The notes under the pieces: model-generated
What the model saw: only the letters and a program-made list of their open reading frames with translations
Database searches by the model: none
Told to the model about the DNA's origin: nothing
From: a virus
Virus record (IMG/VR): IMGVR_UViG_3300042465_003305
Span: 1-31,679 of that record
Length of the DNA stretch: 31,679 bases
Direction: 5' to 3' (one strand)
Made by a program: the position numbers and the translations under genes
In this document: positions 1-31,679 of the stretch, in pieces
How the letters are laid out: each line of letters opens with the position of its first letter
Position numbering within the stretch: position 1 is the stretch's first letter

Positions 1-444
1 GAGAACGGAGATCGGGACTCCGGCTTTGTCGATCTTGGTGCCTCCGCAGTCGACGCCCGTTGCAGTTCCGTTCGTCGGGATCGTCACGCCGCTTCGGAAC
101 GCATCTCGGAACTCGGCCGCGTAGTCGATCGTGATTTGGACGTATCCCTCTTCCTGCGGCAACTTGTCTCCGGGTTCCGCATTCTCATACGTGAAGTCGA
201 CTTCCCAAACGCCGAGCGTATCCGGGACGCTGCGGATGTTGTACGCCGTGCAGTAGATGACCTTCTCCTCCGGGAAGAGTTCGCCGACGTCGGGAAGCGT
301 CGAGCCGAACGTCGCGCGAACTCCCTTCGGCGTCGTGATCGTCGCCGCGTCATCCCAGATACGGAACTTGCGCGAAGCGGTGACGCGACCTCCGCTCTCG
401 GAGTAGGCTCGCGTCTCCTGCAACTCAATGTACTCGACGGCCAT
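1..444 (-). CDS. Distal tail protein, variant copy, cut by the window edge (N-terminal 148 residues)
   Basis: This is the N-terminal part of the same protein encoded completely at 30766-31569, and it runs off the left edge. Compared with that copy it differs at 22 nucleotides. Twenty are synonymous third-position changes and two are conservative (V104 to I, L145 to I). The start codon ATG (442-444) overlaps the TAA stop of the tape-measure gene by one base. The pattern fits an allele of the same gene from a related strain rather than a second gene in the genome. The function is inferred only from position just downstream of the tape measure. Confidence 0.8.
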   Translation of the reverse strand, partial: MAVEYIELQETRAYSESGGRVTASRKFRIWDDAATITTPKGVRATFGSTLPDVGELFPEEKVIYCTAYNIRSVPDTLGVWEVDFTYENAEPGDKLPQEEGYVQITIDYAAEFRDAFRSGVTIPTNGTATGVDCGGTKIDKAGVPISVL

Positions 445-554
445 TAGGCGAAACCTCCGCCGCCGGTTGATACCAGCGACTCAAGCGCTCGAACCATTCT
501 TTCATCGTTTCTCTTCTTGTCGGAGTCGGGATACGAGTCGAACTTGAACGTCCC
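1..554. repeat. Left copy of the contig-end repeat (partner 31126-31679)
   Basis: Bases 428-554 match 31553-31679 exactly over 127 bp, and bases 1-427 match 31126-31552 with 22 substitutions and no indels. The repeat spans the end of the tape-measure gene and the start of the next gene at a fixed offset of 31,125. I read it as circular closure of the genome with strain variation, not as a biological direct terminal repeat. Confidence 0.9.
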
Positions 555-1529
555 GAGCGCGGTCCCTACGCCTTGGATGCCTGCGGCCTGCGACGTGACG
601 CGCTCCTCCTCGAGACGAGTCGCCTCGTTGTATGCGTCCTCGAGCGCCTTCTTTCGATCCTCCGCGGCCTTCTCTGCGGCTTTCGCCGCGTCATCCTCGG
701 CCTTCTTCTTCTCCTTCGCGAGCGCCTCGGCTTCCTTGCGCTCCTTCTCGGCCGCGTCCGCGATCGCCTTCTCCTCTTTCGCCATGCGATCGGCGATGAC
801 CTTCGCGTCGGCATCTTCCTGCTTCGTCACCTTGTCGCGCGTCTCGTCCGCGTTCAACTGGATGCGAGCCTCGTACTCGCGTCGGAGCGCGTCCTTCTGT
901 GCTTCGGAGTTCGCATCGGCAAGTTTGTTCGAGAGTTCAAGTTCGAGCCGCTGCTCGTCGCGCAATCCGCGCTCGAAGATCGCCTTCTTCGCGTCGCCTT
1001 CTCTTTCGAGACGGCGCATCGTGATCTCAAACTCGATGTCCGCAGCCTCCTGCGCTGTCTTCGCCGCGTCCCGAGCCTCCTGCTCCTTCACTCCTGCGAC
1101 GCGGAGGATGCCTTCTCGCGCCTTTGACGCTGCCTCGATCTCCTCGGCAAGACGCTTCTCCATCTGGTCGGCAGTCTCTCCACCGAACGCATTCACAAGC
1201 GCCGAGCCGATCGAGGTACCGAGTCGATATGCCGCGCCGATGATCGGCGTGGACTTCACGAGATTCTCAAGCGCCGTTCCGAGTCCTTCTTCTCCGGCCG
1301 TCTCGGCGAAGTCCGCGACGCGATCGAGCAACTGTACGGGGTTGATGAAGCCTTCAAACTTCTTGAGGATCGACCCGCGCGAGCGCTCGAGCCATCCGCC
1401 GAACTTCGAGTCATACGTCTTCGCAGCGCTCTCGGCCGATGCTGCGGCCTTCTGCTCCGCGTCGACAAGTGACTTCTCCATCGCGGAGTAGTCGGCCTTG
1501 ACTGAGATCGTGATTTCGCCAGCGTTCAT
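444..1529 (-). CDS. Short tail tape-measure protein (probable)
   Basis: The protein has 361 residues. Its start (ATG 1527-1529) overlaps the stop of the preceding chaperone-like gene as ATGA. The N-terminal ~60 residues are followed by a hydrophobic Gly/Ala stretch (about residues 85-125, near IIGAAYRLGTSIGSALVNAFGG). After that comes a long, highly charged, Ala/Glu/Lys-rich coiled coil (about 135-320). Order after tail tube and G/GT-type chaperones is the classical place for the tape measure, which sets tail length and is ejected with DNA. It is short for the family; at the usual ~1.5 Angstrom per residue it would imply a tail near 50 nm. The call rests on synteny and coiled-coil character, not on a recognised domain. 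Confidence 0.7.
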   Translation of the reverse strand: MNAGEITISVKADYSAMEKSLVDAEQKAAASAESAAKTYDSKFGGWLERSRGSILKKFEGFINPVQLLDRVADFAETAGEEGLGTALENLVKSTPIIGAAYRLGTSIGSALVNAFGGETADQMEKRLAEEIEAASKAREGILRVAGVKEQEARDAAKTAQEAADIEFEITMRRLEREGDAKKAIFERGLRDEQRLELELSNKLADANSEAQKDALRREYEARIQLNADETRDKVTKQEDADAKVIADRMAKEEKAIADAAEKERKEAEALAKEKKKAEDDAAKAAEKAAEDRKKALEDAYNEATRLEEERVTSQAAGIQGVGTALGTFKFDSYPDSDKKRNDERMVRALESLVSTGGGGFA

Positions 1530-1744
1530 CGGATGCTCTGCTCCACATATCGACGCGCCCACGCCTGAGAATCAGACGGCCGCGCGTCGCTGGACTCGTA
1601 GCCCTTCGCCGCGAATAGGAGATGTGCATCGAACTCCGCGCACGTCAGGTCGAGCGGATTCCCGAGTCCGGGTGCGGACCTCGCGATCAAGTGCGCCTCG
1701 GCGAGCCAGTCCCGCGGCCTCGGCGGTGCCGCGGGAGCGGTCAT
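1526..1744 (-). CDS. Tail assembly chaperone, T-like part (frameshift extension)
   Basis: This 72-residue frame starts with an ATG overlapping the stop of the upstream chaperone gene (ATGA, 1741-1744). The upstream gene ends in a slippery GGGAAAA heptamer (1750-1744) and a strong hairpin follows (1736-1710). A -1 shift would enter this frame exactly at its ATG and give a fused product of about 197 residues, as in lambda gpG/gpGT. In lambda the T part contacts tail-tube subunits while the G part coats the tape measure. The frame could also be translated by re-initiation. No domain was recognised in the sequence itself. Confidence 0.7.
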   Translation of the reverse strand: MTAPAAPPRPRDWLAEAHLIARSAPGLGNPLDLTCAEFDAHLLFAAKGYESSDARPSDSQAWARRYVEQSIR

Positions 1745-1750
1745 TTTCCC
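1710..1750 (-). promoter_or_regulatory. Programmed -1 ribosomal frameshift signal
   Basis: On the minus strand the end of the upstream gene reads G-GGA-AAA-TGA, with the canonical X_XXY_YYZ heptamer GGGAAAA at 1750-1744 in the correct phase. Seven bases later a perfect 9-bp stem, TCCCGCGGC paired with GCCGCGGGA around a 9-base loop, occupies 1736-1710. Slippage puts the next codon at the ATG (1744-1742) of the downstream frame. Heptamer, spacing, stem and gene context all match tail-chaperone frameshift sites. Confidence 0.85.
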
Positions 1751-2118
1751 GCAGGAGCCTCGCGCTCGTCCTCGCGTCCGAAGCCGAGGAGCCGGAGCGA
1801 GAGTTCCGTCAGCGCCTTCGGCTCGAGCGCGTCGCCGATCGCGTCAGCGAACTCGGAGCCTGCCTCGATGACGCGCATCGCGCCGGCGAGCGTGTAGCAG
1901 TCGAGGACAAGCGCAGAAGCCACCAGAGCCTCCCTCCGGGCCTTCTCGACCGCTGCGAGGACGTTCGGCTCGCCTGCGATCTCGGCGTTCTTGCGAGCGA
2001 TCCTAGACCGCTCATCGGCGAGATCCGCCGTGAGCGCGATGCGCTGGCGGACGGTCAACGGGCGAGCGGTGACGACGCGCCCGTCCGGGAGCGTCACGTT
2101 GATCGGATGTACTGCCAT
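1741..2118 (-). CDS. Tail assembly chaperone, G-like part
   Basis: A 125-residue mostly helical protein with a short beta N-terminus (VHPINVTLPDGRVVTARPLT), lying between the tail-tube genes and the tape measure. This is the position and style of lambda gpG-type chaperones. The start ATG (2116-2118) has a GGAG Shine-Dalgarno about eight bases upstream. The last sense codons GGA-AAA form part of a -1 slippery site, so a fraction of ribosomes should extend into the next frame. Family assignment is by synteny and by the frameshift signal. Confidence 0.75.
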   Translation of the reverse strand: MAVHPINVTLPDGRVVTARPLTVRQRIALTADLADERSRIARKNAEIAGEPNVLAAVEKARREALVASALVLDCYTLAGAMRVIEAGSEFADAIGDALEPKALTELSLRLLGFGREDEREAPAGK

Positions 2119-2122
2119 TCTT

Positions 2123-2383
2123 CTATCTCCGCTTCGCGCGAAGTGCCGCGAGGAACTCCTCGCCGTTCGCGACGAGAGATCGGTCGTCGGCACGTCGCGC
2201 CATGTAGAAATCAAGATTCGCGAGCGTGACCTCGCTCGAGTTGAGAGCGCACTTCACCGCAGTCTCCTCGTCGATCTTTCCCGGCGAGATCCGCCGAGTG
2301 ATTCGACGGCCGTCCTTCGTCTGGAGCGTGACGATCCAGTCGGAGGAGCCGGGAGAGAAGAGAGCGATCGTGTCTGCGCTCAT
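2123..2383 (-). CDS. Small tail-module protein
   Basis: An 86-residue protein directly after the tail-tube gene, sharing an ATGA overlap with it (2380-2383). It begins with a beta-rich segment (IALFSPGSSDWIVTLQTKDG) and ends with a charged helix. I do not recognise a family. Position between the tail tube and the tail chaperone suggests an accessory tail or chaperone role, which is inference only. Confidence 0.75.
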   Translation of the reverse strand: MSADTIALFSPGSSDWIVTLQTKDGRRITRRISPGKIDEETAVKCALNSSEVTLANLDFYMARRADDRSLVANGEEFLAALRAKRR

Positions 2384-2844
2384 TCAACCAGCCAAGTGAT
2401 GACGGGTGCAGCGCCGTCCGCGTTCATGAAGTTCACCGTGCAAGTAGCCTCTCCAGAAGCGTTCGAGTTGAACGCAAACGACGAGAAGGCCGAGTTGCTT
2501 ACGATCTTCGCGTCGTTCGTGCTTGCAGCGTCATACAGCGCAAGAGTCAACTGTGGACGATTCGTTCCTTCTTGCGACGATGAAAACAAAGAAGTCGCGG
2601 TCGTGACCGTGCTTGAGGTTCCGGGTCCAGCCGTGTTGACTCCGATGACGCAGTTCAGCGTCCCTTGGAGGTCGAGCAGTCCGAGCCGCATTCGCTTTCC
2701 GGTGTCGCCGAAGGAGGTATGGTCCGCCGCGAAACGCGAGAGCGTCGCCGCGTAAGATGTGACCTTGAAAAGACTCTGAGCAGACCCGTTGATCGTATAG
2801 GAGACGTTTCCGTCGCTGCCGATGAGATAGCGGTCGATTGCCAT
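2380..2844 (-). CDS. Major tail (tube) protein, probable
   Basis: A 154-residue protein, Ser/Thr/Ala/Asn-rich and beta-structured, with no charged helices. It sits between the tail-terminator-like gene and the tail chaperones, the standard location of the tail-tube subunit in HK97-like siphoviruses. The start has a good GGAG Shine-Dalgarno six bases upstream of ATG (2842-2844). It belongs to the high-expression structural set. The call is from size, composition and synteny; no signature motif was seen. Confidence 0.75.
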   Translation of the reverse strand: MAIDRYLIGSDGNVSYTINGSAQSLFKVTSYAATLSRFAADHTSFGDTGKRMRLGLLDLQGTLNCVIGVNTAGPGTSSTVTTATSLFSSSQEGTNRPQLTLALYDAASTNDAKIVSNSAFSSFAFNSNASGEATCTVNFMNADGAAPVITWLVE

Positions 2845-2854
2845 GTTTGGCTCC

Positions 2855-3250
2855 TTAGATGTCGTGGGCGACGACGCGCCACCGTTCGATCATCGTCCAC
2901 CCGTCGTCGTTGAATGAGGGTACACCGCGAGCGACGCGCGTCGCTCGAGCCGCGTCGAATCCGGTCACGGAGATCGGCGTAGCGAGCGCCGTCGAGATCG
3001 CGTCGGCGACGTTGTAAGCGTCGAGAGGCGAAGGCGTCGCGTACTGAATCTGGAACTCGACGTCGAGTTCGTGCTTCGTCAGTCCGCCGAAGAACGGCGT
3101 CGTCCGCACCTCGGTCGCCGCGAAGATCAGCAGCGGGAGCGTCTGGTTCGCCGGCGCGGAGTTGAGGTATATCTTCTGCCCGACGAGATCCGTGAGGCTT
3201 GCCGTCGCGTAGAGTCGCGTCTTCATCGCGTCGAGGATCGCCTTGCTCAT
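2855..3250 (-). CDS. Tail terminator / tail completion protein
   Basis: A 131-residue protein of the size and layout of DUF3168/gpU-type tail terminators. It opens with a helix (SKAILDAMKTRLYAT), continues with a segment typical of this family (TLPLLIFAATEVRTT), then FQIQYAT and DAYNVADAISTAL, and closes with a WRV strand. The start overlaps the preceding HK97 gp10-like gene by ATGA (3247-3250). Tail terminators cap the tail tube and join it to the head. Assignment uses family resemblance plus order. Confidence 0.75.
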   Translation of the reverse strand: MSKAILDAMKTRLYATASLTDLVGQKIYLNSAPANQTLPLLIFAATEVRTTPFFGGLTKHELDVEFQIQYATPSPLDAYNVADAISTALATPISVTGFDAARATRVARGVPSFNDDGWTMIERWRVVAHDI

Positions 3251-3735
3251 TTCGCCTCCCGGAGCGCGGCCTTGATCTGAACGGCGATCAGTTTGATCGA
3301 GACGTCGGCGATCGGCTTGAGCGATGGCTTGAGGTATGGTCGCTTCTTCATCCGTCGCGTCCCGAACTCGAGGAGCCGAGCATAAGGAACGTTCGATCCG
3401 AAGCGGAGAATCGACACTCCGGACTGCGTGTAGACCTGAGAGATCGAGTCGCCTCCGCCTCCCCAGACGCGCTCGACGCTCCACGACGCACGCAGGCGGT
3501 TTGTATTCACGGCTGGCGGGTTTCCCGGAAGCGATGCGCGATGATATCCGCGAGCGCGGAGGTTTCGTCCCTTCGCGTTTCCCTGCGAGACGCGATAGAG
3601 CGTTCCTGTTCCGGGACGCGAAAGCGTTCCGCGAATGATTCTGCTCGCCGCGATCTGTGTCGATCCGAGTCCCTTGACGACGCCGAGCCGGATCGTCGCC
3701 TCGATCGCGTCCTTCCGGAACTTCGCGCCGCTCAT
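3247..3735 (-). CDS. HK97 gp10-like head-tail joining protein
   Basis: A 162-residue protein with the hallmark of the HK97 gp10 family: a segment around YARLLEFGTRRMKKRPYLKPSL (about residues 118-139), with the EFGT and RPYL motifs, following a TNRLRASWSV strand. The family is found in head-tail joining modules of siphoviruses. Its start overlaps the stop of the preceding gene as ATGA (3732-3735), and its stop overlaps the tail-terminator start, so the module is translationally coupled. Confidence 0.85.
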   Translation of the reverse strand: MSGAKFRKDAIEATIRLGVVKGLGSTQIAASRIIRGTLSRPGTGTLYRVSQGNAKGRNLRARGYHRASLPGNPPAVNTNRLRASWSVERVWGGGGDSISQVYTQSGVSILRFGSNVPYARLLEFGTRRMKKRPYLKPSLKPIADVSIKLIAVQIKAALREAK

Positions 3736-4133
3736 AGGCCGATCTCCGGCGCGACCTCTGGCTCAACCTCGACGGCATCGACGACCGTCATGCTGAGATG
3801 CGGAGCCGCAAGCGTCTGCTGCAACTCGCCCGGATTCGTCGAGCCGATGACTCGCCATTTTCTAGTAGGTACCTGTGCTGGAAGATCGCCGTCATAAATC
3901 TCAGAGTCGATCGCTACCGATGTTCCAGCGGGAAAAAATATCTGAACGATAGTCCTTCCCTCCTGCCGTCCCTGCGCGAAAGGCTCGGACTGCGAGGACG
4001 GCTGCACGAATCCTCGTTTCGTGACGAGTCTCCCGAATGTCCGGATGACGGAGCCTTCGGTTCCGGTCGAGTAGACCGGAGCGTATATGTACAACTCGAT
4101 GCCGAATCGCGAGATGAGCGCGTCGATGCTCAC
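3732..4133 (-). CDS. Head-tail stopper / head closure protein
   Basis: A 133-residue beta-rich protein between the gp6-like connector and the gp10-like protein, the usual slot of the SPP1 gp16/HK97 head-closure (stopper) protein that plugs the connector and docks the tail. The acidic C-terminus (EVEPEVAPE) is notable. It overlaps both neighbours by ATGA. There is no diagnostic motif; the call is mainly synteny and length. Confidence 0.65.
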   Translation of the reverse strand: MSIDALISRFGIELYIYAPVYSTGTEGSVIRTFGRLVTKRGFVQPSSQSEPFAQGRQEGRTIVQIFFPAGTSVAIDSEIYDGDLPAQVPTRKWRVIGSTNPGELQQTLAAPHLSMTVVDAVEVEPEVAPEIGL

Positions 4134-4945
4134 CGGAGCCTCCGGTAGCCGTCGAGGAGCGACTTCATCTCAGCGTCGATCTCCGATCCAGCGCGGAGCG
4201 AGTAGGAGTAGCCGCCGAGCGATTCGCTCGAGACTCCAGGATCGCGCTGCCGGCCGCGATAGAGCCGCGTCGCGATCGACGTCGCGGCCTGCTCGATGTC
4301 ATACGGGACGGACGTATATCCGCCAGAGTAGTCGACGAGAAAGCCTTGATAGCGACGCAGCGTGTCGCCGTAGATGATCCCGCGATCGTAGTCGATCGTG
4401 TAGTCCGTCAGGCCTTCGGTCGGTGCCTCGAGGAGCGCAGTCTGCTGCTTGAGGTCGCGTCCCGCGATCTTGCGGAGGTACGCGGTCTTCACGTTCAGGA
4501 GCGCGGACGCCGAGAATCCGGTCGTCGAGTTGATCTGCGCCGCCATCTCCGAGGTCGAGTCATGCGAAGCGAACGTCAGCGTCGTCGAGGACTCCTGCCC
4601 GTTCGACGCGGCACGGAATAGGTGGACGTGCGTGTCGTTGACGGAGATCGTGCAGGCGATGTCCGTCGAGATCGTTGAGTCGACGGATATCACGTTGTCG
4701 CCGCCGGCCCCGACAAAGCGCACGTTCTCGACCGGGTTGTGTCGAAGCGCGACACGATCCGCGCCGTAGGTGTCGTGCCACTCGTAGTACCGCTGCGAGA
4801 CGAAGTTCCGGGCGCAGTAGCGCTGGATCATCGCGCTCGCGCGGTCGATCGAGTACTCGAGAACGGTGTCGTCCGTCGTCGACGTAATGCCGAGGAACGC
4901 CTTCAGCGTCGCGAGCGAGACGAGAGAGTTAGTCGAGATCGCCAT
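4130..4945 (-). CDS. Head-tail connector (gp6-like adaptor)
   Basis: A 271-residue protein whose N-terminus (SLATLKAFLGITSTTDDTVLEYSIDRASAMIQRYCARNF) is the typical first helix pair of gp6/gp15-type phage connectors. The C-terminal ~75 residues (VPYDIEQAATSIATRLYRG...) have the family's second helical part. Between them sits an insertion of about 120 residues of beta-rich sequence, making the protein longer than the usual ~100-200 residues. The adaptor binds under the portal. Its start overlaps the end of the upstream 77-residue gene by 17 bp. Confidence 0.8.
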   Translation of the reverse strand: MAISTNSLVSLATLKAFLGITSTTDDTVLEYSIDRASAMIQRYCARNFVSQRYYEWHDTYGADRVALRHNPVENVRFVGAGGDNVISVDSTISTDIACTISVNDTHVHLFRAASNGQESSTTLTFASHDSTSEMAAQINSTTGFSASALLNVKTAYLRKIAGRDLKQQTALLEAPTEGLTDYTIDYDRGIIYGDTLRRYQGFLVDYSGGYTSVPYDIEQAATSIATRLYRGRQRDPGVSSESLGGYSYSLRAGSEIDAEMKSLLDGYRRLR

Positions 4946-5162
4946 GCGGTTCCCTCGCCTTCTTCTTCGGCTTCTCAGGCGGTCGAGTCGAATCCACGAA
5001 GAGCGGAGCAGGCTCGACGACGTGCCGAGCGTAGCCCTTCGATACCAGCGCCTTTGCGACGGCCTCGTTGGCGTTGATGATCGTCCCCGGTCGGAGATCG
5101 CGTCGTCCGATTCCCGGCTCGTGGATCGCGCAGTTCCGCAGGATGACTAGAAGGTCATGCAT
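4929..5162 (-). CDS. Small head-module protein of unknown function
   Basis: A 77-residue protein between the glycosyltransferase-type gene and the connector. It overlaps the former by 16 bp and the latter by 17 bp. The segment IGRRDLRPGTIINANEAVAKALVSKGYARHV resembles the small phage proteins that carry a conserved G-x-I-x-x-x-x-A-x-x-L-I-x-x-G-x-A pattern beside connectors. It ends in a Lys/Pro/Glu-rich tail. The function is not known. Confidence 0.7.
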   Translation of the reverse strand: MHDLLVILRNCAIHEPGIGRRDLRPGTIINANEAVAKALVSKGYARHVVEPAPLFVDSTRPPEKPKKKAREPHGDLD

Positions 5163-6208
5163 TGACGCGGCCTCCCGTTTGCATGGAAGTCGGTGAGGTA
5201 CTGGTGAATCGACCGAAGATCCTCACCCGGCCAAGTGACGATATTCTGAAGGTGTCCGATCCGAACGCGCGGACAGAGGCAGATCCGCCGGCCGGCCTCG
5301 GATAGACGGTTCCAGAAGAAGATGTCGTCGTCGATTCTTCCGTCCTCCCAGCGGCCTTCCGCGTTCGGAACGCCGAGGAAGAGCGGACGCTTGAGATCGC
5401 GAAGCGCCTCGACGCGGAGGAGCGTCAAGCCGAAATGCCCGGTGTTCATGTCGAGCGCGTCGGTGTAGAGATTGTCCTCGGAGAATGATGCCTTGAGACT
5501 TCCGTCCCTCGACTTGATCGAGAAGAGCGGGAGTTCCTTGTCGCGTCCGATCTGGAGTGGACAAAGAGCAGCGACATCCGGGTTGGTCTCCATGACTTGC
5601 CAGAGGCGAACGATGTCCTCGGGATCGAAGATCGAGTCATAGTCCACGGTGAGGATGTACTTCACGCCTTCCGCGTCGATCAGTTTGTCGATCAGTCGCT
5701 CGAGACATTGACCCCAGAAGACACCCGTCGCACGCGAAACGTCGATTCCGAGCACGGCCGACGCTTGATGGAGAACGCCTTGCGTGTCCGTCCAGCAGAC
5801 GCGCGGGAGGGACATGATCGCGTGAATCTGGTTCAGCGGACGCGGAGGAGCCGGTCGCGCGTACTTCCGCGCCGTGACCGAGATGCGCTTCGTCGTCTTG
5901 TTCCACGACCATCCGGAAGTTCCTCCGATGATCTCGAAGCCTGCGAGATTGAGCGTCCTGGACAACTTCTCGCGGTTCCAGATAGACCTCGCTCCGCTCT
6001 TCTCCGTGTCACCGAGGAGCAGCGCCTCCGTCTCCGGCTCGCCTGCGTTGTATGCCTCGAGCACGCCGTCGAAGTCCGGGACTTCGAGCGCGAGCGTCCC
6101 TCCGTCCTTCAGTTGCGCGGCGATTCCGCGAAGCCATCCGACCGCCTGCTCGGTTGGAATGCGAGTAAGCCCGTCTCCGATGTCCGCGCCTTCCTTCAGT
6201 TCTTCCAT
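5147..6208 (-). CDS. Glycosyltransferase with N-terminal partial methyltransferase-like domain
   Basis: A 353-residue protein. Residues ~15-115 resemble the C-terminal half of a class I SAM methyltransferase: a helix, then KDGGTLALEVPDFDGVLEAY, then NREKLSRTLNLAGFEIIGG. The motif I SAM loop is absent. Residues ~128-350 look like a GT-A glycosyltransferase, with YILTVDYDSIFDPEDI holding a DxD motif (189-191) and a late EDGRIDDDIFFWNRLSEAG segment typical of the acceptor/metal site. The start ATG (6206-6208) has an AGGAGA Shine-Dalgarno. It sits inside the head operon between the decoration-type proteins and the connectors, so virion or host-surface sugar modification is possible. Substrate is unknown. 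Confidence 0.75.
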   Translation of the reverse strand: MEELKEGADIGDGLTRIPTEQAVGWLRGIAAQLKDGGTLALEVPDFDGVLEAYNAGEPETEALLLGDTEKSGARSIWNREKLSRTLNLAGFEIIGGTSGWSWNKTTKRISVTARKYARPAPPRPLNQIHAIMSLPRVCWTDTQGVLHQASAVLGIDVSRATGVFWGQCLERLIDKLIDAEGVKYILTVDYDSIFDPEDIVRLWQVMETNPDVAALCPLQIGRDKELPLFSIKSRDGSLKASFSEDNLYTDALDMNTGHFGLTLLRVEALRDLKRPLFLGVPNAEGRWEDGRIDDDIFFWNRLSEAGRRICLCPRVRIGHLQNIVTWPGEDLRSIHQYLTDFHANGRPRQCMTF

Positions 6209-6240
6209 GTTGTCTCCTGCCTTTCGGCTCCGGAATGATA

Positions 6241-6269
6241 GAGCGGCCGCGGACAAGCCGCGACCGCTC
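6241..6269 (-). other. Intergenic hairpin upstream of the glycosyltransferase gene
   Basis: GAGCGG (6241-6246) pairs with CCGCTC (6264-6269), and the inner CGCGG/CCGCG arms surround a 5-base loop, with a single C/A mismatch between the two stem parts. No T-tract follows on the minus strand, so it is not a standard terminator. It lies between the stop of the 137-residue protein (6291) and the next start (6208). Confidence 0.7.
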
Positions 6270-6290
6270 CGGGAGAAAGAAGAAGGTTGG

Positions 6291-6704
6291 TCAGCGGAAG
6301 AAGATGTTCGTCACGCCAGCCTCGGTCGCAGAGGACACGGCATCCGATCCATCGGAAAGCAAGATGTTCACGGTCTGCCGAGCCGAAGCAGTTCCTCCGG
6401 TGAACTTGAGATACCGCTTTCGTCCCTTCAATGGGAAGCCGAGGACGAACTTCGGTTGTGTCGATGCGACCGACCCGGTACCGATCGTGTAGTCGGTTCC
6501 AGCGACGAGTCCAGTCATCGCTTCCCATGTCGAGTTGTCGTCCGAGTGCTCGACCTTGCAAGCGGTCGAGACGGTCCCGGCGACGGTCGCGTTGTACATC
6601 ACAAGCGCATATCCGAAGCCCTTCGTGTCTGCCGACGCGGTGAGCACGGTTGCCGCCGCGTTTTCGACCGCCGTCACGATCTTGATGTTCTGGAGACTGT
6701 TCAT
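6291..6704 (-). CDS. Decoration-type virion protein, paralogue 2
   Basis: A 137-residue beta-rich protein next to the capsid gene and paralogous to the gene upstream (6765-7205). Both share ATVLTASADTKGFGYALVMYNA-like N-termini, HSDDNSTW/HSDTSGS and TAGTDxT centres, and a signature LKGRKRYLKFTGG or DLRGKKRYLKVTA segment. Such GRKRYLK proteins often lie beside the major capsid gene and are presumed decoration or head-surface proteins. The start has an AAAGGA Shine-Dalgarno and a strong hairpin just upstream (6722-6750). Role is inferred from place and composition. Confidence 0.8.
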   Translation of the reverse strand: MNSLQNIKIVTAVENAAATVLTASADTKGFGYALVMYNATVAGTVSTACKVEHSDDNSTWEAMTGLVAGTDYTIGTGSVASTQPKFVLGFPLKGRKRYLKFTGGTASARQTVNILLSDGSDAVSSATEAGVTNIFFR

Positions 6705-6721
6705 GGTGTCCTTTCGGATGA

Positions 6722-6750
6722 GGGGCCGGAGGATACTCTCCTCCGGCCCC
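6722..6750 (-). other. Perfect 12-bp intergenic hairpin between the two decoration paralogues
   Basis: GGGGCCGGAGGA (6722-6733) pairs perfectly with TCCTCCGGCCCC (6739-6750) around a TACTC loop. On the minus strand it is followed by TCATCCG, not a T-run. It begins about 17 bases upstream of the start codon of the 137-residue protein. It could block decay from one side or partly terminate transcription, so as to set the ratio of capsid-region proteins. Confidence 0.8.
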
Positions 6751-6764
6751 CGTCCTGTTCAATC

Positions 6765-7205
6765 TCAGCCCGTGACGATCTGTGCTGCGCCCATCTCGGC
6801 AGCGGACGTTCGTCCATCCGCCGGGTTGGTTAGCGTGCAGACGAGAACGCCAGTCGTAAAGACCGAGCCGCCAACAGCGGTCACCTTTAGGTAGCGCTTC
6901 TTCCCTCGGAGATCGACGTTGTAGATGATCTTTGCGTTGTTCGTCAGAGTCGCGGCCGAACTTGGTGTCCAGTCGGTTCCGGCGGTGAATCCAGAAATCG
7001 CCGCGTGTCCAGAGCCACTCGTATCGCTGTGCTGGAGCGCGTGATTTGTAAGGACGGTGCCAAGGCTGTTCGTCGTGGGAGAGGTTCCCTCGAAGAGAGA
7101 GATCGACGCATAGGAGAAGCCAGCCGTGTCGAACTCGGCAGTCATCAGCGCCGTGATGGCCGTAACGCCGACGGTCGCGCAGACTTGCTTGTAGTTTGCT
7201 CGCAT
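6765..7205 (-). CDS. Decoration-type virion protein, paralogue 1
   Basis: A 146-residue beta-rich, Thr/Ala/Ser-rich protein directly after the major capsid gene. It is similar along its length to the 137-residue product downstream, including the GKKRYLKVT motif (about residues 101-109). The start ATG has an AAGGAGG Shine-Dalgarno lying in the loop of a small hairpin (GATCC/GGATC, 7211-7226) that also covers the capsid stop codon. Presumed capsid-surface protein; the pair probably arose by tandem duplication. Confidence 0.8.
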   Translation of the reverse strand: MRANYKQVCATVGVTAITALMTAEFDTAGFSYASISLFEGTSPTTNSLGTVLTNHALQHSDTSGSGHAAISGFTAGTDWTPSSAATLTNNAKIIYNVDLRGKKRYLKVTAVGGSVFTTGVLVCTLTNPADGRTSAAEMGAAQIVTG

Positions 7206-7210
7206 AGTGA

Positions 7211-7226
7211 GATCCTCCTTCGGATC
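7211..7226 (-). promoter_or_regulatory. Hairpin presenting the Shine-Dalgarno of the decoration protein
   Basis: GATCC (7211-7215) and GGATC (7222-7226) pair around a 6-base loop, which on the minus strand reads GAAGGA. The Shine-Dalgarno AAGGAGG is partly in the loop and partly in the stem, eight bases before the start codon at 7205. A 5-bp stem is weak and may be chance. Confidence 0.45.
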
Positions 7227-8580
7227 AGAGAGTCAACTTGATGACAGCGCCAGAGGCAGAGGAAGATCCGACGTTCGCGCAAACGATGTCGACGCGCTCG
7301 GTGCCACGAACAACGCGCTCGTCCTGCTCGAACGCATTCAGCGCCGAGTCGGAGAATGCGATCGAGGTGGCACGACGATCGCCGAGGTAGCAGGCTTGTG
7401 CGAGGTCGCCGATGTAGGCGAAGGTCGCACCTCCCGACTGCGTTGCGGTGATGGCCTGCGTGAACTCGACCGGATAGCCTGCGAATCGTGGCTCGCGGAT
7501 TCCGCCAGAGACTTCAGCAGCGGTCGCACCGCCTGCGGTCAATGCGAGACGCTCGAAGACACCGTGATAGGCGGCCTTCGGGCAGTAGACCTTGACGTTG
7601 TTTCGCTGATACGCCCAGTTCGGCAACTTCGCAAAGCCTGCCGAGAGTTCAGCGATCGTCACTCCGGAGTACGCGGTCGCCGCTCCGTCGCTGATCTGGT
7701 AGGTCGCATCGCTCAGAGCCGAAGAGAGGCCGACCACGCCACCGTAGGTCGAGGTGCCGTCGCCGTTGAATCCGGCGTCGTCTTCCTTGAACGCGAACTG
7801 GTACGCGATCTCGTTCGCGACATCCGAAGCGAGGTCGATGACCGAATCCTCAAGGAGTTCGTTCGAGATCGTCGCAAGCGCCGTCAACTTCTTGGCGACG
7901 AGTTGCACGTTGTCGAAGCCCATCGTCGACTCGGTTGCCGCGATCGCCTCGCCGACCCAGTAGGCGGTGAGTCCCGTGTTCTTGCGCGGGATTCGGAGCG
8001 TATCCGAAGCCATGCGGTAGATTTTCGCGTTGCGACGGAAGACGCCGTACTGCTCGCGCAGCGTCACGAGTTCCGCCGACATCTCGTCGGGAACAAGGAA
8101 TCCGCCTTGCGTGTTGACGCCTTCGGTGTGCGCCTTCACCTGGATGCCGAGGTTCTTGCAGTAGTCGAGGGACTTCTTGTGGCCAAGAGTCGCAAGGCAC
8201 CACGTGCCGAACTTCCACGCCATCTCCTTCGAGGTGAACGCCTTGCGGCCGACCGAGTAGACCGGAGCGCGTTCCCACGGCTTCTCGTCGACGTTCGCGA
8301 CGGCCGAGAGGCCGCGCGGCATCGAGTCCATGCGAGCAGCGATCTCGCGGCGGATGGTCTTGGCCATCGTCTCCTTGTCCTCTTCCTTCATCATGTCGTT
8401 CTCGACGCCAGCCGAGATCGTCACGTCAAGGTTCTCAGGATCGACCGCCATGCCTTCCATGTCGGTGATCATGTAGTTCTCGAGGAGCAACTTCTTCTGC
8501 ATCGCAACGCCGTCAGCGCCCTTGATGCGACCGGCTCGCTCGAGCGCGGTCTTGAACTGGTCGGTGTTCATCGTCTTCAT
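7225..8580 (-). CDS. Major capsid protein, HK97 family
   Basis: A 451-residue HK97-fold capsid protein. The first ~150 residues are helical and charged, like a scaffolding delta domain (KTALERAGRIKGADGVAMQ..., MAKTIRREIAARMDS). The capsid core follows with GGFLVPDEMSAELVTLREQYGVFRRNAKIYRM, then ESTMGFDNVQLVAKKLTALATISNELLED and YIGDLAQACYLGDRRATSI. It lies immediately after the prohead protease. I chose the ATG at 8578-8580 because AAAGG lies seven bases upstream. In-frame ATGs at 8586 and 8601 are alternatives that would add two or seven residues. Cleavage of the N-terminal domain by the protease is expected. Confidence 0.92.
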   Translation of the reverse strand: MKTMNTDQFKTALERAGRIKGADGVAMQKKLLLENYMITDMEGMAVDPENLDVTISAGVENDMMKEEDKETMAKTIRREIAARMDSMPRGLSAVANVDEKPWERAPVYSVGRKAFTSKEMAWKFGTWCLATLGHKKSLDYCKNLGIQVKAHTEGVNTQGGFLVPDEMSAELVTLREQYGVFRRNAKIYRMASDTLRIPRKNTGLTAYWVGEAIAATESTMGFDNVQLVAKKLTALATISNELLEDSVIDLASDVANEIAYQFAFKEDDAGFNGDGTSTYGGVVGLSSALSDATYQISDGAATAYSGVTIAELSAGFAKLPNWAYQRNNVKVYCPKAAYHGVFERLALTAGGATAAEVSGGIREPRFAGYPVEFTQAITATQSGGATFAYIGDLAQACYLGDRRATSIAFSDSALNAFEQDERVVRGTERVDIVCANVGSSSASGAVIKLTL

Positions 8581-8666
8581 GTTCATGCCTTTCGATTTCA
8601 TGCGACATCCGTCTCTTCCGAGCAAGGCTTGCGTTTCAGGCGACTTGCCGTAGCGCTGCCGAACGA

Positions 8667-9338
8667 TCAGAGCCAGATGCGGCCTCGAGCGCGAGCCAAC
8701 TCGCGATCGACGGCCTCGGATACCTTGATCGACCGAGCGGCCGACGTGGATGAGGCCGCGGGAATGCTCACCGAGACGACGGTGCGCTTCGGAGCCTCGA
8801 CTCCGAACCACTTCCGAGCCGCGGCCGGCGAGCAGATGCCCTTCTTGACGGCCGTGATGAGCGCCTCGGGATTCGCCTGCAATGGAGCGAGCGACACCTC
8901 GAGCAACTTCCAGCGCGAGAAGATCGTCTGCACCTCGTCGCCGTACTTTTTCTTGTCGACGTCGGTCGCGCGACGGACACCGCCAGCCTCGGGAACGTAT
9001 CCAACCGAGACGGCGCGGACGATGCCCTGCCCGACGAGACTCGCCGCAACCTCGGGGAAGAACTCCCCGGAGTATCCGTCCGGCCGCTTCGCGAAGACGA
9101 ACTCGCCAACTATGTCACGCTCTCGACGCTTGAGGTCGACGGTCGTGCCGACCGGAGTCGCGTAGTCGTGATTCCAGAAGAGCGTGGGATTCTGCTCGAA
9201 CTCCTTCGAGTTCATGCCTGCCGGGATGAGGACTTCGCCGTCGCGGTCGAGCGTCTCGGCGGTGATGACCGCGGTGAATCCCTTCGCGGTTCCCGACATC
9301 TCGGCGATGAGCGCCTTGCGCTTCACTTCGACTTTCAT
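8667..9338 (-). CDS. Prohead (HK97-type, S78 family) maturation protease
   Basis: A 223-residue protein with the family signatures: TLDRDGEVLIPAGM, then LFWNHDYATPVG carrying the catalytic His57, then VRAVSVGYVPE with the catalytic Ser111, and the LLEVSLAPLQANPEA segment. It matures the capsid by removing the scaffolding domain. Its start overlaps the portal-fusion stop by one base (TGATG), and the capsid gene follows 86 bases later. Confidence 0.93.
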   Translation of the reverse strand: MKVEVKRKALIAEMSGTAKGFTAVITAETLDRDGEVLIPAGMNSKEFEQNPTLFWNHDYATPVGTTVDLKRRERDIVGEFVFAKRPDGYSGEFFPEVAASLVGQGIVRAVSVGYVPEAGGVRRATDVDKKKYGDEVQTIFSRWKLLEVSLAPLQANPEALITAVKKGICSPAAARKWFGVEAPKRTVVSVSIPAASSTSAARSIKVSEAVDRELARARGRIWL

Positions 9339-12300
9339 CAGTCCTCCATGATGCGACGGGCCTCGGCCTCGGCGCGTTCGTAGATTTCGCGGTTCTCTCG
9401 GATCGACTGCTTGTCGATCGCTTCCATCTCGGCCTTGAGTTCTGCTTCGGCTTCGCGGAGGATCGCCTCTGACTCATCGTCAAGAACTGGCTGGAGCGAG
9501 CATCGGCAGTTTGGATGCAACGGCGGGCCGTCGATGTCCTCGTAGTCCATCAGCATTTCGCGACGATTTCCTTCCGCGTCCGGAGTTCCGAAGAGGAGAT
9601 CGCCTTTCTGATAGAACGAGTCCTCGAGTCCGACAGCGTTCTTCGAGAACGCATCGGACGCGGCCTCGCAGAACTCGCACGGATCGGGTGCGAGGAGCCA
9701 AGTCTTCCCGGTGACGACACCGGATGACTTCCACGCCTCGACCTCGGCGCTTCGGCTCGCGCGTTGCGCTTCGGTCCTCGCGATCGTAATCGCGCGTCGC
9801 GTCGTCGCTCGCTCGCCGTCGCCGTCCTTGACCGCCCAGACCTTCACGCGCTCGGCGATCTGCGGGATCGTCTCGCCGTTCGCAACTCCGTCGCCGATGA
9901 CCTTCGAGAACTTGACCGCGGTGTACCGATTGACGGCATCCGCGGCGCGATTTGAGAACCGGATCGACGCCGTTCGCGCGTATGCCTTGAGATCGTCGCC
10001 ACGCTTGTCGAACGTCGCTGGAAGCGCGGCCATCTTCTCGAGCGTCCTCTTGCCGAGTTCGATTCCCGCGACGAGAGAATCCTCGAGATACGGTCGCAGC
10101 GCGTCCACGATGTCCTTGCGCCAGCGCTTCGACTGGAGCAGCGTCTCGACCTCCGCGGCGAGTTCCGCGGTCGGTGCCTCGGCCTTCTCGATCTTCTCGA
10201 GGACGGCGCGGACTTGCTTGTCCAGGACGCGGCCGACGCTCTTTCCGACTTGCTCCTCGCGCTCGGTGATCTTGTCGAACTCGCGGAGCGCGTCCTTGCC
10301 CGCCTTCGTGAAGATGTGCGGCGTCTCGATCTCGTCGGACTCGATGGCCTTCGTCCAGATGGCATCGAGCGAGATGCGCTCGGATGGCTTCGCTGGCGGA
10401 TCGCCGCCGCCGTTCTTCTCGCAGCATCCGCAAGTCTTCTTCTTTCGCTCTGCGTTGCGCTCGCGCTCGCGATCAAACTCGTCGCGCTTCCGCTTCGCCC
10501 ACGCGAAGCCGTCGTCGCCTCCCCATCCGTACCACGCTTGCCATCCCTTTCCCTGCTCGTCCCACGTCGAGCCTTCCTTGTCGGATTCGTGGCGCTCGAA
10601 ATACGCGACCATGCGACGAATCGTGTCCTCGGAAAGCGCGACGCGATTCGCAAGGTCGCGAGCGCGAGCGATGCCGACCGCGGTCATGCCTCTCTCGGAT
10701 TCCGGCTTCCGCGCACGGACCTCAAGCGCCCGTCGCGCGTTGTCCGCGACGCCCTGCGGAGGACGCGTGTCGATGTCGCCGAGCGCCTTCACGTCGGCCG
10801 AGTCGAATGCCTTCGCCGAGATGCCGAGCGCCGTCGCGGCCTCCTCGATCGACTTGCCCTCGCGGCACATGGAGTAGGCGATCGCGACGGCCTGATCCTG
10901 CGGATAGCCCTCGTCGAGCAACTTCGGGATCTTCTCCGACACGCAGTCGGAGAGCGCGTCCTTCTTCTCCGGCTCCGGCATCGGCTCGAAGGTGAGCGCT
11001 GCGTTCTGGTTCGGCTCCGCGGCCTGTGGAGGATCCTCAAGATCCGGCGCTCGGTCGAGAGGCCCGACAAGCCCATCCGGGCCGGCAGAAGCCAAGCCGA
11101 GCGGCGCGGCCGGCGCGGGACCGCCGAGCGGCTGGCCGTTGACGAGAAGCGCGTCGGCCATCGGATCTTCGACGGCTTCGAGTCCCTCGCGCATTCGCGC
11201 CTCGTTCGCCGTCATGATTCCGCCAGCAACCATCGAGCGCAACTTCTCGAACGCGAAGCGCTCGTCCTCGCTTACCGGGTTGTCATACGCGAGGAACGCA
11301 TCCTCCTCAATCCCGAAGAGAGGGAGGAGGTTCTGGTTCAGCGTCTCCTCATCCATGCGGAGGAGCGGCAGGATCGTCGTCTGCTTCCACGACGCGAAGC
11401 CGACCGTCGCGCTCGCGAGGTTCGGATCGTTCGCCTTGAGCATCGACACCGGGACACCGAAGACGGCCGCGATCTCCTCGACGATCTGCTCGCGCCCGGT
11501 GAGATCCTTCGGCGGGAACGAGAGCGGCTTGAGGTCGATGTCCGCCGTCGTCGTGAGGAAGCGTCCGGTGCGCTTCGAGCCGCGCAACTTCTCGTCGATC
11601 GAGACTTCGAGACGCTCGAGTTCGTCCGGGTGCGCGTTCGACTTGACGACGAGAAGGTAGTCCGGTCGCGCCTTGTTCGCGAAGAACGCGGTGTCCATCT
11701 CGTGGAGCGCTTCGTTAGCGATCGTCGCGCCCCACGCGGCCTCGACCTTGCCCATGCCGTAGTAGAGGTCAGACGGATTCGGCCTGCGGAAGTGAATGAC
11801 TTCATCCGGCGGGTAGAAGTTCTCGCGCTTCTGCTCCTCGGTCGCTCCGTAGCGATAGCCCTTGATGAACTCTTCGCCATTCTGTCCCGGCATGATCTCG
11901 ACGTACTGGCTCGGCATCGTCCACAACTCGACCGGGATCTTGAGTCGAGGATCGAGGACCGGATGCACGTAGGCATTGCCAGTCAACTCGCCGAAGAGGA
12001 CGCGCAGCACGGCCGCGTCGAATCCGTTCTGGTAGGGGTTGACCTTCGAGAGCAGCGTGAGGATCGGGTGCGAGTCCTCGACGACCTCGTAATCGTCGCC
12101 GTACTCCGCGGCCTTCGTCATCGCGTATCTGCTCGGCAGTTGCTCGAGCGATCCTCCGAGGTACGCTTTCGCTCGACGCGATGCCGCGCGAGTGCGCCAG
12201 ACCTTCGTGCCGGCGCTTCGGTTCTTGACGTACAGACGAAGAGGTTGCGACGCGACCGCGACGGCGTTGAGATTCGCCGCAGCGAAGATCCACGAACGAT

Positions 12301-12427
12301 ACGCGAGGACTGCGGATCGGTTGTCGAAGGACGCTCGCTTCGTGTCCTGACCGCGCAAGATCGCCATCGAGGAGGACTGGTACTTCTCCGACGAGAACGC
12401 GGCCTTGATCCGTGCGAGTAGGTTCAT
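9338..12427 (-). CDS. Portal protein fused to MuF/SPP1 gp7-type head morphogenesis protein
   Basis: A 1029-residue multidomain protein. Residues ~1-435 are an HK97-type portal (DRNLNAVAVASQPLRLY-like start, GNAYVHPVLD, DEVIHFRRPNP, AVFGVPVSMLKANDPN). After a Pro/Ala linker comes CVSEKIPKLLDEGYPQDQAVAIAYSM (495-520), a motif common in phage head proteins. Residues 556-645 (PPQGVADNARRALEVR ... GKGWQAWYGWGGD) are another known phage module. A CGCC cluster is at 666-669. Residues ~690-985 are a MuF domain ending in CEFC (917-920) and HPNCRC (971-976). The chain ends in a charged coiled coil. It abuts the terminase stop with no gap. The portal forms the DNA entry vertex, and MuF proteins are minor head proteins. 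No frameshift is visible between the parts. Confidence 0.92.
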   Translation of the reverse strand: MNLLARIKAAFSSEKYQSSSMAILRGQDTKRASFDNRSAVLAYRSWIFAAANLNAVAVASQPLRLYVKNRSAGTKVWRTRAASRRAKAYLGGSLEQLPSRYAMTKAAEYGDDYEVVEDSHPILTLLSKVNPYQNGFDAAVLRVLFGELTGNAYVHPVLDPRLKIPVELWTMPSQYVEIMPGQNGEEFIKGYRYGATEEQKRENFYPPDEVIHFRRPNPSDLYYGMGKVEAAWGATIANEALHEMDTAFFANKARPDYLLVVKSNAHPDELERLEVSIDEKLRGSKRTGRFLTTTADIDLKPLSFPPKDLTGREQIVEEIAAVFGVPVSMLKANDPNLASATVGFASWKQTTILPLLRMDEETLNQNLLPLFGIEEDAFLAYDNPVSEDERFAFEKLRSMVAGGIMTANEARMREGLEAVEDPMADALLVNGQPLGGPAPAAPLGLASAGPDGLVGPLDRAPDLEDPPQAAEPNQNAALTFEPMPEPEKKDALSDCVSEKIPKLLDEGYPQDQAVAIAYSMCREGKSIEEAATALGISAKAFDSADVKALGDIDTRPPQGVADNARRALEVRARKPESERGMTAVGIARARDLANRVALSEDTIRRMVAYFERHESDKEGSTWDEQGKGWQAWYGWGGDDGFAWAKRKRDEFDRERERNAERKKKTCGCCEKNGGGDPPAKPSERISLDAIWTKAIESDEIETPHIFTKAGKDALREFDKITEREEQVGKSVGRVLDKQVRAVLEKIEKAEAPTAELAAEVETLLQSKRWRKDIVDALRPYLEDSLVAGIELGKRTLEKMAALPATFDKRGDDLKAYARTASIRFSNRAADAVNRYTAVKFSKVIGDGVANGETIPQIAERVKVWAVKDGDGERATTRRAITIARTEAQRASRSAEVEAWKSSGVVTGKTWLLAPDPCEFCEAASDAFSKNAVGLEDSFYQKGDLLFGTPDAEGNRREMLMDYEDIDGPPLHPNCRCSLQPVLDDESEAILREAEAELKAEMEAIDKQSIRENREIYERAEAEARRIMED

Positions 12428-13606
12428 TCAGATGACCTTCAGGATGAGAGGACGACGCGAGCGACGCGCGAGGACCGCGAGCGCGAGAGCGCACACACCG
12501 TCATCGTGACCGACCGTCGCCTCGTAGGAGACTGTCCTCCCTGAGTATCGGAAGCCGAAGGACTCGAGTTCACTCCGAAGCCATCCGTCAGGCAAGCGGA
12601 TCTCCGCTGTCGTGATCGCGATTTGCAAGCCTTCCATGAGTTGCTGCTTGCTCTGGCTTGTGAACTTGAAGCCCTCGACGCGACGGCAGACCTTGCGAAG
12701 ATCCTCGACGATCGGATCGCCGACGCCAGTCGAGTCGATCTGCGCTGGCTTGTCGCTGATCATCCGAGCGAGGCGCTCGCGCGTGACATTCCAAGGCGCT
12801 TGCCATCGCTCGAGACGGCAGACGCGGCCCTCGGAATCGAGCGCGATGGCGACCGTCCAGTCCTGCGACTTCGCGAGGTCGACGCCCCAGCACTCCGGCT
12901 CGGCGGTCGAGAGAGGAGAGATGCAGGAGCGGATCGCGTTCAGGCCGAACGGGTTGCCTCCGTCCTCGGCCGGGATTCCCTCGATCTCCTGATCGGCGAC
13001 TTCCCTCGGCAGGCTCCTACGCATCGCCTCGACCTCAGCAGGATCGAGGAACGGATTCGCGCCCGAGCCTAGCCGGAATGCGGCCCACGCGCCACTCGTG
13101 TCGCCCTCGGCCTCAAGGTAGAGACGATGGAAGTCGCCGGTTCCCTTTGGCGTTCCCGCGAAGATCGCAGCGCCTTTCCGATCGGCGAGCGTCGGCCGGA
13201 TCGCAGCGTGCCAGATGCCGAGGAGGTTCGCGACGAAGCCAGCCTCGTCGACTGCCGCGAGATCGTAGAAGCGGCCGCGTCCTGCGTCTTCGTCCTCGAG
13301 CGTCCAGAAGTCGAGTGATCCGCCGGTCGCGAACTCCATCCGCTTCTCGACGCGATCGTGCCTCGCGATGATCGGCGCGAGCGCTCGCTCGATGTCGCGC
13401 GTCGGCTCGGCAAGATACTTGTATGACGGCGCGAACCACGCGCAGCGCTTGCCGCGAATCGCGGCATCCATCACGATGAACTCCTCAAACTTCGTCTTTC
13501 CCCAGCGTCGACCGATCTCGAGGACGTTGAAGCGTCGGAGCCTCCGATAGACGTCGAGTTGCGACGCATGGAGCGCGGACGCTGCGGTCGGGAATCGGAT
13601 CTTCAA
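12428..13606 (-). CDS. Terminase large subunit
   Basis: A 392-residue packaging motor. The ATPase carries Walker A GRRWGKT (32-38), Walker B YDLAAVDEA with D120/E121, and coupling motif FAGTPKG (149-155). The nuclease domain starts at GVDLAKSQDW (D243), continues with IDSTGVGDP (D291) and ends at VGHDDGVCALALA (D368/D369), giving the expected RNase H-like acidic triad. It pumps DNA through the portal and cuts the concatemer. The start overlaps the small subunit stop as ATGA. The length is slightly short for the family but all motifs are present. Confidence 0.95.
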   Translation of the reverse strand: MKIRFPTAASALHASQLDVYRRLRRFNVLEIGRRWGKTKFEEFIVMDAAIRGKRCAWFAPSYKYLAEPTRDIERALAPIIARHDRVEKRMEFATGGSLDFWTLEDEDAGRGRFYDLAAVDEAGFVANLLGIWHAAIRPTLADRKGAAIFAGTPKGTGDFHRLYLEAEGDTSGAWAAFRLGSGANPFLDPAEVEAMRRSLPREVADQEIEGIPAEDGGNPFGLNAIRSCISPLSTAEPECWGVDLAKSQDWTVAIALDSEGRVCRLERWQAPWNVTRERLARMISDKPAQIDSTGVGDPIVEDLRKVCRRVEGFKFTSQSKQQLMEGLQIAITTAEIRLPDGWLRSELESFGFRYSGRTVSYEATVGHDDGVCALALAVLARRSRRPLILKVI

Positions 13607-13944
13607 GCGGTGTCCGAGAGACGCGGTTTCGGAAGATCGAACGGCTCGATCGTGACCACCTCTTCGCGCCTCGTCTCGTCGATCTTGTCACGCTGGCCGA
13701 GGTACTGCTTGCCGAGCCAGATGAGCATCGGAACGGATCCTTCCTTCGCCTTCTCGTATTGCCACCGGCGAAGCGACATCCGCATCTCGTCGTGTCCCTT
13801 GTCGATCTCGGCGCGAGCGCGACGTTTGATCGTCATCTCGGAAACTCCGACGATCTTCGCAATCTCGGGAATCGTGCATCCGATTCGCGCGAGGGATTGC
13901 ACGAGAGAGAGATTGAACTCGACGCGAGGACGGCCCCTACTCAC
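13603..13944 (-). CDS. Terminase small subunit-like DNA-binding protein
   Basis: A 113-residue protein with an N-terminal helix-turn-helix (ARIGCTIPEIAKIVGVSEMTIKRRARAEIDKG, residues ~19-50), followed by a segment MLIWLGKQYLGQRDK that is typical of phage small terminases and their relatives. It lies immediately upstream of the large subunit and is coupled to it by ATGA. It would recognise packaging sites in phage DNA. It overlaps the methyltransferase end by 8 bp. Confidence 0.82.
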   Translation of the reverse strand: MSRGRPRVEFNLSLVQSLARIGCTIPEIAKIVGVSEMTIKRRARAEIDKGHDEMRMSLRRWQYEKAKEGSVPMLIWLGKQYLGQRDKIDETRREEVVTIEPFDLPKPRLSDTA

Positions 13945-15445
13945 GGACGGCCTTCTTTCCTGTGAGGTTCTCCCAACGTTTGACGATCACGTCGCAGTAT
14001 GTGGGACTGATCTCCATCCCGTAGCACTTGCGGCCAAGTTGCTCGGCGGCGATCAGCGTCGTTCCTGAACCGAGGAACGGATCTGCGATCAGATCGTCCG
14101 GTCTTGAATGCGCGGAGATGAGCCGCGAGATCATCTCAACTGGCTTCGGAGTCGGATGCCCGTGTCGATCTTCACCCTTCGGCGCTGTCATATGCCAGAC
14201 ATCGGTGAAGTTTGCACCTTGCTGCGCGTCGAACTCTCTCCGCTGCGCGTCGAACTCTCTCCGCTGCGCGTCGAACTCTTTCCGCTGCGCGTCGAACTCT
14301 TTCCGCTGCGCGTCCCATTCTCCGATCTCAACTCCACGAGAACGGAACAGCGGACTCATCTTCTCCCATGCTTCTCGAGTAGGCAGCGCCCATTGGGACT
14401 TCGTGAAGTAGTGTCCGGCCATCCCATTTTTCCCAAGAACCGCGTCGATTTCCTTCATCGAAAGTCCGGCTTGCTTCTGCCATCCTGCCAGCCTTTCGAT
14501 GATGTTCGCATATGCCGATCGCGATGCGATATGCGCGGTCTTTGCATTGAACGATGCAAGCAGAGCATCCGGCGAATGCTGCTTCTCGCAGATGAGAAGG
14601 CGTTCGCTACGCGGCCTCCACCTACGCATCTCTTCGACTGACTGCTTCGATCCGAGGTCGGTTCCCTTCCACCAGACGAGATGATTGAAGACCGCAAAGT
14701 GCTCGCGAAGCAATCCCTCGATATGCCAAGCGTAATCAGGAGCGCACCACCATGCAGCGGTGCCACGGTCGAGGATAGTTGGTGCCCATATCCTGAAGAC
14801 GTTCCTGAGAAAGTCTAGGAAGCCCTCGTATCCATCGAAGTCATTATCCCATTCAGCGTCCACCTTCTGAAAATATGGAGGATCTGCCATGATGAAAGAC
14901 GCTTTTTCCCCATCAAGAATCCGTTCGACGTCCTCGGCCTTCGTCGAGTCGCCGCAGAGAAGCCGATGATTTCCGAGGAGCCAGAGATCGCCTAGTTTCG
15001 TGATCGGCTCCGCTGGCGTCTCTGGAACCTCGTCCTCATCGACTTCAGTCGGAGCCGTGAGCGCCTCGATCTCCTTCGCATCAAATCCGGTCGCCGACGC
15101 GAGTTCTTCGTCCTCGATCTGCAACGCGGCGAGAGTCTGCGCGAGTGCGTCGTCATCCCACTCGGCGAGTTCGGCGCTTCGGTTGTCCGCGATGGCGTAG
15201 GCCGTCGCTTCGCTCCCCGTGAGCGCCGAGCGCACGACGGCGATCTCTTTCCATCCGAGCGCCTTCGCTGCGGCGAGCGTCCCGTTCCCAGCGCGGACGA
15301 CACCGTTCGCGTCGACGACGATCGGCTTCTGTTGGCCGAAGCGGTTGAGGCTCGCCTTGATCGCCGCGAGGTTCTTCTCATCGTGCTTGCGGACGTTCGC
15401 CGGATCGAACGTGAGTGAGTCGATCTTGACAGTCTCGACGTTCAT
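13937..15445 (-). CDS. ParB-domain DNA methyltransferase (N6-adenine/N4-cytosine, beta-type motif order)
   Basis: A 502-residue fusion. Residues 1-~95 are a ParB/Srx-like domain (DPANVRKHDEKNLAAIKASLNRFGQQKPIVVD, then RAGNGTLAAAKALGW). Residues ~150-500 form a DNA methyltransferase with LLCGDST, the catalytic ADPPY (187-191), and the SAM motif DPFLGSGTT (455-463) placed after it. That order defines the beta class. Between them, residues 376-409 hold five tandem heptads of the type EFDAQRK, encoded by 21-bp repeats. ParB-methyltransferase fusions are common in phages and likely protect DNA from host restriction or mark it. No partner nuclease is seen. It overlaps the FkbM-type gene by ATGA. 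Confidence 0.92.
   Translation of the reverse strand: MNVETVKIDSLTFDPANVRKHDEKNLAAIKASLNRFGQQKPIVVDANGVVRAGNGTLAAAKALGWKEIAVVRSALTGSEATAYAIADNRSAELAEWDDDALAQTLAALQIEDEELASATGFDAKEIEALTAPTEVDEDEVPETPAEPITKLGDLWLLGNHRLLCGDSTKAEDVERILDGEKASFIMADPPYFQKVDAEWDNDFDGYEGFLDFLRNVFRIWAPTILDRGTAAWWCAPDYAWHIEGLLREHFAVFNHLVWWKGTDLGSKQSVEEMRRWRPRSERLLICEKQHSPDALLASFNAKTAHIASRSAYANIIERLAGWQKQAGLSMKEIDAVLGKNGMAGHYFTKSQWALPTREAWEKMSPLFRSRGVEIGEWDAQRKEFDAQRKEFDAQRREFDAQRREFDAQQGANFTDVWHMTAPKGEDRHGHPTPKPVEMISRLISAHSRPDDLIADPFLGSGTTLIAAEQLGRKCYGMEISPTYCDVIVKRWENLTGKKAVRE
14222..14320 (-). repeat. Five 21-bp tandem repeats inside the methyltransferase gene
   Basis: Nearly identical 21-bp units encode E(W/F)DAQR(K/R) heptads in frame. 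The middle units differ by single changes (K to R codons), and the edge units are more diverged (EWDAQRK and EFDAQQG). The array lies between the catalytic motif and the SAM motif of the enzyme, where the target-recognition region is expected in this class. A multiple of three keeps the frame, so copy number can change without breaking the enzyme. Confidence 0.9.
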
Positions 15446-16116
15446 CGCGCGGCCTCCTTGTTTATCCGATCGGCCGCGTCCGACTGCATCCTCTCGTTAA
15501 TCATCCGAATCTGCGCGGCGATCGCTGCGGCCTTGCGAATGTTGACGAGTTCGGGATGTACCCACCAGTCCTCGACTGGCATGAGATTCGCCTCGTGCTT
15601 CCCGTCTCTCTCGATCATGCCGACCATGCGAACGTCCTCGCATACGCGCACGTATCCAAAGCCTTCGAGGACTCCACGCATCGCGTTCTTGATCGCGTAG
15701 GAGCGCCGATAGATGTCATGCTCGCAGCAGATGACCGCGAAGCGCACGTGTTCGAGCGGCAGACCGACGAGACACGAGAGCGTCAGTTCCGGCGGCTCGA
15801 GGTCGAGCGAGAGGAAGTCGATCGTTCGAGCCGAGCCGGACAACTGGAGGATCGCAGAAGAGATCGCTGGATCGAATGCGTCCCGGTAGAAGTGAACGCG
15901 CTCGCGCTTTGCAAGCCATTCGACCGCGAGCGACTCCTCCTTCTCCGCAGCGATGCCGAACCAGTCGAGTTCTTTCTCGAGTCGGTATGTGTTCGATCCT
16001 AGACCGAAGTGGCCAGCGCCGAGGTCGACGAACGTGCCTCCGCGCTTGTGGTCAAGGCAGTTGCACACAAAGTCATCCTGCATCGCCTGCGACCGATACT
16101 GTTCTTCATTCTCCAT
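15442..16116 (-). CDS. FkbM-family methyltransferase
   Basis: A 224-residue SAM-dependent methyltransferase of the FkbM/Methyltransf_21 type. It has SQAMQDDFVCNCLDHKRGGTFVDLGAGHFGLGSNTYRLEKELDWFGIAAEKE, with the VDLGAG SAM loop (about residues 30-35), and IDFLSLDLEPPELTL, which corresponds to the family's DFLSLDxEGxExxxL motif. FkbM enzymes usually methylate sugar hydroxyls. The ATG at 16114-16116 has an AGGAGG Shine-Dalgarno. It sits between fibre-type genes and the DNA methyltransferase, so modification of a glycan on the virion or cell surface is plausible. The substrate is unknown. Confidence 0.82.
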   Translation of the reverse strand: MENEEQYRSQAMQDDFVCNCLDHKRGGTFVDLGAGHFGLGSNTYRLEKELDWFGIAAEKEESLAVEWLAKRERVHFYRDAFDPAISSAILQLSGSARTIDFLSLDLEPPELTLSCLVGLPLEHVRFAVICCEHDIYRRSYAIKNAMRGVLEGFGYVRVCEDVRMVGMIERDGKHEANLMPVEDWWVHPELVNIRKAAAIAAQIRMINERMQSDAADRINKEAAR

Positions 16117-16126
16117 GATGTGCCTC

Positions 16127-16486
16127 CTATGTCGCGAGGATCGCATCTCGGCGAGCCTGCGTCAAGATGGCGACGGCTACAAGGTAGTCCATGCCGGCGA
16201 TCGTCGCCGGATCTCCGGTATCGATCTCCTGCGCGGCCTGCGCGAACGAGAGGAGTCTCCAGACGGCCGAGTCGTGGACCGAGTAGGACCGGACGAGTTC
16301 CAACTCGGCCTCGGTGAAGCGGCCGAGGAACTGGTAGGAGGTGAAGCGCTGCGGCCGGAACGTCCAGCCGTCGAAGTGCGCGTTGACCCGAGCGAATCCG
16401 TCGTCGCGGACGCATCCGTCCGGTCGAGAGTCGGCCTCGAGGATCTCCGTCACGATGTTCGAGGAGTCGAGTCGCGCCCACTTCAT
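16127..16486 (-). CDS. Tail fibre assembly-like or fibre accessory protein
   Basis: A 119-residue protein whose first residues (MKWARLDSSNIVTEILEAD) resemble the start of many phage fibre-assembly and virion accessory proteins (MKYARIDxxGxVxEI). The second half (FTEAELELVRSYSVHDSAVWRLLSFAQAAQEID) is helical. It is coupled by ATGA to the LamG-like fibre protein upstream, as expected for a chaperone or small partner. The function is inferred. Confidence 0.65.
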   Translation of the reverse strand: MKWARLDSSNIVTEILEADSRPDGCVRDDGFARVNAHFDGWTFRPQRFTSYQFLGRFTEAELELVRSYSVHDSAVWRLLSFAQAAQEIDTGDPATIAGMDYLVAVAILTQARRDAILAT

Positions 16487-17187
16487 CGAGTCACCTCCTG
16501 CCGAAAGTCGAGGTAGTCCATGTGCATCGATCTACTCGTGGTCCCTGCCGACTTGAGGATCATCGCGTTCATGCCTGCGTAAACCGTCGCGCCGCTTTGG
16601 AGCGCGAGATCGACCGTCGCCGCCGGAGTTCCATTGATGACGTAGACCGTCTTCGTCGCGTCTGCGTTCACGAACGCCTCGAGCGTGTACCACGTGCTCG
16701 CCGCGACGGTGATTCCGAGATCCGTCTGCGTTGGCAACCCGGTGTAGTCGACGGTGTACCCCTGCCACTTGCCCGAGTTGATGTTGTCTCGATAGCGGAA
16801 GTGAACGCCTGCTCCGTCCGTTACGGCCGTCGTCACGGTTCCGAATCCGACCTTGATGCCGTAGCGGTTCGTAGCGTCGGATAGGTTTGACGGAGTTCGG
16901 ATGACCGCGGTGAACGATAGACGCCCGAAGCCCGGAACGATCTGGTCCGAAACGGGAGAGATGATATTCGCGCGTCCGGTCGAGTTCGTCCCGGTTTCGA
17001 GCGTCGCGATCCCGTACCGATTCGACTGGACACCGAGCGTACCGAAGACCGTCGTAAACGATACGGATGCTCCGGTAGTTCCGCTCGTCGTCGTCGTGAA
17101 CGGCGCGGCCATCGCAAGTTCGGACGCTTGGAAGATCGAGCGGCGAGGATCGAAGAGATCGACTGGTTCCGGGACGATTCGGTTCAT
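16483..17187 (-). CDS. Concanavalin/LamG-like fibre or adhesin protein
   Basis: A 234-residue protein rich in Thr, Ser, Gly and Ala, beta-structured. It holds a jelly-roll pattern typical of LamG-like domains in phage fibres: GVQSNRYGIATLETGTN, RYGIKVGFGT, GKWQGYTVDYTGLP, ASTWYTLEAFVNADATKTVYVINGTPAATVD. These domains bind glycans or act as trimeric fibre heads. It is coupled to the HTH_17 protein upstream by ATGA. Location in a lysis/fibre/modification cluster, apart from the tail genes, suggests a moron-like or secondary adhesin. Confidence 0.72.
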   Translation of the reverse strand: MNRIVPEPVDLFDPRRSIFQASELAMAAPFTTTTSGTTGASVSFTTVFGTLGVQSNRYGIATLETGTNSTGRANIISPVSDQIVPGFGRLSFTAVIRTPSNLSDATNRYGIKVGFGTVTTAVTDGAGVHFRYRDNINSGKWQGYTVDYTGLPTQTDLGITVAASTWYTLEAFVNADATKTVYVINGTPAATVDLALQSGATVYAGMNAMILKSAGTTSRSMHMDYLDFRQEVTR

Positions 17188-17435
17188 CGCTTTCCTCGCG
17201 CTCGGTCAAAGCCCCACTCGCGCTCGAACGCTTCCATCGCGGACGGATGGACGCGTCGCTCGCGCGATCCGGGCAACTTGATTCCAACGAGACGACCTTC
17301 GTCGATCCACTTCGAGACGGTACGCATCGCGACGCCGAGACGCTTCGCGACGTCCCCCGTCGTCAGCCACCGGACGCCGAGTTCTCCTTCGACGTCGACC
17401 TTGCCGATCCTGCTTCTCGCCCTACTCCTCGACAT
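17184..17435 (-). CDS. Excisionase-like (HTH_17/MerR-type) DNA-binding protein
   Basis: An 83-residue protein with a winged-helix/MerR-like HTH: WLTTGDVAKRLGVAMRTVSKWIDEGRLVGIKLPGSRERRVHPSAMEAF (about residues 23-70). The pattern is that of HTH_17 (excisionase-type) domains. No integrase is present, so excision is unlikely; a transcriptional role over the late region is more plausible. The start ATG (17433-17435) overlaps the end of the lipoprotein gene by 14 bp. Confidence 0.85.
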   Translation of the reverse strand: MSRSRARSRIGKVDVEGELGVRWLTTGDVAKRLGVAMRTVSKWIDEGRLVGIKLPGSRERRVHPSAMEAFEREWGFDRARGKR

Positions 17436-17646
17436 AGGACGGCGGCACGATGAACGTACCCTCCGGGATCTCGACTTCGTTCGCCGAGAGAGTCCACTCG
17501 CCAGCCTCGCGGACGTAGACGCGACCGACAACGCCGGGACCGACTCGGATCGGCGAGGACTCAGGGACGAGGATCGTTCGAGGACCGCATCCGCTCGCGA
17601 ATCCGAGCGCCAGCGCGACGGAGTAGGTTCGGATCTTTCTCTGCAT
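17422..17646 (-). CDS. Phage lipoprotein, probable o-spanin (Rz1-like)
   Basis: A 74-residue protein with a lipoprotein signal: MQRKIRTYSVALALGFASGC, a basic start, a hydrophobic core and an ASGC lipobox with Cys20. The mature part (~55 residues) is short and rich in Pro, Val and Glu. The first 86 bp overlap the end of the upstream 55-residue gene in another frame, the arrangement of embedded Rz/Rz1 spanin pairs. O-spanins sit in the inner leaflet of the outer membrane and help disrupt it at lysis. A different lipoprotein role cannot be excluded. Confidence 0.72.
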   Translation of the reverse strand: MQRKIRTYSVALALGFASGCGPRTILVPESSPIRVGPGVVGRVYVREAGEWTLSANEVEIPEGTFIVPPSYVEE

Positions 17647-17728
17647 CGGTTGCCTTCCTTCCAGCCTCGACGCGCCTTGCGAGCCAGTCGAGGACACCAA
17701 GGACGATACGCGCAAGGAAGTCAAGCAT
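17561..17728 (-). CDS. Small helical lysis-cassette protein (possible i-spanin-like)
   Basis: A 55-residue protein with an amphipathic hydrophobic N-terminus (MLDFLARIVLGVLDWLARRV) and a charged helical C-terminus with DPNLLRRAGARIRERM, a pattern seen in small proteins next to Rz1-type lipoproteins. It overlaps the lipoprotein gene by 86 bp and the upstream coiled-coil gene by 8 bp. If it is the i-spanin it is very short. The first ATG (17744-17746) would add six residues; I prefer the second because the arginine-rich extension overlaps the upstream gene further. Confidence 0.6.
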   Translation of the reverse strand: MLDFLARIVLGVLDWLARRVEAGRKATDAEKDPNLLRRAGARIRERMRSSNDPRP

Positions 17729-17927
17729 CCTCGCCCTCGAGCGCACGGACTCGAGCGCGAAGCACCTCGATCTCCTTTGCGGCCTCGACGAGTTCCTCGC
17801 GGACGTCTCGCCAGACGGAGAACGTCGGCAGATTCGAGAGGAGCCGCAGGCGCTCGACGCGATCGCTGACGCTCCTGAGCGTGTCCTGATACCGGACGGA
17901 TGCCTCGATCCATCCGTGGTCGATCAT
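17721..17927 (-). CDS. Small coiled-coil protein of the lysis cassette
   Basis: A 68-residue protein, helical nearly throughout, ending in a heptad-like segment (EELVEAAKEIEVLRARVRALEGEDA). No membrane segment is visible. The start overlaps the holin stop as ATGA. Its place between holin and spanin-like genes suggests a lysis accessory role, but I recognise no family. Confidence 0.72.
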   Translation of the reverse strand: MIDHGWIEASVRYQDTLRSVSDRVERLRLLSNLPTFSVWRDVREELVEAAKEIEVLRARVRALEGEDA

Positions 17928-18136
17928 CGGATGCCTTCCTGCTGCGAGGATACCTTTGCATCTCGCGCGAGGATAAGGCCGACGCCGGCCATGACGGCCG
18001 CGGCGACGGCACCCCAGTCGGCCGCGGTCGATACGTCGCCGTCGAGTTCAGCCTTGAGCGCTCCGGCGACGGCGACGAGAATCGCGAGGACTCCGGTTGT
18101 CGTCGTGCGCCACGATGCTTTCGAGATCATGTTCAT
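17924..18136 (-). CDS. Holin
   Basis: A 70-residue protein with two hydrophobic segments: TTGVLAILVAVAGALK (about residues 13-28) and ADWGAVAAAVMAGVGLILARD (about 39-59), separated by an acidic turn (ELDGDVSTA). The tail is soluble (KVSSQQEGIR). The DW-G-hydrophobic-GLILARDxKVSS ending is shared by a widespread group of small phage holins. It would make the membrane lesion that triggers lysis. It lies in a cassette with a membrane/coiled-coil protein and spanin-like genes. Confidence 0.75.
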   Translation of the reverse strand: MNMISKASWRTTTTGVLAILVAVAGALKAELDGDVSTAADWGAVAAAVMAGVGLILARDAKVSSQQEGIR

Positions 18137-18145
18137 CGGTTCCTT

Positions 18146-18415
18146 TCAACGGACTCGGGACTCGAGCGACTGTAGGCGTCGTTGGATGTCCTCGAGGGTG
18201 CGGGTGTGGGTTGCGTCCGTGACTGCTGCGGAAGCCTGCGCTCGCGCGAGGTCATTCACCGTCGCGGCGAGTTTGTCGATGTCCGTCCTGGCGACGCTGA
18301 TCTGCTCGGACTTCGCGCCCATCGAGAATAGCATCGCGCCGAAGCCGAGGATCATCGTTGCGAGTTGACCGATTCCGATCGCCGTGGAGAGGCCGCGTTT
18401 TTGAACTTCCGCCAT
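18146..18415 (-). CDS. Membrane-anchored coiled-coil protein, first gene of the late region
   Basis: An 89-residue protein with one membrane segment (TAIGIGQLATMILGFGAMLFSMG, about residues 11-33), followed by a coiled coil (EQISVARTDIDKLAATVNDLARAQ ... TRTLEDIQRRLQSLESRVR). The topology resembles XhlA-type lysis proteins in reverse order, or i-spanins (N-terminal anchor plus periplasmic coil). It lies just upstream of the holin and just after the terminators that end the early region. It could be the real i-spanin partner or a holin regulator. The Shine-Dalgarno is weak. Confidence 0.72.
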   Translation of the reverse strand: MAEVQKRGLSTAIGIGQLATMILGFGAMLFSMGAKSEQISVARTDIDKLAATVNDLARAQASAAVTDATHTRTLEDIQRRLQSLESRVR

Positions 18416-18474
18416 GCTCGAAATATCGGCATGGGGCGAGTTCCGATCCGGTGCGCTCCTTTTACTGCCGGACC

Positions 18475-18510
18475 AAAAACACGCGCCTCGACCGGCGAGG
18501 GCCAAGGCGC
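18475..18510 (-). terminator. Second rho-independent terminator candidate at the end of the early region
   Basis: On the minus strand GCGCCT pairs with AGGCGC (18510-18505 and 18488-18483), enclosing an inner CCTCG/CGAGG stem. It is followed after GTG by five T residues (complement of 18475-18479). It lies downstream of another terminator and upstream of the first late gene. Confidence 0.6.
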
Positions 18511-18549
18511 GGTGCCGAGAGAGGCGGCTCGGCGACCGGATGGTATTTG

Positions 18550-18582
18550 AAAACGCGCCGGCCGGAACAACCGGACGACGCG
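18550..18582 (-). terminator. Rho-independent terminator of the early operon
   Basis: On the minus strand an imperfect stem of about 12 bp (CGCG-side arms plus CCGG/CCGG around a TTGTT loop, one mismatch) is followed directly by GTTTTC. It lies 14 bases after the stop of the last early gene (18596). Confidence 0.65.
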
Positions 18583-18595
18583 CGGGTAGAAAAGA

Positions 18596-18739
18596 TCACG
18601 AGAAGAAGCATCCGGCAAGGCCGAACGCAAGGAAGAGCATGACGATCAGCCAGAGGAGAAAGAGTCCGATGACCTCGCGGATCGTCGGAAGGATTCCACC
18701 TTCGCGGTCGGAGTGCAAGTCGTCGAGTCCGTCGTTCAT
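18596..18739 (-). CDS. 47-residue single-span membrane protein
   Basis: A tiny protein with a charged, acidic N-terminus (MNDGLDDLHSDREGG) and one strong membrane segment (IREVIGLFLLWLIVMLFLAFGLAGCFF). The start overlaps the RusA stop as ATGA, and a terminator follows at once, so it is the last gene of the early operon. LAGC near the C-terminus resembles a lipobox, but only four residues would remain after it, so classical lipoprotein processing is improbable. Possible roles are exclusion of other phages or an early membrane effect; nothing in the sequence decides this. Confidence 0.7.
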   Translation of the reverse strand: MNDGLDDLHSDREGGILPTIREVIGLFLLWLIVMLFLAFGLAGCFFS

Positions 18740-19146
18740 TCGGTCCTCCGGAGGATGATCTCGACGCGCGGGTTCTCCCGATCGACCTCGACGCGGACGG
18801 GAAGGTGCGTCAAGTCCGCGTCGTCCTCGACGACGCCAGCCGCAGCGATGCCGTCGAATGCGGCCTTCAGAGAGGCGAGCAGGTTGTCTCGATCCCTTCG
18901 CCGCTTGTCGCGAAAGTAGAACGTCGCCTCGGCGCTCGCGGCCTTCCATCGGCTCGGGTATCGCTGCGCGAGGGAAAAGGAGAATGCCCGGTACGCCTTG
19001 ACCGATCTTGCCTTCGCCTGCCAGCAGACGCGCGAGTTCGGGGAGAGTCGTCGATCCGGTAGCGGGAGGACGACGCCGATCTCAAGGCCGTCAATCGTCG
19101 CCCATACACCGGAACGCAGTCGAACGGTCGGTATCGCGTCTGGCAT
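18736..19146 (-). CDS. rusA: RusA-family Holliday junction resolvase
   Basis: A 136-residue protein with the RusA layout: a VVLPLPDRRLSPNSRVCWQAKARSVKAYR N-terminal segment, the catalytic RRDRDNLLASLKAAFDGI block (D85, D87, D98), then GVVEDDADLTHL with a further acidic site (D109), and a final beta strand. RusA cleaves branched DNA, and phages use it to resolve recombination or packaging intermediates. I chose ATG 19144-19146 because homology begins there; an upstream in-frame ATG (19291-19293) would add a low-complexity 49-residue stretch lying over the neighbouring gene. No clear Shine-Dalgarno is seen, so coupling to the upstream gene is likely. Confidence 0.85.
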   Translation of the reverse strand: MPDAIPTVRLRSGVWATIDGLEIGVVLPLPDRRLSPNSRVCWQAKARSVKAYRAFSFSLAQRYPSRWKAASAEATFYFRDKRRRDRDNLLASLKAAFDGIAAAGVVEDDADLTHLPVRVEVDRENPRVEIILRRTE

Positions 19147-19306
19147 CGAGGAGCCGGACGAGAGATCCCGTTCCCTCGCGCCATGATCTCCATGCGTGGA
19201 CTTCGCGCCGGAGGACGTTTGCGTCGCGCGTTGCCGCTGCGATCTGCCTTCGGAGTTCGGCGTTGCGGATGATGAGTCCTTCGCGGTCTTCATGCGTCTT
19301 GCTCAT
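19091..19306 (-). CDS. Small coiled-coil protein between the methyltransferase and RusA
   Basis: A 71-residue, charged helical protein (EDREGLIIRNAELRRQIAAATRDANVLRREVHAW). Its codon choice (CTC, ATC, GTC, CGC, GAC) matches that of the confident genes. The start overlaps the end of the cytosine methyltransferase by 17 bp, with AGGGA just upstream of ATG. Its end overlaps RusA by 56 bp. No family was recognised. Confidence 0.65.
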   Translation of the reverse strand: MSKTHEDREGLIIRNAELRRQIAAATRDANVLRREVHAWRSWREGTGSLVRLLDARRDTDRSTAFRCMGDD

Positions 19307-20600
19307 GCTTCCCTGTATCGGTTCGTTCGATTCGCTCCCCGATCCACGCCATGCAGTTGACGGCCATGCTATTACCGAGCGCCTTGTACCTAGGCCCGTC
19401 CGGACACTCGTCGGCAGGCTTCTTCCGCCACGGGATGAGGGTCCAGTCGTCGGGGAATCCCTGAAGGCGTTCGCACTCCCGGGGCGTGAGGCGGCGCACG
19501 GTCATGGCTTGCGCCACCGCCGGCGGCGAAGGAATGCCAAGGCCGCTACCGACCTTGACGGGGGGCGAAACTTCGGGCTGCTGGTTCACGCCGTGCGTGC
19601 CGCCCGTGCTGTAGAAGCCGTGCGCCTGCATCACGGTCGGTCCGCTGGCGTTGACGCTCGCCCCCGGCGTTCCCATCGTCGCCGCGACGTCGCCCGTGAT
19701 CGCGCCGATGTAGAGATCAAGCGCAACGGCTTGCGGGATGTACGCCCCGTGACCATCTAGTTCCGTGTGCGAACGCAGGCCACGGTTGCCGAGGGTTGAT
19801 GCGACGGGCTGCGTCACACATTCCTCGTGGTTGTTGCGGCTGTTTGCGAATCGCGCTGCGATAGTCGAAGACACCTCACCGATCATCGTGAAGCCATCCG
19901 CTCTGCTGTAGTCATTGCTCGTTGTTTCCAAGCACGACGCTACTTCGTGGCTTGTGACGCTGCGGCCTGCTCCAACGCCTGCTTCAGCATCGGCGGGAGC
20001 GCCTTGCCTCGGCGCTCGGCGCGGCGCAGAATCCCGCTGCACGCTTTCGCGCTCAAAGAGAACCGCGGCGGCAGCGGCCCCGTCTCCAAGACATCCGACA
20101 ACGAACACACGTCGCCGGCTTTGCGGCACGGCACGGGGATGCCGTTGTGTTCTGACCCATTGAGCGTCCAACACCCGGTAGGCCCACCCATACCCCAGTT
20201 CCCCCAACGCCCCGAGGAAGGCACCAAGATCCCGTCCGCTCCCCGATGACAGGACGCCGGGGACGTTCTCCCAGACAAGCCATCTAGGCCGTAAACGACA
20301 AGCGATCTCAAGATAGGTGAGCATGAGTCCTCCGCGTGGGTCGGACAATCCTTGCCGGAGTCCTGCGACGGAGAAAGATTGACATGGCGTTCCTCCAACC
20401 AGAAGGTCAACCGATCCGGGTTTGATGGGCCAAGTTGCATACTTCGTCATGTCTCCGTAGTTAGGAACGTTAGGAAATCTATGCGCGAGTACCGCGCTCG
20501 GGAACGCTTCTATCTCGCTGAACGCGACAGGTTCCCAGCCGAGATGATGCCAAGCCACACTCGCGGCCTCAATGCCAGAGCAGACGCTCATGTATTTCAT
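19290..20600 (-). CDS. DNA (cytosine-5) methyltransferase
   Basis: A 436-residue enzyme with all main C5-methyltransferase motifs: motif I SVCSGIEAASVAW (5-17), motif IV GGTPCQSFSVAG with catalytic Cys73, motif VI ENV (111-113), motif VIII QSRRRVFVVG (160-169), and motif X GNSMAVN (409-415). The target-recognition region between VIII and IX (about 175-375) is long. No cognate restriction endonuclease is nearby, as is usual for phage enzymes that protect against host restriction. The start overlaps the stop of the preceding gene as ATGA. Confidence 0.95.
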   Translation of the reverse strand: MKYMSVCSGIEAASVAWHHLGWEPVAFSEIEAFPSAVLAHRFPNVPNYGDMTKYATWPIKPGSVDLLVGGTPCQSFSVAGLRQGLSDPRGGLMLTYLEIACRLRPRWLVWENVPGVLSSGSGRDLGAFLGALGELGYGWAYRVLDAQWVRTQRHPRAVPQSRRRVFVVGCLGDGAAAAAVLFERESVQRDSAPRRAPRQGAPADAEAGVGAGRSVTSHEVASCLETTSNDYSRADGFTMIGEVSSTIAARFANSRNNHEECVTQPVASTLGNRGLRSHTELDGHGAYIPQAVALDLYIGAITGDVAATMGTPGASVNASGPTVMQAHGFYSTGGTHGVNQQPEVSPPVKVGSGLGIPSPPAVAQAMTVRRLTPRECERLQGFPDDWTLIPWRKKPADECPDGPRYKALGNSMAVNCMAWIGERIERTDTGKHEQDA

Positions 20601-20866
20601 TTGGCTTTCGGCTCCTCAAAGCAGTCCCAGCCCTGTTCCTTTGCAAAATCATGCTTCGTGCCGTTTCCTGGAACGGCAAGCCCCATCACCGAGGTTGGCT
20701 TGGCAAGAACAAGGCAAAGCCACTGCCTCGCCTCGTCGCGCTCCTTCCGCAGCCGTTCGATCTCGTCGGCGGCCTCGCGAAGATCGCTCATTACTGCGGT
20801 ATCAGGGCAGCGTTCGTCTAGCCAGTCCGACCAAACGCGCAGCCGCGGCACGATGTCATCGGTCAT
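20597..20866 (-). CDS. Small early protein with helical N-terminus
   Basis: An 89-residue protein. Residues ~1-50 contain MSDLREAADEIERLRKERDEARQWL, a helical Dx3ADEIERLR pattern very common in small phage early proteins. The C-terminal 30 residues are less structured. It overlaps both neighbours by ATGA. The function is unknown. Confidence 0.75.
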   Translation of the reverse strand: MTDDIVPRLRVWSDWLDERCPDTAVMSDLREAADEIERLRKERDEARQWLCLVLAKPTSVMGLAVPGNGTKHDFAKEQGWDCFEEPKAK

Positions 20867-21159
20867 TGCTTCTTCTCCCCTTCGCGCATGGCGTCTCGGC
20901 GTTCCGCTCGGTCGCGCCAGAAGGTGTTGTGCGCGTCCTTCCATTTCTGGAGTTCGTCGCGCTCCTCGACAGCGTACTTCGCGCGATACTCCGCGGCGCG
21001 AACGCACATCACGGCCTGCCGTAGGTCTGCGATCATGATCTCGAGGTGCTGTCTTTCGTCGTTGTCGACTTCGCCTTGCAACTCGAGGAGGTAGTCGATG
21101 ACTCCATTGATTCGAGCGAGTCCGGTTTCTCCGCTGTATCTGTCCGATGATGTCGTCAT
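20863..21159 (-). CDS. Small helical early protein
   Basis: A 98-residue protein, mostly helical and charged (INGVIDYLLELQGEVDNDERQHLEIMIADLRQAVMCVRAAEYRAKYAVEERDELQKW). It has ATGA overlaps on both sides. No family was recognised. Composition suggests a soluble oligomer or partner-binding protein. Confidence 0.75.
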   Translation of the reverse strand: MTTSSDRYSGETGLARINGVIDYLLELQGEVDNDERQHLEIMIADLRQAVMCVRAAEYRAKYAVEERDELQKWKDAHNTFWRDRAERRDAMREGEKKQ

Positions 21160-21497
21160 GGCCGTGCCTCCCATACTCGAGCGGATCGTCCGCTCCGTGT
21201 CTTCCTCGAGCCGTTCGCGACGATCGCCCCGGCTCGCATGAGTTGATTTATAGCAGCGCTCGCGCTCTGGTGCGTCATCTCGAGACGCTGCTCGATCTCG
21301 TCGCACGTCGCCGGAGACTGTTGGATCGAGACGAGGATCGCCGCGGCCTGCGTTCCGTCGCGCGTCGCGTATGCCGCGTCCTGCGTGTTCCATCTCGTCC
21401 GCTGTTGCGCCGTCGATCTCGGAGGATCGACGAGAGAGAAGAGCGAGTTCGGCGGCGGAGGATCGAGGTCGCGACGTCGGTATGCCTTGTCGCTCAT
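21156..21497 (-). CDS. Winged-helix DNA-binding protein
   Basis: A 113-residue protein. The N-terminal ~45 residues are Pro/Arg-rich and probably disordered. Residues ~50-110 form a winged helix: AAAILVSIQQSPATCDEIEQRLEMTHQSASAAINQLMRAGAIVANGSRKTRSGRSARVWEA, with the recognition helix around HQSASAAINQLMRAG and the wing at SRKTRSGRSARVW. This is the pattern of phage winged-helix proteins acting as transcription or replication factors. It overlaps both neighbours by ATGA. Confidence 0.82.
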   Translation of the reverse strand: MSDKAYRRRDLDPPPPNSLFSLVDPPRSTAQQRTRWNTQDAAYATRDGTQAAAILVSIQQSPATCDEIEQRLEMTHQSASAAINQLMRAGAIVANGSRKTRSGRSARVWEARP

Positions 21498-21802
21498 CGC
21501 TCGACCTCCGCGCATATCTGAACCAGAAGGACGAACGCTCCCGGAGAGATGAGGGTCTTCTTCTTCTGGATCAGAGAGAGATAGGTCGGAGAGAGTCCGC
21601 AGCGTTTCGCGAGACTGCGGAGAGATCCGCGACCCTTCGCGATTTTGACGGCTGTCGGTCCGTGCATCCGTCGAGCCTCCTCCGAATAGCAGATAGCGGA
21701 GACGATCTTCGAAGCGGAGGACGCGAGGACCGCGATTTCTCCTCGCGTCTTCGTCGAGAGGACGACGGGATTCTCGATCGACTTCGAGATTCTGCGGTTC
21801 AT
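21494..21802 (-). CDS. XRE-type helix-turn-helix protein
   Basis: A 102-residue protein with a basic N-terminus, a segment EEARRMHGPTAVKIAKGRGSLRSLAKRCGLSPTYLSLIQKKKTLISPGAFVLLV (about 41-94) and a Cro/CI-like HTH: SLRSLAKRCGLSPTYLSLIQKKK (60-82). It lies between the possible CsrA-like gene and the winged-helix gene, in one coupled cluster. It could be a transcriptional repressor or activator; no adjacent operator is obvious since it lies inside the operon. Confidence 0.8.
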   Translation of the reverse strand: MNRRISKSIENPVVLSTKTRGEIAVLASSASKIVSAICYSEEARRMHGPTAVKIAKGRGSLRSLAKRCGLSPTYLSLIQKKKTLISPGAFVLLVQICAEVER

Positions 21803-21999
21803 CGCTCCTCCTCTCTCCGCGAGATGCGGATGTCCTTGTCGAATGCGAGGACGATCGACACGCGAACGTCATGCGGAATGCGCTTGAAGTCGATGAAGCC
21901 GAGTTCGACTCCATCGCGCTCAAGGTAGATGCGATCGCCCTCGAAGACGTTGCGGCCGACGTATCCGAAGCGCGGGTTTCGTGGTTCTTGTGTCTTCAT
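21799..21999 (-). CDS. Small beta protein resembling CsrA (tentative)
   Basis: A 66-residue protein. By eye, VGRNVFEGDRIYLE lines up with VGETLMIGDEVTV of CsrA with identical VG-5-GD spacing, and DVRVSIVLAFDKDIRISRREE recalls QVRIGVNAPKEVSVHREE, including the Arg-Glu end that binds RNA in CsrA. Differences are a longer central loop (RDGVELGFIDFKRIPH), three extra residues near the end, and no LILTR first strand. CsrA binds GGA motifs in hairpin loops of mRNA leaders, and such hairpins are present in this operon. The start has a GAGGAGG Shine-Dalgarno and an ATGA overlap. The call is a hypothesis; an unrelated small beta protein is possible. Confidence 0.35.
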   Translation of the reverse strand: MKTQEPRNPRFGYVGRNVFEGDRIYLERDGVELGFIDFKRIPHDVRVSIVLAFDKDIRISRREEER

Positions 22000-22241
22000 G
22001 TTGCCTCCTCTGCCTCGTCTCCCGAGCGGCCGGGGAGGTTTCCCTCCCCAGCCAGCCCACCGGGAGACTGCGCGTCGTGCGCTTTCGGCGCGAGCATCGT
22101 AGCACGGTCGAGGGTGCGGCGAAGCCATCGCAGCGCGTCGAGTTCGTCGTCCGTCTCGGCGTGAGTCCGAGAGAGGATCTCCCCGAGTCCTGCGCGGACG
22201 TGCTTTGAGAGATACGGCCTTCGGGTGTCGATCGAGTTCAT
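21996..22241 (-). CDS. Small early protein
   Basis: An 81-residue protein with a helical first half (AGLGEILSRTHAETDDELDALRWLRRTLDRATML) and a Gly/Glu-rich, probably disordered tail (SPGGLAGEGNLPGRSGDEAEEAT). The tail is encoded over a GGGGAGG/CCTCCCC hairpin with a GAAA loop on the minus strand (22052-22069). It has ATGA overlaps on both sides. The function is unknown. Confidence 0.72.
   Translation of the reverse strand: MNSIDTRRPYLSKHVRAGLGEILSRTHAETDDELDALRWLRRTLDRATMLAPKAHDAQSPGGLAGEGNLPGRSGDEAEEAT
22052..22069 (-). other. GAAA-loop hairpin inside the 81-residue gene, upstream of the CsrA-like gene
   Basis: GGGGAGG and CCTCCCC pair around a four-base loop that reads GAAA in the minus-strand transcript. 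No T-run follows. It lies about 50 bases before the start of the CsrA-like gene and within coding sequence. Confidence 0.55.
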
Positions 22242-22762
22242 CGGATGACCAGCCTCGATCCTCGTTCCATGAGCGACGCGAACGGGAGCGCCTCGCCGGA
22301 TTCAAGCCGAGCGCGGATCGCGTCCTTGTCCGTCTCGACGACGGTCTTTCGCTTGACGGCCCACGCGGGAAGTTCGTCGGCACCAACACGGATGTCGAGT
22401 GGAGCCTTGCCGCCGTTCCGCGAGACGCTGACTCTGAATCGCTCGGTGTCGACCTTCGGGACGTTCCTCGTCTGGAGGACGAAGAGCAGCCGCTCCCGGA
22501 GCGCCTTCGACGCGTTCTCGTCGACGCGAGCGAGATCGCGAAGGCGATCCGACTCGGCCTGCCTTGCGGATGCGCGGGCCTCGATCTCGGTGATAAGGCC
22601 GCAGTAGTTGTCGATCTTGCCGGAGAGGTTGGTCGAGAGTTCGGCCTCCCACGCCTCGACTGCGGCGAGCGCCTCCGGCGATGAGATGTCGCCGCCAGCC
22701 TCGACGAGAAGCGCCTCGAGTGCGCGGAGATCGTCGGCGATGTTGTAGAGCGTTTGTTTCAC
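22238..22762 (-). CDS. Siphovirus Gp157 family protein
   Basis: A 174-residue protein matching the Siphovirus Gp157 pattern. A helical N-terminal half (LYNIADDLRALEALLVEAGGDIS ... KIDNYCGLITEIEARASARQAESDRLRDLARVDENASKALRERLLFVLQ) is followed by a beta part (RNVPKVDTERFRVSVSRNGGKAPLDI) and a helix with DKDAIRARLESGE. Members are early phage proteins, one linked to phage resistance in Streptococcus thermophilus. They often lie near recombination genes, as here. It has ATGA overlaps with both neighbours. Confidence 0.88.
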   Translation of the reverse strand: MKQTLYNIADDLRALEALLVEAGGDISSPEALAAVEAWEAELSTNLSGKIDNYCGLITEIEARASARQAESDRLRDLARVDENASKALRERLLFVLQTRNVPKVDTERFRVSVSRNGGKAPLDIRVGADELPAWAVKRKTVVETDKDAIRARLESGEALPFASLMERGSRLVIR

Positions 22763-23052
22763 TTGGCGCTCCCCTCGTGCGCGTCGAACTGCTGGACGCC
22801 GACCTTGTGCATGGCCTCTGCTGCGTCGCAGAGAGCGCGAAGCCGCTTGACCGAGATGTTCCAGATGTTCTCACTCGACCCAAGTTCCTCACCGACCTTG
22901 TGCGCGAGGAACGTCACGGCTGGTTCGTCCTCGCTTCCGAGCGAAAGTCCCTCGATCCACGCGATCAGGTCGACTGCCTCCTTGCCGACCTCGAGGTCGT
23001 CGCGCTCGAGCCTGATCCACATGTCGCCCTCGGTTCGATTGTCCTCTCTCAT
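22759..23052 (-). CDS. Small early protein
   Basis: A 97-residue protein, acidic, with a predicted beta start (DMWIRLERDDLEVGKEAVDLIAWIEGL) and a helical end (WNISVKRLRALCDAAEAMHKVG). It overlaps the endolysin stop and the Gp157 start by ATGA. No family was recognised. Confidence 0.75.
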   Translation of the reverse strand: MREDNRTEGDMWIRLERDDLEVGKEAVDLIAWIEGLSLGSEDEPAVTFLAHKVGEELGSSENIWNISVKRLRALCDAAEAMHKVGVQQFDAHEGSAK

Positions 23053-23456
23053 TGTCGTGCCTCCTTCGCGGCCTTCGCGACCTTCGCCGCATATGCCTTC
23101 GTGCTGTCCTTCGTGTGTCCTCGCGGCCCTCCGTTGTGGATTCGCGACACGGTGTCAAGATCCCATCGCGGCGCGTATCGCGTGAGGTACGCGAGAACGA
23201 CGCGCTCGGCGACGGCGCGATCCGTCACCGACTCGTATCCGAGCGCTCGAAGCGCTGGATCTTTTTCGGTGGCATCGAGCCAGTAGGCTCGGTGAATCTG
23301 GTACGCGCCGAGCGCCTTGCCGCCGTCGCCGATCGCGCGGTCTGGATCGCGTTCGCCGCCAGTCTCGACGACGCGGATCGCGTCGAGGATCGCTCGCGTA
23401 TCCGTTCCTGCCGGAGGCGCGATCGCGAGGAGAGAAGAGAGCAGGAGGATCGTCAC
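23049..23456 (-). CDS. Lysozyme-like endolysin with N-terminal signal/anchor
   Basis: A 135-residue protein. Residues 1-16 are hydrophobic (TILLLSSLLAIAPP), consistent with an export signal or signal-anchor, although they lack a basic residue. The catalytic domain shows ILDAIRVVETGG with Glu31 as the likely acid, then GGKALGAYQIHRAYWLDA with the GAYQI motif (50-54), and DTVSRIHNGGPRG with the HNGG loop. These are marks of the lysozyme/transglycosylase superfamily. It starts at GTG (23454-23456) in a GTGA overlap. It lies among early genes, about 5 kb from the holin/spanin cassette. Confidence 0.8.
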   Translation of the reverse strand: MTILLLSSLLAIAPPAGTDTRAILDAIRVVETGGERDPDRAIGDGGKALGAYQIHRAYWLDATEKDPALRALGYESVTDRAVAERVVLAYLTRYAPRWDLDTVSRIHNGGPRGHTKDSTKAYAAKVAKAAKEARQ

Positions 23457-23704
23457 GCTGCACCTCCGGTCGGCTTCGATTCGATGAAGATGCGACGGAC
23501 GCGCTCGACGCGGCGCGAGAGCGTGTAGAACGACGGGATCTCGACGTCGCCCTCTTGCTCGAGCGCGTACGGCCAGTTCCCGAGATTGACGGCGTGTAGC
23601 CACGGGAAGTCGCCATGCGCGCAGCGGTACGGCTCGCGGATGAGCGCGTTGATGTCCGCAATGGCTCGGTCGATCTCCTGAGCGGTGAGTTCCATGATGT
23701 GCAT
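23453..23704 (-). CDS. Small early protein
   Basis: An 83-residue protein with a helical start (MELTAQEIDRAIADINALIREPY), a Trp/Pro/Asn-rich centre (GDFPWLHAVNLGNWPYALEQEGD) and a basic helix (SRRVERVRRIFIES). The ATG at 23702-23704 follows a leader almost identical to that of the next upstream gene (hairpin plus AGAAAGCGAGACA). A second ATG three codons later is possible. The stop overlaps the endolysin GTG. The function is unknown. Confidence 0.72.
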   Translation of the reverse strand: MHIMELTAQEIDRAIADINALIREPYRCAHGDFPWLHAVNLGNWPYALEQEGDVEIPSFYTLSRRVERVRRIFIESKPTGGAA

Positions 23705-23719
23705 TGTGTCTCGCTTTCT

Positions 23720-23735
23720 GCCGTCTCCTGACGGC
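23720..23735 (-). promoter_or_regulatory. AGGA-loop hairpin leader, copy A
   Basis: On the minus strand GCCGTC-AGGA-GACGGC forms a perfect 6-bp stem with an AGGA loop, followed by AGAAAGCGAGACACA and the start codon at 23704. The GGA is more than 20 bases before the ATG, too far for a normal Shine-Dalgarno. Confidence 0.7.
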
Positions 23736-23762
23736 GGGTGTGTTCCGCAACGGCGCGGAGAT

Positions 23763-23786
23763 GAGGAGCCTCCGAAAAGGCTCCTC
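23763..23786 (-). other. 9-bp intergenic hairpin after the 68-residue gene
   Basis: GAGGAGCCT (23763-23771) pairs with AGGCTCCTC (23778-23786) around a 6-base loop. No T-run follows on either strand, so it is a weak terminator candidate at best. It might protect the 3' end of the upstream message. Confidence 0.6.
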
Positions 23787-23798
23787 GACTCCGAGTCG

Positions 23799-24005
23799 TT
23801 AGTGCATCACAATGACGGCTCGCGCTGCATCGCACCAACGAACCAGTTTCCCGAGTTGCGCGGAATCGACCTCGACCGACTCGACTGTCATCTCGGAACT
23901 TCCTCCGAACTTGAGTCCGAAATACTCGCGAGCAAACTTCGAGATCGGAGTGAGTCGAAAGTTCTGTCCTTCGGCGGTCGCGATGATGTCGATCTGCTTG
24001 TTCAT
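23799..24005 (-). CDS. Small early protein (68 residues)
   Basis: The protein begins MNKQIDIIATAEGQNFRLTPISKFAREYFGL and ends with a helical segment (AQLGKLVRWCDAARAVIVMH). It has a beta-rich centre (EMTVESVEVDSAQ). The start ATG (24003-24005) follows hairpin leader B. It stands alone between two non-coding gaps and has its own promoter candidate, so it may be regulated separately. No family was recognised. Confidence 0.72.
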   Translation of the reverse strand: MNKQIDIIATAEGQNFRLTPISKFAREYFGLKFGGSSEMTVESVEVDSAQLGKLVRWCDAARAVIVMH

Positions 24006-24022
24006 TGTCTGTCTCGCTTTCT

Positions 24023-24036
24023 GCGGCTCCTGCCGC
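24023..24036 (-). promoter_or_regulatory. AGGA-loop hairpin leader, copy B
   Basis: On the minus strand GCGGC-AGGA-GCCGC forms a perfect 5-bp stem with an AGGA loop, followed by AGAAAGCGAGACAGACA and the start codon at 24005. It is nearly the same leader as copy A at 23705-23735. Confidence 0.7.
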
Positions 24037-24048
24037 GTTGATGGAATC

Positions 24049-24076
24049 ACTATACCCTCTCCATCGGCCGAGGGAA
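24049..24076 (-). promoter_or_regulatory. Sigma70-like promoter candidate for the 68-residue gene
   Basis: On the minus strand a -10-like TATAGT (complement of 24049-24054) lies 16 bases downstream of TTCCCT (24071-24076). The -10 is a five-of-six match; the -35 is poor, so activator help is possible. It sits about 44 bases upstream of the start codon. Confidence 0.4.
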
Positions 24077-24077
24077 G

Positions 24078-24096
24078 CGGATTCCCTGAGAATCCG
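24078..24096. promoter_or_regulatory. Inverted repeat beside the promoter candidate
   Basis: CGGATTC and GAATCCG pair across CCTGA. It lies directly upstream of the -35 element on the minus strand, an operator-like position. Confidence 0.45.
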
Positions 24097-24130
24097 TCGA
24101 AAGTTCTCAAGATTCTCTGTTATCGGGACG

Positions 24131-24142
24131 CTGTATATACAG
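24131..24142. promoter_or_regulatory. Perfect 12-bp palindrome CTGTATATACAG
   Basis: The palindrome resembles the ends of a LexA box but has CTG-N6-CAG spacing rather than CTG-N10-CAG. It is in the gap between the loader-like gene and the 68-residue gene, so it is a candidate operator for a dimeric regulator. Confidence 0.5.
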
Positions 24143-24195
24143 ACCGCCGGAAATGCCCCGTAGCGGCCTCGGCGCTCTGGACGGCCCGGAGGCCG

Positions 24196-24816
24196 TCAGA
24201 ACGGCCCAAGCGCCCCTACGGCGACGGACGGCGGCCTTCCGGCCATCCGGTAGAAGTCGAGCGCAGGCACGTCCAGGTCGAAGTTCCCGGTGTCCGGGTT
24301 ATAGGCTCGGCACGTCCGACCGGAGACGACATCCGCGACGGCGACGATCCAGCGTCGCGGCCAGTCGGAGAACGCGACCGGAGGAGATCCCCAGCCGACC
24401 GAGCGCAGCGCGTCGATCGCCTCTCCGACGTGCAGCGGATTCGCGACCTCTATCTCGCGGCGAAGGCTCGCCCAGTCCGCCTCGCAGATCATCGCGTCTC
24501 GGCTCGACGAGATTCGCCGTCGATCGCACTCGCGCTGTCGCGCCTCGCGCTGGCTCATCTCTGATCGCCGCATCCGCACATCGGCGACGTACTCAAAGAA
24601 CTTCGCAGGGATGAACCGCGCCCGAGGTCCTCCCCAGTTGATCGCGTAGTTCTCGAGTCCGGCGAGAGCGTCGCTCGACTCCATCTCGGCGATGCGCGGG
24701 AGCGCAAGCGCCCACAACTCGCGATCCGTCTCGCCGCGAAAGTACCGATTCGCGCGAGCGGTGAACGCCGCGAGTTCCTCGCGGGTCATGCCGGGTTTCT
24801 TCGATTCGCTGGTCAT
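24196..24816 (-). CDS. Putative replication protein (helicase-loader-like N-terminus)
   Basis: A 206-residue protein. The N-terminal 75 residues (MTREELAAFTARANRYFRGE, then DRELWALALPRIAEMESSDALAGLENYAI, ending RFIPAKFFEYVADVR) follow the pattern of G39P-type helicase loaders and related replisome organisers: a helix, a DL/LW step, a second helix with aromatic/acidic residues, and a final P-A-x-F/L-x-x. The rest is not recognisable; it contains several Trp residues and a Gly-rich linker. The early position, beside an annealing protein and a G-rich gap, supports a replication role. I chose the ATG at 24814-24816 because a purine-rich leader precedes it. Confidence 0.5.
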   Translation of the reverse strand: MTSESKKPGMTREELAAFTARANRYFRGETDRELWALALPRIAEMESSDALAGLENYAINWGGPRARFIPAKFFEYVADVRMRRSEMSQREARQRECDRRRISSSRDAMICEADWASLRREIEVANPLHVGEAIDALRSVGWGSPPVAFSDWPRRWIVAVADVVSGRTCRAYNPDTGNFDLDVPALDFYRMAGRPPSVAVGALGPF

Positions 24817-24833
24817 TCTGTCTCTCTCTCTCT

Positions 24834-24848
24834 CCGGCATCCTGCCGG
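24834..24848 (-). promoter_or_regulatory. GGA-loop hairpin leader, copy C
   Basis: On the minus strand CCGGCA-GGA-TGCCGG forms a 6-bp stem with GGA in the loop, so the top reads CAGGATG, close to the CsrA-site core. A GA-repeat leader (GGAGAGAGAGAG) follows and leads to the ATG at 24816. Confidence 0.65.
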
Positions 24849-24973
24849 GGTTCGCGCGATCGCGCCTCGTGAAATCTACGTTTGACGTTCTCCCGCCAGA
24901 AGAAGAGAGAGAAGGCGAAAGACGTAGGAGTCAGGAGCCGGAACACGAGACGCGTAGTTGTCTCATCTGTCCC

Positions 24974-24999
24974 GGGTGGGGGGTTATTAGGGGGGAGGG
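24974..24999 (+). other. G-quadruplex-type tract
   Basis: Runs of 3, 6, 6 and 3 guanines on the plus strand are separated by T, TTATTA and A, which satisfies the usual four-run G-quadruplex pattern. Minus-strand transcripts would carry the C-rich complement. The tract contains the AT-rich TTATTA that forms part of the promoter -10 on the other strand. Confidence 0.6.
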
Positions 25000-25014
25000 A
25001 GTCGCACTTGTAAA
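24986..25014 (-). promoter_or_regulatory. Sigma70-like promoter candidate for the replication gene
   Basis: On the minus strand TTTACA (complement of 25009-25014, five of six to the consensus) is followed after 17 bases by CCTAAT (24986-24991, four of six). It lies just after a terminator and 170 bases before the 206-residue gene. Confidence 0.4.
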
Positions 25015-25037
25015 GAGGGAAAGTTTGCAGATTTCGG

Positions 25038-25065
25038 AAAAACGTGAGCCGGGTTTCCCCGGCTC
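25038..25065 (-). terminator. Rho-independent terminator after the 120-residue gene
   Basis: On the minus strand a perfect 8-bp stem (GAGCCGGG/CCCGGCTC) closes a GAAA loop and is followed after ACG by five T residues. It lies within 10 bases of the stop at 25072. Confidence 0.8.
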
Positions 25066-25071
25066 GCGTCG

Positions 25072-25434
25072 TCATGCCTTTGAGCCTCGCTCAGCGAACA
25101 CCAGCCTCGCGGCCCGATGGACAAGATCGAATCGGACTCGCTGGTCCGCAAGTTCCCACGCCAACTCTCGCCGGCGGATCGTCCGCACCGAGACGCGAAG
25201 CGCCTCGGCGAGCGCCGTCTTCGCCGGGGTGACGTGTCCAGGCATGAGGTCGAGAGGGATGCCCACCTCGACCAGCGCCCGGATCTCCTCAGGGATCGAC
25301 TCGTCGGCCCGGATCAGCCGCGCCACTCGCAGCGCCTCGGCGAGCCGGATCGGCCGGAAGACCCGAGGATCTTCCGGCCGGATTCCGACCTGCGAGCGGA
25401 TCGACACCGCGCCGGGAATCTCGACGCGCTTCAC
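25072..25434 (-). CDS. Small HTH-like early protein
   Basis: A 120-residue protein. The segment HVTPAKTALAEALRVSVRTIRRRELAWELADQRVRFDLV (about residues 67-105) has an HTH shape: a helix TALAEALRV, a turn S-V and a recognition-type helix TIRRRELAWEL. The first half (PEDPRVFRPIRLAEALRVARLIRADESIPEEIRALV) is also helical. It is coupled to the annealing protein by ATGA and ends at a clear terminator, so the two form a short operon. A regulatory or recombination-partner role is possible. Confidence 0.72.
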   Translation of the reverse strand: MKRVEIPGAVSIRSQVGIRPEDPRVFRPIRLAEALRVARLIRADESIPEEIRALVEVGIPLDLMPGHVTPAKTALAEALRVSVRTIRRRELAWELADQRVRFDLVHRAARLVFAERGSKA

Positions 25435-26345
25435 TTCGCGTCTCCGATGACCTCGAGGATCTCGAGGGTGCCGTTCGAGCGCTGACGCACCCGGACGAGA
25501 GAGTTGCAGGAGAACGCCTGCTGCGCCTCGAGGATCGACGCGACGCGCTCATCGAGGACGGCGAACGGCCGAGCCTCGTCTTCTTGGTCGATGCGCCAGA
25601 CGCGACGGCCGGACTTGCCCTCGACCACCGAGATCGGCGAGCGAGCGAGGATGACCCGCTCAGCGTCCGGCGTGACCGGGACCGCCGTCGTCTCGACGAC
25701 GGGAGCCGACGCGACCGGGACCGGCGAGAGCAAGTCCTCGTTGTCCTTCCGGCGCTCCTCGCGCGTCATCGCCTTCATCGGCTTCGGTTCTGGCTTCGCG
25801 GCCGGAGCGTGGAAGTCCTCGACCGCGACGGGCTTCGCGCCGGCAATCGAGTCGATCTCCGTCTCGTCCAGCATCGCAAGGCCGCAGATCGAGAGCGTTG
25901 CGCGGCGCTTGGATTTCGTCTCGCACTTCATGTAGGCGTTGGCAAGGTTCTCGCCTGCCAAGCCCTTGAGGTTGACGGCTCCAGTCGCGATGTCCTCGCG
26001 GCCGGATCGGTCGCGCACCCGCGCGGTCATGCAGAGGATGTCTCCTCGCATCTCCTGCTCGAGCGCGAGGACCGACACGCCGTGAATCTGCCGCAACTGC
26101 TCGGTCGCGGACTTCTTCGCGTACAACTGGACCTTGCCGTTGAGCGTGAGGTACTCGAACGGCTGCGTCAGCGGGTTGAGGCCGAGCGAGTCGCAGACCG
26201 CTTTGTACAAGGCGATCCGCTGACCCGGATCGAGTCGGCCGATGTCACCCGCGGCGATATACGCCTCGAGCGCCTTCGTTCCGGCAACGGCAAGCGAGTG
26301 GGTTTCGATCGCGGACGACGCGATCCCGTGAGATACGATAGACAT
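25431..26345 (-). CDS. RecT/Red-beta-like single-strand annealing protein (probable)
   Basis: A 304-residue protein. Residues ~38-170 carry a conserved phage pattern: DPGQRIALYKAVCDSLGLNPLTQPFEYLTLNGKVQLYAKKSATEQLRQIHGV, then CMTARVRDRSGREDIATGAVNLKGLAGENLANAYMKCETKSKRRATLSICGLAMLDE. The Asn-Pro...K-x-x-LY core and the ETKSKRRxTLxICG block recall RecT/Bet-type annealing proteins. Residues ~180-235 are Pro/Ala-rich, and the last ~65 form a separate small domain. It is the first gene of the early minus-strand operon, with an AAGGAG Shine-Dalgarno, and it faces a plus-strand gene. RusA in the same region fits a recombination role. Confidence 0.6.
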   Translation of the reverse strand: MSIVSHGIASSAIETHSLAVAGTKALEAYIAAGDIGRLDPGQRIALYKAVCDSLGLNPLTQPFEYLTLNGKVQLYAKKSATEQLRQIHGVSVLALEQEMRGDILCMTARVRDRSGREDIATGAVNLKGLAGENLANAYMKCETKSKRRATLSICGLAMLDETEIDSIAGAKPVAVEDFHAPAAKPEPKPMKAMTREERRKDNEDLLSPVPVASAPVVETTAVPVTPDAERVILARSPISVVEGKSGRRVWRIDQEDEARPFAVLDERVASILEAQQAFSCNSLVRVRQRSNGTLEILEVIGDAK

Positions 26346-26410
26346 GGAAGATGTCTCCTTCTGCGGACTTCGTGTCCGCTAGCGGACATCCTATCGGAAG
26401 AGGCTCCTCC
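26346..26410. promoter_or_regulatory. Divergent control region between the annealing gene and the lone plus-strand gene
   Basis: In 65 bp it holds the Shine-Dalgarno of the minus gene (AAGGAG, near 26357), an inverted pair GCGGAC-TTCGT-GTCCGC (26363-26379), the perfect palindrome at 26373-26388, and the Shine-Dalgarno GGAAGAGG (26396-26403) of the plus gene. A TATAGA -10-like element for the minus gene lies just inside the plus gene (complement around 26412-26417). Compact, divergent and dyad-rich, it is typical of a phage control switch. Confidence 0.6.
26373..26388. promoter_or_regulatory. Perfect 16-bp palindrome, candidate operator
   Basis: TGTCCGCT/AGCGGACA is fully self-complementary. 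A third GCGGAC half-site lies at 26363-26368, so two alternative dyads share the middle arm. It lies between the start codons of two divergent genes, where a dimeric repressor could control one or both. Confidence 0.65.
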
Positions 26411-26716
26411 GTGTCTATAGAAAATCCTCGGAATCTTCAGAAACTCGAAGCGCGGCGCGTTCGCGTCCACGTCGCCGCCGTCCTCGAGTCGGCCTGCATC
26501 CTCGAGACATCCGAGCGGAGCGCGACGCGCTGCGCGAACTTCCTCGCCGTCTCGTGGGAGTCGCTTGACCTGTACACGCTGGCTTTCGATCTCGCCGAGG
26601 AGGACGATCTTCGATTTCTCGTCGGGCAAGCGCGAGCCGCGATCCTCGCGGAACTCATCAAGCGATCAGAGCGTCGTCGATGTTCTCGGTGCCGGAGTAG
26701 TCCTGCGGAAGGCTAA
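26411..26716 (+). CDS. Lone plus-strand gene, candidate regulator
   Basis: The only gene I support on the plus strand (101 residues). I chose GTG 26411 because GGAAGAGG lies seven bases upstream; an ATG at 26351 would add 20 residues encoded over the palindrome. Codon choice (GTC, GCC, CTC, GAG, ATC) equals that of the confident genes. Shadow frames here are Arg/Ser-rich, whereas this protein is balanced and helical (VRVHVAAVLESACILETSERSATRCANFLAVSWESLDLYTLAFDLAEEDDLRFLVGQARAAILAELIKRSE). The last ~15 residues are Arg/Cys-rich and overlap the tail-fibre gene by 59 bp, end to end. No HTH is obvious. Its place suggests regulation of the early operon. Confidence 0.65.
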   Translation: MSIENPRNLQKLEARRVRVHVAAVLESACILETSERSATRCANFLAVSWESLDLYTLAFDLAEEDDLRFLVGQARAAILAELIKRSERRRCSRCRSSPAEG

Positions 26717-28046
26717 GTCCCTTGCCGTACATATCGAACAAGCGATCGAAGGCCCGTACGAATGCGCCCTCGTTGTTGTTCGTGAACGTGTACCGAGCGT
26801 TGTCGTCCGCGCTCCAGTCCGTCGATCCTGCGACGATCGCGAGCGCAGGACCGCCAGCCGCGATCGGCATCATCTCCGCGACGATGATCTCGTCGATGTA
26901 GACCGAATCGGTCGCGATCGCCGAAGTCGTCTCAACGACGAGATACACCTCGGATGGAATGACTCGCGGAGAGCGCACCGTCGCCGAGTAGATGAGGAAC
27001 GAAGTCGTCGTCGCCGCGATCGACTGCGAGAGGAAGAACTCGTTTGATGTGCCGATGATCGTGCCGCTCGAGTCCTGCACGCTGATCCGAAGCGTTCCAG
27101 TCGCCGTCGTGTCCTTCTTGATCGCGACCGCGATGAGGTACGGCCGATCCGGCGTGAGCCGTCCGAGCGTTCCGTCGAAGTCCGCGAGACGCTGGCGGAT
27201 CTTGAAGACGCTTCCAGTCACCGCGAGTTTCAGCGACTTCGAACCTCGGAAGACATTCGCCGCCGTCGTCTCCGTGAGGAACTCCGTGCCAGCCGTTCCG
27301 CTCGAGACGGTGAAGCGATCCGGTAGGTTTGAGGTCTGGTCCTCGAGGTCGGAGTTGTGGAGGATGTTCTGTCCGGGGATTCCGTTGTCCACGCTCGCGC
27401 AGCACGTCACGAGACGCATCAACGTTCCGCTCCCTCCGGGGAATCGGTAGTCAAGCCCTTGGTATGCCGGCTGACCTCGGATCTCGAATATCTCCGAGCC
27501 GCGCGAGATCGCGCCGGACACGCCGTCTTGAACGCATCGCGCTTCGAGGACTTCCGTGCGGATGTTCGGCCAGTCGGCCGTCGAGCCGAGCAGGATGTGC
27601 GGAGCCTCGAAGTAGTAGTAGAACTTCCCGTTGCCGTTGTTGCTCGCTCCGACCGCGAGACTCGACTTTGTGATCGTCGTTCCGTCGACGGTCTTCGTGT
27701 CCGCGTCCATCTGGCGGATGAGCCAGATCAGCGCCTCGCGGATCTCCTTTCGGACCATCGTGTTCGTCGCACCGGATGCGATCGCCTCTGCGTAGCACAT
27801 CTCGAGGATCGTGCGCTCAGCCGCGGCTCGGACGTCGTTCAGCACGTTTCCCGCCTCGGCGATCCGTCCCTCGATGCCACCGGAAAGCACGTCGATCATC
27901 CAAGCATCGCTCGAGGAGTACTCGGCTTGCACGTTCGCGAGGAGCGTCTTGAGGTTGTTCTGGTGCGTCCTCACCTGATCCATCATGTAGACCAGAGCGC
28001 CGAGTCGCGTGAAGAGTCCGCCAGTTCCGGTGTAGGTGAGTGCCAT
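26658..28046 (-). CDS. Tail fibre/receptor-binding type protein with a carbohydrate-binding-like module
   Basis: A 462-residue protein. The N-terminus (MALTYTGTGGLFTRLGALVYMMDQVRTHQNNLKTLLANVQAEY) is a recurrent start in distal virion proteins of some phages. Residues ~10-200 are mixed helical. Residues ~220-400 have a jelly-roll pattern like CBM4/9 modules (NILHNSDLEDQTSNLPDRFTV, RGSKSLKLAVTGSVFKIRQRL, PDRPYLIAVAIKK, SVYIDEIIVAEM). The C-terminal part follows. It is the last gene of the late transcript and probably binds the host surface. Its end overlaps the plus-strand gene. Confidence 0.72.
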   Translation of the reverse strand: MALTYTGTGGLFTRLGALVYMMDQVRTHQNNLKTLLANVQAEYSSSDAWMIDVLSGGIEGRIAEAGNVLNDVRAAAERTILEMCYAEAIASGATNTMVRKEIREALIWLIRQMDADTKTVDGTTITKSSLAVGASNNGNGKFYYYFEAPHILLGSTADWPNIRTEVLEARCVQDGVSGAISRGSEIFEIRGQPAYQGLDYRFPGGSGTLMRLVTCCASVDNGIPGQNILHNSDLEDQTSNLPDRFTVSSGTAGTEFLTETTAANVFRGSKSLKLAVTGSVFKIRQRLADFDGTLGRLTPDRPYLIAVAIKKDTTATGTLRISVQDSSGTIIGTSNEFFLSQSIAATTTSFLIYSATVRSPRVIPSEVYLVVETTSAIATDSVYIDEIIVAEMMPIAAGGPALAIVAGSTDWSADDNARYTFTNNNEGAFVRAFDRLFDMYGKGLSLPQDYSGTENIDDALIA

Positions 28047-28048
28047 CG

Positions 28049-28321
28049 TTAGCCCTTCTTCGGTTCATCGGAGAACGGGACGGCCGCGTTGAGCGCGGCT
28101 CGACGCGCGGCGCACCCTCCGCACGGCTTTCCAGTCATCATGTCGACGGCCTGCGCGATTCCGGTCGCGTGTGTGATCGTGTGAACGACGTCGCCGAGTC
28201 CTCGCGGCCTCCCGCGATACGAAGTGCAACTCGCGCAGCGCTCCGGCGAAGTGTCTCCGGCGAGCACCGGATGCTCGCACTTCGTGCCGTCGATGCGGAG
28301 AAAGACGCAATGTTCAGCCAT
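28049..28321 (-). CDS. Small cysteine-motif protein (zinc-ribbon-like)
   Basis: A 90-residue protein with two CxxC pairs and other Cys: C5, C15, C29, C32 in the first half and C67, C70 in KPCGGCAARRAALNAAVPF. The CGGC-x2-RR-x2-LN ending recurs in small phage proteins near tail genes. Histidines (H4, H17, H48, H51) could help bind metal. The start overlaps the end of the Cys-rich protein by 8 bp. The role is unknown; metal binding is likely. Confidence 0.7.
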   Translation of the reverse strand: MAEHCVFLRIDGTKCEHPVLAGDTSPERCASCTSYRGRPRGLGDVVHTITHATGIAQAVDMMTGKPCGGCAARRAALNAAVPFSDEPKKG

Positions 28322-29327
28322 AGACGATAGATGCGGAAAGAGAAACTTCTCCCCGGACGGATATTTCGCATCCGGTTCCCTGTCCGTTGCCGGGGAAGAT
28401 CGTATCGCAGCCGGAGACGGCGTAAGAGATGACGTTCCCGAAGCAGTCAAAGAGGATGCACTCCATCGGAGATCCAGAGTTCGCAGCGTTCGAGTTGAAC
28501 GGATTGCACCGCAGGACCGGGCATCCTGAAGCCGCGTATCCCATGCGAGCCGGGATGACGTAGGCCGGATTGGTTTGCCATTGCGTGCAGTTGATCGCGG
28601 CCGAGTAGGTCGCGTTCGGAGAGCAGGGGCCACTCCATCCGTCCGCGGGGAGTCCGGTCGGATCTCCCACGACGTGACATCCGGAGAACGTCGACGATCC
28701 GAGACAGCCTTCGCGGCCCCAGATCGGAGGGAGGATGGTCACGCCGAGAGTCTGGATATCCATCGGCTGCGCGTCGACGAACGGAGAACCGCAGAACGCC
28801 ACGACGTCGGGTTCGTTGTTTCCCGTGCGCGTAGTTCCGGTTCCGATGATCTGACCGGACTGCGGAGCAAAGAAGACGCCGAACGTCTTGCGGGTTCCGT
28901 TGAATGGATTGCAAGGGTCGACGCATCTGATCGCGAGCGAGTTCGTCGGGAGTCCTCCGCTATAGACCCACTCGAAGGACTGGCAGTCGACGAACGAGTT
29001 GCACGGAGGACATTGGTAGTTGTTCGGGAATCCGGGGCAGGAGTCGCCGTTGTAGGAAGCCTTCGATGCCTTCGCGAACGTCTCGTATCGAAGAGCAGCC
29101 GTTCCACCGCTCGACTGCATGATGTACCCAGCGGCCGCACTACCTGATCGAACGAGTGTCGTGATGATCTGAGCGGAGACAAGCGTCCGGATGACCTCGG
29201 TAGTTCCAGCGTAGACCGACGTCCTCGAGACGCAGTTCAACTCAAACGGCTTCGAGAGATCCGGAAAGCAGCAGACCGGAGGAGGTACGTCGCAGCAGCA
29301 GGCAGTACAAGCCGCATCGACGCTCAC
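28314..29327 (-). CDS. Cysteine-rich distal tail protein
   Basis: A 337-residue protein with 24 cysteines, spread from a dense N-terminal cluster (ACTACCCDVPPPVCC, residues 6-20) through pairs such as CPPC and VDC to the C-terminus. The rest is Gly/Ser/Asn/Pro-rich and beta-type, with repeats of NPF/CNPF. Such a number suggests a disulfide-stabilised or metal-rich extracellular protein, probably a fibre or adhesin. It lies among distal tail genes and is coupled by ATGA. I do not recognise a named family. Confidence 0.72.
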   Translation of the reverse strand: MSVDAACTACCCDVPPPVCCFPDLSKPFELNCVSRTSVYAGTTEVIRTLVSAQIITTLVRSGSAAAGYIMQSSGGTAALRYETFAKASKASYNGDSCPGFPNNYQCPPCNSFVDCQSFEWVYSGGLPTNSLAIRCVDPCNPFNGTRKTFGVFFAPQSGQIIGTGTTRTGNNEPDVVAFCGSPFVDAQPMDIQTLGVTILPPIWGREGCLGSSTFSGCHVVGDPTGLPADGWSGPCSPNATYSAAINCTQWQTNPAYVIPARMGYAASGCPVLRCNPFNSNAANSGSPMECILFDCFGNVISYAVSGCDTIFPGNGQGTGCEISVRGEVSLSASIVYG

Positions 29328-29686
29328 TCCTCGACTCCGTGAATCTGCACCGCGATCGCGCTCGCCGTGTCCGATCGAAGCGCGATGCGATCTCCTCCGG
29401 TGAGATAGCGCGGCGAGTCGTCGAGGAGCGTCGCGTTCCCGCGGAGCGGGTTGTCATAGTAGACCGCGTTCGATGTCGCGATCGACTCACCGGGCGCGAG
29501 GACGTGAAGTCGGAACGTCGCCGTCGTCGTGCCGACGTTGCAGACTGAGATCGACTCGATCCGCAGCGTTCGTCCGCTCGGCACCTCATAAACCGAGACG
29601 GCTGTCGTTCGAGCGATGACCGCGACGATACGCCGACGAGGACGGTATCGGTCGAGACGGTTGATGTCTGAGGAGATCGCGCTCAT
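29324..29686 (-). CDS. Small virion beta-sandwich protein
   Basis: A 120-residue protein with a basic N-terminus (DRYRPRRRIVAVIARTTAVSVYEVPSGRTLRIESISVCNVGTTTATFRLHVLAPGES) and a beta-sandwich pattern ending in ALRSDTASAIAVQIHGVEE. Proteins of this shape (short Arg-rich start, GTTTATFRLHV strand) are common small structural proteins in tailed phages. Coupled by ATGA to both neighbours. It could be a fibre-base or head-fibre protein. Confidence 0.7.
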   Translation of the reverse strand: MSAISSDINRLDRYRPRRRIVAVIARTTAVSVYEVPSGRTLRIESISVCNVGTTTATFRLHVLAPGESIATSNAVYYDNPLRGNATLLDDSPRYLTGGDRIALRSDTASAIAVQIHGVEE

Positions 29687-30399
29687 GTGCAGGCGAAGGA
29701 GTATCCATTCGGGACAGAGAAGACGTATCCGTTTGCCGTGGGAATGCAGACAACGATCGTGTCCACCTTGATTGCCTGTCGCGTCGCGGTCGATCCTGCG
29801 ACGTGCACGGTGCCGACGCCGATGTTCCGGTTCGCAGGGACATCGACCGCTTCCTCGCATCCGTTCAGCGCTTGAAAAGATCCGACTCCAGTCGCTTGAT
29901 ACTGCGCGGTCGCAAGCGTCTGAACCTGCACGTCGGTCAGCGTGTAGAGCCACTTTGTGTTCGCGGTGATCTGCGTCGTCTGCGTGATCCGTCCGGCTCG
30001 GATCGAAGCACTTGCTGACGCTGCCGAGCACTCGCGGAAGTAGAGTTTCCCGTCTGCCGCGACGTGACCGAGCACGGGAACGATCGAGCCGACCGCCGAC
30101 ACGGGAAATACGATCGGAGCGCCGAAGTTGTCGCCGCCGATCGTCGATGAGACGCCGCCAGTCACGGCGTTGTAGGAGTCGGTGCCCGGACTTGTGACCG
30201 CGACTTCTTGAAAACTTCCCTTTCTCGCGTTGCCGCTCCCCGAAGTTCCAGTCACTCGCGCGAGGATGACGCGGCCGAGGATCTGCTGACGCGCGGACGG
30301 CATCGACGGATCGACGTTCTCGATCCGATCGAAGGCTTCGTTGAGATGGTGGAACTCGAGTTTCCCCACCTTGCCGGATGTGAAGCGCGGTAGCGTCAT
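29683..30399 (-). CDS. Virion structural protein, tail module
   Basis: A 238-residue protein. I chose ATG 30397-30399 because it starts MTLPRFTSGKVGKLEFHHLNEAFDRIE right after the stop of the preceding gene; the longer frame adds Arg/Pro/Ser-rich sequence over that gene. Residues 1-30 are helical, the rest is beta-type, Gly/Ser/Thr/Val-rich, ending in PNGYSFACT. An N-terminal LEFxHLNEAF helix is typical of proteins attached to virions. The function is not known. Confidence 0.72.
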   Translation of the reverse strand: MTLPRFTSGKVGKLEFHHLNEAFDRIENVDPSMPSARQQILGRVILARVTGTSGSGNARKGSFQEVAVTSPGTDSYNAVTGGVSSTIGGDNFGAPIVFPVSAVGSIVPVLGHVAADGKLYFRECSAASASASIRAGRITQTTQITANTKWLYTLTDVQVQTLATAQYQATGVGSFQALNGCEEAVDVPANRNIGVGTVHVAGSTATRQAIKVDTIVVCIPTANGYVFSVPNGYSFACT

Positions 30400-30403
30400 C
30401 GGT

Positions 30404-30766
30404 TCAGTCGGCGAGGATGTAGTACTGGAGGTTGATCGCGGCGGTATTCGCTCGAGCGGTCGGAGCCGTCGTGCCAAGCCGCAGGATCGCGGCCTCTCCG
30501 GCCTTCAACTTCGCGAATGGTACGAACGTCGTTGTCCCGGTTCCGAGTTCGACGAAGTTCGTCGGGCCGAGGTTGCGGAAGTACGCATATCCCGGAGTCG
30601 TGACATCCGTCACGCTCAACGTCTCGCCAGACGTGCCGATCGCCTGCACTCCTCCGGTCGCGTTGCTTCCGCTCATGTCAACCGTCAGGACGCCGGGATT
30701 CTCAGAGTGAGAGAGAAAGGACTTCTCGACCTGCATCTTGAGGTTGAGCGTGATTTCGTTCGCCAT
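30404..30766 (-). CDS. Small virion beta protein
   Basis: A 120-residue beta-rich protein (MANEITLNLKMQVEKSFLSHSENPG ... YAYFRNLGPTNFVELGTG ... FAKLKAGEAAILRLG ... INLQYYILAD). The pattern TPGYAYFRNLxxTNFVxxG..KLKAGExAxLRL recurs in small phage virion proteins from tail or head-fibre modules. The start overlaps the stop of the 267-residue protein by one base. Role unknown. Confidence 0.75.
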   Translation of the reverse strand: MANEITLNLKMQVEKSFLSHSENPGVLTVDMSGSNATGGVQAIGTSGETLSVTDVTTPGYAYFRNLGPTNFVELGTGTTTFVPFAKLKAGEAAILRLGTTAPTARANTAAINLQYYILAD

Positions 30767-31569
30767 CAGAAGTTCTCCGAGAGGAGGTTGAAGTTTGCGA
30801 AGCCGGGGAACGGCTGGACGAGATCGACAAACTCGGCTCGGAAGACTCCTTGCGCGTCCGCATTCGTCTGCACTTGTCCGAGTTGATTCCTCCGCGCACT
30901 CTGAATCATGTGGTAGTCCTCGTCCTGCCTGAAGCGGTGCGTGATCTGGAACTTCTCAATCCCGATCCGCGTTGCCGTCGCGCCCGTGTAGAGAACCTGT
31001 CCGATCGGAGCGCCTTGGAACGAGACGAGATTTCGCCGACCTCGAGCGAGCCGGATGTTCTGGCTTCTCGTCGGGAAAGACGCGGCCGAAACAGTCTCAA
31101 CGATCGTCACGTCGCTCATCCGGACGAGAACGGAGAGCGGGACTCCGGCCTTGTCGATCTTGGTGCCTCCGCAGTCGACGCCCGTTGCAGTTCCGTTCGT
31201 CGGGATCGTCACGCCGCTTCGGAACGCATCGCGGAACTCGGCCGCGTAGTCGATCGTGACCTGAACGTACCCTTCCTCCTGCGGCAACTTGTCGCCGGGT
31301 TCCGCATTCTCATACGTGAAGTCGACTTCCCAAACGCCGAGCGTATCGGGAACGCTGCGGATGTTGTACGCGGTGCAGTAGATGACCTTCTCTTCCGGGA
31401 AGAGTTCGCCGACGTCGGGAAGCGTCGAGCCGAACGTGGCGCGAACTCCCTTCGGAGTCGTGATCGTCGCTGCGTCATCCCAGATACGGAACTTGCGCGA
31501 TGCCGTGACGCGTCCTCCACTCTCGGAGTAGGCTCGCGTCTCCTGCAACTCGATGTACTCGACGGCCAT
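30766..31569 (-). CDS. Distal tail protein downstream of the tape measure
   Basis: A 267-residue protein, complete here and present as a truncated variant at 1-444. It begins MAVEYIELQETRAYSESGGRVTASRKFRIW and is beta-rich, with acidic turns, ending in FVDLVQPFPGFANFNLLSENF. Location right after the tape measure is where Dit-like baseplate proteins lie, but I see no Dit signature. Start and stop touch the neighbours by a single base. Most differences from the left copy are silent, so the protein is under purifying selection. Confidence 0.82.
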   Translation of the reverse strand: MAVEYIELQETRAYSESGGRVTASRKFRIWDDAATITTPKGVRATFGSTLPDVGELFPEEKVIYCTAYNIRSVPDTLGVWEVDFTYENAEPGDKLPQEEGYVQVTIDYAAEFRDAFRSGVTIPTNGTATGVDCGGTKIDKAGVPLSVLVRMSDVTIVETVSAASFPTRSQNIRLARGRRNLVSFQGAPIGQVLYTGATATRIGIEKFQITHRFRQDEDYHMIQSARRNQLGQVQTNADAQGVFRAEFVDLVQPFPGFANFNLLSENF

Positions 31570-31679
31570 TAGGCGAAACCTCCGCCGCCGGTTGATACCA
31601 GCGACTCAAGCGCTCGAACCATTCTTTCATCGTTTCTCTTCTTGTCGGAGTCGGGATACGAGTCGAACTTGAACGTCCC
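31126..31679. repeat. Right copy of the contig-end repeat (partner 1-554)
   Basis: It matches bases 1-554 with 22 substitutions, all within the first 427 bp; the last 127 bp are identical. It joins the end of the window to an internal point (428), which gives a circle of 31,125 bp with the left 427 bp as an alternative strain branch. Confidence 0.9.
31569..31679 (-). CDS. Tape-measure protein, C-terminal 36 residues, cut by the window edge
   Basis: This is the last part of the tape-measure gene, identical in DNA to 444-554. It encodes the C-terminal segment ending LESLVSTGGGGFA. It is the same gene as the full copy at 444-1529, seen again because the circular genome is written past its start. 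Confidence 0.85.
   Translation of the reverse strand, partial: GTFKFDSYPDSDKKRNDERMVRALESLVSTGGGGFA

Follow-up and report, generated by a model that had tools for sequence, protein, structure and literature searches.

Conserved slip-site and hairpin signals point to lambda-type -1 frameshifting at a junction between two putative viral tail assembly chaperone frames

In phage lambda, -1 frameshifting is described as producing gpG and gpGT at a ratio of 30:1, with the tape measure protein bound by G and the tail tube protein bound by T (PMC5009743). The same source presents this scheme as widespread among long-tailed phages and gives G_GGA_AAC and G_GGA_AAG as slip sites used at g-t junctions elsewhere (PMC5009743). 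For 3679 SEA-PHAGES genomes, another report counts 2397 joined tail assembly chaperone genes (PMC10885494). Here, we analyzed a junction of this type in a virus record of 31,679 bases (the window, meaning this whole stretch of DNA). Its G and T frames resemble lambda gpG/gpGT, as described there, in the use of the -1 frame, in a site near the 3' end of G, in an adjoining tape-measure-like ORF, and in a predicted pair of short and long chaperones with a common N-terminal part (PMC5009743). The slip site of lambda is also of the G GGA AAN type found in this family. The lambda heptamer is GGGAAAG, whereas most relatives of the window have GGGAAAC, and a downstream hairpin is found in most of them. 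T of the window is presumably shorter than lambda T, and in this family it carries a motif of its own, RDWLAEAHLIAR/GLGNPLDL. A further likeness is to the haloarchaeal siphoviruses HCTV-1, -2, and -5, for which G_GGA_AAC and G_GGA_AAG are reported in two of the three (PMC5009743); these viruses have other hosts, and the likeness lies in the slip sites.

All features of the junction are on the minus strand of the window. The G ORF (positions 1741 to 2118) has 125 codons, would encode the shorter chaperone product, and ends with ...GCT CCT GCG GGA AAA TGA. The slippery heptamer G GGA AAA (1744 to 1750) is in the X XXY YYZ phase. It is abutted by the 0-frame stop codon TGA (1741 to 1743), which gives the TG of an ATG in the -1 frame. 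The spacer TGACCGC (1737 to 1743), 7 nt with the stop codon included, is followed by a putative stimulatory hairpin (1710 to 1736) of 9 perfect pairs and a 9-nt loop, composed of the 5' arm TCCCGCGGC (1736-1728), the loop ACCGCCGAG (1727-1719), and the 3' arm GCCGCGGGA (1718-1710); excess folding occurs at the same distance in relatives (see below). The T frame (1526 to 1744) opens at the ATG at 1744 and has 72 codons plus a stop codon at 1528-1526. The predicted products are thus G, of 125 residues, and a GT fusion of 197 residues with T as its C-terminal extension. The heptamer, its phase, the 7-nt spacer, the 9-bp stem, and the two product lengths had been given by a first-pass annotation, and every number was correct when we read the sequence again.

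The strength of this signal was evaluated within the window itself. Its minus strand contains 16 heptamers of the form XXXAAAN or XXXTTTN, and GGGAAAN was seen 15 times, compared with about 8.5 expected from base composition. We searched for X3Y3Z sites with a 0 frame open for at least 60 codons, a stop at most 60 nt away, and a -1 frame of at least 40 codons. Four sites in the window passed this filter, and only the heptamer at the G/T junction had an immediate stop. Further X3Y3Z heptamers with open -1 frames, at 22044 (GGGAAAC) and 3938 (TTTTTTC) on the minus strand, are probably due to chance. The fold energy of the window junction was unexceptional, with a z of -0.96 over 66 nt and 35 of 200 shuffles equally stable; against a synonymous-codon null, P was 0.067 over 42 nt and 0.242 over 55 nt. 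A perfect 9-bp stem at the distance seen in the window appeared in none of 300 synonymous-codon recodings. Judged alone, the sequence of the window is suggestive only. What places this putative site far beyond chance is the comparison with relatives rather than the single sequence.

Relatives were collected from IMG/VR. A search with G gave 10 loci and one with T gave 59; a search with a T alignment gave the best 80 of 119 relatives, and three further queries gave the best 80 of 83, 34, and 9 loci, with many contigs repeated between searches. After repeats were removed by contig name, the junction set comprised 113 sequences, i.e., the window and 112 contigs (59 from the T query, L010, 32 new ones from the T alignment, L146, and 19 from the further queries). 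L009, which stops short of the junction, L219, which starts inside T, and L268, which has only a partial G, were excluded, and relatives ranked past the best 80 of 119 or of 83 also lie outside this set. For statistics, we used 24 cluster representatives whose T proteins are at most about 80% identical. The relatives of G extend down to 26% identity with that of the window. Among 84,980 bacterial and archaeal genomes, a single relative was found, L146 (RFQY01000039.1), on a contig of a Rhodobacteraceae metagenome-assembled genome; it may be a lead to the host, or perhaps a binned phage contig. Among cultured phages, a collection of 50,697 records gave no DNA match to the window, no match to T or to the head-tail connector, and a best E value of 0.7 for G. 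A literature search gave no paper recognizable as describing this G/T family, which has no name to search by.

The heptamer was conserved throughout most of this set. An in-phase GGGAAAN was present at 105 of the 113 junctions, with C as the last base in 79, A in 18, T in 5, and G in 3. The 0-frame stop followed with no gap in 60 of them, after 3 nt in 41, after 15 nt in 1, and after 54 nt in 3. The last contigs added, from the further queries, were an out-of-sample set and gave the same result, as all 19 junction-spanning contigs had an in-phase GGGAAAN, the 20th contig (L219) beginning inside T. Codon usage at the site was also biased. The slip-site Gly codon was GGA in 23 of the 24 cluster representatives, whereas GGA accounted for 78 of the 273 Gly codons in the rest of the G and T frames. 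The base preceding the slip-site Gly codon was G in all 24. Where a Lys codon occupied the slip site, it was AAA in 4 of 7 cases, versus 7 of 114 elsewhere. These cluster counts are not independent trials, because the clusters share ancestry.

The eight junctions without GGGAAAN all belong to one clade, L044 to L051, whose eight contigs read G GCA AAC CCT CTG TAG instead of G GGA AAN, with the 0-frame stop 6 nt away. A hairpin with 8 perfect pairs lies 9 nt after GGCAAAC, and one equally long was found in 2.3% of 300 recodings. One codon further on, these contigs contain A AAC CCT, an X XXY YYZ heptamer that lies in the correct phase for a -1 slip. This sequence was outside the pattern of our first heptamer search, which took only AAA or TTT as YYY. 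No ATG, GTG, or TTG was found in the T frame near the junction of these contigs; therefore, some recoding would still be needed if T is made. Frameshifting on a nonstandard site, either at A AAC CCT or by A-site-led slippage on G GCA AAC, is a tentative explanation that we rate at somewhat under even chances. The first-pass annotation had named relatives that keep both frames and lose the heptamer as evidence against frameshifting, and this clade, with its hairpin and its A AAC CCT, was the only such case.

A downstream structure is usual at -1 frameshift sites, and it is not known to be obligatory at those of the lambda type. We examined folding after the heptamer in the 24 representatives, using recodings that preserve the T protein as the null. 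In the 42-nt window after the heptamer, the mean z was -1.82 (Stouffer, -8.9); over 55 nt, it was -1.90 (Stouffer, -9.3), with 18 of the 24 below -1 and 14 below -1.64. The effect was position specific. For 55-nt windows starting at nt 1, 4, and 7 after the heptamer, the Stouffer values were -9.3, -10.5, and -10.8, the last being the strongest, and when the start was moved further past nt 7 by 3, 6, and 12 nt, they fell to -4.7, -1.2, and +0.1. This sharp profile indicates that the 5' arm starts about 7 to 10 nt behind the slip site. Control windows at other positions ranged from -1.9 to +2.8 in T and from -3.0 to +0.3 in G, where some were mildly negative (lowest Stouffer, -2.98). Eight junctions added later gave a mean z of -1.21 (Stouffer, -3.4), and one of them, L193, is close to L133. 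Downstream RNA structure is therefore a property of the set, while the window alone has a perfect 9-bp stem without exceptional energy. Loss of the stem in relatives had also been named beforehand as evidence against the site. The excess folding across the set goes against such a loss, although little or no excess was detected in four of the 24 representatives (L064, L098, L108, and L140) and in two of the later junctions (L209 and L223).

The hairpin is built in two ways. Its 3' arm lies within the PRD codons in the window, L103, L123, and L133, and within the later AEAH codons in others, e.g., L018, L038, L042, L101, and L141. When the 9-bp stem was held fixed over 12 rows, 86.1% of the cells were paired; covariation was slight, with one pair changed on both sides and a score matched by 44 of 500 shuffles. 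Two of these rows, L016 and L010, form different stems. The weak covariation is due in part to the use of different stems by different clades, and it is not our main evidence. An upstream Shine-Dalgarno-like stimulator, of which dnaX is an example, was also considered and rejected. Raw anti-Shine-Dalgarno pairing increased near the slip site, yet it did not exceed that of synonymous recodings (mean z, +0.37 in 23 of the 24 clusters, L064 having been dropped because its upstream sequence was too short).

Could T instead be a separate gene, reached by termination and re-initiation at the ATGA overlap, with the heptamer incidental? The window and its closest relatives do have an ATG over the stop codon. 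A 0-frame TGA, however, necessarily yields NTG in the -1 frame, and of the 83 junctions ending in TGA, 57 have C as the base N, 15 have A, and 11 have G; the other 30 end in TAG or TAA and have no NTG there. CTG is thus the codon most often found over the stop, with ATG at only 15 of the 113 junctions and GTG at 11, and the heptamer is conserved over a much broader range of relatives than the start codon is. At 51 of the 113, the -1 frame had no ATG, GTG, or TTG within 10 codons on either side of the slip; therefore, the downstream frame of these must be reached by frameshifting. Nor were upstream Shine-Dalgarno sequences enriched beyond the synonymous expectation (mean z, +0.37; 23 clusters). 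We regard re-initiation alone as very unlikely. The first-pass annotation had suggested that re-initiation at the ATGA overlap may operate next to frameshifting, a combination that it called unusual. As a mechanism shared by the family, re-initiation found no support, given an NTG that arises automatically, an ATG in so few junctions, and so many without a start.

A mixed mode, in which frameshifting prevails and a minority of lineages with ATG make some free T by re-initiation, agrees with the ATGA or GTGA overlap at 26 of the 113 junctions. Within the L133 clade, the last base of the heptamer, Z, is C in L133, L136, and L138 and A in L193, changing CTG to ATG; the ATG thus appears and disappears with Z, and such gain and loss within clades is what would be expected of a neutral start codon. 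The mixed mode is unlikely in our view, though the ATG of the window may itself support a low level of initiation. That ATG is best seen as a by-product of a Z that is A followed by TGA. Lastly, a heptamer might fall by accident at the GC-rich end of one of two ordinary overlapping genes. GGGAAAN is fairly common on the minus strand of the window and the fold of the single sequence is ordinary, as described above, but in-phase conservation over divergent relatives and position-specific folding refute this explanation, and we give it almost no credence.

Programmed -1 ribosomal frameshifting of the lambda G/GT kind is thus our preferred reading of this junction, and the sequence comparisons make it highly probable. 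It is also what the first-pass annotation had proposed, and the persistence of the heptamer, its phase, the near stop, and the hairpin in very divergent relatives lends that proposal strong support. From the signal and its conservation, which were observed directly, we infer slippage, its efficiency, and the chaperone role. Most ribosomes would terminate at the TGA that ends G and release the chaperone of 125 residues. A minority would pause at the hairpin, where the P- and A-site tRNAs would slip from G GGA AAA to GGG AAA, and would then read the -1 frame through ...APAGK-MTAPAAPP... to give the GT fusion of 197 residues. If the two parts work as in lambda, G would serve to coat the tape measure protein, and T would bring in the major tail protein. 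Mechanisms of this kind are well known, and the novelty lies in the G/T family and in how large its conserved set is.

The proteins themselves gave less direct clues. Neither G nor T of the window had a reliable match in Pfam, NCBIfam, or PHROGs. Window G, unlike lambda G, thus lacks a significant match to a chaperone family in these libraries, including PHROG 344 ("tail assembly chaperone"), which was weakly matched by 6 of 24 relatives of G (best E value, 0.0012). An AlphaFold model of G (mean pLDDT, 88.6) consists of two strands followed by helices. It had no match in the PDB (best E value, 1.0). Against viral structures, Foldseek returned one match below 1e-3, to an uncharacterized phage protein; the best matches listed were uncharacterized phage proteins together with several proteins annotated as tail assembly chaperones, the latter at E values of 0.04 or worse. 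T is protein coding, with 14 invariant positions among 16 diverse sequences, and has a strongly conserved core motif, RDWLAEAHLIAR-APGLGNPLDLTCAEF, that is absent from the family libraries searched. A weak profile match of T to HNH endonucleases, in 5 of the 16 (best E value, 0.01), was rejected as due to chance. Place, size, and weak matches make a tail chaperone role of G and GT likely, with slightly less confidence than we have in the frameshift.

The genes around the junction follow the order connector genes, probable tail protein, G, T, and a long ORF. The long ORF (444 to 1529, minus strand; 361 residues) has an ATGA overlap with the stop codon of T. It matched no family in the Pfam, NCBIfam, and PHROG searches and probably encodes the tape measure protein, as judged by position only, i.e., its place and length. 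The 24 cluster representatives likewise have an ORF in a similar place after T, which in one of them runs off the contig. Its length, 361 codons in the window, is 323 to 466 in most representatives and 693 in L141. A tape-measure-like ORF this short would mean a short tail if the usual rule relating its length to that of the tail holds. Upstream of G, on the same strand, are an 86-codon ORF (2123-2383), which had only a weak match to phrog_38698 (E value, 0.18), and the probable major tail protein (2380 to 2844), named from its position and a weak match to phrog_290 (tail; E value, 0.011). The upstream genes have matches in the head-tail connector, neck, and terminator families, and further up lie genes with matches to the major head, protease, portal, and terminase proteins. 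Two adjacent minus-strand ORFs, 6291-6704 and 6765-7205, both match phrog_5707, possibly as a result of duplication. A frameshift between the ORFs of the head protease and the major head protein, which overlap on paper at 8667-8811, was considered and rejected; the overlap vanishes if the start of the capsid gene is taken as an ATG that lies past the stop codon of the protease. Elsewhere on the minus strand are two DNA methyltransferase-like genes, one (13937-15445) with a ParB-like N-terminal part and the other (19290-20600) with an additional match to a profile named DNA primase.

These results suggest that chaperone frameshifting of the lambda type extends over a broad group of phages that had no relative in the cultured-phage collection searched and whose G and T proteins are not reliably recognized by current family libraries. 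Simple gene callers would miss the GT fusion, above all where T has no start codon, and the T motif together with the slip signal provides a practical means to annotate the fused product. The hairpin differs in layout and sequence from clade to clade but has kept its spacing from the slip site, which makes the set useful for testing what a stimulator needs. If the clade of L044 to L051 does frameshift on its nonstandard site, it would be a natural experiment on the extent to which a -1 slip site can diverge.

Follow-up and report, generated by a model that had tools for sequence, protein, structure and literature searches.

A conserved small gene divergent from an early-strand leader hairpin: a probable early-control module in an uncultured tailed-phage lineage

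The window analysed here is the whole 31,679-nucleotide virus record IMGVR_UViG_3300042465_003305. Its clear genes, as judged by family matches and open reading frame layout, all lie on the minus strand, with the exception of one small rightward gene that we call P0001. The late block extends from the terminase (12428-13944) across the contig ends to 26658, and the early block starts at 26345; we infer this circular order of the two blocks from gene content. The junction between them has the following features:

25431-26345, minus strand: P0002, the first early gene, encoding a probable Rad52-like single-strand annealing protein (weak AF2 model, pLDDT 67.7)
26354-26360, minus strand: Shine-Dalgarno sequence AAGGAGA, belonging to P0002, with 2 nt between it and the upstream hairpin
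26363-26379, minus strand: predicted RNA hairpin GCGGAC-ACGAA-GUCCGC, with which the early transcript is inferred to begin; its stem covaries, and its closing C-G pair and loop G are conserved
26373-26388, unstranded: perfect 16-bp palindrome TGTCCGCTAGCGGACA, a candidate DNA operator; in the nearest relatives, invariance is limited to the outer TGTC-N8-GACA
26388-26417, minus strand: early leftward promoter-like site, with -35 TAGACA (26417-26412), an 18-nt spacer and -10 TAGGAT (26393-26388)
26411-26716, plus strand: P0001, a conserved gene for a predicted all-helical protein (GTG start, 101 aa), supported by conservation, dN/dS and an AF2 model with pLDDT 82.5
26658-26716, unstranded: tail-to-tail overlap of P0001 and P0003, 59 bp (7-100 bp in relatives)
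26658-28046, minus strand: P0003, a convergent late gene of 462 aa, conserved at this site in all relatives

An earlier reading, made from the sequence alone, had described a 101-codon plus-strand frame from a GTG at 26411 to a stop at 26716, a 65-bp gap (26346-26410) up to the ATG of the divergent early gene, a 59-bp end overlap with the convergent late gene, the perfect palindrome, and an extra half-site, GCGGAC, at 26363-26368. All of these are confirmed. That reading had also pointed to the codon bias of P0001, which by itself does not prove the frame: an antisense frame scores 0.34 against 0.35, and a score this indecisive would fit an open frame that arose by chance in GC-rich DNA. It had further staked the gene on a reading frame conserved in relatives, and the frame is kept in more than 40 loci, which refutes the chance interpretation and leaves it with next to no probability. 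Homologues of P0001, confirmed by tblastn, occur in 43-46 viral loci (33 distinct sequences, 42-99% identical), and each of 16 long records has a single copy. The plus-strand frame is free of stops in 25 of 25 loci, and each of the other five frames is interrupted in 11-21 of them; dN/dS is 0.2-0.5, and variability is greatest at third codon positions. Conservation of the frame, synteny and purifying selection all indicate that P0001 is a real gene, and its GTG start is supported by the ATG that many relatives have at this position. No homologue of the P0001 protein or of P0003 was found in cultured phages. A single P0001 match among GTDB genomes comes from a metagenome-assembled genome labelled Rhodobacteraceae, which does not settle the host; the carriers are an uncultured tailed-phage lineage.

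The gene order is conserved too. In every relative P0001 adjoins and converges on a P0003 homologue (55-99% identical), and it is divergent from the early operon in all relatives whose contig reaches that far. The description of the locus as having the layout of a control switch is supported by this conserved divergent pair and by the single copy of P0001. Calling the early block a recombination operon is likewise reasonable, because the best matches of the P0002 model are RAD52 structures (E 8e-4, probability 0.99-1.00, from a weak model with pLDDT 68); P0002 is probably a Rad52-like single-strand annealing protein. Distant relatives have unrelated sequence in place of the N-terminal half of P0002 and retain its C-terminal part. 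In other phages with P0002-like genes (L039 and L040), the sequence compared holds no member of the P0001 family, and the upstream layout is unrelated. In many relatives (L042, L061-L063, L065-L067, L069, L071, L074, L076, L079 and L081-L083) the early operon opens, directly after the leader hairpin, with a peptide of 27-34 aa that is apparently single-membrane-spanning (e.g., MPEWDLTPLVVAAVVFGPVLVATLFGKGARDE) and mostly ends in ..DE; the window is without it, and its hairpin leads directly to P0002. Tyrosine and serine integrases (PF00589, PF00239) were found in none of 16 records (the window and 15 relatives, some of which may be incomplete), and a lysogeny switch is therefore unlikely, although plasmid-like lysogeny remains compatible. 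Two helix-turn-helix (HTH) genes of the window, at 17184-17531 and 21494-21802 on the minus strand, were considered as the source of a cognate factor and rejected, as they are present in only 6 and 2 of 15 relatives, respectively.

The putative early promoter overlaps the start of P0001. The sigma-70-like pattern TAGACA-18-TAGGAT was found once against 0.1 expected, as a consensus match only; its -35 box overlaps the P0001 GTG, and the end of its -10 box runs into the palindrome. Such a promoter would start early transcription at about 26380-26381. In most leaders checked, the first hairpin starts 7-8 nt after the -10 box (range 5-10, with the boxes positioned by eye), a spacing that would place the beginning of the hairpin at about +1 or +2. 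Thus placed, the hairpin probably forms the 5' terminus of the early mRNA and lies just upstream of the Shine-Dalgarno sequence. As for P0001 itself, the good Shine-Dalgarno sequence attributed to it holds for the window's clade, which has an SD-like GGAAGAGG at 26396-26403, but not for the relatives, where it is not conserved. A -10-like TANNNT lies 6-9 nt before the P0001 start in 10 of 12 distant relatives (0.9 expected) and is missing from the window's clade, which suggests that the P0001 mRNA is near-leaderless in the distant relatives.

The palindrome was the centre of the original proposal, namely a DNA operator within a control switch. By itself, a perfect 16-bp palindrome is unremarkable here, because the window has two more (2930-2945 and 3054-3069, spanning ~140 bp inside the late block). 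It is also perfect only in the closest relatives of the window, so that the expectation of finding both gene and palindrome in relatives held for the gene, present in all of them in the same layout, and failed for the palindrome beyond those closest relatives. In the 12 leaders nearest to the window, TGTC and GACA are invariant and the eight bases between them vary, although this is weak evidence for leaders that average 86% identity; in more distant leaders, both the spacing and the centre of TGTC-N8-GACA change. Another dyad, GACA-N3-TGTC, is kept in sequence in most distant leaders. Because its imperfect pairs show no preference for the early strand, as judged by eye, this dyad could be acting as DNA. 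Full operator elements elsewhere in the window do not exceed chance, and the loose pattern GGACANNNTGTCC with two mismatches gives 20 sites against 12 expected, all poor and scattered in coding sequence. Perfect copies in relatives amount to essentially one per record; one record, that of L067, has a second exact CGGACACGGTGTCCG (L126:501-515), off the early promoter and apparently within coding sequence.

On the one hand, several of these features are those of a classical switch, in which P0001 or another phage protein would be a DNA repressor bound to TGTC-N8-GACA at 26373-26388. The palindrome extends from the -10 box across the inferred start site, the invariant TGTC lies upstream of that start and hence outside the RNA, GACA-N3-TGTC persists at a distance, and the near-leaderless appearance of distant P0001 genes recalls lambda cI, whose transcript from PRM is of the leaderless type. 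More generally, in the CI/Cro-type switches of lambda, TP901-1, phage 13 and PY54 a small gene likewise faces away from the early operon over a short gap, with a dyad at the early start site. On the other hand, the palindrome's centre is not kept and its spacing shifts between lineages, there is a single site only, no HTH was recognised in P0001, and the 16 records are without an integrase; unlike in the CI/Cro-type switches, the dyad here is conserved mainly as an RNA hairpin. We consider repression through DNA unlikely.

What is kept throughout the relatives (24 distinct leaders) is the dyad 26363-26379, made up of the extra half-site and the left arm of the palindrome. On the evidence of these leaders, the palindrome is mainly one arm of a conserved early-strand RNA hairpin, rather than the conserved element itself; a DNA operator may still exist at the invariant TGTC-N8-GACA of the 12 nearest leaders, but the element kept throughout is the RNA hairpin. 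In the 24 aligned hairpins, 98% of stem cells are paired, a percentage that is biased upward by an alignment centred on the hairpins; the invariance of the loop and the strand bias of the wobbles are unaffected by this. Five of the six pairs change on both sides, and covariation is 0.915, compared with 0.243 in shuffled alignments and at most 0.16 in slid registers, in sequences that are related and not independent. Neither the closing C-G pair nor the G at the third loop position varies in these hairpins. The alignment has four standard pairs that are not Watson-Crick, each of them G.U in the early-strand RNA, where the other strand would give A.C. Compensatory stem changes and strand-specific wobbles of this kind are what is expected of a structured RNA. 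Hairpins with these features occur no farther than 36 nt from the Shine-Dalgarno sequence in 23 of the 24 leaders (0.56 expected from shuffles), and the early strand of the window has just one such combination of hairpin and ribosome-binding site. Rfam matched nothing at the gathering threshold in seven sources, and the window region also gave no hit when the cutoff was E<=1.

The loop is ACGAA in the window and, among relatives, ACGGA, AUGGU, GUGGU, AGGUC or AUGAU. Many distant leaders have two tandem hairpins, the first usually with GACA-N3-TGTC and the second with the conserved loop. The hairpin is retained whether the first early gene is the small membrane peptide or P0002, and also where the N-terminal half of P0002 is swapped; it therefore belongs to the promoter/P0001 side of the locus.

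A conserved hairpin in this position might act entirely in cis, as a 5'-terminal stem-loop that stabilises the early mRNA or shapes ribosome access, leaving P0001 to an unrelated role such as host take-over or counter-defence. The hairpin starts at about +2, a geometry known to protect mRNA 5' ends (work listed among the references of PMC3997798), its stems vary freely, and the P0001 protein has no family match. The protecting stem-loops of ompA and papA similarly lie within ~2 nt of the inferred 5' end. In contrast to ompA and papA, however, a loop G and its closing pair are conserved here, at one promoter of one phage lineage. These invariant bases exceed the needs of plain stability, as does the second hairpin added before the conserved-loop one in many distant leaders, and the strict adjacency of gene and leader also counts against an action purely in cis. 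We rate this explanation as possible, though less likely than not.

Turning to the protein, searches of Pfam, NCBIfam, PADLOC and PDB sequences with P0001 or its alignment gave no usable match, and PHROGs gave a weak match to the unnamed phrog_31629 (E 0.0009-0.006, two members). The AF2 model is all-helical (helices at 6-13, 15-31, 37-40, 49-61 and 65-95), and Foldseek against PDB and BFVD, together with VIA-align, gave no significant fold match (best E ~0.6-1, and Z ~5, a level common among helical bundles). The earlier statement that P0001 has no recognisable DNA-binding motif is supported by these searches; no HTH family or significant fold was matched, and the absence of a match does not exclude an HTH. 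Invariant residues include K11, R16, R36, W49, D53-L-Y-T56, D60, R68 and Q73-A-R75. The N-terminal half is basic across the family (mean charge +5, 17% Arg), although its charge is only +2 in the window protein; the N-terminal helix is arginine-rich and conserved, and the core after W49 is acidic (family mean charge -3.3). This charge pattern would suit nucleic-acid binding, and P0001 is a putative regulator.

Taken together, P0001 and the early leader probably form a divergent early-control module. As to how it works, we tentatively favor an action of P0001 through the early leader RNA, alone or with DNA, that tunes the early operon. The early transcript would begin at the leader hairpin, and the two transcription units would compete where the early promoter overlaps the P0001 start. 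The P0001 protein would then act at this leader, with binding to the hairpin as the most likely route, and might also engage the DNA dyad at the start site, so that the early operon would be turned down as infection proceeds; late transcription would run against P0001, which is placed convergently with P0003. The syntenic gene, the covarying hairpin and the arginine-rich, mostly positive N-terminal half all speak for an action on the leader. Against it, neither family nor fold searches gave a match that would indicate RNA or DNA binding, the N-terminal half of the window protein is only +2, and gene and hairpin may occur together simply because they share position and descent. Moreover, the loops differ at most positions, and a single sequence-specific reader is not obvious. 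More specifically, the P0001 proteins could be a new family of very small helical proteins that recognise a hairpin at the start of the opposing early mRNA, one whose loop is closed by C-G and centred on G, in what would be an RNA-acting divergent switch; we estimate this to be somewhat unlikely.

The leader and P0001 were compared with known RNA-based systems and are not matched as members of the gp43, lambda N or CsrA systems. A similar layout is that of the T4/RB69 gp43 operator, where a hairpin with conserved loop residues likewise directly precedes the ribosome-binding site of an early replication/recombination gene. Through this hairpin, T4 gp43 regulates its own mRNA (PMC3014915); there, the polymerase controls its own message, whereas here the candidate is a tiny divergent protein whose binding is putative. 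A minority of leaders have ANGGA or AGGA in a C-G-closed loop, as in CsrA/RsmA hairpins. However, the CsrA consensus has a fully conserved GGA in the loop (PMC4347634), and GGA is absent from the window loop (ACGAA) and from many relatives (AUGAU, AGGUC, GUGGU); the idea of a CsrA target was dropped on account of the window loop. Lambda N binds NUT RNA via an arginine-rich motif (PMC4496710), and the hairpins at the start of the early operon, in tandem in many distant leaders, might similarly be an antitermination signal (lambda nut/boxB-like or HK022 put-like) with the arginine-rich conserved helix of P0001 marking an N-like factor. Yet P0001 lies outside the early operon, the hairpin abuts the ribosome-binding site, and the leader has no Rfam match; the likeness to N/boxB is confined to the arginine-rich conserved N-terminal helix, binding to the leader hairpin being hypothetical, and we regard antitermination as very improbable.

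The P0001 family is unmatched in the libraries searched and the RNA element is absent from Rfam, and both occur at one conserved control point. The proposed action on the leader makes a sharp, testable prediction, namely binding of the P0001 protein to the hairpin of the early leader. Were it to hold, this would be a divergent phage switch that works through RNA instead of a DNA operator.

Apart from this locus, the two contig ends (1-447 and 30850-31572) code for similar sequence. They hold copies of one late gene that have diverged, as if the record had been cut amid tandem paralogues.
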